A stretch of DNA of 64,000 nucleotides from Paenibacillus psychroresistens (lineage in GTDB: Bacteria; Bacillota; Bacilli; Paenibacillales; NBRC-103111). The stretch covers positions 5,531,501-5,595,500 of the forward strand of contig NZ_CP034235.1 of assembly GCF_009728935.1 (NCBI RefSeq), written 5' to 3'. This document shows, piece after piece, positions 1-64,000 of this stretch. Position 1 is the first letter of the stretch, and each line of letters opens with the position of its first letter. Below the pieces are notes generated by a model, which was given only the letters and a program-made list of their open reading frames with translations, ran no database searches and was not told where the DNA came from. The position numbers and the translations under genes were made by a program.

Positions 1-642
1 CCGTCGCAAATTTGATGAGGCCCTGCAGGCATTACCGGATCCTAAACGATCCACTCCTGTAACTGCCAGTGAAGGTTTAGATTTCTGCAACCGTCTCTTC
101 GCTATTGAGCGAGAGATTAAGGATTCTACACCTGAAGAGCGTACAACCATTCGAATGGCGCGTAGTCGCCCGATTCTGGATGCTTTTTCAGCATGGCTTC
201 GTACACAGCGATCTCGCGTTTTACCCAAGAGTAAACTCGGGGAGGCAATTATTTATTGCCAAAACCAATGGGAGAAGCTCGAGACTTTCATGAATGACGG
301 TCGCTTAGAGATCGATAACAACCGAAGCGAACGCTCGATTAAGCCCTTTGTCATCGGTCGAAAAAACTGGATGTTCAGCAATACGCCTCGCGGTGCAAAG
401 GCAAGTGCCATGATCTATAGTATGATCGAAACGGCTAAAGAGAATGGATTAAATCCAATGATCTACCTGACTTATCTATTTGAGAAACTCCCCAATTTAG
501 AAGACCCAAAAGACACGAAAGCTTTAGATATGCTATTGCCCTGGTCACAGACTTTGCCTCTGACCTGTCGTGTATTCAATAAGAAAACCACTTAGTCCCC
601 GTCCTTTGTACTTGTGCAAGGTGGGGGCTGTTTTACGCTTAC
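1..642 (+). mobile_element. IS66-family insertion sequence, right end only
   Basis: The first 642 bases are the right part of an IS66-type element; the left part lies outside the window. The transposase frame ends at 595. About 27 bases further on, the sequence at 623-642 read on the minus strand begins GTAAGCG, the conserved tip of IS66-family terminal inverted repeats, so I place the element boundary after base 642. IS66 elements usually duplicate 8 bp of target; the flanking 8 bases here are 643-650 (CTATAGAC), and the matching copy should sit left of the element outside the window. Boundary by motif recognition; TSD is a prediction. Confidence 0.85.
2..595 (+). CDS. IS66 family transposase (TnpC type), C-terminal part
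   Basis: An open frame enters from the window edge and runs to a TAG at 593-595 (198 codons visible). It is the C-terminal part of the DDE transposase of IS66-type elements. The signature near the end is visible: a segment reading DNNRSERSIKPFVIGRKNW followed by a short conserved block with GAKASA, which in this family carries the catalytic glutamate and the IS66 C-terminal region. The last stretch (LPNLEDPKDTKALDMLLPW) is the usual IS66 tail. An internal ATG at 155 is not the start, because the homologous sequence continues upstream of it. The 5' part, including the first catalytic aspartates, is missing only because the window begins here. Confidence 0.9.
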   Translation, partial: RRKFDEALQALPDPKRSTPVTASEGLDFCNRLFAIEREIKDSTPEERTTIRMARSRPILDAFSAWLRTQRSRVLPKSKLGEAIIYCQNQWEKLETFMNDGRLEIDNNRSERSIKPFVIGRKNWMFSNTPRGAKASAMIYSMIETAKENGLNPMIYLTYLFEKLPNLEDPKDTKALDMLLPWSQTLPLTCRVFNKKTT

Positions 643-952
643 CTATAGACCCAATTAAACTCAGCAGCTCTATCACATCAGAAGGACCAAAAGTACTATA
701 GTTAGCTATTGCGGATTTTGTCGCTGCTGGTAAGGTTATTTTATTAGCGCCACTCGCTGTTAAAGAAAGGGTGTAGAAATTAGTTGAGGTTACAATTGTC
801 CCGAGAACGAGATCAATCGCAGAAACTCCATCTTCATCCCAGTAAAGTGTATGGATAGCCGTAATCTGTATAACTAAAGCTTGTCCTCTAGCAGTCAATT
901 GAAAATCAGCAGTAGATAAAGCTTGATTAAATGACCTGCATTTTAACCAACA
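643..952 (-). pseudogene. Unrecognised gene fragment interrupted by IS66
   Basis: A minus-strand frame is open from 952 to the IS66 boundary and then runs into the element, ending at 545, so its last ~32 residues are transposon-encoded and not native. No ATG is present; a TTG at 898 has no convincing ribosome binding site. The native stretch (about 100 residues) is beta-rich in appearance, with segments such as TNFYTLSLTASGANKITLP, and vaguely resembles Ig-like or S-layer-associated modules, which would fit the SLH genes next door on the same strand. I do not recognise a family. Most likely it is a remnant of a decayed gene further disrupted by the insertion. Confidence 0.35.
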
Positions 953-1097
953 TTACGCATATCTGAACAAGATGAAGGGGTTACATTAGCTAGAGATTCA
1001 TTGGAGGAAAAATTTGTGAGGGAAAGTAGTAGTATTGAGCTATATGTTTAATTTAAGCATTATATTCCATAAGAATCATTATCAATTTCAAGATAAT

Positions 1098-1131
1098 AGA
1101 AAAAGCTTAGCCCGTATTAAAGGCTAAGCTT
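1098..1131 (-). terminator. Intrinsic terminator of the first SLH gene
   Basis: On the minus strand, 30 bases after the stop of the 1161-4541 gene, there is a perfect 10-bp stem (AAGCTTAGCC / GGCTAAGCTT, arms at 1122-1131 and 1103-1112) with a 9-base loop and a short T-rich tail. Confidence 0.85.
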
Positions 1132-1160
1132 CTACTATGTCTAATTATCAAAAGTGTTAA

Positions 1161-4100
1161 TTATGGTACAAAATATCCTGCAATATCCGAAAAAATAGTA
1201 TTTATCTTATAAGGATTTGGGTCACCTGGTTCAGCTTCATCTGCACCGTCTAGATTGTATTTTTCATTTATGAAATCCAATACTTCAGGGCGAGCTATAG
1301 CTCCAATTAATGCCTCAATCGCTGTCTTGAATGTAGTATCGTAAACTCCAAAGTTAATAAATTCTCCTAATAGATTATATTCATTAAAATAAATTCCACT
1401 CGCACTATAAGCTGCTTTCATACCTACCAAGGCAGCCACATCTAAACTACCTGCTTTTGCTTTAGTTGAAAATGTCAGTTTAGCTGTTTCAAAGCCAACT
1501 GCATTAACAAATGTATCTACAATTTGCGTTTCAGTTGAATAGGTCTGTCCTGTCGCTGCAAATATTCTCCAGTCTATTAAATACTGAGCAACAGAATTTT
1601 GTCTGTTTCTTGCTATGAAATCAGTATCCATATAATCATCTGTTAATGCAGTTGGTAGGTTAAGCAATGCTGAATTAGCTGCAATTGCTGCTTTCATATT
1701 TTCTACTGAATTTGCTGCATCATTTATTGCTGTAAGCACGCTTGTAGTCAATTCAATATTTATTCTTGCGAATACATCGTTTATCTTATAAGGATTGATT
1801 GCATAACTATCATTTGTTGACCCATTGACTACATAAAGAACATAAACTTGTATATCATGGCTAGCTAAAAGAAATTTAGTAATAGTGCCATATGAGGTTT
1901 TGAATATAGAATCTGCAGTTTCTTTCACTGATCCATCTTCATTTACATATCCTCTATATTCACCATGTTCCAGGTATGCTGCTTGAATAGTTTCAATATC
2001 TTCGCTTGTTGCTGAACCGGAATCGAATATTGTTGAAAGAGCCAATTTTGTTTTTTCGTAATCAATCCCATGATCTATTGCATCTTGAATTTGAACTGAT
2101 GTTGCATACGACCCGTTCGACACAGCTTTTGAATCATACACATAATTGGTTACTGAGGTTTGTCTGCTCTTAGCAATAAAGTCTGCGTCAAAGTAATCTG
2201 CCTTAAAGGTTAATCCCAATACTTCTGCATTTACTTCCAAAGTTGTTTTCATGTTTTCTTTTAAAGAAGTATTTATTGCTGTTAACGCTGCTGCCTTTGC
2301 ATTTGCCGTGATCATTTCAGAACTGATCGCTGCAAATACATCGTTAATCTTATACGGATTGATTGCAACACTATGCGTTGACGTGTTCACTATAGCCAAT
2401 ACAGTATTCTGAATAGCAGAATTAGCTAATAGAAAGCTAGTTATAGTACCGAATGAAGTTTTGAATATAGCCTCTGCGGTATCTTTTACTGAATCATCAT
2501 CATTTACATATCCTCTGTATTTACCATGATCCAGGTATGCAGTTTGTATAGATCCTAAATCTCCAATTGTTGCTGAACCGGAATTGAATTTCGTTGATAA
2601 CGCTAATTTTGCTTTTTCGTAGGCAATCCCATTATTTATGGCAACTTGAATTTGCCCAGATGTGGCATACGAACCATTCGTAACTGCTTTTGAATCATAT
2701 ACATAGTTGGTTACTGAGATTTGTCTGCTCTTAGCAATAAAATCTACGTTAAAATAATCTGCATTAAATGTTAATCCTAATACTTCTGCGTTTGTTTCGA
2801 GAGTAGTTTTCATCGCATCTTTTTGGGCAGTGTTTATCGCTAATAAAGCTGCTGCTATTGCTGCTGGCGCCACAATGGCTGTTATTACTTTAGATCCTTC
2901 AATTAAGGAACCATCTTGAGCAACAGCTTTTACAGTTATGGTTCCAATGCCCGTAGCAGTTAACACACCACTTGTATCTATTGTTCCTGGACCACTTACT
3001 ACCGACCAAGTGACAGTTTTATTGGTTGCATTGGCAGGTGTGACAGCTGCACTTAATTGTAAAGCTTGACCATTGGCAACTTGGGTTAAATCTCCCTCAC
3101 TTGTAACGGAAATAGCACTTATTAATATTATCTCAGGATCAATTGGTGGACTCGTTGGCGTGGTTGTAGGAGTTGGTACCGTTGTTGGTGTTGGTGTTGA
3201 TGTTGGTGTTGGTTTAGCTGTGCCTTCACCTTCATAAATGGTTACAGTTGCAGGTTTTTCAAAGGTAGTACCATCCTTAGCCTTTAAGCTAACTGTTACC
3301 TTATCAATCGTACCTGTTCCCAGTATTTTTGCTACTGCATTCAGAATCAAATTGATAATCTTTGCTTCCGCTCCTAAATTAAGCTTCAAGCCTGTTGATG
3401 TTGTTTCAGCTGTAACTTCTGCTACACTGCCTTCAGGTATATTAACCTCAATTTGATCACTTTTAATATCTAAGCTATCAAAAGTTCCTTTTAACGTTAC
3501 GGTTGAATCTGCTGGCAGTAGCTCGGAAAGAACAATTTTGCTAAACCCTGTTCCCGTTGTACCTGTTTCTTGAATCGTAGTTGGCGATTGTACAGTTACT
3601 TCTCCAACAGTCGTTGATCCTTCTGCAACAATACGAACCGTTCCATTCTTCTTATCTACTATAATAGTTAGAATAATTGAGTTGTTTATATGGATCGAAT
3701 TCTCGCCCCCACCTTCTACCCTTGTTTGACCTTTTACCGTTACATTGTTAAGTGTTGCATCCCCACTCCCAATTCCTGCAGCAAATAATAGATCCCCGTT
3801 AATCACTAAATTCTGCAGAATAACACCTGGAACCTCAATCACTACATTCCCATTAATCGTCTCTATTCCAGTTGTAGGGCCTTTTGTTCCAGCTGTATTG
3901 TAAACAGTTGCTTTCGCTGCAATCGCACGATCCAAGGTAACAACCGCTTCAGCGCGAGTAATTGACTTAGTTGGCTTAAAGCTATTATCTTGCGCATAGC
4001 CTTTGAGAATTTCCTTTGCTGCAGCTGCATCCACTGCAAATTTTGCCCAAGAGGCGATTGAAGCGGAATCTGTAAAAGAAGCTTGCGGGCTTTCAGCTTT

Positions 4101-4541
4101 CGTAAGTCCCAGTAAGCGATCTACGATTACAGCAACCTCTTGTCTGCTTATTAACTTACTTGCCCCAATAGTGCCATCTGCATAACCTTCAATGTAGCCA
4201 GCTTTTACAGCAATTGCTGCTTCAACATAAGCCCAATTGGTTGAAGCGACGTCACTGAACGATACAGTTGCGTCTTTTTCCGTAAATCCAAAAGACCGAT
4301 TGATCAAAGCCATAAATTCAGCTCTAGAAATAGAGTTGTTCGGCTTAAAGCTGCCGCCTTCGTAGCCTTTAATGAATCCTTTGTCGATCCATGTAGCAAT
4401 TTGAGCTTCTGCCCAATGGCCTTTGATATCAGATTTGGCATTTGCCGATGTTGCATCACCAAATACCGTACCAAATGATGAAAATATTAGACATAACATA
4501 ACTAAGAATACTACCGATTTCTTTACTGATTTGTTCTTCAT
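1161..4541 (-). CDS. SLH-domain surface protein with Big2 domain and three ~188-residue repeats
   Basis: A 1126-residue secreted protein expected to attach to the cell wall. Order: signal peptide (about 1-28), three SLH domains (about 38-210, each with the pattern GHWAE...GY.DG.F.P...ISRAE), a beta-rich region (about 220-440) containing INGNVVIEVPGV and GGGENSIH motifs shared with the other two SLH proteins here, a Thr/Pro linker (about 447-475), one bacterial Ig-like group 2 domain (about 480-555), then three repeats of about 188 residues to the end. SLH domains usually bind pyruvylated secondary cell-wall polymer. The ATG start is preceded by AGGAGG. I cannot name a function for the repeats: no catalytic motif is evident. 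Likely role is surface coat, adhesion or matrix; this is inference from architecture. Confidence 0.88.
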   Translation of the reverse strand: MKNKSVKKSVVFLVMLCLIFSSFGTVFGDATSANAKSDIKGHWAEAQIATWIDKGFIKGYEGGSFKPNNSISRAEFMALINRSFGFTEKDATVSFSDVASTNWAYVEAAIAVKAGYIEGYADGTIGASKLISRQEVAVIVDRLLGLTKAESPQASFTDSASIASWAKFAVDAAAAKEILKGYAQDNSFKPTKSITRAEAVVTLDRAIAAKATVYNTAGTKGPTTGIETINGNVVIEVPGVILQNLVINGDLLFAAGIGSGDATLNNVTVKGQTRVEGGGENSIHINNSIILTIIVDKKNGTVRIVAEGSTTVGEVTVQSPTTIQETGTTGTGFSKIVLSELLPADSTVTLKGTFDSLDIKSDQIEVNIPEGSVAEVTAETTSTGLKLNLGAEAKIINLILNAVAKILGTGTIDKVTVSLKAKDGTTFEKPATVTIYEGEGTAKPTPTSTPTPTTVPTPTTTPTSPPIDPEIILISAISVTSEGDLTQVANGQALQLSAAVTPANATNKTVTWSVVSGPGTIDTSGVLTATGIGTITVKAVAQDGSLIEGSKVITAIVAPAAIAAALLAINTAQKDAMKTTLETNAEVLGLTFNADYFNVDFIAKSRQISVTNYVYDSKAVTNGSYATSGQIQVAINNGIAYEKAKLALSTKFNSGSATIGDLGSIQTAYLDHGKYRGYVNDDDSVKDTAEAIFKTSFGTITSFLLANSAIQNTVLAIVNTSTHSVAINPYKINDVFAAISSEMITANAKAAALTAINTSLKENMKTTLEVNAEVLGLTFKADYFDADFIAKSRQTSVTNYVYDSKAVSNGSYATSVQIQDAIDHGIDYEKTKLALSTIFDSGSATSEDIETIQAAYLEHGEYRGYVNEDGSVKETADSIFKTSYGTITKFLLASHDIQVYVLYVVNGSTNDSYAINPYKINDVFARINIELTTSVLTAINDAANSVENMKAAIAANSALLNLPTALTDDYMDTDFIARNRQNSVAQYLIDWRIFAATGQTYSTETQIVDTFVNAVGFETAKLTFSTKAKAGSLDVAALVGMKAAYSASGIYFNEYNLLGEFINFGVYDTTFKTAIEALIGAIARPEVLDFINEKYNLDGADEAEPGDPNPYKINTIFSDIAGYFVP
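1180..2855 (-). repeat. Three tandem ~188-residue repeats in the first SLH protein
   Basis: The block beginning ALLAINT at about 2851 recurs at about 2287 and about 1740 (period 564 bp between the first two). Each unit contains a FIAKSRQ/FIARNRQ motif, a central FNSGSA/FDSGSA-like segment and ends with NPYKINDVFA or NPYKINTIF. The first two units are close copies; the third is diverged and slightly longer. The unit is predicted mostly helical by eye, unlike the beta-rich Ig-like modules of the neighbouring SLH proteins. Confidence 0.85.
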
Positions 4542-4584
4542 GTTTCTTCCTCCTGATGGTTTCTTTATTTAATTACTCAAAACT

Positions 4585-4616
4585 ATTATACACCTAATCA
4601 ATGACGGAGAAATGAC
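4585..4616 (-). promoter_or_regulatory. Candidate promoter of the first SLH gene with 11-bp direct repeat
   Basis: On the minus strand a perfect TATAAT lies at 4585-4590, about 44 bases before the ATG. No good -35 hexamer sits 16-18 bases upstream; in its place is an 11-bp direct repeat (GTCATTTCTCC then GTCATTGATTA; GTCATT cores at 4611-4616 and 4600-4605). An 11-bp repeat replacing a -35 box is typical of promoters activated by OmpR-family regulators, and such a regulator is encoded at 10929. The connection is inference. Confidence 0.45.
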
Positions 4617-4663
4617 AAACTTCGACAATTTTATTAATTAGATAGATTAAAAAACACTTTAGA

Positions 4664-4705
4664 TACAAAAAACCAATAATTCCGTTTATAGGAACATTGG
4701 TTGGT
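4664..4705 (-). terminator. Second hairpin downstream of the large SLH gene
   Basis: Stem ACCAAT-GTTCC / GGAA-ATTGGT followed by a T-run when read on the minus strand (4664-4670). It lies between the main terminator of the 5071-10479 gene and the promoter of the next SLH gene, so it may be a backup terminator. The rest of 4542-5070 shows no gene that I can support. Confidence 0.6.
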
Positions 4706-4937
4706 TTATTCAATAGAGAAATGACAGTTTATATTAACATAACCATCTTCATTATAATGTCTAAGCCAAGATTTGCAGCTTTATTTTCTATACGGATATG
4801 ATCTAGGTTCTACTGTATCTAGTTAATAAAAGGCTAAATACCTGCTTTATTAGTAATATCAAATACACTCTTATCCTACTAAGTAATAGGCATTTTACGA
4901 CTATATCTTTACAAAAAAGAACTCGTTCGACTCAAAA

Positions 4938-4982
4938 TAAACAAGCTGATCCCTGCGGGATACAGGAACCAGCTTATTATAT
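4938..4982 (-). terminator. Terminator of the 1802-residue SLH gene
   Basis: Read on the minus strand, AAGCTG...CAGCTT arms (4943-4975) enclose an inner CCTG/CAGG stem, followed by a T-rich stretch. It lies about 90 bases after the stop codon at 5071. Confidence 0.75.
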
Positions 4983-5070
4983 AACCCTTGTTTAACTGAC
5001 TATTAATTTAGATCTTGACCATTTTTCGGAAATTATTATTTTCTTCAAATGTATTTCTTCTAAAATTTTA

Positions 5071-8000
5071 TTAAAATCCAGTTACTGCCTGTCCAACAAC
5101 TGCTGTTATTGAATTTCCAGCTGTATCTAAAACTGTATTACCAATATCTACAGTTGAAGAATCATCTGATTGAATGGGAGTATTACCTGCAATAGTTAAG
5201 GTGATAATGTTTGTTCCTGAACCTGCGACTGCTGAGATATTATAACTTGTTGCATCACCAGAACCACCATTAACTATAGTTCCGTTGGTGAAGTCTGAAA
5301 GACTAGCTACAACTTCCTCGCTGAAAGTTATCACTAAAGTTACTGCATCACTGAAGACTGCTGAAGCTACTGTAGGTGCTGTTTTATCCGAAATTATACT
5401 CAATTGGGAGGCTGCCGTGTTATCGTTCCCTGCAGCATCTTGCGCAACTGAACCTGTCACATCTGCTGTTACAGCTCCATCACCACTAGGTGTTATCACT
5501 AAGCTATATACTGTTCCACTTGTTGGAGTAAACGTTCCCTTTGTTCCGTTAGACACCGTAATATCCGTGGCTGTAAATCCTGTTACGGCTTCACTAAAGG
5601 TTGCGGTTACTATAAACGTGGCTGCGTTTGTCGGACTTGTTGTTCCTGTTGTTAGTACTACAGTTGGTACTGTTTTATCCGAAATTATACTCAATTGGGA
5701 GGCTGCTGTATTATCGTTCCCTGCAGCATCTTGCGCAACTGAACCTGTCACATCCGCTGTTACAGCTCCATCACCACTTGGTGTTATCACTAAGGTATAT
5801 ACTGTTCCACTTGTTGGAGTAAACGTTCCCTTTGTTCCGTTAGACACCATAATATCCGTGGCTGTAAATCCTGTTACGGCTTCACTAAAGGTTGCGGTTA
5901 CTATAAACGTGGCTGCGTTTGTCGGACTTGTTGTTCCTGTTGTTAGTACTACAGTTGGTACTGTTTTATCCGAAATTATACTCAATTGGGAGGCTGCCGT
6001 ATTATCGTTCCCTGCAGCATCTTGCGCAACTGAACCTGTCACATCTGCTGTTACAGCTCCGTCACCACTTGGTGTTATCACTAAGGTATATACTGTTCCA
6101 CTTGTTGGAGTAAACGTTCCCTTTGTTCCGTTAGACACCGTAATATCCGTGGCTGTAAATCCTGTTACAGCTTCACTAAAGGTTGCGGTTACTATAAACG
6201 TGGTTGCATTTGTTGGACTTGTTGTTCCTGTTGTTAGTGCTACAGTTGGTGCTGTTTTATCCGAAATTATACTCAATTGGGAGGCTGCTGTATTATCGTT
6301 CCCTACAGCATCTTGCGCAACTGAACCTGTCACATCCGCTGTTACTGCTCCATCACCACTTGGTGTTATCACTAAGCTATATACTGTTCCACTTGTTGGA
6401 GTAAACGTTCCCTTTGTTCCGTTAGACACCGTAATATCCGTGGCTGTAAATCCTGTTACGGCTTCACTAAAGGTTGCGGTTACTATAAACGTGGCTGCGT
6501 TTGTTGGACTTGTTGTTCCAGTTGTTAGTGCTACAGTTGGTGCTGTTTTATCCGAAATTATACTCAATTGGGAGGCTGCTGTATTATCGTTCCCTGCAGC
6601 ATCTTGCGCAACTGAACCTGTCACATCCGCTGTTACAGCTCCATCACCACTTGGTGTTATCACTAAGGTATATACTGTTCCACTTGTTGGAGTAAACGTT
6701 CCCTTTGTTCCGTTAGACACCATAATATCCGTGGCTGTAAATCCTGTTACGGCTTCACTAAAGGTTGCGGTTACTATAAACGTGGCTGCATTTGTCGGAC
6801 TTGTTGTTCCTGTTGTTAGTACTACAGTTGGTACTGTTTTATCCGAAATTATACTCAATTGGGAGGCTGCCGTATTATCGTTCCCTGCAGCATCTTGCGC
6901 AACTGAACCTGTCACATCTGCTGTTACAGCTCCGTCACCACTTGGTGTTATCACTAAGGTATATACTGTTCCACTTGTTGGAGTAAACGTTCCCTTTGTT
7001 CCGTTAGACACCGTAATATCCGTGGCTGTAAATCCTGTTACAGCTTCACTAAAGGTTGCGGTTACTATAAACGTGGCTGCATTTGTTGGACTTGTTGTTC
7101 CTGTTGTTAGTGCTACAGTTGGTGCTGTTTTATCCGAAATTATACTCAATTGGGAGGCTGCTGTATTATCGTTCCCTACAGCATCTTGCGCAACTGAACC
7201 TGTCACATCCGCTGTTACTGCTCCATCACCACTTGGTGTTATCACTAAGCTATATACTGTTCCACTTGTTGGAGTAAACGTTCCCTTTGTTCCGTTAGAC
7301 ACCGTAATATCCGTGGCTGTAAATCCTGTTACGGCTTCACTAAAGGTTGCGGTTACTATAAACGTGGCTGCGTTTGTTGGACTTGTTGTTCCAGTTGTTA
7401 GTGCTACAGTTGGTGCTGTTTTATCCGAAATTATACTCAATTGGGAGGCTGCTGTATTATCGTTCCCTGCAGCATCTTGCGCAACTGAACCTGTCACATC
7501 CGCTGTTACAGCTCCATCACCACTTGGTGTTATCACTAAGGTATATACTGTTCCACTTGTTGGAGTAAACGTTCCCTTTGTTCCGTTAGACACCATAATA
7601 TCCGTGGCTGTAAATCCTGTTACGGCTTCACTAAAGGTTGCGGTTACTATAAACGTGGCTGCATTTGTCGGACTTGTTGTTCCTGTTGTTAGTGCAACTG
7701 TTGGCACCGTCGTATCATACTCCACTTGCAAATCAATTGCTGCTAAATTCCAAAAATCTGAAGCAATACTTTGAGCAACTGAATCGTCAATGGAAACAGT
7801 CACATTGCCCTCTGAAGCAGGAGTTATCAGTACAGTATATTTAGAATCTGTTAAAACTTGAAAATCGGATGTTGATCCATTATCAACACCAAAACCTGAT
7901 TCATCAAAACCGTAAACTGGTTGGCTAAATGTTGCCGTTACTGTAAATGGCTCATATGTTGCATTTCCAACTGTCTTCGATAGAGCAACACTCAAAATTG

Positions 8001-10479
8001 ATGAATCATAATTCACACTCAATTGAGATGCCGCTGTATTACCATTACTCGCCGAATCTATTGCTACTAAACCAGCAACATTTATATTTACACTACCTGT
8101 AATCCCTGGGGTTACATCAAAAGTATAAACGGATGAGCTTCCAGCGAAATTTGCATAAGTTCCATTGGTTACCGAAACATCATTTATATCAAATCCTGTA
8201 ACAGGTTCACTAAATGTTGCTGTTACTGTGAATGTTCCACCAGTAGGATTTGAAGCGTTCGATGTAAGTGTAACTGTAGGACGAGTCCCATCATAAGTTA
8301 CACTCAACTGTGTTGCAGCTGTGTTATTATTGCCAGCTAAATCTTGTGCAGTCGCTCCAGCAACATTAACCGTCACAGGTCCATTAGAACTTGGATTTAC
8401 AACAAGTGTATATTCGGTTGGGCTGACTGCTGTAAAAGTTCCTTTTGCCGCATTTGTCACAAGAATATCTCCTGCATCAAATCCTGTTACAGCTTCACTA
8501 AATGTTGCTGTTACTGTAAATGCAGCATTAATTGGACTTATAGCTGGTGAAGTCAATAATACTGTTGGAACAATAGTATCTAAAGTATAAGTAAAAGCTC
8601 CAGAAGCTGAACTCAAGTTATTAGAAGCGTCTTTAACTTTTACTGTAATGATATGAACTCCATCAGACAATGAACTTGTTGTTATTGTCAACGAAGTCCC
8701 AGTTGCAACTCCAGTTCCAACTGATGTGGATCCATCATAAACATATGCTGTAACGCCTATCTCAAGGTTACCAATAATTACATTAGGTGTATTGTCATTG
8801 GATTTACCAGATGTTGGTGTTAATCCAGCAACCGAAGTAATAATAGGAGTAGCCGGTGCTGTTGTATCAACAAGCGTTATAGTTCCATTAGATTCAACTG
8901 AAAAATTACCAGCAGCATCAACAGCCACTACTTTATATTCTCCTAATCCTAGCCCTGTTGTAGCAATTGAAGTATCAGCATTTGCAGCTGAAACTGTTGC
9001 TTTTGCTGCTGTTCCACCTGTTACTGCAGACTCAGCCGCAGATACTGAAGTAATATCAGCTGAATCAAGAACTAGGTAAATCGTTCCTATTTCAGTACTC
9101 TGTGCATTCGGTACATTTACACCTGCTTCATAGGTATAAGAAGTAACGGATGCTGTTGGCTCAGTTGTATCACCACTACTTGGAGGTGAAGTAGGAACCG
9201 GTGATGGAGAAGGCGAAGCCGTCGGAGCCGGTGTAGGAGTAGCTGTTGCTGTCCCAACCGTTGTAGTCGTTGGCTTAGTTTCAAAAGTTGTTTTTGAATC
9301 TTTACCTAGTTCTGCAGTTGTAATCGTACCTTTACCCGTTACGGTAACATCTTCATCTGTTTTAAATTTTGTAATAGTTGTTCCTTCTGGAAGATCAAGC
9401 TTTGCTCCATCTCCAAGAACCGTTACATTATCAAAAGAACCTTTTAATGTTACATCAGATCCTTTTGGAAGATTTTGATTTAATATAATATTTCCAAAGC
9501 CTTTACCCGTTGTATCCGTTTCTTGAATAGTCACTGGCGAAGAAACATTAACTTGATCAACAGTAGTCGTACCTTCTGCTACGATACGTACTGTTCCTGT
9601 TGGCTTATTAATGATGATAGTGAGAAGCTTTGAATCTTTAAAATGGATACTGTTAACGCCCCCGCCTTGTACAGTGGTTTCGCCCAGAACAGTAACATTA
9701 TTCAAGAATGCATCTCCTTCGCCAATTCCAGCAGCGAATAATAGCTTTCCTGTAATGATTGTGTTCTGTAGAGTAACTCCTGCCACATTAATAGCTACAT
9801 CGCCATTAATTGTTTCAGTACCTGTTGCTGGTCCAAATGCTCCTGCCACATTGAATGAAGTAGTTTTAGCCGCAACAGCACGATCTAATGTAACAACAGC
9901 TTCTGCTCGAGTGATGGATTTGCTTGGCTTGAAGCTGTTGTCTTCTGCATAGCCTTTTAGAATTCCTTTGGCTACTGCTGCGTCTACCGATCCCTTAGCC
10001 CATAATGCTATGGTGCTGGAATCTGTAAAAGAAGTAGCTGCACTTTCTTTATCAGAAAGTCCTAGTAGGCGATCAACGATCACCGCTACTTCTTGTCTGC
10101 TGATTGGCTTGCTAGCACCGATTGTGCCATCTGCATAGCCCGTTATGTATCCTGCTTTAACGGCTTTAGCAACTTCAGCATAAGCCCAGTTACTTGCAGC
10201 AATATCACTGAATGAAATTGCAGCCGCTTCGGTGAATCCGAATGAGCGGTTAATCAAAGCAATAAATTCTGCTCTAGTGATACTATTATCTGGTTTGAAG
10301 CTTCCATCTTCATAGCCTTTAATTAGTCCTTTATCGATCCAAGCGGAAATTTGGCTTTCAGCCCAATGTCCCTTAACGTCCGTCGATGCTGTAGCACCAA
10401 AAACTACACCAAATGATGAGAATAGCATAACTGCAATCAATAATGATGAAACAAGCTTTTTAAATGATTTGTTCTTCAA
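5071..10479 (-). CDS. Giant SLH-domain surface protein with Ig-like repeat array
   Basis: An 1802-residue secreted protein. Order: signal peptide (about 1-29), three SLH domains (about 33-205), the beta-rich region shared with its two SLH neighbours (about 215-410, with GGGVNSIH), a Thr/Pro/Ser linker (about 415-440), two or three diverse Ig-like domains, further Ig-like domains of the FTVTATFSEAVTGF type (Big_12-like), eight nearly identical 97-residue copies of that domain, and a final Ig-like domain ending IVNGG...TAGNSITAVV. Such architecture suits a long wall-anchored stalk or adhesin. The start is TTG at 10479, eight bases after AGGAGG; the surrounding sequence matches the ATG context of the 1161-4541 gene, so the TTG is probably genuine. 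No enzymatic motif seen. Confidence 0.88.
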   Translation of the reverse strand: MKNKSFKKLVSSLLIAVMLFSSFGVVFGATASTDVKGHWAESQISAWIDKGLIKGYEDGSFKPDNSITRAEFIALINRSFGFTEAAAISFSDIAASNWAYAEVAKAVKAGYITGYADGTIGASKPISRQEVAVIVDRLLGLSDKESAATSFTDSSTIALWAKGSVDAAVAKGILKGYAEDNSFKPSKSITRAEAVVTLDRAVAAKTTSFNVAGAFGPATGTETINGDVAINVAGVTLQNTIITGKLLFAAGIGEGDAFLNNVTVLGETTVQGGGVNSIHFKDSKLLTIIINKPTGTVRIVAEGTTTVDQVNVSSPVTIQETDTTGKGFGNIILNQNLPKGSDVTLKGSFDNVTVLGDGAKLDLPEGTTITKFKTDEDVTVTGKGTITTAELGKDSKTTFETKPTTTTVGTATATPTPAPTASPSPSPVPTSPPSSGDTTEPTASVTSYTYEAGVNVPNAQSTEIGTIYLVLDSADITSVSAAESAVTGGTAAKATVSAANADTSIATTGLGLGEYKVVAVDAAGNFSVESNGTITLVDTTAPATPIITSVAGLTPTSGKSNDNTPNVIIGNLEIGVTAYVYDGSTSVGTGVATGTSLTITTSSLSDGVHIITVKVKDASNNLSSASGAFTYTLDTIVPTVLLTSPAISPINAAFTVTATFSEAVTGFDAGDILVTNAAKGTFTAVSPTEYTLVVNPSSNGPVTVNVAGATAQDLAGNNNTAATQLSVTYDGTRPTVTLTSNASNPTGGTFTVTATFSEPVTGFDINDVSVTNGTYANFAGSSSVYTFDVTPGITGSVNINVAGLVAIDSASNGNTAASQLSVNYDSSILSVALSKTVGNATYEPFTVTATFSQPVYGFDESGFGVDNGSTSDFQVLTDSKYTVLITPASEGNVTVSIDDSVAQSIASDFWNLAAIDLQVEYDTTVPTVALTTGTTSPTNAATFIVTATFSEAVTGFTATDIMVSNGTKGTFTPTSGTVYTLVITPSGDGAVTADVTGSVAQDAAGNDNTAASQLSIISDKTAPTVALTTGTTSPTNAATFIVTATFSEAVTGFTATDITVSNGTKGTFTPTSGTVYSLVITPSGDGAVTADVTGSVAQDAVGNDNTAASQLSIISDKTAPTVALTTGTTSPTNAATFIVTATFSEAVTGFTATDITVSNGTKGTFTPTSGTVYTLVITPSGDGAVTADVTGSVAQDAAGNDNTAASQLSIISDKTVPTVVLTTGTTSPTNAATFIVTATFSEAVTGFTATDIMVSNGTKGTFTPTSGTVYTLVITPSGDGAVTADVTGSVAQDAAGNDNTAASQLSIISDKTAPTVALTTGTTSPTNAATFIVTATFSEAVTGFTATDITVSNGTKGTFTPTSGTVYSLVITPSGDGAVTADVTGSVAQDAVGNDNTAASQLSIISDKTAPTVALTTGTTSPTNATTFIVTATFSEAVTGFTATDITVSNGTKGTFTPTSGTVYTLVITPSGDGAVTADVTGSVAQDAAGNDNTAASQLSIISDKTVPTVVLTTGTTSPTNAATFIVTATFSEAVTGFTATDIMVSNGTKGTFTPTSGTVYTLVITPSGDGAVTADVTGSVAQDAAGNDNTAASQLSIISDKTVPTVVLTTGTTSPTNAATFIVTATFSEAVTGFTATDITVSNGTKGTFTPTSGTVYSLVITPSGDGAVTADVTGSVAQDAAGNDNTAASQLSIISDKTAPTVASAVFSDAVTLVITFSEEVVASLSDFTNGTIVNGGSGDATSYNISAVAGSGTNIITLTIAGNTPIQSDDSSTVDIGNTVLDTAGNSITAVVGQAVTGF
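5381..7708 (-). repeat. Eight 291-bp tandem repeats (97-residue Ig-like domains)
   Basis: The same anchor (GTTTTATCCG) recurs at 5381, 5672, 5963, 6254, 6545, 6836, 7127 and 7418, exactly 291 bp apart. The units differ at only a few positions (DIMV or DITV, VYTL or VYSL, QDAA or QDAV). These markers cycle with a period of three units, giving an 873-bp higher-order repeat copied about 2.7 times. This implies recent expansion in blocks of three. Confidence 0.95.
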
Positions 10480-10829
10480 TGTTATTCCTCCTGAAAATTA
10501 TGTTTTGTAAGTCTCTTTTAAAGCTAGCCTGTATATCCCCTCTCCTAAAATAGCAATCTACTAAAAGTTCTAATTCGACATTATGTTTGTAGAACAATAG
10601 AGCTAAGCCGTAGATAAATAAACAGTACTTTATCCCTAGTAATTATTCTGTAACCAAAGTCACAAAAATAGATACATTTTGTAAAGTATTGTCATATTGT
10701 ATCCCAAGCTTTGCGAATAATCTGTCGAATCACCTCATACTTTTCTATCTTTTGTTGAAAAATAGCGTATGTTGTCTATATTATATAAATAATCCCAACT
10801 ATTTACTTAGGAATTGGATGAAATTACAA

Positions 10830-10862
10830 TTAATTTAAGATTAACTTTTGGTTAACTAATTA
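10830..10862 (+). promoter_or_regulatory. Three 11-bp TTAA repeats, probable response-regulator operator
   Basis: Three consecutive 11-mers begin with TTAA: 10830-10840, 10841-10851 and 10852-10862 (TTAATTTAAGA, TTAACTTTTGG, TTAACTAATTA). This is the spacing and core of PhoP/OmpR-type sites in Bacillus (TTAACA-like boxes every 11 bp). They end two bases before the candidate -35 of the response-regulator gene, so autoregulation by that regulator is likely. The same divergent region (10480-10928) also feeds the large SLH gene on the minus strand, for which I could not resolve a promoter. Confidence 0.6.
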
Positions 10863-10864
10863 AT

Positions 10865-10894
10865 TTGTAGATCAATATAGGTCTTTTCTATTAT
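10865..10894 (+). promoter_or_regulatory. Candidate promoter of the two-component operon
   Basis: TTGTAG at 10865-10870 and TATTAT at 10889-10894 with an 18-bp spacer, 34 bases before the ATG at 10929. The weak -35 directly downstream of the 11-bp repeats fits a promoter helped by an OmpR-family activator. Confidence 0.5.
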
Positions 10895-10928
10895 ACTTAG
10901 GGTACATAAGACGGAAAGTAGGTAGTTT

Positions 10929-11630
10929 ATGAGTATTGAGATTCTTCTCGTCGAAGATGAAGATAAAATTGCAAGAGTCTTGCAGCTAGAGCTAACTCAT
11001 GAGAAATATACGGTTCAAATCGCAGAAACAGGTAGAAAAGGCCTACTTATGGCATTGGCTCAGCCTTGGGACCTAATCATCCTGGATGTCATGCTTCCCG
11101 AATTAAATGGACTTGAAGTACTCCGACGTATTCGTCAAACGATTACTCAAACTCCCATTATGCTATTGAGCGCAAGAGATAGTGTTCCCGAACGAGTTAG
11201 CGGCTTGGATTTGGGAGCTAATGACTACATAACGAAACCTTTTGCTATTGAAGAATTATTGGCACGTGTTCGCAACCTGCTGCGGATGTTTCACCGTGAA
11301 GTTGAGCACTCCACTAGTCTGCAAATCGCTGATTTGTCGATTGATTTAAAAACTAGGAAGGTTCAGCGTAATAATCGTAAAATAGATTTAACCTTCAAGG
11401 AATTTGAGCTGCTTCATTATTTCATTCGGAATCAAGGAAGAGTATTGACCCGCGAACAAATCATGCATGAGGTTTGGGGGCATGAATATGTAGGAGATAC
11501 CAACGTAGTGGATGTATTCATTCGTCACCTCCGGATGAAAATAGATCAGGATCCGCTACACCCCCTTATTCATACAACTAGAGGTGTAGGGTATTGTTTG
11601 AAGGAAGTTGAATATGAGCCTAAAAGTTAG
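10929..11630 (+). CDS. OmpR/PhoB-family response regulator
   Basis: A 233-residue transcription factor: receiver domain (about 3-118) and OmpR-type winged-helix DNA-binding domain (about 130-228). The acidic pocket is VEDED, the phospho-acceptor is Asp53 in ILDVMLPELNG, the conserved Thr/Ser is in LLSARD and the Lys in ITKPF. The DNA-binding domain shows the usual FKEFELLHYFIRNQGRVLTR and VDVFIRHLRMKID segments. The downstream kinase start overlaps its end. It lies between three SLH genes and has 11-bp repeats immediately upstream, which suggests control of its own operon and perhaps of surface-protein genes. Relatives include ArlR- and CssR-like regulators; I cannot assign a specific stimulus. 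Confidence 0.92.
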   Translation: MSIEILLVEDEDKIARVLQLELTHEKYTVQIAETGRKGLLMALAQPWDLIILDVMLPELNGLEVLRRIRQTITQTPIMLLSARDSVPERVSGLDLGANDYITKPFAIEELLARVRNLLRMFHREVEHSTSLQIADLSIDLKTRKVQRNNRKIDLTFKEFELLHYFIRNQGRVLTREQIMHEVWGHEYVGDTNVVDVFIRHLRMKIDQDPLHPLIHTTRGVGYCLKEVEYEPKS

Positions 11631-13005
11631 ATTATTAGCCATAACCTCGCTTTGGCTGCTGCTGGTTTTATTAATTTTTAATACGATTGCATATTATGTG
11701 TTCATTCATTCTGTTGAGAAAAACGAAGTGCTGCATTTAATTCGCAGAGCTAATCTAGTTCTTAAAAACCCTGATATACATAATCCACAGCTTTGGAGCT
11801 CACCTACCTTATTAACTGAATATTTTATATCTGAAGACATTATCCGAATTATAGATCTAGAAAAAAGCGTCAAAGCTCAATCAGGAACAGATACTCGCTT
11901 AATTGACATTCCAGCTCACTTCACAACAGAACAAAATACTACACTATTCCGTAGTCAAGGTATAGCTATGGCTTTTGTGCAAATGCCGATTTATTCCCTT
12001 GATCCGAAAACATCTAATCTTCAAATTGCATCTTTAGAAATTGGGCGGAACCTCACTAGCTATACAGATTCGCAAAAAGCTCTTTTAACCATCCTGCTCT
12101 GGACATCGTTCGGAATTCTTATTGTTTCTGTCGTCGGAGGCAGCTTTTTCTATTCCACTTCTCTCTTCAAACCACTTCATCAATTAGCAATTGCTATGCA
12201 AGGGGTTCAGAAAGATGGTGACTTTCGCCGTTTGCCGCAAGCGGGTGATCCTAAGAATAATGAATTGATTCAATTGGTTTTTATCTTTAATGAGATGATT
12301 GCACGGTTAGAAGCTCATTCTCTCCGACAGAATCAATTTGTACTCGATGCTTCTCATGAGCTTAGAACACCTTTAACTATTATTGAAAGCTACTCTGATC
12401 TGCTGCGTAGATGGGGTGGCGACGACCCGAAGCTGCGTGAAGAAGCTATCGATACTATCCACTCTGAAGCCATTCGCTTAAAAGGGATGACAGCCGCATT
12501 ACTCGATTTAGTTGTGAGAACACCTACAGATGAAAAGCTGGATTGGATTGACTTTAATCTGACTAAATTAATCGATTCTGTCGCTCAATCGTTGCAGGTG
12601 GCCTTCTCCAGAGAGATCGAAGTGCTTTATCCGCAAGTGTTAGCACCTCTGGACATATATCTGACTGGTTCACCTGAAAAAATTAGACAGCTCTTCATCA
12701 TCCTCATCGATAATGCGATTAAGTACAGTGATATCGGCATTCAAATTAAACTACAGGACGAGCCTTTGGCTGTTTCTGTGAGTATCGTTGATTGCGGAGT
12801 GGGCATACCGGAGGATGAGCTGGAAGCCATATTCGAACGTTTCTACCGCGTAGATAAAGCAAGAAACCGCAAAACCGGCGGTGTCGGGCTTGGCCTGCCG
12901 ATAGCACAGAATATTGTCCGCTTACATGGTGGAACAATAGTGATTCATAGCACACTTGGTGAAGGTACGATTGTTACGGTTCAGCTGTATAAAAACGGAT
13001 ATTAG
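11614..13005 (+). CDS. Membrane sensor histidine kinase
   Basis: A 463-residue kinase: transmembrane segment (about 7-30), extracytoplasmic sensor (about 31-155), second transmembrane segment (about 157-180), HAMP linker, HisKA with FVLDASHELRTP (His248), and HATPase with the N box DNAIKYS, G1 box DCGVGIP, F box FERFYR and G2 box GVGLGLPI. I start it at ATG 11614, six bases after AAGGAAG; this overlaps the regulator stop by 17 bases, so translation is probably coupled. A TTG two codons earlier is less likely. It should phosphorylate the regulator at 10929. The sensor region has no domain I recognise; signals at the cell envelope are plausible given the location. Confidence 0.9.
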   Translation: MSLKVRLLAITSLWLLLVLLIFNTIAYYVFIHSVEKNEVLHLIRRANLVLKNPDIHNPQLWSSPTLLTEYFISEDIIRIIDLEKSVKAQSGTDTRLIDIPAHFTTEQNTTLFRSQGIAMAFVQMPIYSLDPKTSNLQIASLEIGRNLTSYTDSQKALLTILLWTSFGILIVSVVGGSFFYSTSLFKPLHQLAIAMQGVQKDGDFRRLPQAGDPKNNELIQLVFIFNEMIARLEAHSLRQNQFVLDASHELRTPLTIIESYSDLLRRWGGDDPKLREEAIDTIHSEAIRLKGMTAALLDLVVRTPTDEKLDWIDFNLTKLIDSVAQSLQVAFSREIEVLYPQVLAPLDIYLTGSPEKIRQLFIILIDNAIKYSDIGIQIKLQDEPLAVSVSIVDCGVGIPEDELEAIFERFYRVDKARNRKTGGVGLGLPIAQNIVRLHGGTIVIHSTLGEGTIVTVQLYKNGY

Positions 13006-13007
13006 CA

Positions 13008-13054
13008 TAAAAACCGCTTGGACAGATCATTAATTCTGTCCAAGCGGTTTTTAT
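13008..13054. terminator. Bidirectional terminator between convergent genes
   Basis: A long near-perfect stem (AAAACCGCTTGGACAGA with its complement, loop about 8 bases) flanked by A-run and T-run, just after the kinase stop at 13005 and just before the end of the minus-strand SLH gene at 13077. It can terminate transcription from both sides. Confidence 0.9.
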
Positions 13055-13076
13055 TGTTAACTTGTAGATTAGTGAA

Positions 13077-16000
13077 TTAATAACTTCCGTTAAGAATACT
13101 GATTTGCTCATCAGCAGATTTTGGTGATCCCTGAATCGAATTTTTATCATCTTTTATGATTATAGGATTTTTGGTATTGAAATCAATATAGGTATCACCA
13201 TTTACAATTGATGTATTGGAAGAACCAATGTCATCGCTTAAAACAATATTCAAACAATCTTGTTGTCCTTCCATTGTTGACCAGCTAATACTACGAATAA
13301 AGGATTCAGGAAATTTAGGTATTAAGTCACTACTAGAGTTTTTAAGACTAAACCACCTATTTAATAAATTAGCTGTAACTATCGGTTTATTCGTAAGTTG
13401 GTCAAATACAATAGTGATGGTATCACCAGCACCAAAATTATCATCAGGCGTATTAGAACTCACTAGAAAATCAATAATTTTAGGAGGAGAAGTAAAGGTC
13501 CCCGAAATCGGTAAGCTTATTGCCTCGCTGACATTTACCTCCCCTTTTGAATCCATAATTTTTGCAGAGGAAGTAAAATGTATAGTATCCCCAACTTGTA
13601 TGCTGGAATCTGTAATATCGTTAAAGGTAATGCTCAAAATTGTATTAGTCGTATCCCAAGTTATATCATATTCAGTTAAACCAGATCCAAAACTATGATT
13701 ATTACTGATAACTAACCAATCCTTTAAGTTTTGAGGAGTAATCAATGGTCTATTCGTAGCTTCACTGAAGGTAATCTCTAGCCAGTCACCATAACTCAAC
13801 CCAACATTTCCATAATCTTTTGCCATTACAGTTTTAATTGTAGGTGCTGAGGAGAAGCTTCCTGTCAATGCTGTTGTAAACCCAGTATAAGCAAGTGAAA
13901 GTCCCTTATCATCCTTAATATTAGCTTCTGCTGATACTTGAAATATATCGCCTATCTTGATATATTTTGCCAAATCATCAGGAGGTGTATTGAAAGTGAT
14001 AGTTAAGGCATTTTTAGAACTATTCCAGCTTGTAGAACTACCCGTTCCAAAATCAGCTCCACTATTCACAATAAACCATTTTTTCAAATCAGTAATCGTG
14101 GGTCCATTCGTACTTTGATTAAACGTTATAGTAATGTTATCCCCTTTGTTTAAGCCCGTTGCATTTCCTGTGTTAGAGGCAACAACGCTTACCACAGAAG
14201 GTGTAGCAGGTAATGGGCTGAAGGAGCCGGTGCTCTTGGAACTCATTGTAACAGCTTCTTGTGATGTTAGAAGGGCATCCTTTATATTCGCCGCTTTTGT
14301 TAGTGTAATGGTATCACCAACTGCAAATGTTACATTTGTAATGTTATTAAAATTAATGGTTAGCACGTCTCCAGCTGTATTCCAGTAAATATTGCTATCG
14401 ACAAGCGCTGTACCGAAGCTATGTCCACCGCTTAATACGAGTAAAGAATTAATAATACTGCCCGCAAGATAAGGTTTATTGGTAGGTTGATTAAAGCTTA
14501 TTATTACAGAGTCGCCAATTCCCAATCCTGCATTATTACCGGAATTAGATGCAACTATACTGCTAATGGCAGGAGCATCGCTGAAGCTTCCTGTCATAGG
14601 TTGAGAAACCATATGATTCAATTTATACTTCAAGGCAACGTCTCGAATATTGGCACTTTCAGATATGAATATAATATCACCTGGAACAATGGTCGCTCCT
14701 GTTACATCACTAAAGGTAATTGTCAGCACCTGACTATTGGTCCATTTAATATTATTATCCGTTAAGTTAGTGCCCCAGCTGTGCCCATTCAAATTCGCAA
14801 ACCAAGTTTTAAAATTAGCCGCTGTTATCACTGGCGGATGACTAGTAGCTGTACTAAATGTAATTGCAACTGTGTCACCAACACTCAAACCAACATTACG
14901 TCCTACTCCTACATTAGCTGCAACTATACTTTTGATCTCTAGATAGCTGGTAAACGAGCCCGTGCTTACACCGCTTGTTGAATTTGAAAAAACATTCCCG
15001 CCTTGACTGCTAATGGTGGCATTTGCTGTGACTGTTACGGTGTCCCCTTGCGTGAACGTTGTAGCTGTTATATTGCTAAAAGTTATCGTTAGAATATTAC
15101 CAGTTGAGTTCCAATAAATATCTCGATCTAATAAATTTCCAAAGCTATGACCATTATTCAGAACTAACATTGCATTCAAGGTAGCTGCTTTAATGGGCGG
15201 ACGGTTCGTGTTCTGATCGAAGGTTATCACAACGGAATCGCCTACTCCTAATCCATCATTATTACCTGTATTATTTGCAACCACACTTGAGATAACCGGA
15301 GCTGAAGTGAAAGACCCTGTACTTGGAGCACTAATTGCAACACTCGCTACAGTTGAACCTGTACTATTCTTTAAGTTAGCTGCAGCTAGAACTCGAACTG
15401 TGTCACCTACAACAAAGGTTGTCCCCGTAACATTACTTAAGTATATGGTTAGGATATTACCTGTCGCATTCCAAGAGATGTCTGTATTCAGTAAATTTGA
15501 TCCAAAGCTATGTCCACTGTTTATGGTGAACCAAGTAATTAAATTAGCTGCAGTTATGGTCGGTTTATTCGTATTCTGATCGAACGTAATGACAATGGAG
15601 TCGTTTACTCCTAGTCCAACGTTATTTCCTGAATTCACTGCAACAACGCTTGTGAAAACTGGAGGAGCTGCTGGAAGTATAATGGCACCATTAGCATTCT
15701 TTCTTATTGAAGGCTGCTTTTCAAATGGCGAGTCTATAGCACTATCACTAAGGGTGGCATTTTGAATCGTTCCCTGCCCTGTAAAAGTCATCTGAGTATT
15801 TAAAACTAATGCATTGAGTGTAACACCCGCACTTATATTCAAGGAATTGCTTACCGCTTCTTCACTTACAACCATCGTTTGAACACTACCGATAGGAATG
15901 GTCATCTGGATACTTTGACCATTTAGGTTTATTTTATCAAAGGCTCCGCTTAACGTAACTGCTGATGCTGCGCCGGATTCTGATCCACTCATAGTAACCG

Positions 16001-17009
16001 TTTGAAAACCTGATGATTTTATGCCAATTGCTTCTTCCAAAGTTGCCGTGGACTGAACCGTTGTATTGGTTATTCTCGTCGTTCCTTCCGCAACAACTCG
16101 CACCGCCCCTGTTGGTTTATTGACTACCAGCGAATCAATAGTCGTATTCTCCAAATGAATACTATTGACTCCGCCCCCATTGATGATGGCTGACTTTTTA
16201 ATAATTACATTCTTCAGTGTTGCATCCCCTTCAGCCACTTGATCGCTGATAACGAGGTTACCGTTAATAACCATATTCTGCAGAACGACACCTGAAACCT
16301 TAATCGTTACATCGCCTTCAATTGTTTTCACGCCTGTAGTCGGACCATAAAGTCCAGCCAAATTAAAGTTGTTATTTTTGTAAGTTAGTGCTCTATCAAG
16401 CGAAACTATCGCTTCCGCTCTTTTAATTTTATTATTGGCTTTAAAGGACGTACTTCCAGAAGCTGCATCCAGATAGCCTGTCATGATTAGTGTTGTAGCT
16501 GCAATACCAATTTCATCATAGCCCCAATCCGCAAATTCATATGAATCCTCGAACATCGAGCTATCTCCAGCCACAGTATCCCCTAGACGAAGTAATCTGC
16601 TTATCATGACTGCCGCTTCTCTTCGGGTGATCTCCTTATTCGGACACATTGCGGTTTCCGAGCATCCTGTTATGTATCCAGCCTTAACAGCTTTTGCTAC
16701 ATCTGCATAGTACCAATCCTTATCTTTTGCATCCGTAAATGTAATATCCGCTTTTTCTGAAAAGCCAAAGGATCTATTAATTAATACTATAAATTCAGCT
16801 CTAGTAATTGTTTTATCAGGTCTAAATGTATTATCGTTGTAGCCGTTGGTAAATCCTTTTTCAATCCAGCTGTTGATTACTTTTTTGGCCCAATGTGTAT
16901 TGATATCGGTGATGGCTACAATCCCACCATTAGCTACTTGAACTGAAGAAAATAACATCCATACACTTAGTAGAATTATAGCTGCGCGAGAAAAGGCATT
17001 TTTTGTCAT
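13077..17009 (-). CDS. SLH-domain surface protein with seven ~118-residue repeats
   Basis: A 1310-residue secreted protein: signal peptide (about 1-29), three SLH domains (about 33-215, including GHW-like THWAKKVINSW and several SRAE/TRAE motifs), the shared beta-rich region with GGGVNSIH (about 225-430), then seven imperfect repeats of about 110-120 residues. Each repeat has a VxxNxGNxxGLGxGDxxxITF opening, a NxPxI segment, a GHSFG motif and a WxxxGxxLTI(T/Y)F core, and ends near TGSF. The pattern suggests beta-sandwich domains, perhaps cation binding through the many Asp/Asn residues, but I do not recognise a named family with confidence. Start ATG preceded by AGGGGGA. Role inferred as a wall-anchored coat or adhesion protein. 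Confidence 0.85.
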   Translation of the reverse strand: MTKNAFSRAAIILLSVWMLFSSVQVANGGIVAITDINTHWAKKVINSWIEKGFTNGYNDNTFRPDKTITRAEFIVLINRSFGFSEKADITFTDAKDKDWYYADVAKAVKAGYITGCSETAMCPNKEITRREAAVMISRLLRLGDTVAGDSSMFEDSYEFADWGYDEIGIAATTLIMTGYLDAASGSTSFKANNKIKRAEAIVSLDRALTYKNNNFNLAGLYGPTTGVKTIEGDVTIKVSGVVLQNMVINGNLVISDQVAEGDATLKNVIIKKSAIINGGGVNSIHLENTTIDSLVVNKPTGAVRVVAEGTTRITNTTVQSTATLEEAIGIKSSGFQTVTMSGSESGAASAVTLSGAFDKINLNGQSIQMTIPIGSVQTMVVSEEAVSNSLNISAGVTLNALVLNTQMTFTGQGTIQNATLSDSAIDSPFEKQPSIRKNANGAIILPAAPPVFTSVVAVNSGNNVGLGVNDSIVITFDQNTNKPTITAANLITWFTINSGHSFGSNLLNTDISWNATGNILTIYLSNVTGTTFVVGDTVRVLAAANLKNSTGSTVASVAISAPSTGSFTSAPVISSVVANNTGNNDGLGVGDSVVITFDQNTNRPPIKAATLNAMLVLNNGHSFGNLLDRDIYWNSTGNILTITFSNITATTFTQGDTVTVTANATISSQGGNVFSNSTSGVSTGSFTSYLEIKSIVAANVGVGRNVGLSVGDTVAITFSTATSHPPVITAANFKTWFANLNGHSWGTNLTDNNIKWTNSQVLTITFSDVTGATIVPGDIIFISESANIRDVALKYKLNHMVSQPMTGSFSDAPAISSIVASNSGNNAGLGIGDSVIISFNQPTNKPYLAGSIINSLLVLSGGHSFGTALVDSNIYWNTAGDVLTINFNNITNVTFAVGDTITLTKAANIKDALLTSQEAVTMSSKSTGSFSPLPATPSVVSVVASNTGNATGLNKGDNITITFNQSTNGPTITDLKKWFIVNSGADFGTGSSTSWNSSKNALTITFNTPPDDLAKYIKIGDIFQVSAEANIKDDKGLSLAYTGFTTALTGSFSSAPTIKTVMAKDYGNVGLSYGDWLEITFSEATNRPLITPQNLKDWLVISNNHSFGSGLTEYDITWDTTNTILSITFNDITDSSIQVGDTIHFTSSAKIMDSKGEVNVSEAISLPISGTFTSPPKIIDFLVSSNTPDDNFGAGDTITIVFDQLTNKPIVTANLLNRWFSLKNSSSDLIPKFPESFIRSISWSTMEGQQDCLNIVLSDDIGSSNTSIVNGDTYIDFNTKNPIIIKDDKNSIQGSPKSADEQISILNGSY
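13170..15665 (-). repeat. Seven diverged ~118-residue repeats in the third SLH protein
   Basis: Seven repeated modules recognised by recurring GLGxGD, TNxPxI, GHSFG and LTITF motifs. In contrast to the 291-bp array of the neighbouring SLH gene, the units are well diverged in sequence and length, and the fifth and seventh units lack the canonical GHSFG, so this array is old. Confidence 0.8.
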
Positions 17010-17065
17010 ATGGTCCCCCTAATTTTTCCTTTCTCTATTTTACACTATTAAGCATTAAGAGGGAA

Positions 17066-17095
17066 TAAATAAAAAGACCCTTTTTCAAGGGCCTT
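17066..17095 (-). terminator. Terminator of the CAP-domain gene
   Basis: Read on the minus strand, a stem around GCCCTT/AAGGGT with a short A-rich loop, followed by a run of five T (17071-17075), about 20 bases after the stop of the 17115-17894 gene. Confidence 0.75.
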
Positions 17096-17114
17096 CATTT
17101 TAGAGATTTATGCT

Positions 17115-17894
17115 TTATCTACCGACAAATTGCTGGGTATACATCTGTCCACATTTCCCACCGTTAATTATGCCAATCCCAATATGAGTAAAGCTCGAAT
17201 TGAGGATGTTTTCACGATGTCCCTGCGAGTTCATTAAAGCTTGATGGGCTGCAGCAACTGTTTGGTTACAGGCAATGTTCTCACCAGCTGATTGAAATGT
17301 AATGCCAAACTGGTTCATCATATCAAAGGGTGATCCATACGTCGGTGACTGATGCTCAAAATAATTCAAGTTTATCATGTCCTGACTTTTCAGTCTTGCC
17401 GTCTGGGTCAGCGCCGAATCTACGATTAAGGCCTTCAGCCCCGCTTGAGCCCTAGCTTGATTAACCATTTGAATCATCTGTTCTTCTTCAGCTGTCAGCC
17501 CCGTAATTGGATATGTTGATGGAGCAGGTTTAAATGGTTGTGACGGTGTACGATTGACAGGTGGAATTGGTGTCGATTTCATTGTGATTTTTAATTGGCT
17601 ATAAGCCCAGAGAATAGATTGCAATGTTTTATCGTCCACCGTACCGGTAACAGGCAACCCATATCGCCTTTGAAAATTTTGCACAGCTGTGGTTGTTAGG
17701 GTTCCATATTGCCCCGTTATCGTTCCATTGAAGTCGCCTAAAGATGCCAGCATCCCTTGCACTGCGAAAACATCCGCTCCCACTGAGCCTTTGCCAACAC
17801 CCCATACTGTTGATATAGGTAAAGTAAGCAACGCTCCACATAATAAACTAATCCAAACTGTTTTCTTCCATTTAAGCTTTATGCTAAGTTTCAT
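17115..17894 (-). CDS. Secreted peptidoglycan-binding and CAP (SCP/YkwD-like) domain protein
   Basis: A 259-residue exported protein: N-terminal signal segment (about 10-32), a peptidoglycan-binding type 1 domain (about 33-92, with VQNFQRRYGLPVTGTVDDKTL), a Pro-rich linker, and a CAP domain (about 128-257). CAP-family hallmarks are visible: the His in FEHQSP, GENIA, and the GHRENILNSSFTHIGIGI segment. In Bacillota such proteins (YkwD type) occur at the envelope or in spore formation; the enzymatic activity of the family is not settled. It has its own terminator, and its position next to the SLH genes fits a cell-surface theme. The start has only a weak ribosome binding site (GTGAG). Confidence 0.88.
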   Translation of the reverse strand: MKLSIKLKWKKTVWISLLCGALLTLPISTVWGVGKGSVGADVFAVQGMLASLGDFNGTITGQYGTLTTTAVQNFQRRYGLPVTGTVDDKTLQSILWAYSQLKITMKSTPIPPVNRTPSQPFKPAPSTYPITGLTAEEEQMIQMVNQARAQAGLKALIVDSALTQTARLKSQDMINLNYFEHQSPTYGSPFDMMNQFGITFQSAGENIACNQTVAAAHQALMNSQGHRENILNSSFTHIGIGIINGGKCGQMYTQQFVGR

Positions 17895-18041
17895 TCGCTA
17901 CACTCACTTCATGTTGGGATAATCTTACTATGCTCACTTATCCCATTTGCTATGCTTATGAGTAGCTAATTAACATTTAAATGTTAATTTTGAAAATTTG
18001 GAGGGTAATCTCCCGTACATACAGCACTATGACGTCTAATT

Positions 18042-18238
18042 CTGCAGTGATACGATGATTTTCAGCATATGGCCGCTTAGATTATTGGAGTAGTATGCTA
18101 TTAGACTGTTTTTCTGCTTATCACGAGTCCTTGCTATGCTATGAAGCTTGAGTACTGCTGCGATGCGCTGATTTCCAGCATATGGTGCCTTGGACTATTG
18201 GAATAGTCTGATGTTAGACTGTTTTTCAGCTTATCGTT
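18042..18238. repeat. Two imperfect ~83-bp direct repeats, noncoding
   Basis: 18042-18124 and 18155-18238 align along their whole length, sharing blocks such as TCAGCATATGG/CCAGCATATGG, ATTGGA-TAGT and TTAGACTGTTTTTC-GCTTATC. The second copy contains the near-palindrome GACTATTGGAATAGTC. They fill the gap between fabH and the CAP gene (17895-18243), where I see no gene. They look like a dispersed intergenic element, possibly transcribed as the fabH 3' end. Confidence 0.7.
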
Positions 18239-18243
18239 GTCAC

Positions 18244-19215
18244 TCAAACTTGCAAAAGCAAGCCAGCTTGCACCAAGCCTCCGCCAAAACCATAGATAAG
18301 CACGGTATCTCCAGCTTTAATTTTACCTTCACGTAATCCCATATCTAAAGCTAGTGGGATCGTAGCTGCTGAAGTATTTCCGTAATACTCCAAGCTTTGC
18401 AATGTTCTTTCTACTGGGAACTCAAGGCGTTCACATATTGATTCTATAATCCTCAAATTTGCACTATGTGGAATGAACCAATCAACATCTGCAAGCGTTA
18501 CATCTGCTTTTTGTAGTAATGCTTCCACTCCTCTAGGCACCGTGCTGACCGCCCATTTGTAGACTTCCCGGCCATTTTGCACAACTTTTTGCGTGTCGAT
18601 TAAGGGCTCTCCGTCCATTTCTTTGGAAATACCCGTACGATATAGGCTCTTCCCGCCTTCTCCCTCAGACATTAAGTGGTAGCCGAGAAATCCTGAAGTT
18701 TCGCTTTGTTCGACTAATGCCGCTCCTGCACCATCACCAAAAAGAATGCATGTGGATCGATCCGTATAATCGGTAATTTTGGACATTGTATCGGCGCCTA
18801 CAACCAGAATCTTACGATGTAAGCCTGCAGCTATTAAACCATTAGCAACATGCAAACCATAAGCAAATCCCGCACAAGTAGCATTCAAATCAATCGCACC
18901 TGCTAGGGGAATGCTGAGCTTAGCCTGGATAAGACTAGAAACGGACGGAAAAGGAAAATCTGGCGTATGCGTACAGACAATAATCAATTCTACATCAGTT
19001 AGTGACTTCCCAGAGCGTGTCATCAGATCTTGTGCAGCCGCAATGCATAAATCACTAGTAAACTCATTGTCATTAGCAATTCTTCGTTCACGAATTCCTG
19101 TCATTTTAATAATCCATTCATCATTGGTATCAACAAGCTTTTCCAAATCTTCATTTGTTAAAATTCGCTCCGGAACATAACTTCCCATGGCGGTTATTTT
19201 GGCGTAAGAGTTCAT
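18244..19215 (-). CDS. fabH: Beta-ketoacyl-ACP synthase III
   Basis: A 323-residue enzyme that condenses an acyl-CoA primer with malonyl-ACP to start fatty-acid synthesis. The thiolase-fold triad is visible: Cys114 in DLNATCAGFAYG, His in FIPHSANLRI, Asn in YYGNTSAATIP. The end with GFGGG is typical. I start it at ATG 19215, preceded by GAGGTGATC; a GTG three codons earlier lies inside that ribosome binding site. The gene stands alone without other fab genes and has a FapR-like operator upstream. It could equally be a second, specialised KASIII paralog, since genomes of this group often have two; the branched-chain or straight-chain primer preference cannot be read here. Confidence 0.92.
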   Translation of the reverse strand: MNSYAKITAMGSYVPERILTNEDLEKLVDTNDEWIIKMTGIRERRIANDNEFTSDLCIAAAQDLMTRSGKSLTDVELIIVCTHTPDFPFPSVSSLIQAKLSIPLAGAIDLNATCAGFAYGLHVANGLIAAGLHRKILVVGADTMSKITDYTDRSTCILFGDGAGAALVEQSETSGFLGYHLMSEGEGGKSLYRTGISKEMDGEPLIDTQKVVQNGREVYKWAVSTVPRGVEALLQKADVTLADVDWFIPHSANLRIIESICERLEFPVERTLQSLEYYGNTSAATIPLALDMGLREGKIKAGDTVLIYGFGGGLVQAGLLLQV

Positions 19216-19251
19216 ATCGATCACCTCAAAAATAAATTTTTAGCATCTAAT

Positions 19252-19270
19252 ACTAGTACCAAGTACTAAT
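19252..19270 (-). promoter_or_regulatory. FapR-like operator upstream of fabH
   Basis: A perfect inverted repeat TAGTAC-CAA-GTACTA (19254-19268), extended by TTA/TAA flanks, matches the recalled FapR consensus (TTAGTAC, three-base spacer, GTxxTAA). FapR represses lipid synthesis genes in Bacillota until malonyl-CoA rises. A candidate -35 TTGACT lies at 19300-19305 with a poor -10 (TAACTT) at 19277-19282, placing the operator just downstream, at the transcription start. Confidence 0.75.
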
Positions 19271-19381
19271 AAACTAAAGTTACACTAAAATAAGCTAGGA
19301 GTCAATATTTCTTTATGAAGAAAGGAGTGAAATTTTCAGTTATAATTAATTTTCTTAACATATTAAACTGAGGAAATCGAA

Positions 19382-20059
19382 ATGAAATTAGAAGAAGCGT
19401 ACAAAAAATTCATTGAAAAACATACCAAAGGTAGAAAAGGTGAGCGTCTCCGAAGATTGCAGGCTGGGCAGGGACATACGATGAGATTATTTTTAGAAAA
19501 TGTTTGGTGGCCAGCACTAGGTAATTTCGAAGATTTGCATCCGGAGTTTGAGATTAATGATTTTAAAGATGGTCTGAGATTCATAGACTTCGCTTTTTTC
19601 ATTTTTGCTTTTCGAATTGCCATAGAGATTGATGATTATGGAACACATATTCAAAAAGCCAGCCGTTGGCAGCATTCGGATCAATGCTTACGACAGAACC
19701 ATTTAACCATAGACGGTTGGAAAATTATCCGGTTTACTCACGATGACATTAAAGAGCGCCCTAGAATGTGCATGCAGATCATCCAGCAATTAATTGGTAA
19801 ATTATCAGGTACGCAGATTATTCAGCATGATCAAATTTCAATTGAAGAGAAAGAAATATTAAGTTTTTGCCTTCGCTTAAACCGTAGCATTACCCCATCT
19901 GATGTTTGTTTGCTTCTTAGCATAGAAAATCAAACCGCTAGAAAAATTCTTCATAGATTAGTTGAAAAATCCTTATTAATTCCAGGAGGTGAAGGTACTA
20001 AAAGAATTAAGTGTTTTCGGCCTTCCACTAATATCGCACCTAGTAGTATTGGACTCTAA
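19382..20059 (+). CDS. Nuclease-fold (DUF559/Vsr-like) protein with C-terminal winged helix
   Basis: A 225-residue protein. The middle (about 45-130) shows the PD-(D/E)XK-type pattern of DUF559/Vsr-like proteins: an Asp in RFIDFAFF, then AIEIDDYGTH, a basic stretch and an ending GWKIIRFTHDDI. The last 80 residues (about 145-215) look like a winged helix-turn-helix of MarR/DnaD-like type (ITPSDVCLLLSIENQTARKILHRL). This points to DNA binding plus possible DNA cleavage, repair or regulation; which one is not decided by the sequence. ATG preceded by GAGGAAATCG; a TATAAT lies at 19341-19346 without a clear -35. It is divergent from fabH and monocistronic. Confidence 0.65.
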   Translation: MKLEEAYKKFIEKHTKGRKGERLRRLQAGQGHTMRLFLENVWWPALGNFEDLHPEFEINDFKDGLRFIDFAFFIFAFRIAIEIDDYGTHIQKASRWQHSDQCLRQNHLTIDGWKIIRFTHDDIKERPRMCMQIIQQLIGKLSGTQIIQHDQISIEEKEILSFCLRLNRSITPSDVCLLLSIENQTARKILHRLVEKSLLIPGGEGTKRIKCFRPSTNIAPSSIGL

Positions 20060-20091
20060 TACCCAGTTAATTCATACAGCCATTGCTATCC

Positions 20092-20345
20092 TAGCGATAT
20101 GTCTTATCGCAACGGCACTGAACCCAGTCTACTCCAAGCATCCTCAGCCACTCTAACGATATTAAATATCTCTACAGCAGCTTTCTCTAACTAACTTAGA
20201 TCTGTAGCGATATTTCTTATCGCTACAGCACTGAACCTAGTCCACTCCTCACTCCCACTGCCACTCTAACGATATTAAATATCTCTACAGCAAGTTTCTC
20301 TAACTAACTTAGATCTGTAGCGATATTTCTTATCGCTACAGCACA
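20092..20345. repeat. 113-bp noncoding tandem repeat with perfect hairpins
   Basis: The unit starting TAGCGATA at 20092, 20205 and 20318 repeats every 113 bp: two full units and a short third. The first copy is diverged, the second and third are nearly identical. Each junction contains CTGTAGCGATA-TTTCT-TATCGCTACAG, a perfect 11-bp stem at 20202-20228 and 20315-20341. A second shorter palindrome (GATATTAAATATC) lies mid-unit. It fills the 20060-20360 gap; no gene is visible there. Confidence 0.85.
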
Positions 20346-20362
20346 AATCCTCCAAAACCCCA

Positions 20363-20406
20363 TTGCACAAACTAATATTATATGTTAAATTACTAATAAC
20401 ATTAGT
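20363..20406 (+). promoter_or_regulatory. Promoter and palindromic operator of the MBL-TetR operon
   Basis: TTGCAC (20363-20368), 17-bp spacer, TAAATT (20386-20391), then a perfect inverted repeat ACTAAT-AAC-ATTAGT at 20392-20406, directly over the expected transcription start. The downstream operon encodes a TetR-type protein, so this is a good candidate for its autoregulatory site. Confidence 0.6.
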
Positions 20407-20429
20407 TTTGCGAAAGGAAGTGTTGTTTT

Positions 20430-21137
20430 ATGCGTACTCGTCAATATGGTACTATTTATCAGCTAACTTTTTTACCTAGAGCTTTTCCGATTAATTGTTA
20501 TTTGGTTGAGGAGGATACGGAGCTGACTTTAATTGATGCTGGGATGCCTTTTAGCAAAAAGGGAATTCTTCAAGCGATCGAGAAAATTGGCAAGCCGCTG
20601 ACTCGCATTGTACTCACTCATGCACATGGAGATCATGTCGGTGCGCTTGATGGTCTGAAGCAAGATCTACCGAATGTTAAGGTCTATATCTCCAAACGTG
20701 ACTCCTTGCTATTAGCTGGCAACAAAAACTCTCAACCCGGCGAACCACAAACGCAAATTAAAGGCGATGTGCCAAAATCCATAAAAACCATCCCTGAAGT
20801 CCTGCTCGAAGACGGAGACCGCATCGGTTCACTGCAAGCTATAGCAACACCTGGTCATACACCTGGCCATATGGCTTTTATTGATGTGAGGAATAAGGCA
20901 TTGATTGCTGGAGATGCTATGCAAACTCGGGGAGGAATTGCTGTATCCGGAACGGTAAAATGGATGTTCCCATTCCCGGCAATGGCAACCTGGCATAAAC
21001 AATCTGCATTAGATAGTGTTCGTAAATTAAGCACCCTCCAACCTTCCCTACTGGCTATTGGACATGGCAATGTTATACTTAATCCTGCAAAAGCTTTAGA
21101 GCAAGCGATTAATGAAGCAGAGAAAGCGTTGAGGTGA
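20430..21137 (+). CDS. MBL-fold metallo-hydrolase
   Basis: A 235-residue soluble enzyme of the metallo-beta-lactamase superfamily. Metal ligands: HAHGDH (His64, His66, Asp68, His69), a later His in GHTPGHMAF, Asp in IAGDAM, and the C-terminal His in IGHGN. This is the full two-metal set, so it is probably active, possibly as a thioesterase, lactonase or glyoxalase-like hydrolase; the substrate is unknown. It is followed after four bases by a TetR-type regulator gene, probably its controller. ATG start after AAAGGAAG. Confidence 0.88.
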   Translation: MRTRQYGTIYQLTFLPRAFPINCYLVEEDTELTLIDAGMPFSKKGILQAIEKIGKPLTRIVLTHAHGDHVGALDGLKQDLPNVKVYISKRDSLLLAGNKNSQPGEPQTQIKGDVPKSIKTIPEVLLEDGDRIGSLQAIATPGHTPGHMAFIDVRNKALIAGDAMQTRGGIAVSGTVKWMFPFPAMATWHKQSALDSVRKLSTLQPSLLAIGHGNVILNPAKALEQAINEAEKALR

Positions 21138-21141
21138 CACT

Positions 21142-21711
21142 ATGGCAGCTCGTCCCGGAATCAATAAATTAGTCGTCCTGCAAGCCGCCATCGAACTCGC
21201 AGACGATATGGGCATAGAACAAGTTACTTTAGCACTCATAGCCCAGAAATTAAAAATCAAAACACCGTCCCTTTATAATCATGTGGATGGCATGCCTGGA
21301 ATTCGCAAGGATTTAGCTAGTTGGAGCTTGAGTCGAATGAAGGATCAGATAGCAAATGCTGCGATAGGTGTGTCTGGAGAAAAAGCTTTGATAGCTATGG
21401 GTTTAGCATATTTGGCTTTTGCTCGCAAACATCCCGGCTTATATGAAGCCACCTTGTCAGCACCTGATCGCGATGATCCTGCTATGCTGCTTTTAGCCGA
21501 CGAGTTTGTAAATTTAATCCTGCGTGTTTTGGAGGTTTATCAGCTTTCCGAAGATGATGCTCTCCATACTGTCCGCGGGTTGCGCAGTATTTTCCATGGA
21601 TTTGTTTCCTTGGAAATAAAAAAAGGCTTTGGATTAGCCTTAGATCGTGATGCAAGCTTTCGCTATATTTTACAGACTTTTCTGAATGGTCTAAAAAATC
21701 CCCATGCTTAA
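21142..21711 (+). CDS. TetR/AcrR-family regulator (WHG-domain type)
   Basis: A 189-residue regulator with an N-terminal helix-turn-helix (about 8-55; VTLALIAQKLKIKTPSLYNHV) and a C-terminal ligand-binding helical domain of the WHG type (GLRSIFHGFVSLE). It begins four bases after the hydrolase stop with GAGGTGA as ribosome binding site, so the two are one operon. It probably represses the shared promoter through the palindrome at 20392-20406. Its last 21 bases overlap the convergent cysK gene tail to tail. Confidence 0.88.
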   Translation: MAARPGINKLVVLQAAIELADDMGIEQVTLALIAQKLKIKTPSLYNHVDGMPGIRKDLASWSLSRMKDQIANAAIGVSGEKALIAMGLAYLAFARKHPGLYEATLSAPDRDDPAMLLLADEFVNLILRVLEVYQLSEDDALHTVRGLRSIFHGFVSLEIKKGFGLALDRDASFRYILQTFLNGLKNPHA

Positions 21712-22611
21712 GTAGCGTTCCCCTGTATCGGGTGCAATGCATAATATCCTACGTCCTGCCCCTAATTGACGAGCAAGCTGAATAGCAGTCCAAACAGAAG
21801 CTCCTGCCGACGGCCCAACCAGAATCCCCTCTAATTGAGCAAGGTCACGGGTCGTTTGCAAAGCATCTTCATCTGAAACCTGGATGATTTTATCATATAC
21901 TTCCGTATTAAGAATAGCGGGAATGAAGCCAGGACTTGTGCCAACCAGCTTATGCGGGCCCGGAACTCCGCCTGATAATACCGGCGATCCCTGCGGTTCA
22001 ACTACATAAATCAAGATATTAGGCAAGCTCTCACGCAAAGCCTCACCCGTCCCCGTAATAGTTCCCCCTGTACCTGATGTCGCAACAAAAGCATCTAAAC
22101 GCCCATCCATTTGCTGCAAAATCTCCACAGCTGTCGTCTTGCGATGAATATCTGGATTCGCCTTATTCTCGAATTGTTGGGGGATAAAACTCCGCGGGAT
22201 TGAAGCTTGAAGCTCCAAAGCTTTATTAATTGCTCCCGGCATCCGCTCACCCGCTGGCGTCAATACAACCTCTGCACCATAAGCTTTAAGTAAATTAATT
22301 CGCTCTAAGCTCATATTATCCGGCATAATTAGAATGGCTTTATAACCTTTAGCTGCTGCGTTCATGGCAAGCCCAATCCCCGTGTTGCCACTGGTAGGTT
22401 CAATAATGGTATCTCCCGGCTGCAATATCCCCGCCTTCTCGGCTTCTATAATCATATTATAGGCGGCTCGATCTTTTACACTTCCGCTCGGATTGAAATA
22501 TTCCAGCTTCACATACACTTCCGCATCATCCGCACCAACCAACCGGTTCAGCCGCACTGCAGGTGTATCTCCAATTAAATCTGTAATGCTGTTTACTAAT
22601 CTTGTTCTCAT
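21691..22611 (-). CDS. cysK: Cysteine synthase (O-acetylserine sulfhydrylase)
   Basis: A 306-residue PLP enzyme converting O-acetylserine and sulfide to cysteine. Visible: GDTPAVRLN, the PLP lysine Lys46 in NPSGSVKDRAAYN, the substrate loop TSGNTGIGLAM, the phosphate-binding GTGGTITGTGEAL and a late PSAGASVWTA. The ATG at 22611 follows AGAGGA by the normal spacing; a longer frame reaching back to 22677 overlaps the upstream gene and has no ribosome binding site. It starts 23 bases after the MFS gene, so the two may be cotranscribed. Paralogs of CysK are common (for instance CysM or MccA-like forms); the exact sulfur donor cannot be fixed by eye. Confidence 0.88.
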   Translation of the reverse strand: MRTRLVNSITDLIGDTPAVRLNRLVGADDAEVYVKLEYFNPSGSVKDRAAYNMIIEAEKAGILQPGDTIIEPTSGNTGIGLAMNAAAKGYKAILIMPDNMSLERINLLKAYGAEVVLTPAGERMPGAINKALELQASIPRSFIPQQFENKANPDIHRKTTAVEILQQMDGRLDAFVATSGTGGTITGTGEALRESLPNILIYVVEPQGSPVLSGGVPGPHKLVGTSPGFIPAILNTEVYDKIIQVSDEDALQTTRDLAQLEGILVGPSAGASVWTAIQLARQLGAGRRILCIAPDTGERYLSMGIF

Positions 22612-22634
22612 GCTAATTCCTCTTTTCAAAACGA

Positions 22635-23852
22635 TTAGGATAGGGGCTTGCTGAGCCAAGGCCGCAAAAAAAACCAAGCTACTAACGGTGCACTACCAAT
22701 ACCCAGCATTAAAAAGTTAATAACCAACGGCTGCTTGCTCCACGAAACAACACCAATAAAAATAAACGAACCCAGCAAGCGTCCTGCACATAACGAGAGC
22801 TCACGAAGCACGATATATTCCACACGCTTCTCTGCACTCTGCTCATTTGCACCAATTTGATCAAATACAACAGAAGTTATTGGAACAATAAAAAGTGGCA
22901 TAAAAAAGGCCGTTCCGACTCCAAATATCAATAGCGTAGTATAATTTAATTTCCAGAAAAACGGTACTATAACCATAATCATCATCAAGATTCCCAGCAA
23001 CATGCTAGTCTTGCGCCAACGCTGCTTGAGCCACTTTCCAACAATAAAAAATCCAACAAAGCCTACAGCCGAAGAAATAAGTGAAAAGTTGCCTAGCTTC
23101 ATTTCATTCTTGGTGTATATGTAAACCAGTAACCCGATCAGAAATCCAAAAACACCTTCACGTACGCCTTGGGCTGCTAAGCTAATCGATATTTTCCGCC
23201 ATGGATGTCCCTTTTTCAATAAAAGCTTCAAGCCAAACATCCATTCATATTGCTGCTGCACCTTGCGTTTTTTCAGAAAAAAACTAAGTACAACCCCGAT
23301 TAGAAAAATAATCAACGATATCGTAAAAATAAGGCGATACCCTGCCGCATCCTTCATATGTGTAATCCAATAACCTGATAGCCAAGGTGCAATCATGCCC
23401 GCCCCAGAACCAAGCAAGCCCATACATCCGTTAAATTTATCTCTTGTATCCCGTTCAGTTACTTCAAAGTATACAATATTAAAGGCAATCCAGAAAAGCC
23501 CAGAGGCTAACCCCATCACCATACCAAGTAAAAATACATAATGTACCGCGTTTACACCAAGCCAAAGGATCAGCAGATAAAATAAAGCCGAAACAGCTAC
23601 ACCTAATCTTAGAGCATGCATTTTATTATGTTCTTTGACCCATTTGCCAGCAATCCAGAAGGTAATTGCCATAGTCAGCTGATTTGCGATCGCAAACCAA
23701 GCTATTAGCGCAAAATCATTCTTAGCAATCCACAAGTAAATGCTAACGAACGTCCCCGACAGTGCATTGGCAATAGCAAACAACCCATTTACAGAAAGAA
23801 GTAGTATGGATTGCCCAGATAAAGCCTTATTATTCGTTTGTTTTGACTTCAT
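22635..23852 (-). CDS. MFS transporter
   Basis: A 405-residue membrane protein with about 12 hydrophobic segments in the major facilitator arrangement, including an internal basic loop after helix 6 (FFLKKRKVQQQY). It resembles B. subtilis YqgE-like permeases by general appearance; the substrate is unknown. ATG after AAGGGG. It lies directly upstream of cysK on the same strand, which raises but does not prove a link to sulfur compounds or amino-acid export. Confidence 0.8.
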   Translation of the reverse strand: MKSKQTNNKALSGQSILLLSVNGLFAIANALSGTFVSIYLWIAKNDFALIAWFAIANQLTMAITFWIAGKWVKEHNKMHALRLGVAVSALFYLLILWLGVNAVHYVFLLGMVMGLASGLFWIAFNIVYFEVTERDTRDKFNGCMGLLGSGAGMIAPWLSGYWITHMKDAAGYRLIFTISLIIFLIGVVLSFFLKKRKVQQQYEWMFGLKLLLKKGHPWRKISISLAAQGVREGVFGFLIGLLVYIYTKNEMKLGNFSLISSAVGFVGFFIVGKWLKQRWRKTSMLLGILMMIMVIVPFFWKLNYTTLLIFGVGTAFFMPLFIVPITSVVFDQIGANEQSAEKRVEYIVLRELSLCAGRLLGSFIFIGVVSWSKQPLVINFLMLGIGSAPLVAWFFLRPWLSKPLS

Positions 23853-23922
23853 TCGATCCCCTTTTGGCAGCGTGACATTGAAGTTAAAGCTTCATTGTTA
23901 CTATATCCAAAAGGGACAAAAA

Positions 23923-24480
23923 TTACTGATTTCCTTTAATTACTTTAATCATAGAATCCCGGTCATCTGGTGATAACATGCTCTCGGTCGAGAAGCAGGA
24001 TGGGCACACATAAAGCTGCAGCTTGAATCCATGAGGTAAAAAGGGTTGACCGAGCGAAACAGGAATCTCCGGGACAAACTTGCTGGAATCTACAGTCTGA
24101 GTGCCAGCTAGGAGCATTAATTCCTGACAACGGAAGCATTCTGGTACTTCAAGCTGAGTATCAAGTACCTGCATAACACCTTCGTGATAAACATCTTTAG
24201 CTTTAATCTCTTCGAGATCGGCTTCATAATCATCTGTGCTGTCATCATCTATATCCTCTTCCAATACACCGACTTGAGCTAACTCCTCTGCGGTTTCTGG
24301 CTCTTCGTCATCTTCATCATCAAAATCAGTTTCATGTTCAATCGCACCACCTAAAGGCAATGAACGATAAGCCTTAAGCTCATTGAAGCAATGCGGACAT
24401 TCTTCCTCAGGTCCAAATTCGGGATCCCATGTAATCTCCATGTGACACCATGGACATATCACTACTTCGTTCTCACTCAT
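23923..24480 (-). CDS. Acidic zinc-ribbon protein of the PspA operon
   Basis: A 185-residue soluble protein with two Cys clusters: CPWCHME...CPHC near the N-terminus (residues 9-32) and CFRC plus CPSC near the C-terminus, suggesting one or two zinc-binding knuckles. Between them lies a very acidic, low-complexity stretch (about 52-88). I do not recognise a named family. It follows the 24-codon gene after 40 bases with its own TGGAGG site, making it the last gene of the pspA-DUF350 operon. B. subtilis ydjG, next to the PspA-like ydjF, is also a zinc-ribbon protein, so the association of a PspA homolog with a zinc-ribbon partner has precedent. Confidence 0.75.
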   Translation of the reverse strand: MSENEVVICPWCHMEITWDPEFGPEEECPHCFNELKAYRSLPLGGAIEHETDFDDEDDEEPETAEELAQVGVLEEDIDDDSTDDYEADLEEIKAKDVYHEGVMQVLDTQLEVPECFRCQELMLLAGTQTVDSSKFVPEIPVSLGQPFLPHGFKLQLYVCPSCFSTESMLSPDDRDSMIKVIKGNQ

Positions 24481-24520
24481 GATTTTCTTGCCTCCATCAA
24501 TCTATCTCTATTAACTTGCC

Positions 24521-24595
24521 TTACCTTAAATAGTACACACCAACAGCTACAAAAACAACCGCTAATGCAAATAACGTGCCCCACAAATACTTCAT
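24521..24595 (-). CDS. 24-residue single-pass membrane peptide
   Basis: A very small gene: MKYLWGT followed by a continuous hydrophobic segment and a final YYLR. The ATG overlaps the TGA of the upstream DUF350 gene (ATGA at 24592-24595), with GGAG ten bases upstream, which strongly suggests translational coupling. The peptide is almost entirely one transmembrane helix with a positively charged end. Small membrane peptides often modulate larger membrane partners; here the obvious partner is the DUF350 protein or PspA. Function is inference; the reading frame and overlap are directly visible. Confidence 0.7.
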   Translation of the reverse strand: MKYLWGTLFALAVVFVAVGVYYLR

Positions 24596-25011
24596 GTTAC
24601 GCTAGCTCCAATTATATAAGACATAGAAACGGATATAATCAAGGTGATTAATCCCACAGCACGATTATCTTTTTTAATTTCCTCATCCGTCTTAAAGAAC
24701 GGGGTTAAAAAATCAAAGACAAAATAAGCTACCAATAGTAGCCCAAAACCAATGGAGGACCAGATCAACGTATCGCCAAGAGTATCATTATTGAGAATTG
24801 CAAAACGAAAAATATTGCTGATTCCAAAAATTTTCCCCCCTGTTGCCATGGCGGCCGCGACATTGCCTTTCTTTATTTCTTCCCAATCCTTGTACTTGGT
24901 AATCAATCCAAAGATAATTAAAAAAATAATCAAAGCCACTACGGAAACCGAGAAAAAGGCCACCGTCTTTAAATACACGTTCGTCATCCAGCTATCGACC
25001 TCAGCGTTCAT
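24592..25011 (-). CDS. DUF350 (YjfL-like) membrane protein
   Basis: A 139-residue integral membrane protein with four hydrophobic segments, including LIIFLIIFGLITKYKDWEEIKKGN and a C-terminal pair ending SYIIGASVT. The KDWEEIKKGNVAAAMA block between helices is the DUF350 signature. Proteins of this family repeatedly occur next to PspA homologs. I start it at ATG 25011, ten bases after AGGAGG; an upstream ATG at 25062 lies inside a hairpin and has no ribosome binding site. The biochemical role is unknown; it is probably a membrane anchor or partner for PspA in envelope stress. Confidence 0.85.
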   Translation of the reverse strand: MNAEVDSWMTNVYLKTVAFFSVSVVALIIFLIIFGLITKYKDWEEIKKGNVAAAMATGGKIFGISNIFRFAILNNDTLGDTLIWSSIGFGLLLVAYFVFDFLTPFFKTDEEIKKDNRAVGLITLIISVSMSYIIGASVT

Positions 25012-25043
25012 ACTATATCCGCCTCCTGCAATAAAATTGCCGA

Positions 25044-25071
25044 AGAGACTGAAGAAGTTCATTCAGTCTCT
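25044..25071 (-). other. Hairpin between pspA and the DUF350 gene
   Basis: Perfect 10-bp stem AGAGACTGAA/TTCAGTCTCT with an 8-base loop in the short gap between the two genes. No T-run follows, so it is more likely a partial attenuator or an RNA-processing/stability element than a full terminator. It could set different levels of PspA and its membrane partners. Confidence 0.6.
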
Positions 25072-25086
25072 TGTGGGCTTAATATG

Positions 25087-25764
25087 TTATTGTTGTTTTT
25101 TAGCTGCTATTGAAGCTTTCAACGCTGCAAGCTCATCGTCGACAACACTACCGCCGCCTAGCTTATCCAATTCGTCGTCCAAGCTGCGATTGGAGGAGCG
25201 AAGCTCTCCGCTTGCTTGTGCTTCGGCTTCCATTTGAAGCACCTTTTCCGACATCCGATCAAAGCCTTTAGCTGCGTTATCTGTACCGAAGCCTGACATT
25301 GCTTGGTTGATTGTTTTTTGGGCTTTTGCTGATTCTGCTCTAGCAATCAACAAATCTTTCTTATTCTTCATTTTGTTGAATTCGTCTTTCATTTCATTCA
25401 ACTGATTGCGAAGCTGATCTGCGTTTGTTTTGGAAATAGCATGTTGCTTGCTCATCTCATCGAAACGAATTTGGTGCTCTTTCTTATCTTCAAGCGCGCG
25501 GCGAGCCAAATCTTCATTGCCTTGCTCCAATGCTTTGACTGCTTGCTCTTGACGTTTTGTCACCATTTCTTGTGCTTCTTCAACTTGCATCTTGAATTTC
25601 TTCTCGACTGCGATTTGCTTCGCTACAGCTGATTCGGCTTCCATGATGTCCTCTTCCATATCACGCAGGAATTGGTTTAACATTTTCACTGGATCCTCTG
25701 CTTTATCCAATAAATCATTAATTGACGCTGCCGTTAAATCACGTAATCTCTTAAAAATACCCAT
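25087..25764 (-). CDS. PspA/IM30-family envelope-stress protein
   Basis: A 225-residue, almost wholly helical coiled-coil protein of the PspA/IM30 (ESCRT-III-like) family. It opens with an amphipathic segment MGIFKRLRDLTAASINDLL and DPVKMLNQFLRDMEEDI, the characteristic family start, and contains long heptad stretches. These proteins assemble on the inner face of the membrane and repair or stabilise it. First gene of a set with DUF350, a 24-residue membrane peptide and a zinc-ribbon protein. ATG after GAGGAGG. I leave the gene symbol open because several PspA paralogs (PspA, LiaH, YdjF) occur in this group. Confidence 0.9.
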   Translation of the reverse strand: MGIFKRLRDLTAASINDLLDKAEDPVKMLNQFLRDMEEDIMEAESAVAKQIAVEKKFKMQVEEAQEMVTKRQEQAVKALEQGNEDLARRALEDKKEHQIRFDEMSKQHAISKTNADQLRNQLNEMKDEFNKMKNKKDLLIARAESAKAQKTINQAMSGFGTDNAAKGFDRMSEKVLQMEAEAQASGELRSSNRSLDDELDKLGGGSVVDDELAALKASIAAKKQQ

Positions 25765-25855
25765 TTCGTTTTTTCCTCCTCAGATTGGTATAACTTATGA
25801 ATATTGATACGATTCATTATCCCCCAAGGTTTCAATATTTGCAAAAGAAATTTAT

Positions 25856-27577
25856 TTACGCAGTAGCAACACCATGCTTGGTCTTCACATAAACCATAGA
25901 CCAATACGATAATTCAGGTAAAACAAAGCGAATATACCTGCCATTGTAATCATCTCTTGTAACCCAATTGTAATCCAGTGCCTTAGCCTGAATCGAGTTT
26001 CCATCCGGTGTCGCCCAGTAAACCCCTTCGATTTCTTCCAGCATTTCAATAGTAACTTCTATTTTATCAAGATAAGCAGGTGCTTGCTTTTTGCCTTGAT
26101 GCCACACATCATTATCTAAGCCAATCAGGTTAATTGCATGCAAAATCAAGTATCCTGGCTTTTCCTTGACGATCGTCCACACGCTGTTCACATGTTGATT
26201 GGGCGAGAATATAATGTCATCTTTGTGAAATGAAATCTCTGTATTTATCCCGCCTGAGAAGGTCAAAGAGATATCCTCGAGCTGGAAATCATAGAGTAAA
26301 TGACGGTACATCACGATAAAATCATAGTAAAACGTTAAAGTTTGTTTGAATCTATCAGAAACGAATCCATATTTAGGATAATACCCTTCAGTCAACACAT
26401 TCTCCTGTTCCCCTAGCAAGAGATGATACCCGCCGCTTGCGAATATAGTCGCCATAACTAACGTTGCACCAAACTCTGCTTCAGCCAATGGAGCTGCTCG
26501 TTCTGGATGAAAAGCAGGTAAATAAGCAGCAAGCACGACCTGCTTCCCCGATAATTCCCTGGCGCGATCAATCAGCTGTTTAAGATCTCGAAGATAGGTC
26601 ATCGGATCCCAGACTTCGATATATATGATGTCTTGAAGCGCATTTGCCGTTGTATGAACCGGATAATTGCTGACGTTATTAAAAATCAATCCAGCAACCG
26701 GATATCTCGGAGCAATCACCTCACGTGTTCGATTAATAAATGCGGGATACAGCTGCTTGAGCGCAACAACTTCTTTCTTGCCATTAAGCGTACGAATTGC
26801 TTTTTTTGGCATTCCATATTGATCCAAATGAAGACCATCAAAACCTAGCTCCAGTACCTTTAGAAATTCCGCAATAATATGTGGGGTCCAAGCGGAGTCC
26901 GTAGAAATATCCATGATATAGAAAAAGCTGCCTAATGAGTAAGGCACTCCATCATTTCGATATAAAACCTGGTCTGGGAATTTAGCCGCATAATCTGCTA
27001 AGCTTGCATACACTGCGGCATAAGCCATTGAGGCGATTCCGTGCTCGCGTAGGCCTGCAATCTTTTCACGCACGACCTGAAGCGAAATTTCACGTCCCAA
27101 TGGATCCGTAAAATCATCCACCTCTGGTACCAATTGATCATGCCGATACATCCAATCATAAAACTGTACAATATTGATATGATGCTTATTTAGAAACTCA
27201 ACATCTGTGTTATCCGCCGCTTCTCCAGGTTTAAAATCACTGAGAAATCCATATCTAGGCGCCTCGTGCCAATGCTCCGCTATATCAAATGCTGTCTCGG
27301 CTTCCAGCTTTATGTTATCACCGTTGGTAACTTTAACGAATACGCCATATGCACCTGAGCCCGTTGAAATAGTCGGAATCTCTATACCTGTAATCCCAAC
27401 TCGTATTTCTCCTTCACCACTCAAAATTAACTGCTCCAGATCATATAAGCACCATTGGTAACGTGCTATTTCCTCTAGCTTTGAGTGCAAATATAAAACA
27501 ATCTCTTCGTTAGGTTTGTATTGAGCTTTACTCGGAATGAGTTGAATTAAATGTTGCTTGGTCATGGTTTTATCCAT
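25856..27577 (-). CDS. GH66-family glucan enzyme (dextranase or cycloisomaltooligosaccharide glucanotransferase-like), intracellular
   Basis: A 573-residue glycoside hydrolase of family 66. Family blocks visible: NIVQFYDWMYRHDQ (about 136-148), DPLGR, SMAYAAVYA, GFDGLHLDQYG (Asp247/Asp252, of which Asp252 best fits the nucleophile by spacing) and YIEVWDPMTY (Glu321, proposed acid/base; separation about 69, as in characterised members). GH66 enzymes act on alpha-1,6-glucans. There is no signal peptide and none of the carbohydrate-binding modules of secreted relatives, so it should work in the cytoplasm on imported oligosaccharides. It is the last gene after two ABC permeases. Whether it hydrolyses or cyclises cannot be read from the sequence. 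Confidence 0.88.
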   Translation of the reverse strand: MDKTMTKQHLIQLIPSKAQYKPNEEIVLYLHSKLEEIARYQWCLYDLEQLILSGEGEIRVGITGIEIPTISTGSGAYGVFVKVTNGDNIKLEAETAFDIAEHWHEAPRYGFLSDFKPGEAADNTDVEFLNKHHINIVQFYDWMYRHDQLVPEVDDFTDPLGREISLQVVREKIAGLREHGIASMAYAAVYASLADYAAKFPDQVLYRNDGVPYSLGSFFYIMDISTDSAWTPHIIAEFLKVLELGFDGLHLDQYGMPKKAIRTLNGKKEVVALKQLYPAFINRTREVIAPRYPVAGLIFNNVSNYPVHTTANALQDIIYIEVWDPMTYLRDLKQLIDRARELSGKQVVLAAYLPAFHPERAAPLAEAEFGATLVMATIFASGGYHLLLGEQENVLTEGYYPKYGFVSDRFKQTLTFYYDFIVMYRHLLYDFQLEDISLTFSGGINTEISFHKDDIIFSPNQHVNSVWTIVKEKPGYLILHAINLIGLDNDVWHQGKKQAPAYLDKIEVTIEMLEEIEGVYWATPDGNSIQAKALDYNWVTRDDYNGRYIRFVLPELSYWSMVYVKTKHGVATA

Positions 27578-27592
27578 CCTTATCCTAATTTT

Positions 27593-28420
27593 CTATCCTT
27601 TAACACTGCCATCTGACTGATTGGGATTAACAAATTGCTTTTGGAACACTGCGAAAATCACCATGATTGGGATCAATGCTATGATCGACGCAGCGAAGAA
27701 TAACCCATATGAAGTCGCATACTGCCCCCGAAACAATTGAAGCGCAATGGGCAGCGTGCGTAGTGATTCTGTTTTCAACAACGTAAGTGCTACTGTGAAT
27801 TCATCCCATGTACCTGAGAATGACAAAATCGCCCATGTACCTAATGCGGGAAGCGATAAAGGAATATAAATCGAACGAAATATGGTAAAACGTCCGCCAC
27901 CGTCTATAACGATCGATTCCTCAAGCTCTACAGGAATTCTTTCAAAAAAACCACGTATAAAAAATGTCCCACCTACCACACCGGATCCTACGTAAAGTAA
28001 AATTAATCCTGCATGTGTATCAACAAGCCCTAATGCTTTAATGATAGTGAATTGCGGGATAATATTAAGCAGCGACGGGAGAATCATCGTAAAAATAAAC
28101 GCCTTGAACAGCAACTCCTTAAGTGGAAAAGTAAATCGGGCAAAAGCATAAGCTGTTGAGGCTGCTAATGATATGGCTAAGACCACCGTAATTAACGTTA
28201 TAAATATGCTGTTGAAAAAATACTGTTGAAAATGGTTCTTGGACCAGGCGAGGGAATAATTATTGAAGCTTTTTGCATCAAATATCAGCTTATGTGGTGA
28301 AGGGATGCTGTAATTATCCGTCGTAAGCGAAGTGAAAAACATATAAACAAACGGTCCTATAACAACAAAAATTCCCGCAATCAACAGCAAATAGATTAGC
28401 GTATTTTTAATTTTTTTCAT
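27593..28420 (-). CDS. Sugar ABC transporter permease, MalG type
   Basis: A 275-residue inner-membrane protein with six hydrophobic segments and the cytoplasmic EAA-like loop (PVELEESIVIDGGGRFTIF) that contacts the ATPase. It pairs with the MalF-type permease 26 bases upstream and with the binding protein at 29427. No ATPase gene is present, so it likely uses a shared MsmX-type ATPase encoded elsewhere, as is usual for carbohydrate importers in Bacillota. ATG after AGAGGTG. Confidence 0.92.
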   Translation of the reverse strand: MKKIKNTLIYLLLIAGIFVVIGPFVYMFFTSLTTDNYSIPSPHKLIFDAKSFNNYSLAWSKNHFQQYFFNSIFITLITVVLAISLAASTAYAFARFTFPLKELLFKAFIFTMILPSLLNIIPQFTIIKALGLVDTHAGLILLYVGSGVVGGTFFIRGFFERIPVELEESIVIDGGGRFTIFRSIYIPLSLPALGTWAILSFSGTWDEFTVALTLLKTESLRTLPIALQLFRGQYATSYGLFFAASIIALIPIMVIFAVFQKQFVNPNQSDGSVKG

Positions 28421-28446
28421 AACACACCTCTTATCTGTTAAGTAGC

Positions 28447-29343
28447 TTAGAATTCAATCCGCTCTTTGCCGAATTTACGCTGCTGACTGAAGGTCAGGAT
28501 GAAAATAATCACCGCAATAACTACACTTACCGCTGAACCATATCCAAAATGGAAAAACGTAAAGGCATGCTTAAACATGTAGGTATTAACGACCTCTGTA
28601 GTACCCAGCGGCCCCCCGCTAGTGAGAAAATAAACCTGGAGAAATGCCGTAAATGCCCCAATAATTAAATTGATTAGAACGAACGCGGTCATCGGTTTCA
28701 TTAAGGGCAAGGTAATATGAATAAACATTCGTATCCCTTTTGCACCGTCTATTTCGGCTGCCTCGTAGAGTGAACGCGGAATCGACATCAATGCAGCCAA
28801 ATACATTACCATCACCCAGCCGACACCCTTCCAGACACTTAATGTCCAAATGGCTATATTAGCTGTCCAGCTATTTTGCAGCCAAGCAATGGGTTCAGCT
28901 ATTAGATGAAGCACATCTACCAGTAGGTAATTAATAATGCCGTCAGAGCCGTCAGAGAATAAATATTTAAACAAATAGGAAACTACAATCCACGAGGATA
29001 TCGCAGGGATGTAATAAACCAAACGAAAGAATATTTTGCCGCGGATAAACTTCAAATTAATTGCCATGGCTACTATTATTCCAAAAAACCATTGTCCTGG
29101 CACCGTAACCGCTACCATCAAAAATGTATTTCGCAAGGATAAATAGAACTTGGAATCATGCAAAAGCTTGCTATAATTATCTAGTCCAATAAACAGACTT
29201 TCTTTGGGCTGCAAAACCTTGTAATCAAAAAAACTCATATAAATCCCTTTAATCATTGGATAGAACACAAAAACTGATGTACAAATTAATCCTAGAAGTA
29301 AATAGGGAGCAACCTCGATATATTGTTTTATAGCTTTTGGCAT
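28447..29343 (-). CDS. Sugar ABC transporter permease, MalF type
   Basis: A 298-residue inner-membrane protein with six transmembrane segments and the EAA loop (PRSLYEAAEIDGAKGIRMF). It forms the channel together with the MalG-type partner downstream. It is separated from the upstream binding-protein gene by a strong hairpin with T-run, so it is probably expressed at a lower level than the binding protein. ATG after AGAGGTG. Confidence 0.92.
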   Translation of the reverse strand: MPKAIKQYIEVAPYLLLGLICTSVFVFYPMIKGIYMSFFDYKVLQPKESLFIGLDNYSKLLHDSKFYLSLRNTFLMVAVTVPGQWFFGIIVAMAINLKFIRGKIFFRLVYYIPAISSWIVVSYLFKYLFSDGSDGIINYLLVDVLHLIAEPIAWLQNSWTANIAIWTLSVWKGVGWVMVMYLAALMSIPRSLYEAAEIDGAKGIRMFIHITLPLMKPMTAFVLINLIIGAFTAFLQVYFLTSGGPLGTTEVVNTYMFKHAFTFFHFGYGSAVSVVIAVIIFILTFSQQRKFGKERIEF

Positions 29344-29366
29344 TGGGACACCTCTTTCTTTAAAAA

Positions 29367-29399
29367 AACGAGCTCCGTAAGTTGATCTTACGAAGCTCG
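29367..29399 (-). terminator. Attenuating terminator between binding protein and permease genes
   Basis: On the minus strand a 13-bp stem with one mismatch (CGAGCT-CGTAAG with complement, 29369-29399) followed by seven T (29362-29368). It lies inside the operon, between the solute-binding protein stop and the MalF start, a position that commonly lowers permease expression relative to the binding protein. Confidence 0.85.
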
Positions 29400-29426
29400 A
29401 ATTAATACCGTTCCTAGTATGAGCTT

Positions 29427-30803
29427 TTAATTTGTTGTAGCTAATATCGCATCGATTTCTTTTGCTGCTTTATCCAAAGCTTCCTTGGCTGTGCTTTTTT
29501 TACGCAATACACTCTCAAAGCTGGTGCCGATTAGTTCGCTGATTTCATTCCATCTTGGCGTAGGTGTTCTTGCAAAAGCGGTTGCCATTTCGTCTACATA
29601 AGCCTGTAAATAATAAACATCCTTCAATTTTTCTGATTTCGCTGCATTGGTATTGGTTGGTATCGCACCTGTCTTAAGTGTCATCAAGGTTTGAACTTCT
29701 TCCGACAACATGTACTGAGAGAATGTCCATGCTTCATTAGGATGCTTAGCATCTTTAAAAATCACCAGATCCTGGCCGCCTATAATTGAATGGCTTTGAC
29801 CATCTGGTCCTTTTGGGATTGTAGCTGCGATCATAGTGTCCTTCACTGCATCACCTAGGATACTGAAAAACCAAGGTCCATCGGTAATCATCATATAATT
29901 TGCCGCTACACCTTTATCTCCACGTAAACCTTCCCATGTACCAGGTGCTCCACCAAGAATCGGAGGTGCTAATAGCTTATCCGCATTCCATGAAACGATA
30001 GTTTCCAATGCCTTGATGCTTTCAGGGCTGTTGATAAATCCTGTAGCTGTTGCGAATTTATCGTCTGTATATTTTCCACCTAAAGTCCAGAAAAATGCTG
30101 AGATGTCCCACGTATTCGCTCCACCAATTGTAATGCCATAATACTTGCCTTTGGCTTTGAGATTCTTCGCTAAGGTAACAAGCTCATCCATCGTTTTCGG
30201 TGGTTCTGTTGCTCCGGCCAATTTCAATAGCTCTTTATTGTAAATGGCTACTCTCGTATTGGTATCAAGCGGTACGCCGTAATATTTGCCATTGAATAGG
30301 TTAGTATCCATCGGTGCCTTAAAGGAGTTGGCTACAACTTGATCAAAGCCAGGAAAACCTTCGACTGTCTGCAAGGCGCCTTCCTTAGCAAAACGTGAGA
30401 TCCAAGTATTGTCCATTCGCATAAGATCAGGAACGGCGCCGCCCGCTGCTGCAGTAAGTACCTGTGCATCGAGATTTTCTGTTGGCATCCGAATTGCATT
30501 GACTTTAATTGTAGGATTTAATTTCTCAAAAGCAGGAAGCACATCTTCTTTAAGCACCTTTTCTTCGCCTTCACCAAAAGCATGCCAGAAATCAATCGTT
30601 ACATTCTCAAGCGGTTTAGCTGTTGGTGCTGTTGTTTCGGCTGCTGCCGTACTAGGAGCAATTGTTACCTTCTCTGTTGCTTCCGCTACCGGTGCTGCTG
30701 ATGTGCTAGCCGTTGGTTCTGATTTGCTGCATGCCGTTAAGAAAACGCTTGCAACCAAGGATATAATCAAAGTCTTCGCTGCAGTTTTGAATAGTACTTT
30801 CAT
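29427..30803 (-). CDS. Extracellular sugar-binding lipoprotein (ABC importer)
   Basis: A 458-residue family 1 solute-binding lipoprotein: lipobox LTAC with Cys25, a Thr/Ala/Pro-rich linker (about 26-68), then a two-lobe binding domain beginning VTIDFWHAFGEGEE. Segments such as PDLMRMDNTWI and GVPLDTNTRVAIYNKELL are typical of family 1 carbohydrate-binding proteins. It heads the permease-GH66 genes, so it is the likely binding component for the importer. It is paralogous to the 31028-32299 protein. ATG after AAGGGGG. Confidence 0.92.
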   Translation of the reverse strand: MKVLFKTAAKTLIISLVASVFLTACSKSEPTASTSAAPVAEATEKVTIAPSTAAAETTAPTAKPLENVTIDFWHAFGEGEEKVLKEDVLPAFEKLNPTIKVNAIRMPTENLDAQVLTAAAGGAVPDLMRMDNTWISRFAKEGALQTVEGFPGFDQVVANSFKAPMDTNLFNGKYYGVPLDTNTRVAIYNKELLKLAGATEPPKTMDELVTLAKNLKAKGKYYGITIGGANTWDISAFFWTLGGKYTDDKFATATGFINSPESIKALETIVSWNADKLLAPPILGGAPGTWEGLRGDKGVAANYMMITDGPWFFSILGDAVKDTMIAATIPKGPDGQSHSIIGGQDLVIFKDAKHPNEAWTFSQYMLSEEVQTLMTLKTGAIPTNTNAAKSEKLKDVYYLQAYVDEMATAFARTPTPRWNEISELIGTSFESVLRKKSTAKEALDKAAKEIDAILATTN

Positions 30804-30878
30804 TTCTGTTCCCCCTTAAAGTTTTGGTCTACATGCTTTACTTTACTGGAAAAACGACGGATATATGGATACCCTAAA

Positions 30879-30957
30879 ATTCCGTTTTGGTATCGTTTGT
30901 TAAGGGATTCGCTTAGTTAATTTCTTAGAGCTATATATAGTCCGCTTTATTCCGTTT
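30879..30957 (-). promoter_or_regulatory. Candidate AraC-type operator repeats ahead of the importer operon
   Basis: ATTCCGTTT occurs at 30879-30887 and again at 30949-30957, exactly 70 bp apart. The second copy is preceded at 10-bp spacing by a similar box (TCCGCTTTAT at 30941-30950, TCCGTTTAAC at 30951-30960). Direct repeats in helical phase in front of a sugar operon fit binding by the AraC-type regulator encoded at 32296. I could not place a convincing sigma-A promoter nearby. Confidence 0.35.
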
Positions 30958-30962
30958 AACAT

Positions 30963-31003
30963 GAAAAAAAGACACCTTAGCGCTTTAATCGCTAATAGTG
31001 CCT
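30963..31003 (-). terminator. Terminator after the regulator-linked binding protein
   Basis: On the minus strand, stem GGCAC-TTAGCG/CGCTAA-GTGTC (30971-31003) followed by seven T (30964-30970). It ends the kinase-regulator-binding protein transcript and separates it from the importer operon. Confidence 0.8.
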
Positions 31004-31027
31004 TGATAAGCTATTAAGCTATATTTT

Positions 31028-32299
31028 TTATTGGTTCAACAGCATAGCGTCAATTTTGAGTACGGCTTCATCAATTGCCGCTTTTATTGGCTGTTCGTTG
31101 GTGAGAATGCGTTCCATCATTCGCGTATACACTTTGTCCATATCATCCCAAACGGAAACAGGCGGGCGAGGTAAGGCATTATTCAACTGCTCCAAATAAG
31201 GGGTAAACATCGGATTATTATTCACTACATCTTTAATGGTTGGAATCAATCCGGTTTCTGCTAAGATTTTCTGCGGTTGCTCCGTCATCATCCATTTCAT
31301 GAATGTCCATGCTTGCTCTCGCTGCTTCGAATCCTTGAACATAATCAAGTTCTCCCCGCCAATGATCGAGGTTCCAGCTCTCACGCCACTAGGGAACTTA
31401 GCAATAATAGTGTCTTTGAGCAGATCTTTGTTATCCCCTGTTGAATTAACTATATGAAACCAATGAGCTTCATCAATCATCAGTAGCTTTCCTTTGAGAA
31501 CACCGTCCCAATTGCCAGGCTCCCCACGTAATATGGAGGGTCCAATAATTCGCTGATCATACCACATCTTTAAGGTTGTAATAGCTCTAATACTTGCTTC
31601 ACTATTCAAATATCCATCCGTCTTTGTGAACTTATCATCCGTCAGATTTCCGCCCAGGGTCCAGAAATAAGGTAATGTTCCCCAGCCTTCTGTACAGCAA
31701 ATCCCAATCCCATAAACATCGGAATGCTTGGTTTGCAAATATTTCACTGCTTGGATCAGTTCATCAAAGGTTGAAGGTGGCTCGGATAAGCCCGCTTCCT
31801 TCAGCAGCTTAAGATTGTACACGGCAGCTTTAGTTGTTGCGTTAACAGGCAATCCATAGTATTTGCCATGGTATTCATTAGTGCTCAGCAAAAACCCAAT
31901 AAAACGCTCTTTGAGCTGGTTAAAGTCTTCCAATTCAGATAGCTCAGCAAGCACTCCGTATTTAGCTAATTCCGGCACCCATTTAATATCTATCCGCATG
32001 ACGTCTGGTTGTTTGTTATCCGCAACGGAAGCAAGAATATTATTCTTTAATTGATCTGTATAGTCTAACCGTGTCGCATGAATTTTAATATTTGGATATT
32101 CCTGCTCAAAAAGCGGTAAAATATGCTCTTCAAAAACCTTGGTTTCAATGTCGCTATAGGTATGCCAAAACTCAATCGTATCGCGTTGATCCACGTCTTC
32201 ACTGGAAGGAGGGTTATTATCGGAAACAAGCGAGCTATTAGTGCATGAGACAAGCAGCAGAATCGACAAAAGCATAATCATGGATTTAAACAAGTTCAT
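31028..32299 (-). CDS. Solute-binding lipoprotein encoded with the two-component system
   Basis: A 423-residue family 1 binding protein with lipobox VSC (Cys19) and the same domain order as the 29427-30803 protein (EFWHTYSDIETK opening, GLPVNATTKAAVYNLKLL, GLSEPPSTFDEL). Its ATG overlaps the regulator stop (ATGA), so it is translationally coupled to the kinase-regulator pair and ends in its own terminator. That arrangement suggests either a second substrate-capture protein or a sugar-loaded sensor subunit that interacts with the kinase ectodomain, as known for some three-component systems. Which role applies is not decided here. Confidence 0.88.
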   Translation of the reverse strand: MNLFKSMIMLLSILLLVSCTNSSLVSDNNPPSSEDVDQRDTIEFWHTYSDIETKVFEEHILPLFEQEYPNIKIHATRLDYTDQLKNNILASVADNKQPDVMRIDIKWVPELAKYGVLAELSELEDFNQLKERFIGFLLSTNEYHGKYYGLPVNATTKAAVYNLKLLKEAGLSEPPSTFDELIQAVKYLQTKHSDVYGIGICCTEGWGTLPYFWTLGGNLTDDKFTKTDGYLNSEASIRAITTLKMWYDQRIIGPSILRGEPGNWDGVLKGKLLMIDEAHWFHIVNSTGDNKDLLKDTIIAKFPSGVRAGTSIIGGENLIMFKDSKQREQAWTFMKWMMTEQPQKILAETGLIPTIKDVVNNNPMFTPYLEQLNNALPRPPVSVWDDMDKVYTRMMERILTNEQPIKAAIDEAVLKIDAMLLNQ

Positions 32300-33882
32300 A
32301 TTTCCGCCTCCACTTTAAGCTCTCGTTGACTTTGTCGGTACTCAGCAGGCGTGCACTTTACTTCACGTTTGAAAAGCTTTAAAAAGTGTTTGGAGCTATT
32401 AAATCCTGATTGACTGCCAATATCATAGACCTTGAGGTTAGTTTGACGAAGCATTTGCATAGCATTATTAATCCGCAGTTGAATTACAAAATCAATAAAG
32501 TTCAGATTGGACACTTTTTTAAACTGCTCACTGAAATAATTTCGACTCATGTGTACATGATCTGCGGCACTCTGCAGTGTCAATTCAGAACGATAATTTT
32601 CTTGAATATAGGACATTGCAAGTTGAATAGCATGAGCGCTATTCGAATCTTCATTCAAAATCGAGATTTTATTGGATTCCCAAATTTCCTTAAATTCTTT
32701 ATTCATATAGGAGATAAGCTTTTGCAAAGTATCGATTAGAATGATTTCTTGGAGTTTATCCAATATTCCATTAATTTTGTCATTGGTTTTTAAATTCATA
32801 TTTCGCGACCAAATGATCGTAATTAGACTTTTAGCTTGCAAAATAACTTCATTTGCAGAGAACAATTTGGAATCCCAGGCTGCATATAGTGCTCTAAGTG
32901 CATTCTCGCTTTCGTCAAAAATAGCCGCGGCATATGCTTTTGAAAATCTCTCTTTTATTTCTAGCCAGACTAGATCAGCATCTTCACTTTTTGGGATTAT
33001 GTAATGAGAACTTATTTTACCGAGATAGCATTTATTCCTACCGTCGAAAAAAGCTTGGTCTAGTGCATGACTCGCCCATTTATAAGCTGCTGTTATCGCT
33101 TCGATACTATGTATGGATTCACTGATACCTACTGTAAAAGCTGCCTTTTCTTGCTTTTGCATATACTGCTGTGCCTTTTCCAATTGCTGATTAATGCTTC
33201 CGTTGTTATAACCCGTTACTAAGACTAATTGCTGCTCGCTCGTAATAAACCCTATGCTTTCTGTAAATCCGGACAATAAATAGCTTTTAGCTTTTTCTAA
33301 CTGAATCAGCTTCTCTAAACCACCAGCTTGTGCGCTAGTTTCAACAGCTTCCAGCTTCCAAACAGAAACTACCAATGGTTCCTTTAACCAAACTGGTACA
33401 ACGCTAAATTGTACTACTTCGCCTTGCAGCAGTTTTTTTATTCCATTTTCTAGATCATTGTTCTTGGTTGTCATGGATTTCTGGACACGAACAGCACTTT
33501 CATCCAATTTCATCTTACAGACCTGTAAAATGCGCAATAAATCAGCTGGCTCCATGGTAGGCTTCAACAAATAATCAACCACAACACCTAATTGAACAGC
33601 TTCCCTCGCATATTCAAAATCACTGTAGCTGCTGACCAAAATTACTTTAATATCTGGGTATAGACTCTTAACTCTACGGGTTAGCTCAAGACCATCCATT
33701 ACCGGCATTTTAATATCCGTAATCAGAATATCTACCTCTTGCTGTTGAATTAATTGCAGCGCTGCTTCCCCGTTAGCAGCCTCACCAATTAATTCTAAAC
33801 CCTCTTGCGCCCAAGAAATGCACGAGGTCAAGCCATAACGTATCATAGGCTCATCATCCACAACAAATACTTTATATGTCAT
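32296..33882 (-). CDS. Response regulator with AraC-type DNA-binding domain (YesN-like)
   Basis: A 528-residue regulator: receiver domain (about 3-120; acidic pair VVDDE, phospho-acceptor Asp56 in ILITDIKMP, Lys in YLLKPT), a long middle segment, and two AraC-family helix-turn-helix motifs at the C-terminus (about 425-525, with SRNYFSEQFKKVSNLNFIDF and SGFNSSKHFLKLFKREVKCTPAEYR). It starts inside the end of the kinase gene (11-base overlap) after AAGGGGGG. This class activates adjacent carbohydrate uptake operons; likely targets are the binding protein-permease-GH66 genes downstream. Confidence 0.93.
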   Translation of the reverse strand: MTYKVFVVDDEPMIRYGLTSCISWAQEGLELIGEAANGEAALQLIQQQEVDILITDIKMPVMDGLELTRRVKSLYPDIKVILVSSYSDFEYAREAVQLGVVVDYLLKPTMEPADLLRILQVCKMKLDESAVRVQKSMTTKNNDLENGIKKLLQGEVVQFSVVPVWLKEPLVVSVWKLEAVETSAQAGGLEKLIQLEKAKSYLLSGFTESIGFITSEQQLVLVTGYNNGSINQQLEKAQQYMQKQEKAAFTVGISESIHSIEAITAAYKWASHALDQAFFDGRNKCYLGKISSHYIIPKSEDADLVWLEIKERFSKAYAAAIFDESENALRALYAAWDSKLFSANEVILQAKSLITIIWSRNMNLKTNDKINGILDKLQEIILIDTLQKLISYMNKEFKEIWESNKISILNEDSNSAHAIQLAMSYIQENYRSELTLQSAADHVHMSRNYFSEQFKKVSNLNFIDFVIQLRINNAMQMLRQTNLKVYDIGSQSGFNSSKHFLKLFKREVKCTPAEYRQSQRELKVEAEI

Positions 33883-35692
33883 TTTTATCCCCCCTTAGGT
33901 TCAATTCCAAGCGAATAACGGTACCAATACCTAGCTCGCTTTCAATGAAAACACCACTCGCCTTGCCATAGTAAAGCTGAATCGTTTCATGTACATGGTT
34001 TAATCCAATTCCAAACATGCCAGCTCTCTGCTCTGATGAGGTACGCAATAGTCCCGATATATGCTCTGGATTAATACCTAGACCATTATCCTTGATCCAA
34101 ATCAGCAAGGTCGTCTCACTCTCAGTTGATAACTCCATGGAGATATCAATTCTCCCCCCTTGTTCTTGCGGGGCAATTCCATGAAATACAGCATTCTCAA
34201 CGATAGGCTGGAGCAGCATTCGCGGGATTTCAAGATCCAATAAGCTTTCATCTACATTTGCAAATAAATGGATGTTATCTCCATACCTAAATTGCTGAAT
34301 GACCATGTATTTGTCCAGTAAGCCCAGCTCATCTCGAATCGAACTGAAAACACCGCTTTTTTCCATACTAGCTTCCATCAGCTGAACCAAGGAAGCGATC
34401 CCGTTATAGGCTTCATCATATTTTTGATACAACACCATCCAACGAATAGTCGAAAGCGTATTAAACAGAAAATGCGGGTTGATTTGATATCTTAGTGCTC
34501 TCATTTCGGCTTCGCGTTTTTTTGCTTCTTCTTCGTTAACCTGACCTATTAACAGTTCAATATGACCAACCATCTGATTGAATCGGCGGCTTAGCTGACC
34601 AATTTCATCCTGTGATCTTACATCTGTCCTTGCTTTCAAGTCACTTTTCCCGATTTGCGACATTTGATTCATTAATTCTTTTAGCGGCGATGTTATTCTA
34701 CGTGAAAAAAGCACGCCAATGACAAGCGCCGCAGCTAATAGCAGGCTTGAATACATCCATATTTTGAGTTGGATTTTTTGGATCCCCTCCAATACCTCTT
34801 GAATAGGTACTGTTCCAAGGATCGTCCAATCATTTTTCATATTCCGGGTGACGATATATTGATCAACATGATCCAGCTTCATCTCAAATTCATTTTCGAT
34901 ATTACGATTGGCAATAATCCACTTACCGAGCTCTGAATCAGCTAAGCTTTGGTTCCATTGCTCGCTAACCTCGGATATCATGATCTCGCCTCGATTGTTA
35001 ACAATCGTAAATTTGCCCGTTTTACCTAAGCGAATCCGTTGAATAGCATCCAAAATCAGCTTCCCATCCATATTAATTACAATGACACCTAACACTTCCC
35101 GTGTTTCTAAGTTACGCAGCGGTTTAATTAAAGTCAGCACTAGCTCGGTATTCTCACCGCCCCCACTGAATGGATCGTAGTGGAGCGGCAGCCATAAATC
35201 ATCCACCTTGCCATTTACCACATCGTTATACCAATCATGTTCCTTCAGCGTATAGCGCATCATTTTGGATTCATTAAACATACCGCTTCCCCAACTGTTC
35301 CCCTGCTCTTTAAGCAAGTAAATACTGCGAACAAAGGAGCTTGTGTACATCACATTATTCAAAATTTCATCTACAGAATCTTTGATATCCGTTTTTTGGT
35401 CGACAGATAGATTGCCTTTGGTTTCTGATATTATCACTTGCTGGATACGCGTATCATGAAAAATTTGCTGCCCCACGTCCGTACCTACAGTTAGAATCAA
35501 AGATAAATAGTCAGCTGACTGTTTAGCCGCTTGTTTAGTGGAAGCCCTTACATTTTCGCTTATTATGTCTGAAGTGGAGCCATAGTAGAAATAACTAATG
35601 ACTCCTATGGTGAATAGGAGCAGAGGGACAATTAAGAGCACAAGTTTAGTAGATAAATGGTTTAAAAATAATCTTGTAATAAAATGTCTCAT
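33872..35692 (-). CDS. Sensor histidine kinase, YesM type
   Basis: A 606-residue kinase: transmembrane helix (about 13-36), large extracytoplasmic Cache-like sensor (about 37-300), second helix (about 305-325), HAMP, His_kinase domain with the phospho-acceptor His in RYQINPHFLFNTLSTIRW, and HATPase with QPIVENAVFHG and IKDNGLGI. It pairs with the AraC-type regulator overlapping its end. Only 36 bases separate it from mutS2 upstream, so its promoter may lie inside mutS2 or it may be read through. The large ectodomain and coupled binding protein suggest extracellular sugar sensing. Confidence 0.92.
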   Translation of the reverse strand: MRHFITRLFLNHLSTKLVLLIVPLLLFTIGVISYFYYGSTSDIISENVRASTKQAAKQSADYLSLILTVGTDVGQQIFHDTRIQQVIISETKGNLSVDQKTDIKDSVDEILNNVMYTSSFVRSIYLLKEQGNSWGSGMFNESKMMRYTLKEHDWYNDVVNGKVDDLWLPLHYDPFSGGGENTELVLTLIKPLRNLETREVLGVIVINMDGKLILDAIQRIRLGKTGKFTIVNNRGEIMISEVSEQWNQSLADSELGKWIIANRNIENEFEMKLDHVDQYIVTRNMKNDWTILGTVPIQEVLEGIQKIQLKIWMYSSLLLAAALVIGVLFSRRITSPLKELMNQMSQIGKSDLKARTDVRSQDEIGQLSRRFNQMVGHIELLIGQVNEEEAKKREAEMRALRYQINPHFLFNTLSTIRWMVLYQKYDEAYNGIASLVQLMEASMEKSGVFSSIRDELGLLDKYMVIQQFRYGDNIHLFANVDESLLDLEIPRMLLQPIVENAVFHGIAPQEQGGRIDISMELSTESETTLLIWIKDNGLGINPEHISGLLRTSSEQRAGMFGIGLNHVHETIQLYYGKASGVFIESELGIGTVIRLELNLRGDKNDI

Positions 35693-35728
35693 CCTACCAC
35701 ACTTTCAGCAATATGATGAACTGCGAAT

Positions 35729-38095
35729 TTATTTAAGCTCCACTACTGTGACTCCATTACCGCCTTCACCATAGTTGCCTAGACGATAGCTTTTCACATT
35801 GCGATGCTTGCGCATATAATCCTGAATCCCGGATCTCAATACACCTGTACCCTTACCATGAATAATATAGACCTGACTTAAATTGGCTAGAAAAGACTCG
35901 TCCAGAAAACGATCGACTTCAATAATCGAATCGTCCAAATTAGCCCCACGTAAATCGAGCTCTGAACGTGTATGCTCATCTCGAGTCCGTTTCACGCCTG
36001 TCACTACATGCTGAACAGTCTTCTTGGACGCTGTACCACCACCTAAGGTGTCTAGATCAGCTAATGCTACTTTCATTTTCATCATACCTAACTGAACAAC
36101 TGCTTCTGTTCCGCTAACGATCTCAACAATTTGGCCTCTTTGACCGATGCTTGAAACAATCACATCGTCACCTGCTTGAAGCGCCTTTGGTTTCTTCGCT
36201 TGCTGTGTGGAACGATTCTTATCCTTCAGCTTAGGCACGGCTTCATCCAAACGTCGCTTCGCTTCGATAAGCACATGCTCCTTGACTGAGCTGCGTTCTT
36301 CCATTGCCAGCTTGCGCAAATCTGCGATGATTTGGTCCGCTTCGACTCTTGCCTTAGCAACCGCTTGAGCCGCATCTTTCTCTGCTTGCTCCATGAGCTT
36401 GGCGCGCTCTAGTTCAAACTTGACTTGCTCCTGCTCCAGCTTTCTAACCAGCTGTTCACCATCACGACGCAGCTGCTCAGCGATATGTCGTTCCGACTCT
36501 GCTACAAGCCTGTTCTCCTCCAGCGTCGCAATCATCGTTTCTACACGTTGGTCCTCTTCGTTAACCTGCCCGCGGGCATGATCGATGATCGTCTTGTCGA
36601 GACCGAGTCGCTCCGCAATCGCAAAGGCATTGCTGCGCCCAGGCACTCCAACCAATAAGCGGTAGGTGGGACTTAACGTTTGAATATCAAATTCCATACT
36701 GGCATTAATGATTCCGCTGCGCTCATAAGCGTATGCTTTAAGCTCACTATAATGGGTCGTAGCAATCATCCGGCTTCCCTTGCGATGGATATCTTCTAAT
36801 ATAGAGATCGCCAAAGCTGATCCTTCTGCTGGATCCGTTCCCGCACCGACTTCGTCTAGCAGCACCAAGCTTTTAGGCGTCATGTCGCGTAGGATATTAA
36901 TAATATTAGTCATATGACTGGAAAATGTACTTAAGTTTTGTTCGATACTTTGCTCATCGCCTATATCCGCATAAATCGCGTCGAATACACAAAGCTGACT
37001 TCCTTCCTCAGCAGGCACGAATAAACCAGACATCGCCATCAAACTTAGTAAACCTACCGTTTTCAAAGAAACGGTTTTACCACCTGTATTAGGTCCTGTT
37101 ACGATAATTGTCGAATAGTGATTGCCAATTTCCAAATCAAGCGGGACAACCGATTTATGTGGAATAAGGGGATGTCTGCCTTTACGCAGCTTAAGAAAGC
37201 CACGATCGTTCATAATGGGCAGCACTGCCTTCATCTCACGTGCTATCCCTGCTTTGGCAAACATGAAATCCAGCTCAGCCAGTACTATAAGATTAATTTT
37301 CATCGGTTCTGCTACTTCAGCTACCTGTGCCGTGAGCATTTGCAATATTTTCTCAATTTCTCGTTCTTCTTTGAGCTTGAGCTCGCGTAATTTATTATTA
37401 AGCACGACTACAGATTCAGGCTCGATGAATAAGGTAGCCCCTGATGCGGACTGATCATGAATAATCCCACCAAAATGACCCCGATATTCTTGTTTAACAG
37501 GAATAACATAACGGTCATTGCGCATAGTAAGAATACTATCCTGCAGCATTTTTTGAATGGATGGGGTTCGAATCATTTGATCCAGCTTTTCACGAGCCCG
37601 TGACTCCCCATTACGCAGTTCTTGACGAATCTTACTTAACTCTGAGCTTGCGCTATCCAAAACAGCTGCATTATCGTCAATACAATAACGAATAGCTTCT
37701 TCAACTGCCTTAGTTTCGGTCAATTCATTGCCAAGCTTGGCCAATAAGGGAATCGGATGATCCTCATGGACATTAAGAATAAACCGCTGTAATCTGCGGG
37801 CTCCACTCATCGTATTCGCAATATCAAGCAGCTCAGTGGGATTAAGTGTCCCGGCAATTTCTGATCGACGTATGGATGCATGAACATCACGGATTCCACC
37901 AAACGGTGCTGATCCTTTTAACCGAATGACATGTGCGGCCTCATCGGTCGCTTGCAAACGTTGCTTAACTTCCGTAAGCTCTGGACTTGGCTCTAGCTTC
38001 TCAACCCAAGCCTTCCCTAACGAAGTAGCCGCATAGCCAGAAAGTGTATGTAAAATCTTACCGTATTCTAAAGTTTTAATAATCTTAGTATTCAC
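35729..38095 (-). CDS. mutS2: MutS2 endonuclease/ATPase
   Basis: A 788-residue MutS2: MutS-type core with Walker A GPNTGGKTVSLKTVG and Walker B VLLDEVGAGTDPAEG, an ATTHYSELK segment, a long coiled-coil region (about 510-625), a KOW-like segment and a C-terminal Smr domain (about 710-788; LDLRGANLDDSI, IIHGKGTGVLR) with nuclease activity in the family. MutS2 acts in recombination control and, in Bacillus, in rescue of collided ribosomes rather than mismatch repair. The start is GTG, nine bases after GGAGG; an ATG overlapping the site is immediately followed by a stop. Confidence 0.93.
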   Translation of the reverse strand: MNTKIIKTLEYGKILHTLSGYAATSLGKAWVEKLEPSPELTEVKQRLQATDEAAHVIRLKGSAPFGGIRDVHASIRRSEIAGTLNPTELLDIANTMSGARRLQRFILNVHEDHPIPLLAKLGNELTETKAVEEAIRYCIDDNAAVLDSASSELSKIRQELRNGESRAREKLDQMIRTPSIQKMLQDSILTMRNDRYVIPVKQEYRGHFGGIIHDQSASGATLFIEPESVVVLNNKLRELKLKEEREIEKILQMLTAQVAEVAEPMKINLIVLAELDFMFAKAGIAREMKAVLPIMNDRGFLKLRKGRHPLIPHKSVVPLDLEIGNHYSTIIVTGPNTGGKTVSLKTVGLLSLMAMSGLFVPAEEGSQLCVFDAIYADIGDEQSIEQNLSTFSSHMTNIINILRDMTPKSLVLLDEVGAGTDPAEGSALAISILEDIHRKGSRMIATTHYSELKAYAYERSGIINASMEFDIQTLSPTYRLLVGVPGRSNAFAIAERLGLDKTIIDHARGQVNEEDQRVETMIATLEENRLVAESERHIAEQLRRDGEQLVRKLEQEQVKFELERAKLMEQAEKDAAQAVAKARVEADQIIADLRKLAMEERSSVKEHVLIEAKRRLDEAVPKLKDKNRSTQQAKKPKALQAGDDVIVSSIGQRGQIVEIVSGTEAVVQLGMMKMKVALADLDTLGGGTASKKTVQHVVTGVKRTRDEHTRSELDLRGANLDDSIIEVDRFLDESFLANLSQVYIIHGKGTGVLRSGIQDYMRKHRNVKSYRLGNYGEGGNGVTVVELK

Positions 38096-38300
38096 GAATT
38101 CATCCCTCCAACGATAATGCCACTGCAGCTCAATAATGACGATCTACTTTAGCATAACCATTATATCCAAATCCCCAGCTTTCCGCCATTCGAGAAAATC
38201 ATTTTAATTAAAATTTCCTTGGGATCACCTCCCTTGAATGGTTATAATTCTGTTGGAAATACTATATTAAGTAATATATCTAGAAAAGGAGGTTTCTTCG

Positions 38301-38666
38301 ATGCATATTCTTGGTGCCATAGTTAGGTTCATCATATCCGCTATAGTTTTAATGATTGTAGGATGGATTGTGCCTAATTTCTCAGTCGGCGGCTTTTGGA
38401 GTGCTTTATTCTTGGCAATTGCCATAGCCGTAATCGGGTGGATTATTGAAGGGATTTTCGGCAAAAATGTATCCCCTTTCGGCAGGGGAATTGTCGGATT
38501 TCTCGTAAGTGCATTCGTCATTTGGTTGGCTCAGTTCATCGTAGGTGGTGTGGACGTTACCATGATCGGTGCCATAATCGCTGCGTTGGTGATCGGGATT
38601 ATCGATTTATTCGTCCCCATCAGCGTATTTAAAGACAACGATCATCGTAAACGCACCGTAAAGTAA
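38301..38666 (+). CDS. Holin-like (phage_holin_4_2/YvlD-type) membrane protein
   Basis: A 121-residue protein with four transmembrane helices and Gly-rich turns, including VPNFSVGGFWSALFLA and FVPISVF near the end, matching the phage_holin_4_2 family (YvlD-like). Despite the name, chromosomal members are not phage genes; they are often linked to envelope stress. It has a strong AAGGAGG site and its own terminator, so it is monocistronic. Function unknown. Confidence 0.82.
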   Translation: MHILGAIVRFIISAIVLMIVGWIVPNFSVGGFWSALFLAIAIAVIGWIIEGIFGKNVSPFGRGIVGFLVSAFVIWLAQFIVGGVDVTMIGAIIAALVIGIIDLFVPISVFKDNDHRKRTVK

Positions 38667-38696
38667 GTTATCTTCAAAATAACCATGGCCTTGGCT

Positions 38697-38720
38697 GCCG
38701 CCTTAACCGGCGGTTTTTTT
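38697..38720 (+). terminator. Terminator of the holin-like gene
   Basis: CCGCC-TTAACC-GGCGG stem followed by seven T, 30 bases after the stop at 38666. Confidence 0.88.
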
Positions 38721-38846
38721 CTGTTCACAAATTGTCATTTTCACAGTAATCAACTAAAGATTCATTAGTTTGTCACTGCAAATATTAATAGTTAGGAGTA
38801 TGATAATTGAGTAGTTAAATTAATTATTAAAAGGGAGTTTATAACC

Positions 38847-39245
38847 ATGAAGAAATTATTAAGTTTACTCTTAGTCCTAACCTTAGTGTTTGCATTATCC
38901 GCTTGCGGAAGTAAGAAGGACGATGCAGCAGACGCCATAGTAGATCCTGCAGAAGCAGTTGGTACAACAGAAGCCTCAACAGAGCTTATATTCAAAGCAA
39001 GTAAGGAAACCTTTAAATTCGATAAAGAAGAATACACGATTAAAAAAGGTGAAACGATCAAATTGACTTTGGTCAATGAATCCGGAACTCATGCACTGAG
39101 AATCGATAAACTTAAAGTTAATTTGAAAGAAGGCAAAATGAGCCAGATCATTACACCTGATGAAGCTGGGACTTATACGATCAGCTGCAGCTTCCCTTGT
39201 GGTGGCGGCCATATGAACATGAAAGCAAAGTTAATTGTAGTTTAA
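38847..39245 (+). CDS. Cupredoxin lipoprotein with a CuA-type copper site
   Basis: A 132-residue lipoprotein (lipobox LSAC, Cys20) with a single cupredoxin domain (about 45-132). The complete ligand set of a binuclear CuA centre is visible: His82 in NESGTHALRI, then Cys114, Cys118, His122 and Met125 in CSFPCGGGHMNM (C-x3-C-x3-H-x2-M). CuA normally belongs to cytochrome oxidase subunit II or N2O reductase, but there is no membrane hairpin or other oxidase gene here. It could be an electron carrier or a copper donor at the outer membrane face. Monocistronic, with its own terminator. Confidence 0.85.
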   Translation: MKKLLSLLLVLTLVFALSACGSKKDDAADAIVDPAEAVGTTEASTELIFKASKETFKFDKEEYTIKKGETIKLTLVNESGTHALRIDKLKVNLKEGKMSQIITPDEAGTYTISCSFPCGGGHMNMKAKLIVV

Positions 39246-39259
39246 AGCTTTAGAAAAAT

Positions 39260-39296
39260 AGCCACCTCTGAAATTCAGAGATGGCTGTTTTTTTAT
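39260..39296 (+). terminator. Terminator of the cupredoxin gene
   Basis: AGCCA-CCTCTGAA / TTCAGAG-TGGCT stem followed by T-run, directly after the stop at 39245. Confidence 0.88.
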
Positions 39297-39326
39297 TTAT
39301 TATAGATCTAAATTACTTATGTAGGG

Positions 39327-39794
39327 TCAATTTTTTGCATTCTTAAGCCGATTAATTTCAAATTCATGCTGAGTGGTTTTTTGTGAGAGCAAACGAAAAT
39401 CGTGCTGGATATTAACAATGTCCTTCTTCATGTTCTCCATTTCATTCTGTTTGCTAATAACCGTTCCAACCATAGTAACTAGTTGAGTCACGATATTTTC
39501 AATTTGCATAATTGAATTATCAATTTTATTAAAGCGTGCATTGTTGCTCTTATCTGTTTCATTGAAACGAGCATTAAACTTTTTATCTGACTCATCGAAT
39601 AGAGCATTAAACTTTTTCTCAGATTCATCGAATCGGGTATTAAATTTTTTCTCTGATTCATCGAATCGAGCATTAGTTCTTTTATCTGATTCATCGAATC
39701 GAGCATTAGTTCCTTTCTGTAATTCATCCATTTTTTATAAAATTGCAGTTTGGCCTTTTGACAATTCATCTAGTTTAGCTAAAATTTCTTGCAT
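39327..39794 (-). pseudogene. Hendecad coiled-coil protein gene with an in-frame stop
   Basis: The coding frame begins at ATG 39794 behind AAGGAG and reads MQEILAKLDELSKGQTAIL, then TAA at codon 20 (39735-39737), then continues in the same frame as KMDELQKGTNARF to the end at 39327. One base change (AAA to TAA) would explain the stop. The downstream part (134 residues from ATG 39731) contains six 11-residue repeats of the type NARFDESDKRT, a hendecad coiled coil, then a second helix-rich segment. It may be a pseudogene, or the second part may be reinitiated at 39731. No function assigned; similar small coiled-coil proteins are common in the genus. Confidence 0.7.
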
Positions 39795-40070
39795 CCCGAT
39801 CACACTCCTTAGAATTTTATTGTACCATATTCTGATCAGTTTGAAACCATCAATAGAAGAATCAAAAGATAATCTCAATAACCATATTATAGCATAATTA
39901 GTGAATTGTACAAACGCATGTTCGATTTTTATGATTCTGAGCGAAGGGGATAACTGTCAAAAGCGACTGACTTTATATCCTTCAATATATACTTAGAGCT
40001 TCGTTCTATTTTGAATTTTTGGTGAATTATGGTATGGTAAGCTTTATTTTCATTAGGAAGGCGAGGAAGC

Positions 40071-41339
40071 ATGTTTACACTACAGAACACAAGTCGGTCA
40101 ACCAAACTCACGCTTTTTATTATTATGGCTTTTGTATTTATTATTAGCTTGGGTATTGTGCTTTATTATGGAGATCATTTCTTATTAGGGACTTATGAAA
40201 AATTAAATAATGATGATGTTAAATATGTGAACAGCGCAAGACTCTTAATCAATGAGCATGTGCTTGCTTATAACAGCGGTCATAAACCTTCGACTTTTAT
40301 TATGCCAGGAGTACCTTTAATTGTCTCCGGTTTAATGCTGATCTTCGGACAGCATGACGGTGGAGTTATTGCTTATCGCATCGTCAACGTGATACTGCAG
40401 ACAGGCTCTATCTATTTATTGTTCTGTCTAGGCCGTTACGTGTTTAACAGCCGTGTCGCCTTAATTGCTTGTGTCCTAAGCGCGCTCTACTTACCCGATT
40501 ATTTCTCTTCCGGTGTTGTATTGTCCGAGTCTTGGTTTAAACCGATTTTTATGCTCCTGATTTGTTTTACGCTTGTTGCATTAGACAAAAAGCAGCTGCG
40601 TTATTATTTTATCGTCGCTTTATTGCTGACCTTCGCTTGTTATTTCAAGCCGCAAACCATTTTATTCTCGGTAGTGATTGCTTTTATTTGGCTCCTTAGG
40701 AAATATACTTGGCGTCAGATGATTACTTATACACTGGTGATCGCTGTTACTTTCTGTATCTTGATGTCTCCATGGTGGATTCGCAATTATGTTACCTTCG
40801 GTCACTGGGTGACGTTCACGGAATCTGCTGGCAATCCGTTATTGCAGGGTGCTTTCATTAATGGCAATCCTCCGTCAGCTGGATTTTACGAAAAATACCC
40901 GCAATATACGAGCAAAACCTTATTCCAAGGCGGCGATAAGAATCAAGTTATCACTGCAAAAAGAATTATGTTATATGGTTTGTACTATGAGCCGGTTGCC
41001 TATTTAAAATGGTATCTAATTGAAAAACCAAAATCGCTCTATAAATGGCCTTATTATTGGAAGGATATTTTTGGTGTCACTAAGGCTGCAATGGATAAAA
41101 TTCAATACTATTTAGCAATTGTTGGGGCATTGGGGATTGTGCTCAGTTTGATAAAAAGACAGGGTAAAACACTGCTCGTATTACTTTCTTTTACTTATTT
41201 TACATTAGTCTATTTCCCATTCGTTACCTTCTCACGCTACGGATATCCCAATGTTTTCATTCTCATCCTTTTTATCGCTTATCTGCTGTACTTTGTTTAT
41301 CAACTATTACCTGGCAGAAAGGTGACAGCTGATGTTTAG
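40071..41339 (+). CDS. Multi-pass membrane glycosyltransferase (GT39/PMT-like), first copy
   Basis: A 422-residue protein with about 10 hydrophobic segments. The start has a helix followed by an acidic loop (YEKLNNDDVKYVNSA) where GT-C enzymes carry their catalytic Asp, then PGVPLI and later short loops. This resembles the dolichyl-phosphate-mannose or glycosyltransferase 39 (PMT_2) superfamily, which transfers sugars from lipid-linked donors outside the membrane. The acceptor is unknown; surface proteins such as the SLH set could be glycosylated, but this is speculation. It is paralogous to the next gene, which overlaps its end by 8 bases. Confidence 0.75.
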   Translation: MFTLQNTSRSTKLTLFIIMAFVFIISLGIVLYYGDHFLLGTYEKLNNDDVKYVNSARLLINEHVLAYNSGHKPSTFIMPGVPLIVSGLMLIFGQHDGGVIAYRIVNVILQTGSIYLLFCLGRYVFNSRVALIACVLSALYLPDYFSSGVVLSESWFKPIFMLLICFTLVALDKKQLRYYFIVALLLTFACYFKPQTILFSVVIAFIWLLRKYTWRQMITYTLVIAVTFCILMSPWWIRNYVTFGHWVTFTESAGNPLLQGAFINGNPPSAGFYEKYPQYTSKTLFQGGDKNQVITAKRIMLYGLYYEPVAYLKWYLIEKPKSLYKWPYYWKDIFGVTKAAMDKIQYYLAIVGALGIVLSLIKRQGKTLLVLLSFTYFTLVYFPFVTFSRYGYPNVFILILFIAYLLYFVYQLLPGRKVTADV

Positions 41340-42624
41340 TATGCTGGAAGAAAGCCGGAGGACAAAGCTTTGGTTGGCGATAATGATGGCCTTTGTATTT
41401 GTTGCAAGCTTAAGCATTGTACTTTTTTACGGGGATCACTTTTTACTGGGGACTTATGAGAAGCTGAATAATGATGATGTCAAGTACGTCAACAGCGCCA
41501 AAATATTGCTCAATTACCATACACTTGCCTACAACAGCGGAACGAAGCCTACTGCATTCATCATGCCAGGTGTTCCGCTAATCCTCTCGGGTCTAATGCT
41601 GATTTTTGGGCAAAACGATACCGCTGTTATGGCCTATCGCGTTCTCCAAGCCACTCTACAGTCAGGCTCTATTTTCTTGTTGTTCGTGCTTGCACGTTAC
41701 GTGCTTAACAGCCGAATTGCCATGATTGTTTGTGCGATCAGTTGTTTTTACTTGCCCGATTATTTTACAGCAGGAGTGATCCTCTCAGAGGCATGGTTTA
41801 AAACAATTTTCATGCTGCTGCTAACTTTTACGATAGTTGCCATTGAAAAACGTCAGCTTCGCTACTACATTATTGTCGCTGTTTTTTTAGCAATGGCTTG
41901 TTATTTTAAACCGCAAGCGGTGCTTTATCCAATCGTTTTTGCAATACCTTGGTTCATGCACAAATATTCTTGGAAGCAAATGATTAGCTTTACGATGGTG
42001 ATTATTGTAACCTTTTGTCTACTTTTAACGCCATGGTGGGTGAGGAATTATGAGAGCTTCGGCAAGTGGATTCCGTTTACTAATTCAGCGGGAAGCCCCT
42101 TTTTGCAGGGTGCTCTAATATTTGATAAACTGCCATCCGATGGATTTTTTGTCCAATACCCTCAATATACGCCAAAAAATATACTTCTCGGTTCCGAAGA
42201 AGCCAAAGTTGTAACCGCAAAGCGGATCCTTTATTATGGCTTGACTCATGAACCTTTGAAATATCTCGCTTGGCATACTGTAATTAAAACAGCTTTATTG
42301 TATATTGCTCCATTTTACTGGAAGCCTATTTTGGGTATCCATTATCCAGTTATGATTACTTTTCAGATCATCATGTTTTTTATGGCTATTATGGGTATCG
42401 TGCTAAGCTTTATTCAGAAAAAAGCGAAAAAGCTAGTCATTCTGCTCGCTTTCTCCTATTTCACGCTAATTTATTTGCCGTTTGTTACCTTTGACCGATA
42501 TGGGTATCCCAATCACTTTATTCTGCTTATTTTTGCAGCTTTTTGCGGTGAAAGACTTTTTTCAAATTATAAAACAAGAAGAAATCTGCATCAATCACTA
42601 AGGCAAGCGCGTGGAGAAGCATAA
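41332..42624 (+). CDS. Multi-pass membrane glycosyltransferase (GT39/PMT-like), second copy
   Basis: A 430-residue close paralog of the upstream gene with the same membrane pattern and the conserved loop YEKLNNDDVKYVNSA. Many blocks are identical between the copies (DHFLLGTYEKLNNDD, IMPGVPLI, PYWKPI-like segments differ). The ATG lies inside the upstream gene's last codons, so translation is coupled. The pair is a tandem duplication that has kept both frames intact, suggesting different acceptors or a hetero-oligomer. Confidence 0.75.
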   Translation: MFSMLEESRRTKLWLAIMMAFVFVASLSIVLFYGDHFLLGTYEKLNNDDVKYVNSAKILLNYHTLAYNSGTKPTAFIMPGVPLILSGLMLIFGQNDTAVMAYRVLQATLQSGSIFLLFVLARYVLNSRIAMIVCAISCFYLPDYFTAGVILSEAWFKTIFMLLLTFTIVAIEKRQLRYYIIVAVFLAMACYFKPQAVLYPIVFAIPWFMHKYSWKQMISFTMVIIVTFCLLLTPWWVRNYESFGKWIPFTNSAGSPFLQGALIFDKLPSDGFFVQYPQYTPKNILLGSEEAKVVTAKRILYYGLTHEPLKYLAWHTVIKTALLYIAPFYWKPILGIHYPVMITFQIIMFFMAIMGIVLSFIQKKAKKLVILLAFSYFTLIYLPFVTFDRYGYPNHFILLIFAAFCGERLFSNYKTRRNLHQSLRQARGEA

Positions 42625-43460
42625 ATAAAACGTTCGAAACGCGCCATGACATGGAATTTTTGCTCCGGATAATGCTCATACAAGTAATCGACAAAATAAC
42701 CCGGCTTCTCCGAATTTGCAGCAAAAACATCATAATGTAATGGGATAACAGTATCAAAGCCAACTGCAAAGGCTAATTCTCCCGCTTCACGATAATTCAT
42801 GTTTCCAACTAACCCTTTAGCATTACGGAATGCATCTCGACCATTTATAGGCAGCATGCCCAGATCGATAGCTTCTGCTTTCAGGAGCTCGATCATTCCT
42901 GGATAAATGGTTGTATCTCCTGCGTGATAAAGTGTTACCCCATTTAATTCGATAATATAACCAACATAACGATGTCCTAGCTCAGGATGTTCTTCCAGCT
43001 GTTCATGAGCCGCTGGAATGGGCTTGATTCTCAAATCCCCTTGGCCCCACCATTCTCCTGTGCGAGCATCGATAATTTGCTGCGTGTTTATCCCTAAATC
43101 TATGAGCTTGTTTCTGCAAAAAGCAGGCGCTAGATATGTCGTTTGTGGACTTTCCTGACTCATGATGCTTAGTGTCCCCGGATCCAAATGATCCTCATGT
43201 TCATGAGTAATTAGACAAAACTCGGCATTCGTTATATCCAGGGGTGAGAATGGAGCAGGGAATGCGCGAACGGCCCCGAATTGAACCTCCAAATAATCAG
43301 AGACAAAAGGATCTACATAAACAATGGTATCCCCTCCCTTGATTACCACACTTTCTTGTCCTAAAAACCAAATGGCTAGCATACCTGGTGGAACTACCGT
43401 ACGATTCATTTCTACAATTAAACTGCTGCCTGAGCGACCTGTTTTCATATTCAACTCCAT
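42591..43460 (-). CDS. MBL-fold metal-dependent hydrolase (UlaG-like)
   Basis: A 289-residue cytoplasmic hydrolase. Metal ligands: THEHEDH (His86, His88, Asp90, His91), a His in AAHEQ, Asp in YHAGDTT and the His in PLHYDVF. This is the pattern of UlaG-type L-ascorbate-6-phosphate lactonases and related phosphodiesterase-like enzymes. There are no ula transporter genes nearby, so the physiological substrate is open. ATG after AGGAGG. Its 3' end overlaps the convergent glycosyltransferase gene by 34 bases. Confidence 0.85.
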   Translation of the reverse strand: MELNMKTGRSGSSLIVEMNRTVVPPGMLAIWFLGQESVVIKGGDTIVYVDPFVSDYLEVQFGAVRAFPAPFSPLDITNAEFCLITHEHEDHLDPGTLSIMSQESPQTTYLAPAFCRNKLIDLGINTQQIIDARTGEWWGQGDLRIKPIPAAHEQLEEHPELGHRYVGYIIELNGVTLYHAGDTTIYPGMIELLKAEAIDLGMLPINGRDAFRNAKGLVGNMNYREAGELAFAVGFDTVIPLHYDVFAANSEKPGYFVDYLYEHYPEQKFHVMARFERFIYASPRACLSD

Positions 43461-43518
43461 TTTTCATAACCTCCTTTTTGTAGTTCACGCTGTTTATATA
43501 AGAGACTGTAGACATATT

Positions 43519-43556
43519 AATGGGGTTAATCTCATTAGCTGAGACAACCCCATTAT
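43519..43556 (-). terminator. Terminator after zapA
   Basis: AATGGGGTT-TCTCA / TGAGA-AACCCCATT stem just after the end of the pheS-pheT-zapA set. The downstream T content is modest, so efficiency is uncertain. Confidence 0.6.
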
Positions 43557-43582
43557 TAATTTAAATTTCTAATTATTACTAT

Positions 43583-44323
43583 CTAACTCGGATCCTCTTT
43601 CTCCATAACTAGCTGGATCCATTCGTTATACTCTTTTTTCAGCTTCTCATATTCAACGGTAAGCTTTTTATGCTCCTGAACCAGATCCTGATCATCCGAT
43701 TGCTGGTTTGAATATCGTGCTCTTTCTTGCTCGAGTTCATTCCTTAGCTCTGCATTCTCTTCTTGCAATCTTTGCTGCTCTGCAAGCTCCGAAGAGGTAA
43801 GCTGCTGTTGATGCTCCTCTGAAGCTTCACGTTGTCGAATTTGCTCGTTTTTCGCTTGGATTAACTGTTGCTCTACATTGTGCAAATATTCTTGCTGAGC
43901 CTGGTGCTGCTGCTGTGCAGCTTGCAGCTCCATTTGTAGGCCTTGCAATGCCATTTGCTGCTGAACACTTTGTTCGTCTGCGTTTAATTGTTTTTCCTGC
44001 CAGCTCTTATTCACTTGCTCAAGCTCGGCAAATTGTTGAACGGATTTGCGATATTTTTCTTCTAAATCTATGCTTTTCTGACCCTCACCCTGCAATTGCT
44101 CCATTTCCTTGCGCAGCTTAAAAAACTCATCTGCGATATTAACAGAAGCTAAGACAGCTATTTTAGAGGATTCTAGTTGTGGAAGTGCATTGGAAATGTG
44201 ATACATTTGATCGTTAACATGTGAAGCAACCATTTTCATATAACTGACACTGGATCTGCCAACCAATTTATAGTTGGTTCCAAATATATCAACGGTTATT
44301 CGTGTTTTTTCTTCGGCACTCAT
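43583..44323 (-). CDS. zapA: Cell-division protein ZapA with long coiled-coil extension
   Basis: A 246-residue protein. The first ~85 residues are a ZapA domain (TRITVDIFGTNYKLVG, MKMVASHVNDQM, KIAVLASVNIADEFFKLR), which binds FtsZ and bundles filaments. The remaining ~160 residues form a Gln- and Glu-rich coiled coil. Typical ZapA is only about 85-110 residues, so the extension is notable. It follows pheT on the same strand with 65 bases between, after AAGGAGAGG; the phe-zapA order is common in Bacillota. The extended coil might allow longer-range bridging at the division ring. Confidence 0.85.
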   Translation of the reverse strand: MSAEEKTRITVDIFGTNYKLVGRSSVSYMKMVASHVNDQMYHISNALPQLESSKIAVLASVNIADEFFKLRKEMEQLQGEGQKSIDLEEKYRKSVQQFAELEQVNKSWQEKQLNADEQSVQQQMALQGLQMELQAAQQQHQAQQEYLHNVEQQLIQAKNEQIRQREASEEHQQQLTSSELAEQQRLQEENAELRNELEQERARYSNQQSDDQDLVQEHKKLTVEYEKLKKEYNEWIQLVMEKEDPS

Positions 44324-44388
44324 ACAGGATCCTCTCCTTTTGTCCGCGTAATTGCTACTATATTCGCTAAGTAGAGTCGTTTATCCTG

Positions 44389-46848
44389 CTACTTTCTCAA
44401 TTCTGCTGCAAAAGAATGTTCTAAAGCCTCAACAACCTGACTATGCACGGCAACTACTTCCTCATCTGTTAGCGTATGCTCGGCGTGTCTATAGACTAAG
44501 GAGAGGGCTACACTCTTCTTACCCTGACCTAAACGCTCACCCGTAAAGATGTCGAATACCTGTATAGATTCCAACAATGCACCCGCAATTTCTTTAACTT
44601 TAGCCTGTAATTTTCCGACAGCAATTTCTGTAGAAACGACAACAGCAATATCACGGCTAATCGCAGGATAGCGGGGAAGGCTGATATACTGGATCGTTGA
44701 ACTAACATATTTACTTAAAGTATCCAATTCCAATTCCATAATATAAGTGTCATCCAAGTCATGTGCTCGTTGCAAATCTGGGTGCAGCTGACCTAAAGTT
44801 CCCAGACTGATAGATCCATCTGGTGTTTGGATAATAATCTCAGCTGTTCTGCCTGGGTGAAAACCATGTGGAGCTGAGGCAACAAACTCAATTCCCTCTA
44901 AGCCAAAATAACCGCTGACTTTTTCGAAGATCCCCTTCAAATCATAGAAATCTACCTTTGTAGATTTACTGGACCAATTTTTAGACTTAACATTGCCTGT
45001 CATAAGAATCGAGAGTAATAATCGCTCTTCTGGCAGCTTTGTTAATTGCTTTTCTGCTGTCAAGAATACTTTACCTATTTCAAAAATAGCAATATCAGAG
45101 GTACTCCGATTACGATTATATACAGCGGTATCCAATAAATGCGGGATTAGGCTAGTACGTAATGTGCTGCGTTCCTCACTCATTGGCAAGGCCAGAGCTA
45201 CTGGAGCTGATGCCGAGTATTTCCCCGGAAATTGTTGAATTTGATCCGGATGAGTAAAGGTATAATTGATTACTTCGAATAATCCATTTTGGGTAAGAGC
45301 TTGACGTAATATTCGACGAATTGACTGCTCTTTGGTTAATGATCCTGGAGTCGTAACCCCATTCATTAGGGTAGTTGGGATATGATCATACCCATATAAA
45401 CGGGCAATTTCTTCGATCAAATCTACATCGCGAGTAATATCACCACGACGGCTAGGCACATGCACAAGTACATCCTCTTCACCTTGCTGGCTGAAGGAAA
45501 AATGCAAGCGTTGCAGAATCGATTGCACCGTTTCTAAAGATAAAGCTGTGCCTAAATAACGATTCACTTTGGTTAAATTAAGCTCTATTTGCAAGGGTTC
45601 AGCTTGTGTCTGGACTGACTCAACAATCCCTTCAGCGATGCGTCCACCAGTCAGCTGAGCGATCAGCGATGCTGCACGATCTAATGCAGCGATCACGTTC
45701 TCAGCATTGACCTCTTTTTCGAAGCGAAGGCTTGACTCTGAGCGTAGCCCTAGCTGGCGTGACGTTTTGCGAACGGAGCTGCCGGCAAATTTGGCAGATT
45801 CCAATACAATACGTACAGTCGATGCAGTCACTTGAGAACTGGCGCCGCCCATCACTCCAGCAATTGCCACAGGCTTAGTTCCGTCCGTGATTAGCAGCAT
45901 GTGCGGCTCTAGCGTGCGTTCGACATCGTCCAAAGTGACGATAACTTCTCCAGCACGCGCTAGACGTACATCGATGCTGCCATTGTCGAGAGCATCTGCG
46001 TCAAATGCGTGGAGCGGCTGGCCATACTCCAGCATGACATAGTTGGTTACATCGACAATGTTGTTAATCGGACGAACACCAGCCGCCATGAGGCGATTCT
46101 GCAGCCATAGCGGCGATGGAGCGGCTTGCACGCCTTCGATGAGGCGTGCCGAATAATGCGCGCATTGCTCCGGCGCGCTAATGCTGACGCGGATGCGATC
46201 TGCCGCCTTCGTTCCCGAAGGAGCGGCTCCTGCTTCCGCACTGCCCAAACCAACGCTCGGCAGCTTTACCTCGCGGCCAAGAATCGCGGCGATTTCATAC
46301 GCCGCTCCAATCATGCTTAAGCAATCCGAGCGATTCGGTGTCAAGTCGAGCTCGATCACTTCATCATTGATTGCCAGCACTTCCAAGACACTTGCCCCGA
46401 CCTGCGTATGCGGAGGCAATACCAATATTCCCTCCTGAATTTCCTTCGGCAGCAGTCGGTCATTCAAACCAAGCTCCTTCGCCGAGCATATCATGCCCTG
46501 CGATTCAACCCCGCGGAGCTTAGCCCGCTTGATATGCAGTCCGTCAGGCAGGTTTGCGCCAACCAGCGCAACAGGAACCTTCTGGCCAGCAGTTACATTG
46601 GGCGCACCGCAAACAATTTGCAGATTTTCGCTTTGCCCAACATCTATTGTACAGACACTAAGTTTATCCGCATCCGGGTGCTTTTCGCGTGAGACCACAT
46701 ACCCCACTACTACACTATCTACACCTTTATTACGGTTTTCAACCACATCGACTTCAATCCCGCTGCGATTTAATTTTTCCGCCAATTCCGAAGCGGTATA
46801 TCCAGTCAAATCTACATATTCAGATAACCATTGATATGAAACCTTCAT
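44389..46848 (-). CDS. pheT: Phenylalanyl-tRNA synthetase beta subunit
   Basis: An 819-residue PheT: N-terminal tRNA-binding (EMAP-like) domain (about 40-150), B3/B4 editing region, B5 domain, catalytic-like core, and C-terminal FDX-ACB anticodon-binding domain (about 725-817; LPRYPAISRDIAVVV...). Forms the (alpha-beta)2 enzyme with PheS and edits mischarged tyrosine. Starts 20 bases after pheS, behind GAGGAG. Normal length for the family. Confidence 0.96.
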   Translation of the reverse strand: MKVSYQWLSEYVDLTGYTASELAEKLNRSGIEVDVVENRNKGVDSVVVGYVVSREKHPDADKLSVCTIDVGQSENLQIVCGAPNVTAGQKVPVALVGANLPDGLHIKRAKLRGVESQGMICSAKELGLNDRLLPKEIQEGILVLPPHTQVGASVLEVLAINDEVIELDLTPNRSDCLSMIGAAYEIAAILGREVKLPSVGLGSAEAGAAPSGTKAADRIRVSISAPEQCAHYSARLIEGVQAAPSPLWLQNRLMAAGVRPINNIVDVTNYVMLEYGQPLHAFDADALDNGSIDVRLARAGEVIVTLDDVERTLEPHMLLITDGTKPVAIAGVMGGASSQVTASTVRIVLESAKFAGSSVRKTSRQLGLRSESSLRFEKEVNAENVIAALDRAASLIAQLTGGRIAEGIVESVQTQAEPLQIELNLTKVNRYLGTALSLETVQSILQRLHFSFSQQGEEDVLVHVPSRRGDITRDVDLIEEIARLYGYDHIPTTLMNGVTTPGSLTKEQSIRRILRQALTQNGLFEVINYTFTHPDQIQQFPGKYSASAPVALALPMSEERSTLRTSLIPHLLDTAVYNRNRSTSDIAIFEIGKVFLTAEKQLTKLPEERLLLSILMTGNVKSKNWSSKSTKVDFYDLKGIFEKVSGYFGLEGIEFVASAPHGFHPGRTAEIIIQTPDGSISLGTLGQLHPDLQRAHDLDDTYIMELELDTLSKYVSSTIQYISLPRYPAISRDIAVVVSTEIAVGKLQAKVKEIAGALLESIQVFDIFTGERLGQGKKSVALSLVYRHAEHTLTDEEVVAVHSQVVEALEHSFAAELRK

Positions 46849-46868
46849 TTTAGTCGCTCTCCTCTCGC

Positions 46869-47903
46869 TTAGTTTTGGGCAAATTGCTTCAAGAATCGTA
46901 AATCATTCGTATAGAAATGACGAATATCGTCCACACCATATTTCAACATCGCAATTCGTTCCACGCCCATACCAAAAGCAAAACCACTGTAAATCTTCGG
47001 GTCATAGCCGGCCATTTCAAGTACACGCGGGTGAACCATCCCTGAACCAAGAATTTCAAGCCACCCTGTTTGCTTACAAACCCTGCAGCCGCTTCCGCCA
47101 CAGATCACACAGGTTACATCCACTTCTGCACTTGGTTCCGTAAACGGGAAAAAGCTAGGGCGTAACCGAATTTCAGTTTGGGCTCCGAACATTTCCTGCA
47201 CAAATTGCAGCAAAGTCCCTTTCAAATCACTCATCCGCACATGTTTATCAATAACCAAGCCTTCAATTTGCGTAAACACGTGAGAGTGGGTAGCATCGTC
47301 ATCATCACGACGGTATACCTTGCCTGGACAAATAATCTTAACAGGTACTGCGCCTTGCAGCCGTTCCATCGTCCGTACTTGCACAGGTGAAGTATGTGTC
47401 CGCATCAAGATATCCTCTGTTACGTAGAAGGAATCCTGCATGTCCCGCGCAGGGTGATCCTTAGGCAAATTAAGCGCCTCAAAATTATAATAATCCTGCT
47501 CAACCTCAGGTCCTTCTTCGACCGTATAGCCCATGCCGATAAAAATATCCTCAACCTCTTGAATAACCTTGCTAAGTGGATGAATCGCACCTAGATTAGT
47601 TGATTTCCCAGGCAATGTGACATCAATGGTCTCCAGCTCCAGCCTTTTTGCTGTTTCAGCCTGCTCATATTGCAGCTGTTTGGATTCCATAACCTCAGCA
47701 ATTGCTGCTCGAACATCATTAGCTACCTGTCCGATCAATGGACGTTCTTCTGCACTTAATGCACCCATTCCCCGCAGGACTTCCGTTAATGGCCCTTTTT
47801 TACCCAAGTATTTAATCTTTAATTCATTCAATTGCTGCATGTCAGTAACTTGCTCTAGCTCGCCAAGCGCTTCTAGCTTTAATGCTTCTAAACGTGCTTT
47901 CAT
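46869..47903 (-). CDS. pheS: Phenylalanyl-tRNA synthetase alpha subunit
   Basis: A 344-residue class II synthetase catalytic subunit: N-terminal coiled coil, then motif 1, motif 2 ([17 protein letters not shown] region) and motif 3 ([14 protein letters not shown]). The Cys-rich [16 protein letters not shown] insert is typical for bacterial PheS. I use ATG 47903 with a GGGGG ribosome binding site; an ATG five codons earlier has none. A T-box leader precedes it, so transcription continues when tRNA-Phe is uncharged. Confidence 0.96.
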
Positions 47904-47942
47904 GATCTTCGCCCCCATAATAAATTGATCTTTATAAACAAC

Positions 47943-48225
47943 AAAAAAAGCCTATCTCCCCCTAAAAAAGGGACGAAAGCTTCGCGGTACCACCCTTGTT
48001 AAGAGAATTTCCGCTTCTTCACCCTGCCTAAGCATTGTGTTCGTCGTTACTTCTCCTCACTTCATTCACGAAATAACGGCTCGTATTCCGATACCCTCTA
48101 ATGACAAAATCGTTCAAGGGACTGCTCAGGAGTGAACTTCGCCAGCCTGTTTCTGTAGAGACGCTCTCAATCTTAGGCGTCTCCTCCCTGTTCTAGAGGC
48201 ACTGGTTACTTTTCTCCGTCTTTGC
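47943..48225 (-). ncRNA. T-box leader of pheST (tRNA-Phe sensing)
   Basis: On the minus strand upstream of pheS lies the T-box core GGTGGTACCGCG (47983-47997), preceded by stem I with a GAGACGCC arm and a specifier loop. The codon in the loop position is TTC (48134-48136, followed by A), matching phenylalanine. A terminator hairpin with T-run at 47943-47981 follows the T-box core. Uncharged tRNA-Phe should stabilise the antiterminator and switch on pheS-pheT and probably zapA. Confidence 0.93.
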
Positions 48226-48318
48226 ATTTTATTGTATTATTAAAGGTATTATATGCAAAAGCTGTATGGGATGCAAGCATGAAGGGATAGTTGCGTTCAC
48301 AGGCATCCAATTTCAATG

Positions 48319-48648
48319 TTAGTCCTCTTTTAATAAATCATCTAAAAGCATCATTTTTTCTTTCCAGAACGATCCGTAAAAAGCTACCCAATCTTGAATT
48401 TCTTTAAGTGGTGCTGCATTAAACTGATAGCGTGTTTCCCTGCCAACTTTGCGGTCCGTTACTAAACCAGATTCTTTAAGGATAGACAAGTGTTTGGAAA
48501 CCGCTGTACGCCCCATTTGAAACTGCACCGTCAATTCATAGAGCGGCAATTCTTCGACACCTGCTAAAAGACGAATCAATTCGCGCCGAGTTGGATCTGC
48601 AATGGCATCATAAACATCCCGTATAGGCTTATTTTCGGTCAAAATCAC
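48319..48648 (-). CDS. ArsR-family winged-helix regulator
   Basis: A 109-residue dimeric repressor-type protein: helix-turn-helix with MGRTAVSKHLSILKESGLV and a wing GRETRYQFN. No metal-binding Cys cluster is visible (no CVC motif), so it probably belongs to the non-metal ArsR group often paired with AHSA1/SRPBCC proteins; no such partner is present here. The start is GTG at 48648, nine bases after AGGAGG. Targets unknown. Confidence 0.88.
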   Translation of the reverse strand: MILTENKPIRDVYDAIADPTRRELIRLLAGVEELPLYELTVQFQMGRTAVSKHLSILKESGLVTDRKVGRETRYQFNAAPLKEIQDWVAFYGSFWKEKMMLLDDLLKED

Positions 48649-48683
48649 CCTTTCCTACCTCCTTTAAAAACTTATTAATTTAA

Positions 48684-48726
48684 AGAAAACACCCTTTTAA
48701 AGCATCAAAGCTTCAAAAGAGCGCTA
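48684..48726 (-). terminator. Terminator after lpdA
   Basis: On the minus strand, stem CTCTTTTGAAGC / GCTTTAAAAGGG with a short loop and a T-rich tail, just after the lpdA stop at 48742. Confidence 0.7.
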
Positions 48727-48741
48727 GTATCCTATAATTGC

Positions 48742-50163
48742 TTACATGCCAATTGCTTTACCGTCCACCGCAAGCATAGCTTCACCAAGAGCTTCCGACA
48801 AAGTTGGATGTGGATGTATTGTTTGGCCAACCTCCCAAGGAGTTGCCTCCAATACATGGGCTAGAGCTGCTTCGGATATGAAATCCGTTACATGCGGCCC
48901 TATCATATGCACACCAAGTATATCATTAGTTTTCTGATCAGCAATTACTTTGACAAATCCATCTGTATCGCCATAAACTAGTGCTTTTCCAATCGCTTTA
49001 AAATTAAATTTACCGATTTTAACTTCGTGTCCACGTTCGCGAGCTTGCTTCTCCGTCCAGCCTACTGAAGCAATTTCGGGACGAGAATAAATACATCTTG
49101 GCGTTAAATGTGCAGCATTAGCATGTGGGTGCAGCCCAGCAATATGCTCAGCAGCAGTTATTCCCTCATGTCCTGCAGCATGCGCTAATTGTAAGCCGCC
49201 TATTACATCACCTACAGCATAAATATGAGATTCCGAGGTTTGCATCATCGTATTAACACGAATGACTCCGCGTTCGAGTTTAATATCCGTGCTTTCCAAG
49301 CCAATATTCTCAATATTCGCTAATCTTCCTACTGAAACTAATACTTTCTCAGCTTCATATTGAACAGGTTCACCCTTGAGCTCAGCTTGCAGCTGAACTT
49401 TTTCATCGATAATTTTCACAGAATCTGCGAGAACTTTTGCACTAGTGATGACCTTAATTTTGCGCTTTTTGAAGATACGTTCCAGCTCCTTAGAGATTTC
49501 TTCATCCTCTAACGGCACTAAACGCGACTCATATTCGATCACGGTAACTTCCACGCCAAAATCATTAAGCAGTGATGCCCACTCCAAACCTATAACACCG
49601 CCGCCAATAATTAAAATGGATTTAGGCAGCGTTTCTAGCTGAAGCGCTTCATCACTGGTCATAATATACTTGCCATCGATCTCTAAACCAGGTAATGTCC
49701 GTGGTCTAGAGCCTGTCGCGATAATTAGGTTTTCTGAAAGCAGTGTCTCAATTTCCCCATTAGCTAATTCAACAGCAATCGCTCCACTTTTTGGTGAAAA
49801 AATCGATGGACCAATAATCCGCCCTATACCTTCAATCACATCTATTTTGTTCTTTTTCATCAAGTATTGAACGCCTTTGTGCAGTTGATCAACAATTTTT
49901 TGTTTGCGCTCCTGCACTTTGAAGAAGTTCAAGCTCACATTAGATGCTTCAATCCCGTAATCCTCACTATGCAGCATCGTTGAAAAGACCTCAGCGCTGC
50001 GCAGCAAGGCTTTGCTTGGTATACATCCGCTATGAAGACAAGTACCGCCTAGCTTGCCTTTTTCGACAATCGCCACTGATTTACCTAGCTGTGCCGCTCG
50101 AATTGCGGCTGTATACCCACCAATGCCGCCACCTAAAACGACTATATCGTAACTTTTAGTCAT
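48742..50163 (-). CDS. lpdA: Dihydrolipoyl dehydrogenase
   Basis: A 473-residue FAD/NAD flavoprotein reoxidising dihydrolipoamide. FAD site VVLGGGIGGYTAAIRAAQLG, redox disulfide Cys42/Cys47 in GGTCLHSGCIPSK, NAD-binding GGGVIGLEWAS, second FAD motif YAVGDVIGGLQLAH and the C-terminal catalytic HPHPTLSEA. In this position, after gcvH and lipA, it is most likely the L-protein of glycine cleavage; it may also serve 2-oxo acid dehydrogenases. Starts 17 bases after the lipA stop, behind GTGAGG. Confidence 0.94.
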   Translation of the reverse strand: MTKSYDIVVLGGGIGGYTAAIRAAQLGKSVAIVEKGKLGGTCLHSGCIPSKALLRSAEVFSTMLHSEDYGIEASNVSLNFFKVQERKQKIVDQLHKGVQYLMKKNKIDVIEGIGRIIGPSIFSPKSGAIAVELANGEIETLLSENLIIATGSRPRTLPGLEIDGKYIMTSDEALQLETLPKSILIIGGGVIGLEWASLLNDFGVEVTVIEYESRLVPLEDEEISKELERIFKKRKIKVITSAKVLADSVKIIDEKVQLQAELKGEPVQYEAEKVLVSVGRLANIENIGLESTDIKLERGVIRVNTMMQTSESHIYAVGDVIGGLQLAHAAGHEGITAAEHIAGLHPHANAAHLTPRCIYSRPEIASVGWTEKQARERGHEVKIGKFNFKAIGKALVYGDTDGFVKVIADQKTNDILGVHMIGPHVTDFISEAALAHVLEATPWEVGQTIHPHPTLSEALGEAMLAVDGKAIGM

Positions 50164-50180
50164 GGTTTAAACCTCACTTT

Positions 50181-51059
50181 TTACTGGTGCATCTCTGCTT
50201 GCTTCACTTGCTCGTGTGCATGATAAGAGCTCCGTACCATAGGACCGGATTCGACATGGGAAAAGCCCATCGCCATACCCTCCACTTTAATCGCTTTAAA
50301 TTCATCTGGCGTGTAATATTTGCGAATTGGCAAATGCTTCTTCGTTGGTTGTAAATACTGGCCCACTGTCAGAATATTGCAATCCACCTCGCGTAAATCA
50401 AGCATAGTTTGGCGGATTTCGTCTATGGTTTCACCTAATCCCAGCATGATGCCTGATTTGGTTTTTTGTCCCGGGATGATTTCTTTAGCATTTCGCAATA
50501 ACTGTAGGGAACGCGGATATTTCGCCTTCGCTCTAACTTGATCTGATAAACGAGCTACTGTTTCCATGTTATGGTTAAGAATATCTGGTTTTGCCTCTAA
50601 AACAATTTGCAGCAGCTCTTTTCTGCCGCCAAAATCCGGTATCAGAACTTCAATACCCGTAAAAGGATTTAACTCCCGCACAGCACGAATGGTTTGGGCA
50701 AAAACAGATGAACCCTCGTCTGCTAAATCATCTCTTGCCACAGAAGTAATTACAACATGCTTAAGCCCCATATCCAATACAGATTGCGCGACATGCCCTG
50801 GTTCTTCTAGATCCAGCTCATTAGGTAAACCTGTTGTAACGGCACAAAAACGGCAGGCTCTTGTACATATTTTGCCCAAGATCATGAAGGTTGCCGTTCG
50901 ATTGCTCCAGCACTCGTGTATATTGGGGCATTTGGCTTCTTCACATACGGAATTCAGCTTGCGTTCCCGCATCATGGATTTCAGCTCATTGACTTGATCA
51001 TTGGTCTGAATTTTTATCTTTAACCATTCCGGCTTTCGTCCCACTTCTGTTTCGATCAT
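50181..51059 (-). CDS. lipA: Lipoyl synthase
   Basis: A 292-residue radical-SAM enzyme inserting sulfur into octanoyl groups on lipoyl domains. Both iron-sulfur sites are visible: auxiliary cluster Cys39/44/50 ([12 protein letters not shown]) and radical-SAM cluster Cys65/69/72 (CTRACRFC). I use ATG 51059 behind AAGGAG; a GTG three codons earlier overlaps that site. It sits between gcvH, its likely substrate carrier, and lpdA. Confidence 0.95.
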
Positions 51060-51098
51060 CCGATTCACTCCTTAAGGCTTGCTTCTGTATCTTGAAAG

Positions 51099-51488
51099 TT
51101 ATGCTTCACCAATTAAGCTTTCATATTCGGCAGCTGTTAACAGACCTTCTAGGGCATCTGGACCACTGATTTCGATCTCTGCTATCCAGCCTGTTGTATA
51201 AGGCTCCAGATTCACTAGCTCTGGATTAGCTTCTAACGCTTTATTAATAAGCACAATCTTCCCGCTAACAGGTGAATATATATCTGAAACGGCTTTAACG
51301 GACTCAACGCTGCCCATGCTTTCATCTGCAGTAACATCACTTGAGATTTCTGGAAGCTCAATAAAAACGATATCGCCTAATTGCGCTTGTGCAAAATCTG
51401 TAATCCCGACAAGAATACGTTTCTCATCCAAAACCTTAATCCATTCATGCTCTTTACTATACAAAAGATTTGCTACAATTTCACTCAT
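51099..51488 (-). CDS. gcvH: Glycine cleavage H protein
   Basis: A 129-residue lipoyl carrier. Lipoylation site Lys65 within GSVESVKAVSDIYSPVSG. It shuttles the aminomethyl group between P, T and L proteins. In Bacillota the GcvH lipoyl group is also the relay for lipoylating other complexes. It is divergent from gcvT-gcvPA-gcvPB and in line with lipA and lpdA. ATG with GTGAGG upstream. Confidence 0.95.
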   Translation of the reverse strand: MSEIVANLLYSKEHEWIKVLDEKRILVGITDFAQAQLGDIVFIELPEISSDVTADESMGSVESVKAVSDIYSPVSGKIVLINKALEANPELVNLEPYTTGWIAEIEISGPDALEGLLTAAEYESLIGEA

Positions 51489-51622
51489 ACTTGTGCCTCA
51501 CTTTGACTGAGGGGGCTGCCCTCCATATTTTAACTACATTATGCTCAATTCATGTACGTAAAGCAACCCACAAAAAGAAACGCGAATAAATCGTTATCCA
51601 GACAGGACTTTTCAAAAAAAAG

Positions 51623-51652
51623 TTGACAAAGGAAAGGATAGTCGCGAATAAT
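51623..51652 (+). promoter_or_regulatory. Promoter of the glycine riboswitch-gcvT operon
   Basis: TTGACA at 51623-51628 and AATAAT at 51647-51652 with 18 bp between, about 45 bases upstream of the riboswitch. Good sigma-A-type match. Confidence 0.7.
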
Positions 51653-51697
51653 GGACCTATATGCCAAATAAAAACATATCACGCGAATGATGGTTTA

Positions 51698-51895
51698 GGG
51701 AGAGATTGCGGGTACATTTTTTTGTATTACGCAACGCCGAAGGAGTAAGCAGCAATGTGAATCTCTCAGGCAAAAGGACCTTTGCTGGACGCAACTCTGG
51801 AGAGATTTCGCATCAGCGAGACACCCAAGGGGCAACTTTTAACCGTTTATACGGTTTTCAGACAACTCTCAGGTAAATGGACAGAGCAAAAAAAA
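51698..51895 (+). ncRNA. Tandem glycine riboswitch
   Basis: Two consecutive glycine aptamers. The first runs from about 51698 to 51808 with the conserved GCCGAAGGAGTAAGC and CTCAGGCAAAAGGACC segments; the second runs to about 51895 with CACCCAAGGGGCAA and CTCAGGTAAATGGACAGAG. Such tandem aptamers precede glycine-cleavage genes in Bacillota and switch them on at high glycine. Confidence 0.95.
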
Positions 51896-51930
51896 CGTAG
51901 CTATTACGTCTTTTTTTGCTCTGTTTTTGT
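51882..51930 (+). terminator. Expression-platform terminator of the glycine riboswitch
   Basis: CAGAGCAAAAAAA-CGTA / TACG-TTTTTTTGCTCTG stem (51882-51923) followed by a T-run. Its 5' arm is the 3' edge of the second aptamer, so glycine binding should prevent its formation. Confidence 0.88.
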
Positions 51931-52063
51931 TTGTTCGGGTATGTAAAGATAAACGGCTATGCCGACTTTTAGGCTCGATATACACAATTTTTGTGTTTAT
52001 GAGTAAATTTGGATGCGTACGAAAAAAATAACTTTAAACCAAGCTTAGCGAGGAGATTCGAAG

Positions 52064-53158
52064 ATGACTTTAAAGCAAACACCACTTTATCCACTTTATG
52101 CTAAGTATGGAGCGAAAACGATTGATTTTGGCGGCTGGGATTTACCCGTGCATTTCTCCAGTATTCAAAAAGAGCATGACGCAGTCCGCATGCAAGCTGG
52201 ATTGTTTGACGTAGCACATATGGGAGAGGTTCGAGTTACTGGCAGCGGTGCATTAGCTTTCATACAGCATTTGACGACTAATGATGTATCACAGTTAGCC
52301 ATTAACCAAGCCCAGTATAGCTTAATGTGTTATCCAGATGGCGGGGTTGTAGATGATTTATTAGTTTATAAGCTTGCTGACGACCACTATATGCTGGTTA
52401 TCAATGCTTCCAATATTGACAAGGATATGGAATGGCTGGAGCAGCACGTATCTGGTGATGTTTTACTTGAGAATATCTCGGATGAAACTGCGCTGCTTGC
52501 CCTGCAGGGGCCATTAGCCATCCAGATCCTGCAACGGTTGACTGCTGCGGATCTCAGCAGTATCCCGAGCTATCACTTCTTGCCGGATGTTACTGTCGGC
52601 GAAGTGAATGCTTTGGTTTCTCGCACAGGTTATACGGGCGAGGACGGGTTTGAGCTTTATGTACGTAGCGAGGACGCTCCAGGGCTGTGGGAAATTCTGC
52701 TTGCCGAAGGGCAGGCCGAGGGATTGATTCCCACAGGGCTAGGCGCGCGCGATACGCTGCGGTTTGAAGCACGCTTGCCGTTATATGGGCAAGAGCTTTC
52801 TTCTACGATTACGCCGTTGGAAGCCGGCGTTGGCTTTTTCGTCAAGCTGGATAAAGGTGACTTCATTGGGCGGGATGCATTGGCCGCACAGAAAACAGCC
52901 GGGATACCTCGCAAGCTTGTAGGTGTAGAAATGATTGATCGCGGGATTCCGCGTCCGCACTACCCCGTTTATGCTGGTGAGCAGCTAATTGGCGAGATCA
53001 CGACTGGCACACAATCACCTACCTACAAAACAAGCGTTGGCTTAGCTCTCATTGATGCTTCTTATGCAACACTGGGAGCTGAACTCCATGTTGAAATTCG
53101 CGGTAAAAAACTCTTAGCTAAAGTAGTTAAAACACCATTTTACAAGAGAATCAAATAA
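52064..53158 (+). CDS. gcvT: Aminomethyltransferase (glycine cleavage T protein)
   Basis: A 364-residue tetrahydrofolate-dependent enzyme that takes the aminomethyl group from lipoylated GcvH, releasing ammonia and 5,10-methylene-THF. Typical N-terminal block ([18 protein letters not shown]), [18 protein letters not shown] and the C-terminal barrel with [20 protein letters not shown]. First gene after the riboswitch; GAGGAG upstream. Confidence 0.96.
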
Positions 53159-53175
53159 AAGGGGGATTTACACGC

Positions 53176-54573
53176 ATGGCACATCATTATTTACCACTGA
53201 CAGAACGCGATCGCGCAGAAATGTTCGAAACGATTGGCATTTCAGATATCGAACAGCTTTTCGAGGATATACCGGCAGAAGCAAGATTCAAAGGCGAGCT
53301 GCAAATTTCCGAGAAGATGGATGAACAAACATTACTTCGTTATATGAGAAAACTTGCAGGCAAGAATGCAGACTTTGACCGTTATGCTTCATTTCTTGGT
53401 GCTGGAATCTATGATCATCACCTTCCTGTTGTCATCAACCATATGATTTCACGTTCCGAATTCTATACAGCCTACACGCCTTATCAGCCTGAAATCAGCC
53501 AAGGCGAGCTGCAGGCGATTTTTGAATTTCAATCCTTTATCTGTGAGCTGACCGGCATGGCCGTAGCCAATGCCTCGATGTATGACGGCTCCACTGCGCT
53601 AGCTGAAGCCGGTGCATTGGCAAGCGGCGCAACGAAACGCAGCCGCTTGCTTGTTTCGCGCGCGGTTCATCCAGAGGCGCGCCAAATTCTTAAAACGTCC
53701 GCCAAAGGCTTGAACCTCGAGGTAATCGAGGTTGATTATATCAATGGCGTGACGGATCTTGATCAGCTTGCGGCGCTGACCAATGATCAAACCGCAGCCA
53801 TTATTGTCCAGTCGCCGAATTTCTTCGGCAATCTCGAGGATATTGCGGGGATTGAACCGATTATTCACGAAGCAGGAGGCCTGCTAGTGGTTAGCTGCAA
53901 CCCGATGTCGCTTGGATTAATCGAAGCACCAGGCAAGCTCGGTGCCGATATCGTTGTTGGCGATGCCCAGCCCTTCGGAATTCCGGCAGCCCTCGGCGGC
54001 CCTACCTGCGGCTACTTCTCCGTCGCTGAGAAATGGATGCGCCGCATGCCAGGCCGCATCGTTGGCCAAACCGTAGACCGTGACGGAAAGCGCGGCTTTG
54101 TGCTGACGCTGCAAGCACGTGAGCAGCATATCCGCCGCGAGAAAGCGACATCCAACATTTGTTCCAACCAAGCGCTGCTCGCTTTGTGTGCTTCCATCTA
54201 CTTGTCTGTCATGGGCAAACAAGGCATTCAGGATGTAGCTTCCCTGAATTTGCAAAAATCCCATTACGCGGCTTCCCGCTTCGCCGCTACTCAAACTATG
54301 CAGCTTGCGTTTGCAACGCCCTTCTTTAATGAGTTTGTTGTAAAATTCAACAATGCGATCGACTTAAAGGCACTGAACAGCAAGCTCCTAACAGACGGCT
54401 TCATTGGCGGCTACGACTTAGGCAATGAATATCCAGAGCTTCAAGGTCATCTATTGGTTGCCGTTACCGAACAACGCACTCGTGCTGAAATTGATGAATT
54501 TGTTGCTATGTTGAACAGCTATGCATCTGAGAGCAATTTTATTCCATCCGTTTTAGAGGGGGTTAACCCATGA
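53176..54573 (+). CDS. gcvPA: Glycine dehydrogenase (decarboxylating) subunit 1
   Basis: A 465-residue N-terminal half of the P protein, folded like the PLP-enzyme type but lacking the PLP lysine, which is on the partner subunit. Recognisable blocks: [32 protein letters not shown] and [12 protein letters not shown]. Forms the heterodimeric glycine decarboxylase with gcvPB, whose ATG overlaps its stop (ATGA). Confidence 0.95.
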
Positions 54574-56036
54574 CAGAGGTTAAGCATGATAAAGCATTAA
54601 TATTTGAACTAAGTCAGCCTGGACGTGTTGGCTATTCGCTTCCTGCCAGTGATGTTCCAGAAGTCGATATTTCTAAGATTATACCTGCTCAATTCTTGCG
54701 TAAAAAAGCAGCCGAGCTGCCTGAGGTTTATGAGGTCGATGTCATTCGCCATTACACGGCTTTATCTCGTCGTAATTTCGGGATTGATAATGGCTTTTAT
54801 CCGCTTGGATCCTGCACAATGAAATACAATCCCAAAATCAATGAAGATGTTGCCCGCTTCGCTGGCTTCGCGAAAATACATCCTTACCAGCCTGAAGAAT
54901 CCATTCAAGGCGCTTTGGAGCTTTTATACAATCTTCAACAGGATCTTGCTGAAATCACAGGTATGGATCAGGTTACTCTGCAGCCTGCAGCTGGTGCCCA
55001 TGGTGAGTGGACAGGCTTAATGATGATTCGCGCTTATCACGAAAGTCGTGGGGATCATCGCACCAAGGTTATCGTTCCAGATTCCTCACACGGTACGAAC
55101 CCAGCCAGTGCAACAGTTGCCGGATTAGAAACCATCACGATCAAGTCCAATGAGTTGGGATTAGTAGATTTAGACGCACTGCGTGCTGTAGTTGGTTCCG
55201 ATACAGCGGCATTAATGCTTACTAACCCGAACACACTTGGTTTGTTCGAGCAGCAAATCATTGAAATTGCACAAATTGTCCATGAAGCTGGAGGTTTGCT
55301 CTATTATGACGGAGCTAACGCTAATGCCATCATGGGTATTACACGTCCTGGAGATATGGGCTTTGATGTAGTCCATTTGAATTTACACAAAACCATGAGT
55401 ACTCCACATGGCGGAGGCGGTCCTGGTGCAGGTCCAGTAGGCGTCAAGGCAAAGCTTATCCCTTTCCTTCCAACTCCTACAGTAGCTATTAAAGAAGACG
55501 GAGCTTTCTATTTTGAGTATAATTATCCGCAGTCTATAGGTCGCGTTAAGGGCTTTTATGGCAACTTTGGAATTCTAGTTCGGGCATATACTTATATTCG
55601 TACCTACGGTCCAGCCGGGCTTCGTACCGTTTCGGAAAACGCTGTGCTTAATGCAAACTATATGATGAGAAGACTTGCCCCTTATTATGATGTTGCTTTT
55701 GACCGCCCATGCAAGCATGAATTCGTCTTATCTGGACGTCGCCAGAAGAAGCTAGGCGTTCGTACATTAGATATTGCTAAACGCTTGCTTGATTTCGGCT
55801 ATCATCCACCGACTATTTATTTCCCTCTTATAGTAGAAGAATGTATCATGATTGAACCAACCGAAACAGAAAGTAAAGAAACATTGGATGGTTTTATTGA
55901 CATTATGATTCAAATTGCTAGGGAAGCAGAAGAGACGCCTGAGCTCGTGATCAACGCTCCATATACAACGGTCGTTAAACGTATGGATGAGACATTGGCT
56001 GCTCGAAAACCCGTGTTAAATTGCGGCTGCAGCTAA
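54570..56036 (+). CDS. gcvPB: Glycine dehydrogenase (decarboxylating) subunit 2
   Basis: A 488-residue PLP subunit of the split P protein. PLP lysine Lys274 in [18 protein letters not shown]; also [12 protein letters not shown] and [10 protein letters not shown]. Decarboxylates glycine and transfers the aminomethyl group to lipoyl-GcvH. The C-terminal end with Cys residues (LNCGCS) is common in this subunit. Last gene of the riboswitch operon. Confidence 0.96.
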
Positions 56037-56054
56037 TCCCAGCTTTATGTTCAT

Positions 56055-56099
56055 CACAAAAACAACCCAAACTAGTTCAATTAGTTTGGGCTGTTTTGT
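56055..56099. terminator. Terminator between gcvPB and the anti-sigma gene
   Basis: AAAACA-CCCAAACTA / TAGTTTGGG-TGTTTT stem with loop of about 7 bases, between convergent genes. A- and T-tracts on both sides allow bidirectional function. Confidence 0.85.
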
Positions 56100-56108
56100 A
56101 TATATAGA

Positions 56109-57473
56109 TCACTTAACTTTAATTTTGTAAGTTTGCTGAATGTAACTCGGGTACTCGTTTACATGAAATGTCAGGGGCTGCGGATAATCTTTATTATTGA
56201 AAAAATAATAAATTTCCTGGATACTCAGATCTCCTGAGCTTGACCATACCCTTCCGCCGGGACCATCGACCATATAATGGACACCGCCAATGGCATCTGT
56301 AAATCGTTTGTCCAACATCATGTTATAGCCCCTGTCATCTTTATCATGATCCAAATGCAACGAAAGCGTCATTTCTTGCAGCCTAACTCCTGGAGCCGAA
56401 TCCACAGCTATAAGTGAAAGCGAAGCGTCAGGCGCTTTAATCAGCTTTCCCGCTTGAGTATCTATGATAACATCACGTTTGTTCTGATCCAAAGCTCTAA
56501 AATACTCTCCCTCGAGATAAAGCTCTTTAGGATAATGGAAATAATTGCTCTCAAAATATAATATATTCTGACCGCTTCTCCCCATATATTTCCATATTTC
56601 ACCTTTCTCATCGATCAAATGGAGATCTATTGGTCCAAAAACTTGCTTGCTGTTACTCTCATCATAAGAAAGCTCAACACTAACTCGCAACGGATTTACA
56701 GTAGCTTTCACAAAAGCAACCCGTTGTCCCTCCACTTCAATCGTCTTATTCAAGATGTACTCCTTAGTCATACCTGCAAATTTAGCATGGTCAATGGGTA
56801 TATTCACTTTAAACTCTTGGTCGGAGTATCCAAGCTTGGACTTTAATACGATTTGATCCGGTAAAATCAATCCATCCTGCAGCTGTACATCGATTGTACC
56901 CCGAGAAATATTTTTTTCATTTTTTTTATACTTAATGTCAAGCTCATTGGGATTGCCCCAGCTGATCGTTGCAATTAAAGCTTTTCCGCTCAAATCACTC
57001 ACTCTAGGCGAAGATAGTGTAATAAGCTCATCCCCATTTTTATTTTCAATCGAATAAAAGATCAAGGCACGGGCTTCGTCCACAATAATCCCTTCTACAG
57101 TAAACTTGATACCGCCATTTTCATCCGCTATGCCTATCTGCTGTACAAAGTCATTATCTAAGGCTAATTGGAGGCCGCGATCTGGAGAATTTTGAATTAA
57201 ATCCACAAAGGTCGCCATTCCCGGGATATCCCGCATAAATGATGCAAACACAGGTGAGATCCGTACAGTTAAGAGACAGGACAATATTAAGAGCAACGCA
57301 GCTGCGCTTGACCCTAATCTACGTCGCATTCTAATCTTCGTCCGAGCCCGCTGCTCACGGCCTTTACGTATCCCCTCACGAATGTAATCATCTATGTCTG
57401 TAGATATCAGTTCATTACCCAGATCTATTTTGGCATCAACCAATTCCTGCTCAAGCCCACTATAGTTATGCAT
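56109..57473 (-). CDS. DUF4179-family membrane anti-sigma protein
   Basis: A 454-residue protein: cytoplasmic N-terminal region (about 1-50), one transmembrane segment (about 57-80; GSSAAALLLILSCLLTV), then a large extracytoplasmic region with the DUF4179 start (FMRDIPGMATFVDLI). Gene position directly after an ECF sigma factor, overlapping by 8 bases, and the topology support an anti-sigma or sensor role. I use ATG 57473 behind GGAG; an upstream in-frame ATG is inside the sigma gene. The outside region lacks a recognised catalytic motif. Confidence 0.8.
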   Translation of the reverse strand: MHNYSGLEQELVDAKIDLGNELISTDIDDYIREGIRKGREQRARTKIRMRRRLGSSAAALLLILSCLLTVRISPVFASFMRDIPGMATFVDLIQNSPDRGLQLALDNDFVQQIGIADENGGIKFTVEGIIVDEARALIFYSIENKNGDELITLSSPRVSDLSGKALIATISWGNPNELDIKYKKNEKNISRGTIDVQLQDGLILPDQIVLKSKLGYSDQEFKVNIPIDHAKFAGMTKEYILNKTIEVEGQRVAFVKATVNPLRVSVELSYDESNSKQVFGPIDLHLIDEKGEIWKYMGRSGQNILYFESNYFHYPKELYLEGEYFRALDQNKRDVIIDTQAGKLIKAPDASLSLIAVDSAPGVRLQEMTLSLHLDHDKDDRGYNMMLDKRFTDAIGGVHYMVDGPGGRVWSSSGDLSIQEIYYFFNNKDYPQPLTFHVNEYPSYIQQTYKIKVK

Positions 57474-57993
57474 AATCTCCACTCCTATCTTTGCCAATGT
57501 AACCACGAAGCTGGATCAAGGCCTTATTAAGCCAGGTTTTAACGGTACCCTCCGGCTTTTCCAGCAGCTTTGAAATTTCAACTAATGTCATGTCTTGATA
57601 ATATTTAAGAATAATAATATGACGGTATCGAGGAGAAAGCTGGGCAATTGCCCATTCTAATCTGATTTTTTCTTCCAGCGGCGTGGACTCCGTTGTTAAT
57701 GTATTAGGTAAATGCAGCAATGGTATGACTTTTCGACTTCGCTTTTGCTCATCGATACAGTAATGAATCAGAATTCTTATCATCCATGTGTAGAAAAATT
57801 GAGGCTCCTTGAGCTTTCCTAGCTTCTCATAGGCACGGCAAGTCGCTTCCTGCAAGGCTTCCAGCGCCTCAGCCTCATTCCTTAAATAAGCAAATGCTAT
57901 TCTATAGAATCGTTCCTTCTCAGCGCTAACCAGCAGGAAGAAAGCATCATCATCGCCATGTTTCGCCCTTATTACAAGCTCGTCTGTTGTCAT
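57466..57993 (-). CDS. ECF RNA polymerase sigma factor
   Basis: A 175-residue sigma-70 family factor with region 2 (FLLVSAEKERFYRIAFAYLRNEAEALEALQEATCRAYEKL) and region 4 (LSPRYRHIIILKYYQDMTLVEISKLLEKPEGTVKTWL). Belongs to the ECF group often paired with DUF4179 anti-sigmas (SigV/SigX-like in Bacillus). The partner overlaps its end. Its own promoter probably lies at 58000-58150; I could not define it. ATG after GAGAGGTGG. Confidence 0.9.
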   Translation of the reverse strand: MTTDELVIRAKHGDDDAFFLLVSAEKERFYRIAFAYLRNEAEALEALQEATCRAYEKLGKLKEPQFFYTWMIRILIHYCIDEQKRSRKVIPLLHLPNTLTTESTPLEEKIRLEWAIAQLSPRYRHIIILKYYQDMTLVEISKLLEKPEGTVKTWLNKALIQLRGYIGKDRSGDYA

Positions 57994-58154
57994 GATTTCC
58001 CACCTCTCTTCTATTAGACTGTGAATAGCACCAAACGGTTTTATTTATACTTAAAAAATACACCGCGCATTCTGGCATTAAGTCGATCATTTGATCTCCT
58101 GTTTGCCATTAATACGCGGTGCAACTTATTATAGCTTTGAAAGACATCCTTGGA

Positions 58155-59489
58155 TCAAGCCTTTTTCATTTGAACCTGCAGCCAATCCGTACGATAGAAG
58201 CGGATCAGCATGGCGAGTCCGTAAATAGCCAAAAACGTATAAAGCGCAATCCACGTCCCCATACTTCCCATATCAAGCATGAACGTTAGTACATAAGCAA
58301 GTGGTACGAAAATAAGCCAATTAATCAGAAACGAAGCCTTCACCATAAAGGTTGTATCACCTATGCCACGCAAGCCGCCAGCATAGAAATTATATAAGCC
58401 ATCAAATAACTGTAAAAAAGCAGAAACACGGATTAGACGGGCAGCCAGCTCTTGCACCTGCGGGTCACTGGTATAAATTCGCGCAATGCCATCCGCTAAG
58501 AAGAATTCGATTGTACCTAAAATCAATAAAAATATACTGCCGAGGATTGCCGTTTCCGTACCGTACTTACGAGCTTGCAAGGGATCGCCGCGCCCTACCG
58601 CTTGACCTACGAGGATCGTTGCTGTTGCACTAAACGCAAACGCTGGCATAAATCCAAAGGACATCACATTCAAAGCTACCTCATTGGAAGCAAGAGCTGT
58701 CGTCCCTAGTCTCGTGACGAACATCGTAAAGATGAACATCGCTGCACTCGTGGCAAATTCCTGCACGCCAAGCTTACCGCTCTCCGTAAGTATCAGCCGT
58801 GCTTCCGCCCGACTGATTACAACGCGCGAGCGTGTGCCAAACCGCGCATGCAGCCGCACGAGGAAAACGTACAAGCTGCCCGCAAAAATCAAGGCTTCTC
58901 CAATGAAGAAGGCCCAGCCCGCACCGGGCAGTCCAAGCTTTGGAAAGCCTAGGTGACCATAGGTCAGTGAGTAAGTGAAGAACACCATTGCCGCGTTCCC
59001 GACAATGGCTAGAACAAGCGGTGTCCGCGTGTCGCCAATTCCGCGGAAAAAACCCTGCAGCACAAAGCTAGCTACAGAAAACGCCATAGCAAAAAATCTA
59101 ATGCCCAAGTAAGCCTCTCCAGCATTAACCAGCTCTGTATTTCCACCCATCAGACGAAGCACAGCACCAGGAGCATAAAAACCAGCTATAACGAGCAAAA
59201 CCGCAACGATAATACAAAAGTATAAAGCGATATAGGTTCGCTCAACTGCTTTTTTCAATTCACCTGCTCCATAATTCTGCGCAACCAAATAGTTAACGGT
59301 CAACCCTGTTCCAGAGAACAGTGCCCAACCGTTGTACATAATAATATTGGAAACGCCTACAACTGCAATCACCAGCGCCCCTAGCTGCCCAACCATGATT
59401 AAGCTAATAGTTCCTGTAAGCGTAACCGTTGCAAATGACAAGATCGATGGCAAAGCCAGCAATAGAATTAATTTACTATCCTTGAACAT
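58155..59489 (-). CDS. MATE-family efflux transporter
   Basis: A 444-residue membrane protein with 12 hydrophobic segments in the MATE two-bundle arrangement; two related halves contain motifs such as GLTVNYLVAQNYGAGE and ATILVGQAVGRGD. Exports cationic drugs or metabolites using Na+ or H+; the substrate is unknown. I use ATG 59489 preceded by AAGGGTGA at acceptable spacing; a GTG four codons earlier overlaps that site. Confidence 0.88.
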   Translation of the reverse strand: MFKDSKLILLLALPSILSFATVTLTGTISLIMVGQLGALVIAVVGVSNIIMYNGWALFSGTGLTVNYLVAQNYGAGELKKAVERTYIALYFCIIVAVLLVIAGFYAPGAVLRLMGGNTELVNAGEAYLGIRFFAMAFSVASFVLQGFFRGIGDTRTPLVLAIVGNAAMVFFTYSLTYGHLGFPKLGLPGAGWAFFIGEALIFAGSLYVFLVRLHARFGTRSRVVISRAEARLILTESGKLGVQEFATSAAMFIFTMFVTRLGTTALASNEVALNVMSFGFMPAFAFSATATILVGQAVGRGDPLQARKYGTETAILGSIFLLILGTIEFFLADGIARIYTSDPQVQELAARLIRVSAFLQLFDGLYNFYAGGLRGIGDTTFMVKASFLINWLIFVPLAYVLTFMLDMGSMGTWIALYTFLAIYGLAMLIRFYRTDWLQVQMKKA

Positions 59490-59553
59490 ATTTAGCTTCA
59501 CCCTTATAACTTTAACCCTTGCGAGCTAGTCATTTTTATTAAAATGCTCAGAT

Positions 59554-59586
59554 AAATAAAAAAAAGCCTCTTCAGTTCAAGGCTTT
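59554..59586 (-). terminator. Terminator of the tRNA pair
   Basis: On the minus strand, AAGCCTTGAA-CTGA-AGGCTT stem followed by eight T (59560-59567), after tRNA-Gly. Confidence 0.82.
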
Positions 59587-59601
59587 CGGATTTAATAATT
59601 A

Positions 59602-59675
59602 TGGAGCGGGTGAGGGGAATCGAACCCCTGCGATCAGCTTGGAAGGCTGAAGTTCTACCATTAAACTACACCCGC
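59602..59675 (-). tRNA. tRNA-Gly (anticodon TCC)
   Basis: Minus-strand cloverleaf of 74 bases with encoded CCA: acceptor GCGGGTG/CACCCGC, D loop with TTTAATGGTAGAA, anticodon loop CTTCCAA (TCC), T loop GGTTCGATTCC. Discriminator T is normal for bacterial tRNA-Gly. Confidence 0.95.
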
Positions 59676-59698
59676 TTATTGCTTCTTAAAGAATATAA

Positions 59699-59775
59699 TG
59701 GTCGGGACGACACGATTTGAACATGCGACCCCCTGGTCCCAAACCAGGTGCTCTACCAAGCTGAGCTACGTCCCG
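59699..59775 (-). tRNA. tRNA-Pro (anticodon TGG)
   Basis: Minus-strand cloverleaf of 77 bases with encoded CCA: acceptor CGGGACG/CGTCCCG, D arm AGCTCAGCTTGGTAGAGC, anticodon loop TTTGGGA (TGG), T loop TGTTCAAATC. It lies 23 bases upstream of tRNA-Gly, likely one transcript. Confidence 0.95.
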
Positions 59776-59849
59776 AGGCTTACTTGTCACTTTTTAGCGA
59801 CAAAAAGTAATATATCATGTTCCTTTTAGAAATGCAACATTTTTATTAA

Positions 59850-60236
59850 TTATTCTTGAAACAGCAATTTAAGCATATCAAGAATTTTTTTACGTTCGGC
59901 CTCAGTAAGCTCTTTACCTCGATAAGTAATCTGCTGGCTTTTGATGAAATCTACTAGTTCAATTGATTTTGGACTCAAATTATATTCTGTTAAGTAAGGC
60001 TCACTACTTTCCTGTAAGTAGCCTGCTTTTCTCATTAACTCTTCATATGAATAATTATAGGCTTTAGCCAATGTTTTTAATGTATCTGGTGTCGGCTTGA
60101 CGGGATTGCCTGATCTCTGATCAATCCCCTTTTCAATGATACCTAGATAAGTATGACTAATTCCCGAACGGCTGCTGACGTCTCTTAAGGATTCCTGATC
60201 ACGCAGCTGACGGAGCAAATTTCCTAATTCTTGCAT
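59850..60236 (-). CDS. XRE-family helix-turn-helix repressor
   Basis: A 128-residue protein with N-terminal HTH_3 domain (about 4-62; LRDVSSRSGISHTYLGIIEKG) and a C-terminal helical tail (LSPKSIELVDFI, KELTEAERKKILDMLKLLF) probably for dimerisation. It resembles phage-like or Paenibacillus stationary-phase XRE repressors, but no prophage genes are near. ATG behind AGGAGG. It is divergent from the small gene at 60304-60606 and its intergenic space is packed with repeats, so it likely represses itself and that gene. Confidence 0.87.
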   Translation of the reverse strand: MQELGNLLRQLRDQESLRDVSSRSGISHTYLGIIEKGIDQRSGNPVKPTPDTLKTLAKAYNYSYEELMRKAGYLQESSEPYLTEYNLSPKSIELVDFIKSQQITYRGKELTEAERKKILDMLKLLFQE

Positions 60237-60251
60237 AAACGGATCCTCCTA

Positions 60252-60313
60252 TTGACAGGCATGTAATACTAGTGATACATTATTATTACAAAATGTAATA
60301 TATGTGATACATT
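60252..60313 (+). promoter_or_regulatory. Divergent promoter and operator region
   Basis: For the plus-strand gene: TTGACA 60252-60257 and TACATT 60276-60281 with 18 bp spacer. Over and around it: a near-palindrome ATGTAATACTAGTGATACAT (60261-60280), a perfect one TATTACA-AAA-TGTAATA (60284-60300), and GTGATACATT twice, at 60272-60281 and 60304-60313. These are half-sites of one motif in alternating orientation, as expected for XRE-type repressor binding. Confidence 0.65.
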
Positions 60314-60606
60314 GCTCATTCCATTGGAAGCAGGTGATTACCATTGATATCAGCCATATAGCTAAACATAAGAATAAATTAGTCGCTATTCGGCATGCAC
60401 TCACATTGGTAGACACAGATAGAGAACTAATAGTTACAATTTGCAAAGAAATGGCTTTTAAGTGGATACCTATAATTCTAGATGATGTAGCTCATCTATA
60501 TGAGGAGAATGCACAGCTGCAGGTTGATAACTTAAATCTTAACTTACAGAATGATTCCCTCTTACAGCAGAATGTGGCTCTTTCTCAACGTTTACATCAT
60601 CAATAA
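60304..60606 (+). CDS. Small coiled-coil protein divergent from the XRE repressor
   Basis: The frame is open from GTG 60304 (100 residues), but this codon lies inside the operator repeats and has no ribosome binding site. A later start is more likely: GTG 60334, or ATT 60343 behind GGTGAT, which would give a protein of about 87 residues beginning IDISHIAKHKNKLVAIRHAL. The N-terminal half is helical with a hydrophobic middle (WIPIILDDVAHLY); the C-terminal half is a Gln/Asn/Leu-rich coiled coil. No known family recognised. The 3' end overlaps the copC-copD gene by 7 bases tail to tail. Confidence 0.6.
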   Translation: MIHCSFHWKQVITIDISHIAKHKNKLVAIRHALTLVDTDRELIVTICKEMAFKWIPIILDDVAHLYEENAQLQVDNLNLNLQNDSLLQQNVALSQRLHHQ

Positions 60607-62264
60607 ACCCGCATTTCATTGGTAAAGGAAACCTCGTTATCCTCCGCATCATAAATATTTAATTCCAGCCCCCATTTTCCAGCAAAAGATAAATACGGAC
60701 CCTCACTTTTGTAAACATACTTAACGAAGCCATCAAAGCTTTCATATTCTCCTGGCACTAGATTCTTATCTTCTATAGCTTCTAAAGGAATAGAAATCGG
60801 GGCTAATTTCTGATCTCCCTTATATTTAAGCAATAATTCAACCTGTTTTGGATTCCCCGCTTTACTAGGTAACCAAATTTCCAAATCAAAAGTATTGACA
60901 CCCGGCACATTCGGATTAATGTTGAGCGTTAAGTGTGCCTTTTCACCCATTTCATGCCAATTAAACGGATCATTCTTAGGAATAGGAGCCGCATAGGTTA
61001 GCAAACCAACAATACTAACAACGGCTATCATTAGAATTAAATCGACTTTGAGCCATTTAGATAAACCACCCGCCGTTAGATCCTCCTGAGTATTGTGATT
61101 CTTCATATGTCTTCTGATCCAAAACCCTGTTATCGCCACTGCAAGCACTAATCCAACCTTTATTACTAATAAGGTTCCCCATTGAGAATACTGAACGTAA
61201 GAAAGCTTTGGTAGATAAAACCAAGCTGTAAGACTACCTGTCACGGTTAAGATAAGGATAGAATAGAATGCAGCTCTTGAGAATTGAGGAAGCCATAGCT
61301 TAAGAAAGCTTTTATTACGCCACAATACTATACTTATGGCAAGCCCACCAACCCACAGAGCCGCTGCAGCAATATGTACCGCATCTAATCCTAATGTCCA
61401 ACCTATTGGCTTAAATGCCATTGCATGCCCATTCAAGGATTTTACTGCGACCATAGCTGCAATCCAGATCAGATCTATCCACAGCTTTCGCTGTAGTATG
61501 AAAAAACCAGCAATAGCTAAGATAAAACTAGCCAGCCAAGAAACACCAATGCTAGTTTCGAAGAATAAGTGAAGTAATTCCGCAGCCCCGCCTTCACCGA
61601 TAAGCTCTTGATAATGGTAATAAACTAGGAAAATTAAGGCAAACACGAATGCCCTTAATAAACCCACACGCCATTTTTGCAAGCTTTGCTGCACTTTCTC
61701 ATCCCTTTTTCTTATAACAACAGACCACATTACCCAACCAATCAAAAGTAACAGAGTTAAATAATAGAATATCCTCGATAAGTATAATAACCAATCCTGC
61801 GTTGACATTTTCCAAGAGAAGCTATGTTCCAACTGGGAGTTGCTGGTCGCTAAAAACGTGTTAGCTGCTATTGAAGTCCCAATCGTAAAGAGGTAGCTTC
61901 CTTCTATTGGATGACCGTCTGCTGAGATTATATGATAGGTTGCTACAAAGGTGCCATCTGCCAGCTTCGGTATCTCTAAACTCAGTGTCGTTCGCTTGGC
62001 ATCCAACTTTGCTTTCTTAGAAGTTACCGATTGACCTTCGTCATTTATTACTTTAATATAGTACAAGCTATCTTCTAATCGTTCATTAAACGTTAGTGAG
62101 ATCTCCTTAGGAGAATTTAATGAAAGACTATTGGATTGTGGCAATGATTTAATTAATGAAGCATGTGCCAGCGTAGTCGATGGATAAAGGAACAGTATAA
62201 TTAGTAGTGTAATAACAACCCCTGTACAGCGCTTTTTCAGACTATTAAATCGCTCTATTATCAC
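60600..62264 (-). CDS. CopC-CopD fusion, copper transport protein (YcnJ-like)
   Basis: A 554-residue membrane protein. Signal segment (about 12-33) then a CopC domain (about 34-130) whose mature N-terminus begins HAS (His34) and which carries a YHIISADGHPIEG motif (His111, Asp116, His118), the usual Cu(II) ligand set. Eight or so transmembrane helices follow (CopD domain, about 155-435) and then an extracytoplasmic beta-rich tail (about 445-554) resembling FixH/YtkA-like domains. B. subtilis YcnJ has the same order and takes up copper. GTG start behind GGGAG. No CopZ/CopA genes nearby. Confidence 0.88.
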   Translation of the reverse strand: MIIERFNSLKKRCTGVVITLLIILFLYPSTTLAHASLIKSLPQSNSLSLNSPKEISLTFNERLEDSLYYIKVINDEGQSVTSKKAKLDAKRTTLSLEIPKLADGTFVATYHIISADGHPIEGSYLFTIGTSIAANTFLATSNSQLEHSFSWKMSTQDWLLYLSRIFYYLTLLLLIGWVMWSVVIRKRDEKVQQSLQKWRVGLLRAFVFALIFLVYYHYQELIGEGGAAELLHLFFETSIGVSWLASFILAIAGFFILQRKLWIDLIWIAAMVAVKSLNGHAMAFKPIGWTLGLDAVHIAAAALWVGGLAISIVLWRNKSFLKLWLPQFSRAAFYSILILTVTGSLTAWFYLPKLSYVQYSQWGTLLVIKVGLVLAVAITGFWIRRHMKNHNTQEDLTAGGLSKWLKVDLILMIAVVSIVGLLTYAAPIPKNDPFNWHEMGEKAHLTLNINPNVPGVNTFDLEIWLPSKAGNPKQVELLLKYKGDQKLAPISIPLEAIEDKNLVPGEYESFDGFVKYVYKSEGPYLSFAGKWGLELNIYDAEDNEVSFTNEMRVY

Positions 62265-62342
62265 GAACTTTCTCCCTCTTGAATCGTATTCCTTAAAGTT
62301 TACTAAATCGAAGCAATGATTGCCAACGCATCTTTTTTTCTT

Positions 62343-62396
62343 TTGACAAATACTATATATTGGTGTACATTATTCAATACAAACTATATGTTGTGT
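62343..62396 (+). promoter_or_regulatory. Promoter with tandem NrdR boxes ahead of the ribonucleotide reductase
   Basis: TTGACA 62343-62348, 17-bp spacer, TACATT 62366-62371. The spacer itself is an NrdR-like box (62350-62365, core CTATATATTG), and a second, better box lies at 62381-62396 (AAACTATATGTTGTGT, 13 of 16 to the recalled consensus ACACWATATATWGTGT). Box starts are 31 bp apart, three helical turns, the spacing typical of NrdR-controlled nrd promoters. NrdR should repress when dATP is high. Confidence 0.75.
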
Positions 62397-62581
62397 GAAC
62401 GGAAGTTTTAGGTCTTACGCCCTATTGATTATTCTACTACACAATTGCACATCATGTGAAAGACAAATGTTCTGGCGTCGTACCTATCGATGTATTCAGG
62501 CATTTTTGTTTTCTCTACTTATAGAAGACAGTTTGGCTTTTATATTTTATAAGCTAATACATATTTGGAGGCTAAATAAAC

Positions 62582-64000
62582 ATGGACATTATTAAAAGAG
62601 ACGGTACAAGCGAACCTTTAATTTTCTCGAAAATGAAGAAGGTTATTGATTTTGCATGTGCAGATTATCCAGAATGCGATCCATTAGAATTGGAAACAGC
62701 ACTTCTCCCTTTATTCCGCAACAATATCTCCACCCAAGAAATTCAACGCTTACTTATTCAAGTAGCTGTAGAGAAAACAAGTGCAATTGAACCCAATTGG
62801 CAGTTTGTTGCTGCTAAGCTGCTTGCGTATGACCTATATAAAGAAGCAGGAATCCATCGTCAGTACACACAATTCGGCTATCCAGAGAATCTTTATGATT
62901 TGATCGTCCATTTAACTGAAATGGGTGTATATGGTACGTACATATTGGAAAACTACACTAAAGAGAAAATTGATGAGTTATCCGCTTATATTAAACCCGA
63001 GCGCGATAAATTATTTAATTATATCGGACTTAAAACTTTAGCAGACCGCTACATCATTAAAGGCAGAAACAAACAAATTCTTGAGCTTCCGCAAGAGCTT
63101 TTCATGGGTGTAGCCATGCATTTAGCAATGAAGGAGAAGGATCAAGTCAGCTGGGCTAAGCAATTCTACGATGTACTGAGCCGTTTGGAAATGACTGTTG
63201 CAACACCTACGCTTGCTAATGCTCGTAAGCCTCACCACCAGCTTTCAAGCTGCTTCATTGACACTGTTCCCGATAACCTCTGGGGCATTTACAATGTAGA
63301 TCAAAGCTTTGCACAGGTTTCGAAGCATGGCGGAGGCATGGGTATCTATGTCGGTAAAATTCGTAGTCGTGGTTCAAACATTCGTGGCTACAAAGGTGTA
63401 GCCGGTGGTGTCATCCCATGGGTTAAGAATTACAACAACACTGCAGTAGCTGTTGATCAATTGGGTGTTCGGTCTGGTGCCGTAGCGATTTATTTAGATA
63501 TTTGGCATGCTGATATTTTTGATTTTCTCGATTTGAAAACCAACAATGGCGATGATCGGATGAAAGCTCATGATATTTTCCCAGGAGTTTGTATCCCCGA
63601 TTTGTTCATGAAGGCTGTTCAGGATCGGACAAGCTGGTTCTTATTTGATCCCTATGAAATCCGCCAAGTAATGGGTTATTCCATCGAAGATAGCTGGGGA
63701 GCCGAATTCGAGCGTAAATATGCGGAATGCATAGCAGAGCCGAAGTTGTTATCTAAACAAGAAGTCCCTGCTATCGACATCATGAAGAAAATTCTTGCTA
63801 GCTGCTTTGAAACAGGAACTCCATTTGTTTTCTACCGGGATACCGTTAACCGCGCCAACCCTAACAAGCATGCGGGTATGATATATTGCACTAATCTCTG
63901 TACGGAGATTTGCCAGAACATGAGTCCTAGCTCATTGATTACTACTGCTCATGAAGATGGCATGATTACTACTAAAGTTCAAAGCGGAGATTTTGTTGTT
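62582..64000 (+). CDS. Ribonucleoside-diphosphate reductase alpha subunit, partial
   Basis: The first 473 codons of a class I reductase large subunit; the gene runs off the window. N-terminal ATP-cone (about 1-90; IIKRDGTSEPLIFSKMKKVI), then the reductase core: HQLSSCFIDTV with the redox Cys, HGGGMGIYVGKIRSRGS, and NLCTEICQNMSP with the catalytic Asn-x-Cys-x-Glu. Converts ribonucleotides to deoxyribonucleotides together with a beta subunit expected downstream. ATG behind GGAGG. A class Ia (NrdA) or Ib (NrdE) call is open: the ATP-cone suggests allosteric activity control. The leader between promoter and ATG (about 200 bases) has no gene I can support. Confidence 0.93.
   Translation, partial: MDIIKRDGTSEPLIFSKMKKVIDFACADYPECDPLELETALLPLFRNNISTQEIQRLLIQVAVEKTSAIEPNWQFVAAKLLAYDLYKEAGIHRQYTQFGYPENLYDLIVHLTEMGVYGTYILENYTKEKIDELSAYIKPERDKLFNYIGLKTLADRYIIKGRNKQILELPQELFMGVAMHLAMKEKDQVSWAKQFYDVLSRLEMTVATPTLANARKPHHQLSSCFIDTVPDNLWGIYNVDQSFAQVSKHGGGMGIYVGKIRSRGSNIRGYKGVAGGVIPWVKNYNNTAVAVDQLGVRSGAVAIYLDIWHADIFDFLDLKTNNGDDRMKAHDIFPGVCIPDLFMKAVQDRTSWFLFDPYEIRQVMGYSIEDSWGAEFERKYAECIAEPKLLSKQEVPAIDIMKKILASCFETGTPFVFYRDTVNRANPNKHAGMIYCTNLCTEICQNMSPSSLITTAHEDGMITTKVQSGDFVV

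Follow-up and report, generated by a model that had tools for sequence, protein, structure and literature searches.

A small membrane peptide gene conserved behind mutS2-linked DUF350 genes of Bacilli, and its place in a PspA locus

The short open reading frame that separates the genes for a DUF350 membrane protein and a zinc-ribbon protein (ZnR) in Paenibacillus psychroresistens is, judging from its sequence conservation, a real and conserved gene. We lean towards the view that its product is an accessory subunit of DUF350 proteins of the YshE type, that ZnR was added to the pair within the order to which the organism belongs, and that the set was later placed under envelope-stress control together with PspA. 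The window in which the locus was analysed is a stretch of 64,000 nucleotides, and positions are numbered from its first letter.

The pspA locus and its promoter

The four open reading frames named in the original prediction were all found where it had put them, on the minus strand between 25764 and 23923, in the order pspA, DUF350, 24-codon frame and double zinc-ribbon protein ZnR. The first of them (25087–25764) encodes a protein of 225 amino acids that belongs to the PspA/IM30 family, matching PF04012 (PspA_IM30, E=4.3e-55) over residues 2–217 with 187 bits against a cut-off of 33.9; it does not reach the NCBIfam equivalog cut-offs for PspA and LiaH, which are stricter. The second (24592–25011, 139 amino acids) encodes a member of the DUF350/YjfL family (PF03994, E=1.2e-35, 122.9 bits against a gathering score of 26). 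A structural model (pLDDT 84) shows this protein as four long helices. Its two halves repeat conserved GN and DN motifs, and no relative was found among solved structures.

ZnR (23923–24480) is an acidic protein of 185 amino acids with two zinc-ribbon halves, which carry four CxxC pairs (C9/C12/C28/C31 and C115/C118/C159/C162) and are joined by an acidic linker. Its pI is 4.05, residues 46–95 comprise 25 D/E and 2 K/R, and all eight cysteines are invariant in 43 homologues. In the model (pLDDT 82) a zinc-ribbon part stands at each end, and there is a long helix as well as a disordered stretch of linker at residues 44–62. Against the double zinc ribbon family DZR (PF12773) the protein reached 14.2 bits, short of the cut-off of 27.3, comparison with solved structures gave no more than weak resemblances to zinc ribbons, the best at E=0.025, and a fold search with the DUF350 and ZnR models gave no match at E≤0.001.

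Directly 3' of ZnR, on the same strand, is a gene for an MFS transporter (22635–23852), and in 68 of the 82 loci examined a homologue of it follows immediately in the same orientation; at locus L148, where ZnR is absent, the MFS gene comes after DUF350 and the peptide. On the other side, mutS2 (35735–38089, minus strand, contig C1:5567235–5569589; TIGR01069, 962 bits) is found about 10 kb upstream of pspA. The intervening DNA holds a cluster comprising a glycoside hydrolase family 66 gene (dextranase/cyclodextran type) and ABC sugar-transporter genes (25856–30803), and in most relatives mutS2 and pspA are neighbours.

Promoters of the form TGAAAC-N16/17-CGTA are recognised by sigma-W in B. subtilis. 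A candidate ECF promoter of this sigma-W regulon type, TGAAAC-N17-CGTA, lies at 25808–25834 on the minus strand, 70 nt upstream of the pspA start, where it is predicted to be active. The TGAAAC-N16/17-CGTA pattern occurs upstream of pspA in all 98 such loci of the window's family (in one case as CGAAAC), and its strict form in 84 of 85 deduplicated pspA loci, as against 2 of 64 regions upstream of DUF350 genes that have no pspA. The genome encodes a SigW-family sigma factor scoring above the curated cut-off; a weaker match to the SigW model within the window (57505–57978, minus strand, 72 bits) is probably another ECF sigma factor.

A hairpin, AAGAGACTGAA-loop-TTCAGTCTCTT with the stem AGAGACTGA, is located directly 3' of the pspA stop codon (25043–25072, minus strand), and has no strong T-run. 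Perfect stems of at least 8 bp were present in 62 of 85 pspA–DUF350 gaps compared with 4 of 300 mononucleotide shuffles. The B. subtilis operon has a terminator that separates pspA from ydjG and leaves PspA far above its partners in abundance (PMC8581546), and by analogy the hairpin behind pspA may be a partial terminator or processing site that lowers the expression of the downstream genes. PspA of Paenibacillus pabuli increases under tellurite by log2 4.2 (PMC8453073), a response that may not come from this locus.

The 24-codon gene and its helix face

The peptide gene (24521–24595, minus strand) encodes MKYLWGTLFALAVVFVAVGVYYLR. DNA around 104 DUF350 loci in the window's family, where DUF350 was matched in every one of 104 genomes searched, was inspected for similar frames. 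A peptide was identified downstream of DUF350 in 97 of these loci by pattern and in one more as a diverged copy (L101), giving 98 of 104. The peptides are 24–27 residues long with the consensus MKYLWGxLxxLAxVFxxxGVYY, the usual length being 27 and the window's copy shortened to 24. Among the six loci that lack it, two (L106 and L107) hold a second copy of DUF350 at another genomic site, L064 is also without ZnR, and L102–L104, from a single genus, have at most decayed remnants. Interruption of the frame in relatives that keep the operon, which the original prediction had named as grounds for giving up the gene, was seen in that one genus and is not general. At L106 and L107 the DUF350 gene is followed by one for a membrane protein that by eye resembles the membrane-fused spermidine-synthase type of PMC11237479.

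Variation in the gene is concentrated at third codon positions, with mean entropies of 0.83, 0.37 and 1.45 at positions 1, 2 and 3. The NG86 dN/dS was approximately 0.20 (508 unsaturated pairs of 1500), which indicates that the peptide is under purifying selection, and Y3, L8 and G19 are invariant across 109 distinct peptides. The proposal that the frame is a gene for a single hydrophobic helix is borne out by this conservation. One of the arguments originally offered for it, an ATGA overlap with the DUF350 stop codon, had to be discarded, since the −4 overlap was seen in just 9 of 97 family loci and is incidental; the gap between DUF350 and peptide ranges from −4 to +159 nt and is most often 29 nt.

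No NCBIfam family matched the peptide at E≤1, and neither the peptide nor ZnR scored above the cut-off of any Pfam or NCBIfam family. The comparison with FixQ/CcoQ (PF05545) gave 13.7 bits (E=0.06), below the gathering score of 29, and a limited literature search found no description of the peptide. An apparent 343-residue fusion at L166 was rejected as a chance open frame that runs into the peptide frame, as congeners carry the peptide alone.

The mean hydropathy of residues 4–22 is 2.0. When residues 5–23 of the 109 distinct peptides are ranked by conservation, the top six positions (5, 8, 12, 15, 19 and 22) follow one another at exact 3-4 intervals (p=1.1e-4 against a random choice of six positions, in a heptad test chosen after the pattern had been seen). 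A Fourier test along the full length of the peptide gave weak periodicity at 100 degrees (p=0.10). In homologues from other Bacilli, L4, L8, F15 and G19 are mostly retained, position 12 is mostly small and position 22 mostly aromatic, which supports the helix-face pattern, bearing in mind that the search patterns for some of these homologues already demanded part of it.

Distribution and gene order

Beyond the window's family, a second family of the order has the peptide in another 23 of 26 loci. A peptide model matched 344 of 392 genomes and 45 of 49 genera of the order, counted at E≤0.1, a threshold at which some weak matches may be chance. In the rest of the class Bacilli a homologue was present behind DUF350 in 51 of 65 mutS2–DUF350 loci, as opposed to none of nine DUF350 genes without an adjoining mutS2 (Fisher p=7e-6). 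A model trained solely on sequences from the window's order still recovered the peptide in 45 of the 65, at a threshold passed by 1% of 1480 shuffled regions (top shuffle 8.1 bits). ZnR, on the other hand, is restricted to the order: it was present in all 17 order members of a class-wide sample, and the other 183 genomes of that sample yielded three weak partial matches.

After deduplication, 73 loci have the order mutS2–pspA–DUF350–peptide–ZnR, and 60 have mutS2–DUF350–peptide–ZnR without pspA, the arrangement in most other families of the order. DUF350 of the YshE type, that is, encoded behind mutS2, is accordingly found in relatives with pspA between the two genes (73 loci) or without it (60 loci). 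Six loci, the window among them, have pspA–DUF350–peptide–ZnR, and a few partial forms exist. The peptide occurs without a YshE-type DUF350 in seven loci, four with mutS2–peptide–ZnR and three with peptide–ZnR; at L194 most of DUF350 has been deleted and peptide and ZnR are intact. With a single exception, the DUF350-poor genomes tested encode a further DUF350 protein at another site. DUF350 without the peptide was seen in the remaining 14 of the 65 loci from other Bacilli, in genus g15, at L239 and L244, where DUF350 and ZnR are both retained, and at three further loci of the order. There is no strict linkage between any two genes of the set.

Elsewhere in the class the arrangement is mutS2–DUF350–peptide with ZnR absent, and nearly all loci are without pspA. 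On the simplest reading, in which the direction of change is taken from the distribution, mutS2–DUF350–peptide is old, ZnR was added in the order, and pspA came later between mutS2 and DUF350. We had at first favoured peptide and ZnR as the primordial pair, and dropped this because other Bacilli have the peptide without ZnR. What stands of the predicted four-gene unit is a conserved set of peptide, DUF350 and ZnR that in the window's family lies behind pspA; its products may, as the prediction proposed, assemble in the membrane as a complex.

Separate pspA–DUF350 pairs, with neither peptide nor ZnR, were observed at L153, L320 and L326 (genomes G121 and G110). The same genomes also hold a second DUF350, which in G121 adjoins mutS2. 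At L345 (G411) a pspA–DUF350 pair is followed by a gene for what by eye is a DUF4178-like protein, as in a context described in PMC11237479.

The partner of the peptide and comparison with known systems

We favour the peptide as a DUF350 subunit because mutS2-linked DUF350 is its most general neighbour. Within the order its partner might instead be ZnR, which it would tether to the membrane, the two acting independently of DUF350 and PspA. Such a pairing would fit with the presence of ZnR at 133 of 134 fetched peptide loci, the median peptide–ZnR gap of 24 nt, the absence of the peptide from six of seven ZnR-less loci, and the seven loci that retain peptide and ZnR without a YshE-type DUF350, although this last count is biased, some DUF350-less loci having come from the peptide search. 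We nonetheless consider it unlikely, given that other Bacilli carry the peptide behind mutS2–DUF350 with no ZnR, that L148 has DUF350 and peptide without ZnR, and that ZnR is found without the peptide at L102–L104, L239, L244 and three further loci. The original prediction had made the peptide a dedicated part of the PspA system, and it could then be a membrane anchor or sensor like LiaI or PspB. PspA of B. subtilis does depend for its localisation on membrane proteins from the same operon, YdjG and YdjH (PMC8581546), DUF350 adjoins PspA in unrelated operons (PMC11237479; L334, L345, L346), and in the window's family the four genes lie on one strand behind a single sigma-W-type promoter. A primary role with PspA is, however, contradicted by the distribution, as outside the window's family peptide and DUF350 mostly stand behind mutS2 without pspA (the 60 deduplicated order loci and nearly all class-level loci), and no peptide accompanies the pspA–DUF350 pairs that lie away from mutS2 (L153, L334, L376). 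We regard this assignment as improbable.

It is harder still to see the frame as a translational leader or coupler for the ZnR gene whose product has no function. It is short, close upstream of ZnR and in many loci near the DUF350 stop codon, all as a leader would be; yet selection acts on its amino acids, as seen in the low dN/dS and the invariant residues on one helix face, the start codon and the spacing on either side vary freely, and other Bacilli have the peptide with no ZnR downstream, so that a leader is very improbable. Hardly credible is a stand-alone membrane-active peptide, for example the toxin of a toxin–antitoxin pair, which shortness and hydrophobicity would suit and nothing further supports: in nearly every genome of the order the gene is conserved at a single chromosomal position, within an operon-like string of genes, and no sign of an antitoxin gene or of mobility was seen.

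Under the DUF350-subunit reading, the 24-codon frame would be translated into a single-pass membrane microprotein, a companion of mutS2-linked DUF350. Its helix face L4/W5, L8, A12, F15, G19 and Y22 would pack on the DUF350 helices and stabilise or tune DUF350. ZnR, added behind the peptide in the window's order, would probably be a cytosolic partner or regulator. In the window's family, the entry of pspA and a sigma-W-type promoter into the mutS2–DUF350 gap would have brought DUF350, peptide and ZnR into joint expression with PspA under envelope stress. For the more specific proposal, that the family of microproteins of about 25 residues, widespread in the class Bacilli, is a dedicated subunit of mutS2-linked DUF350 and that the module of one lineage, with ZnR already added, joined the sigma-W/PspA regulon, our judgement is evenly balanced.

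KdpF, CydX and AcrZ are single-helix accessory subunits of about 25–50 residues that are encoded beside, or act with, a larger membrane protein. The peptide is like them in being a tiny single hydrophobic helix beside a larger membrane protein, a comparison of working principle in which no sequence relation is claimed. We also take YshE of B. subtilis to be a DUF350 member. In that organism the gene order zapA-yshB-polX-mutSB-yshE forms a transcription unit (PMC7261158, the one paper found in a literature search for yshE), and a membrane-protein gene thus holds the same place behind mutS2; unlike the window's set, mutSB-yshE has no pspA and no ZnR. With B. subtilis pspA-ydjGHI the locus shares a combination of PspA, membrane proteins and zinc-ribbon domains under sigma-W control, here assigned by promoter motif. 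The window's locus is not a pspA-ydjGHI operon, as pspA is followed by genes for DUF350, peptide, ZnR and the MFS transporter: the SPFH protein (YdjI) and the TPM-domain protein (YdjH) are missing, the zinc ribbons belong to a protein that has no membrane helix, and the membrane partners are DUF350 and the peptide.

Neighbourhoods of PspA and DUF350 are already known from other phyla, and in the PspA–YjfL operons of E. coli and other phyla a DUF350 gene likewise adjoins one of the PspA family (PMC11237479, a paper on the phage-shock-protein system and the only one that looked relevant among the DUF350 literature matches listed). Those operons carry CesT/Tir-like, DUF4178, polyamine or ATP-grasp genes, whereas the window has a mutS2-linked type of DUF350 with peptide and ZnR behind it. 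New here are the microprotein family, its link to mutS2–DUF350 across Bacilli, and the capture of the unit by a sigma-W/PspA locus.

A well-conserved peptide gene has thus been missing from both general family libraries searched, Pfam and NCBIfam. The repeated meeting of DUF350 with PspA, once by entry of pspA into the mutS2–yshE unit and also in unrelated operons, independently supports the idea of a membrane problem shared by the two. DUF350 proteins are widespread and unexplained, and a conserved tiny partner gives an experimental handle on them, one that can be used in laboratory strains because the mutSB-yshE unit exists in B. subtilis.
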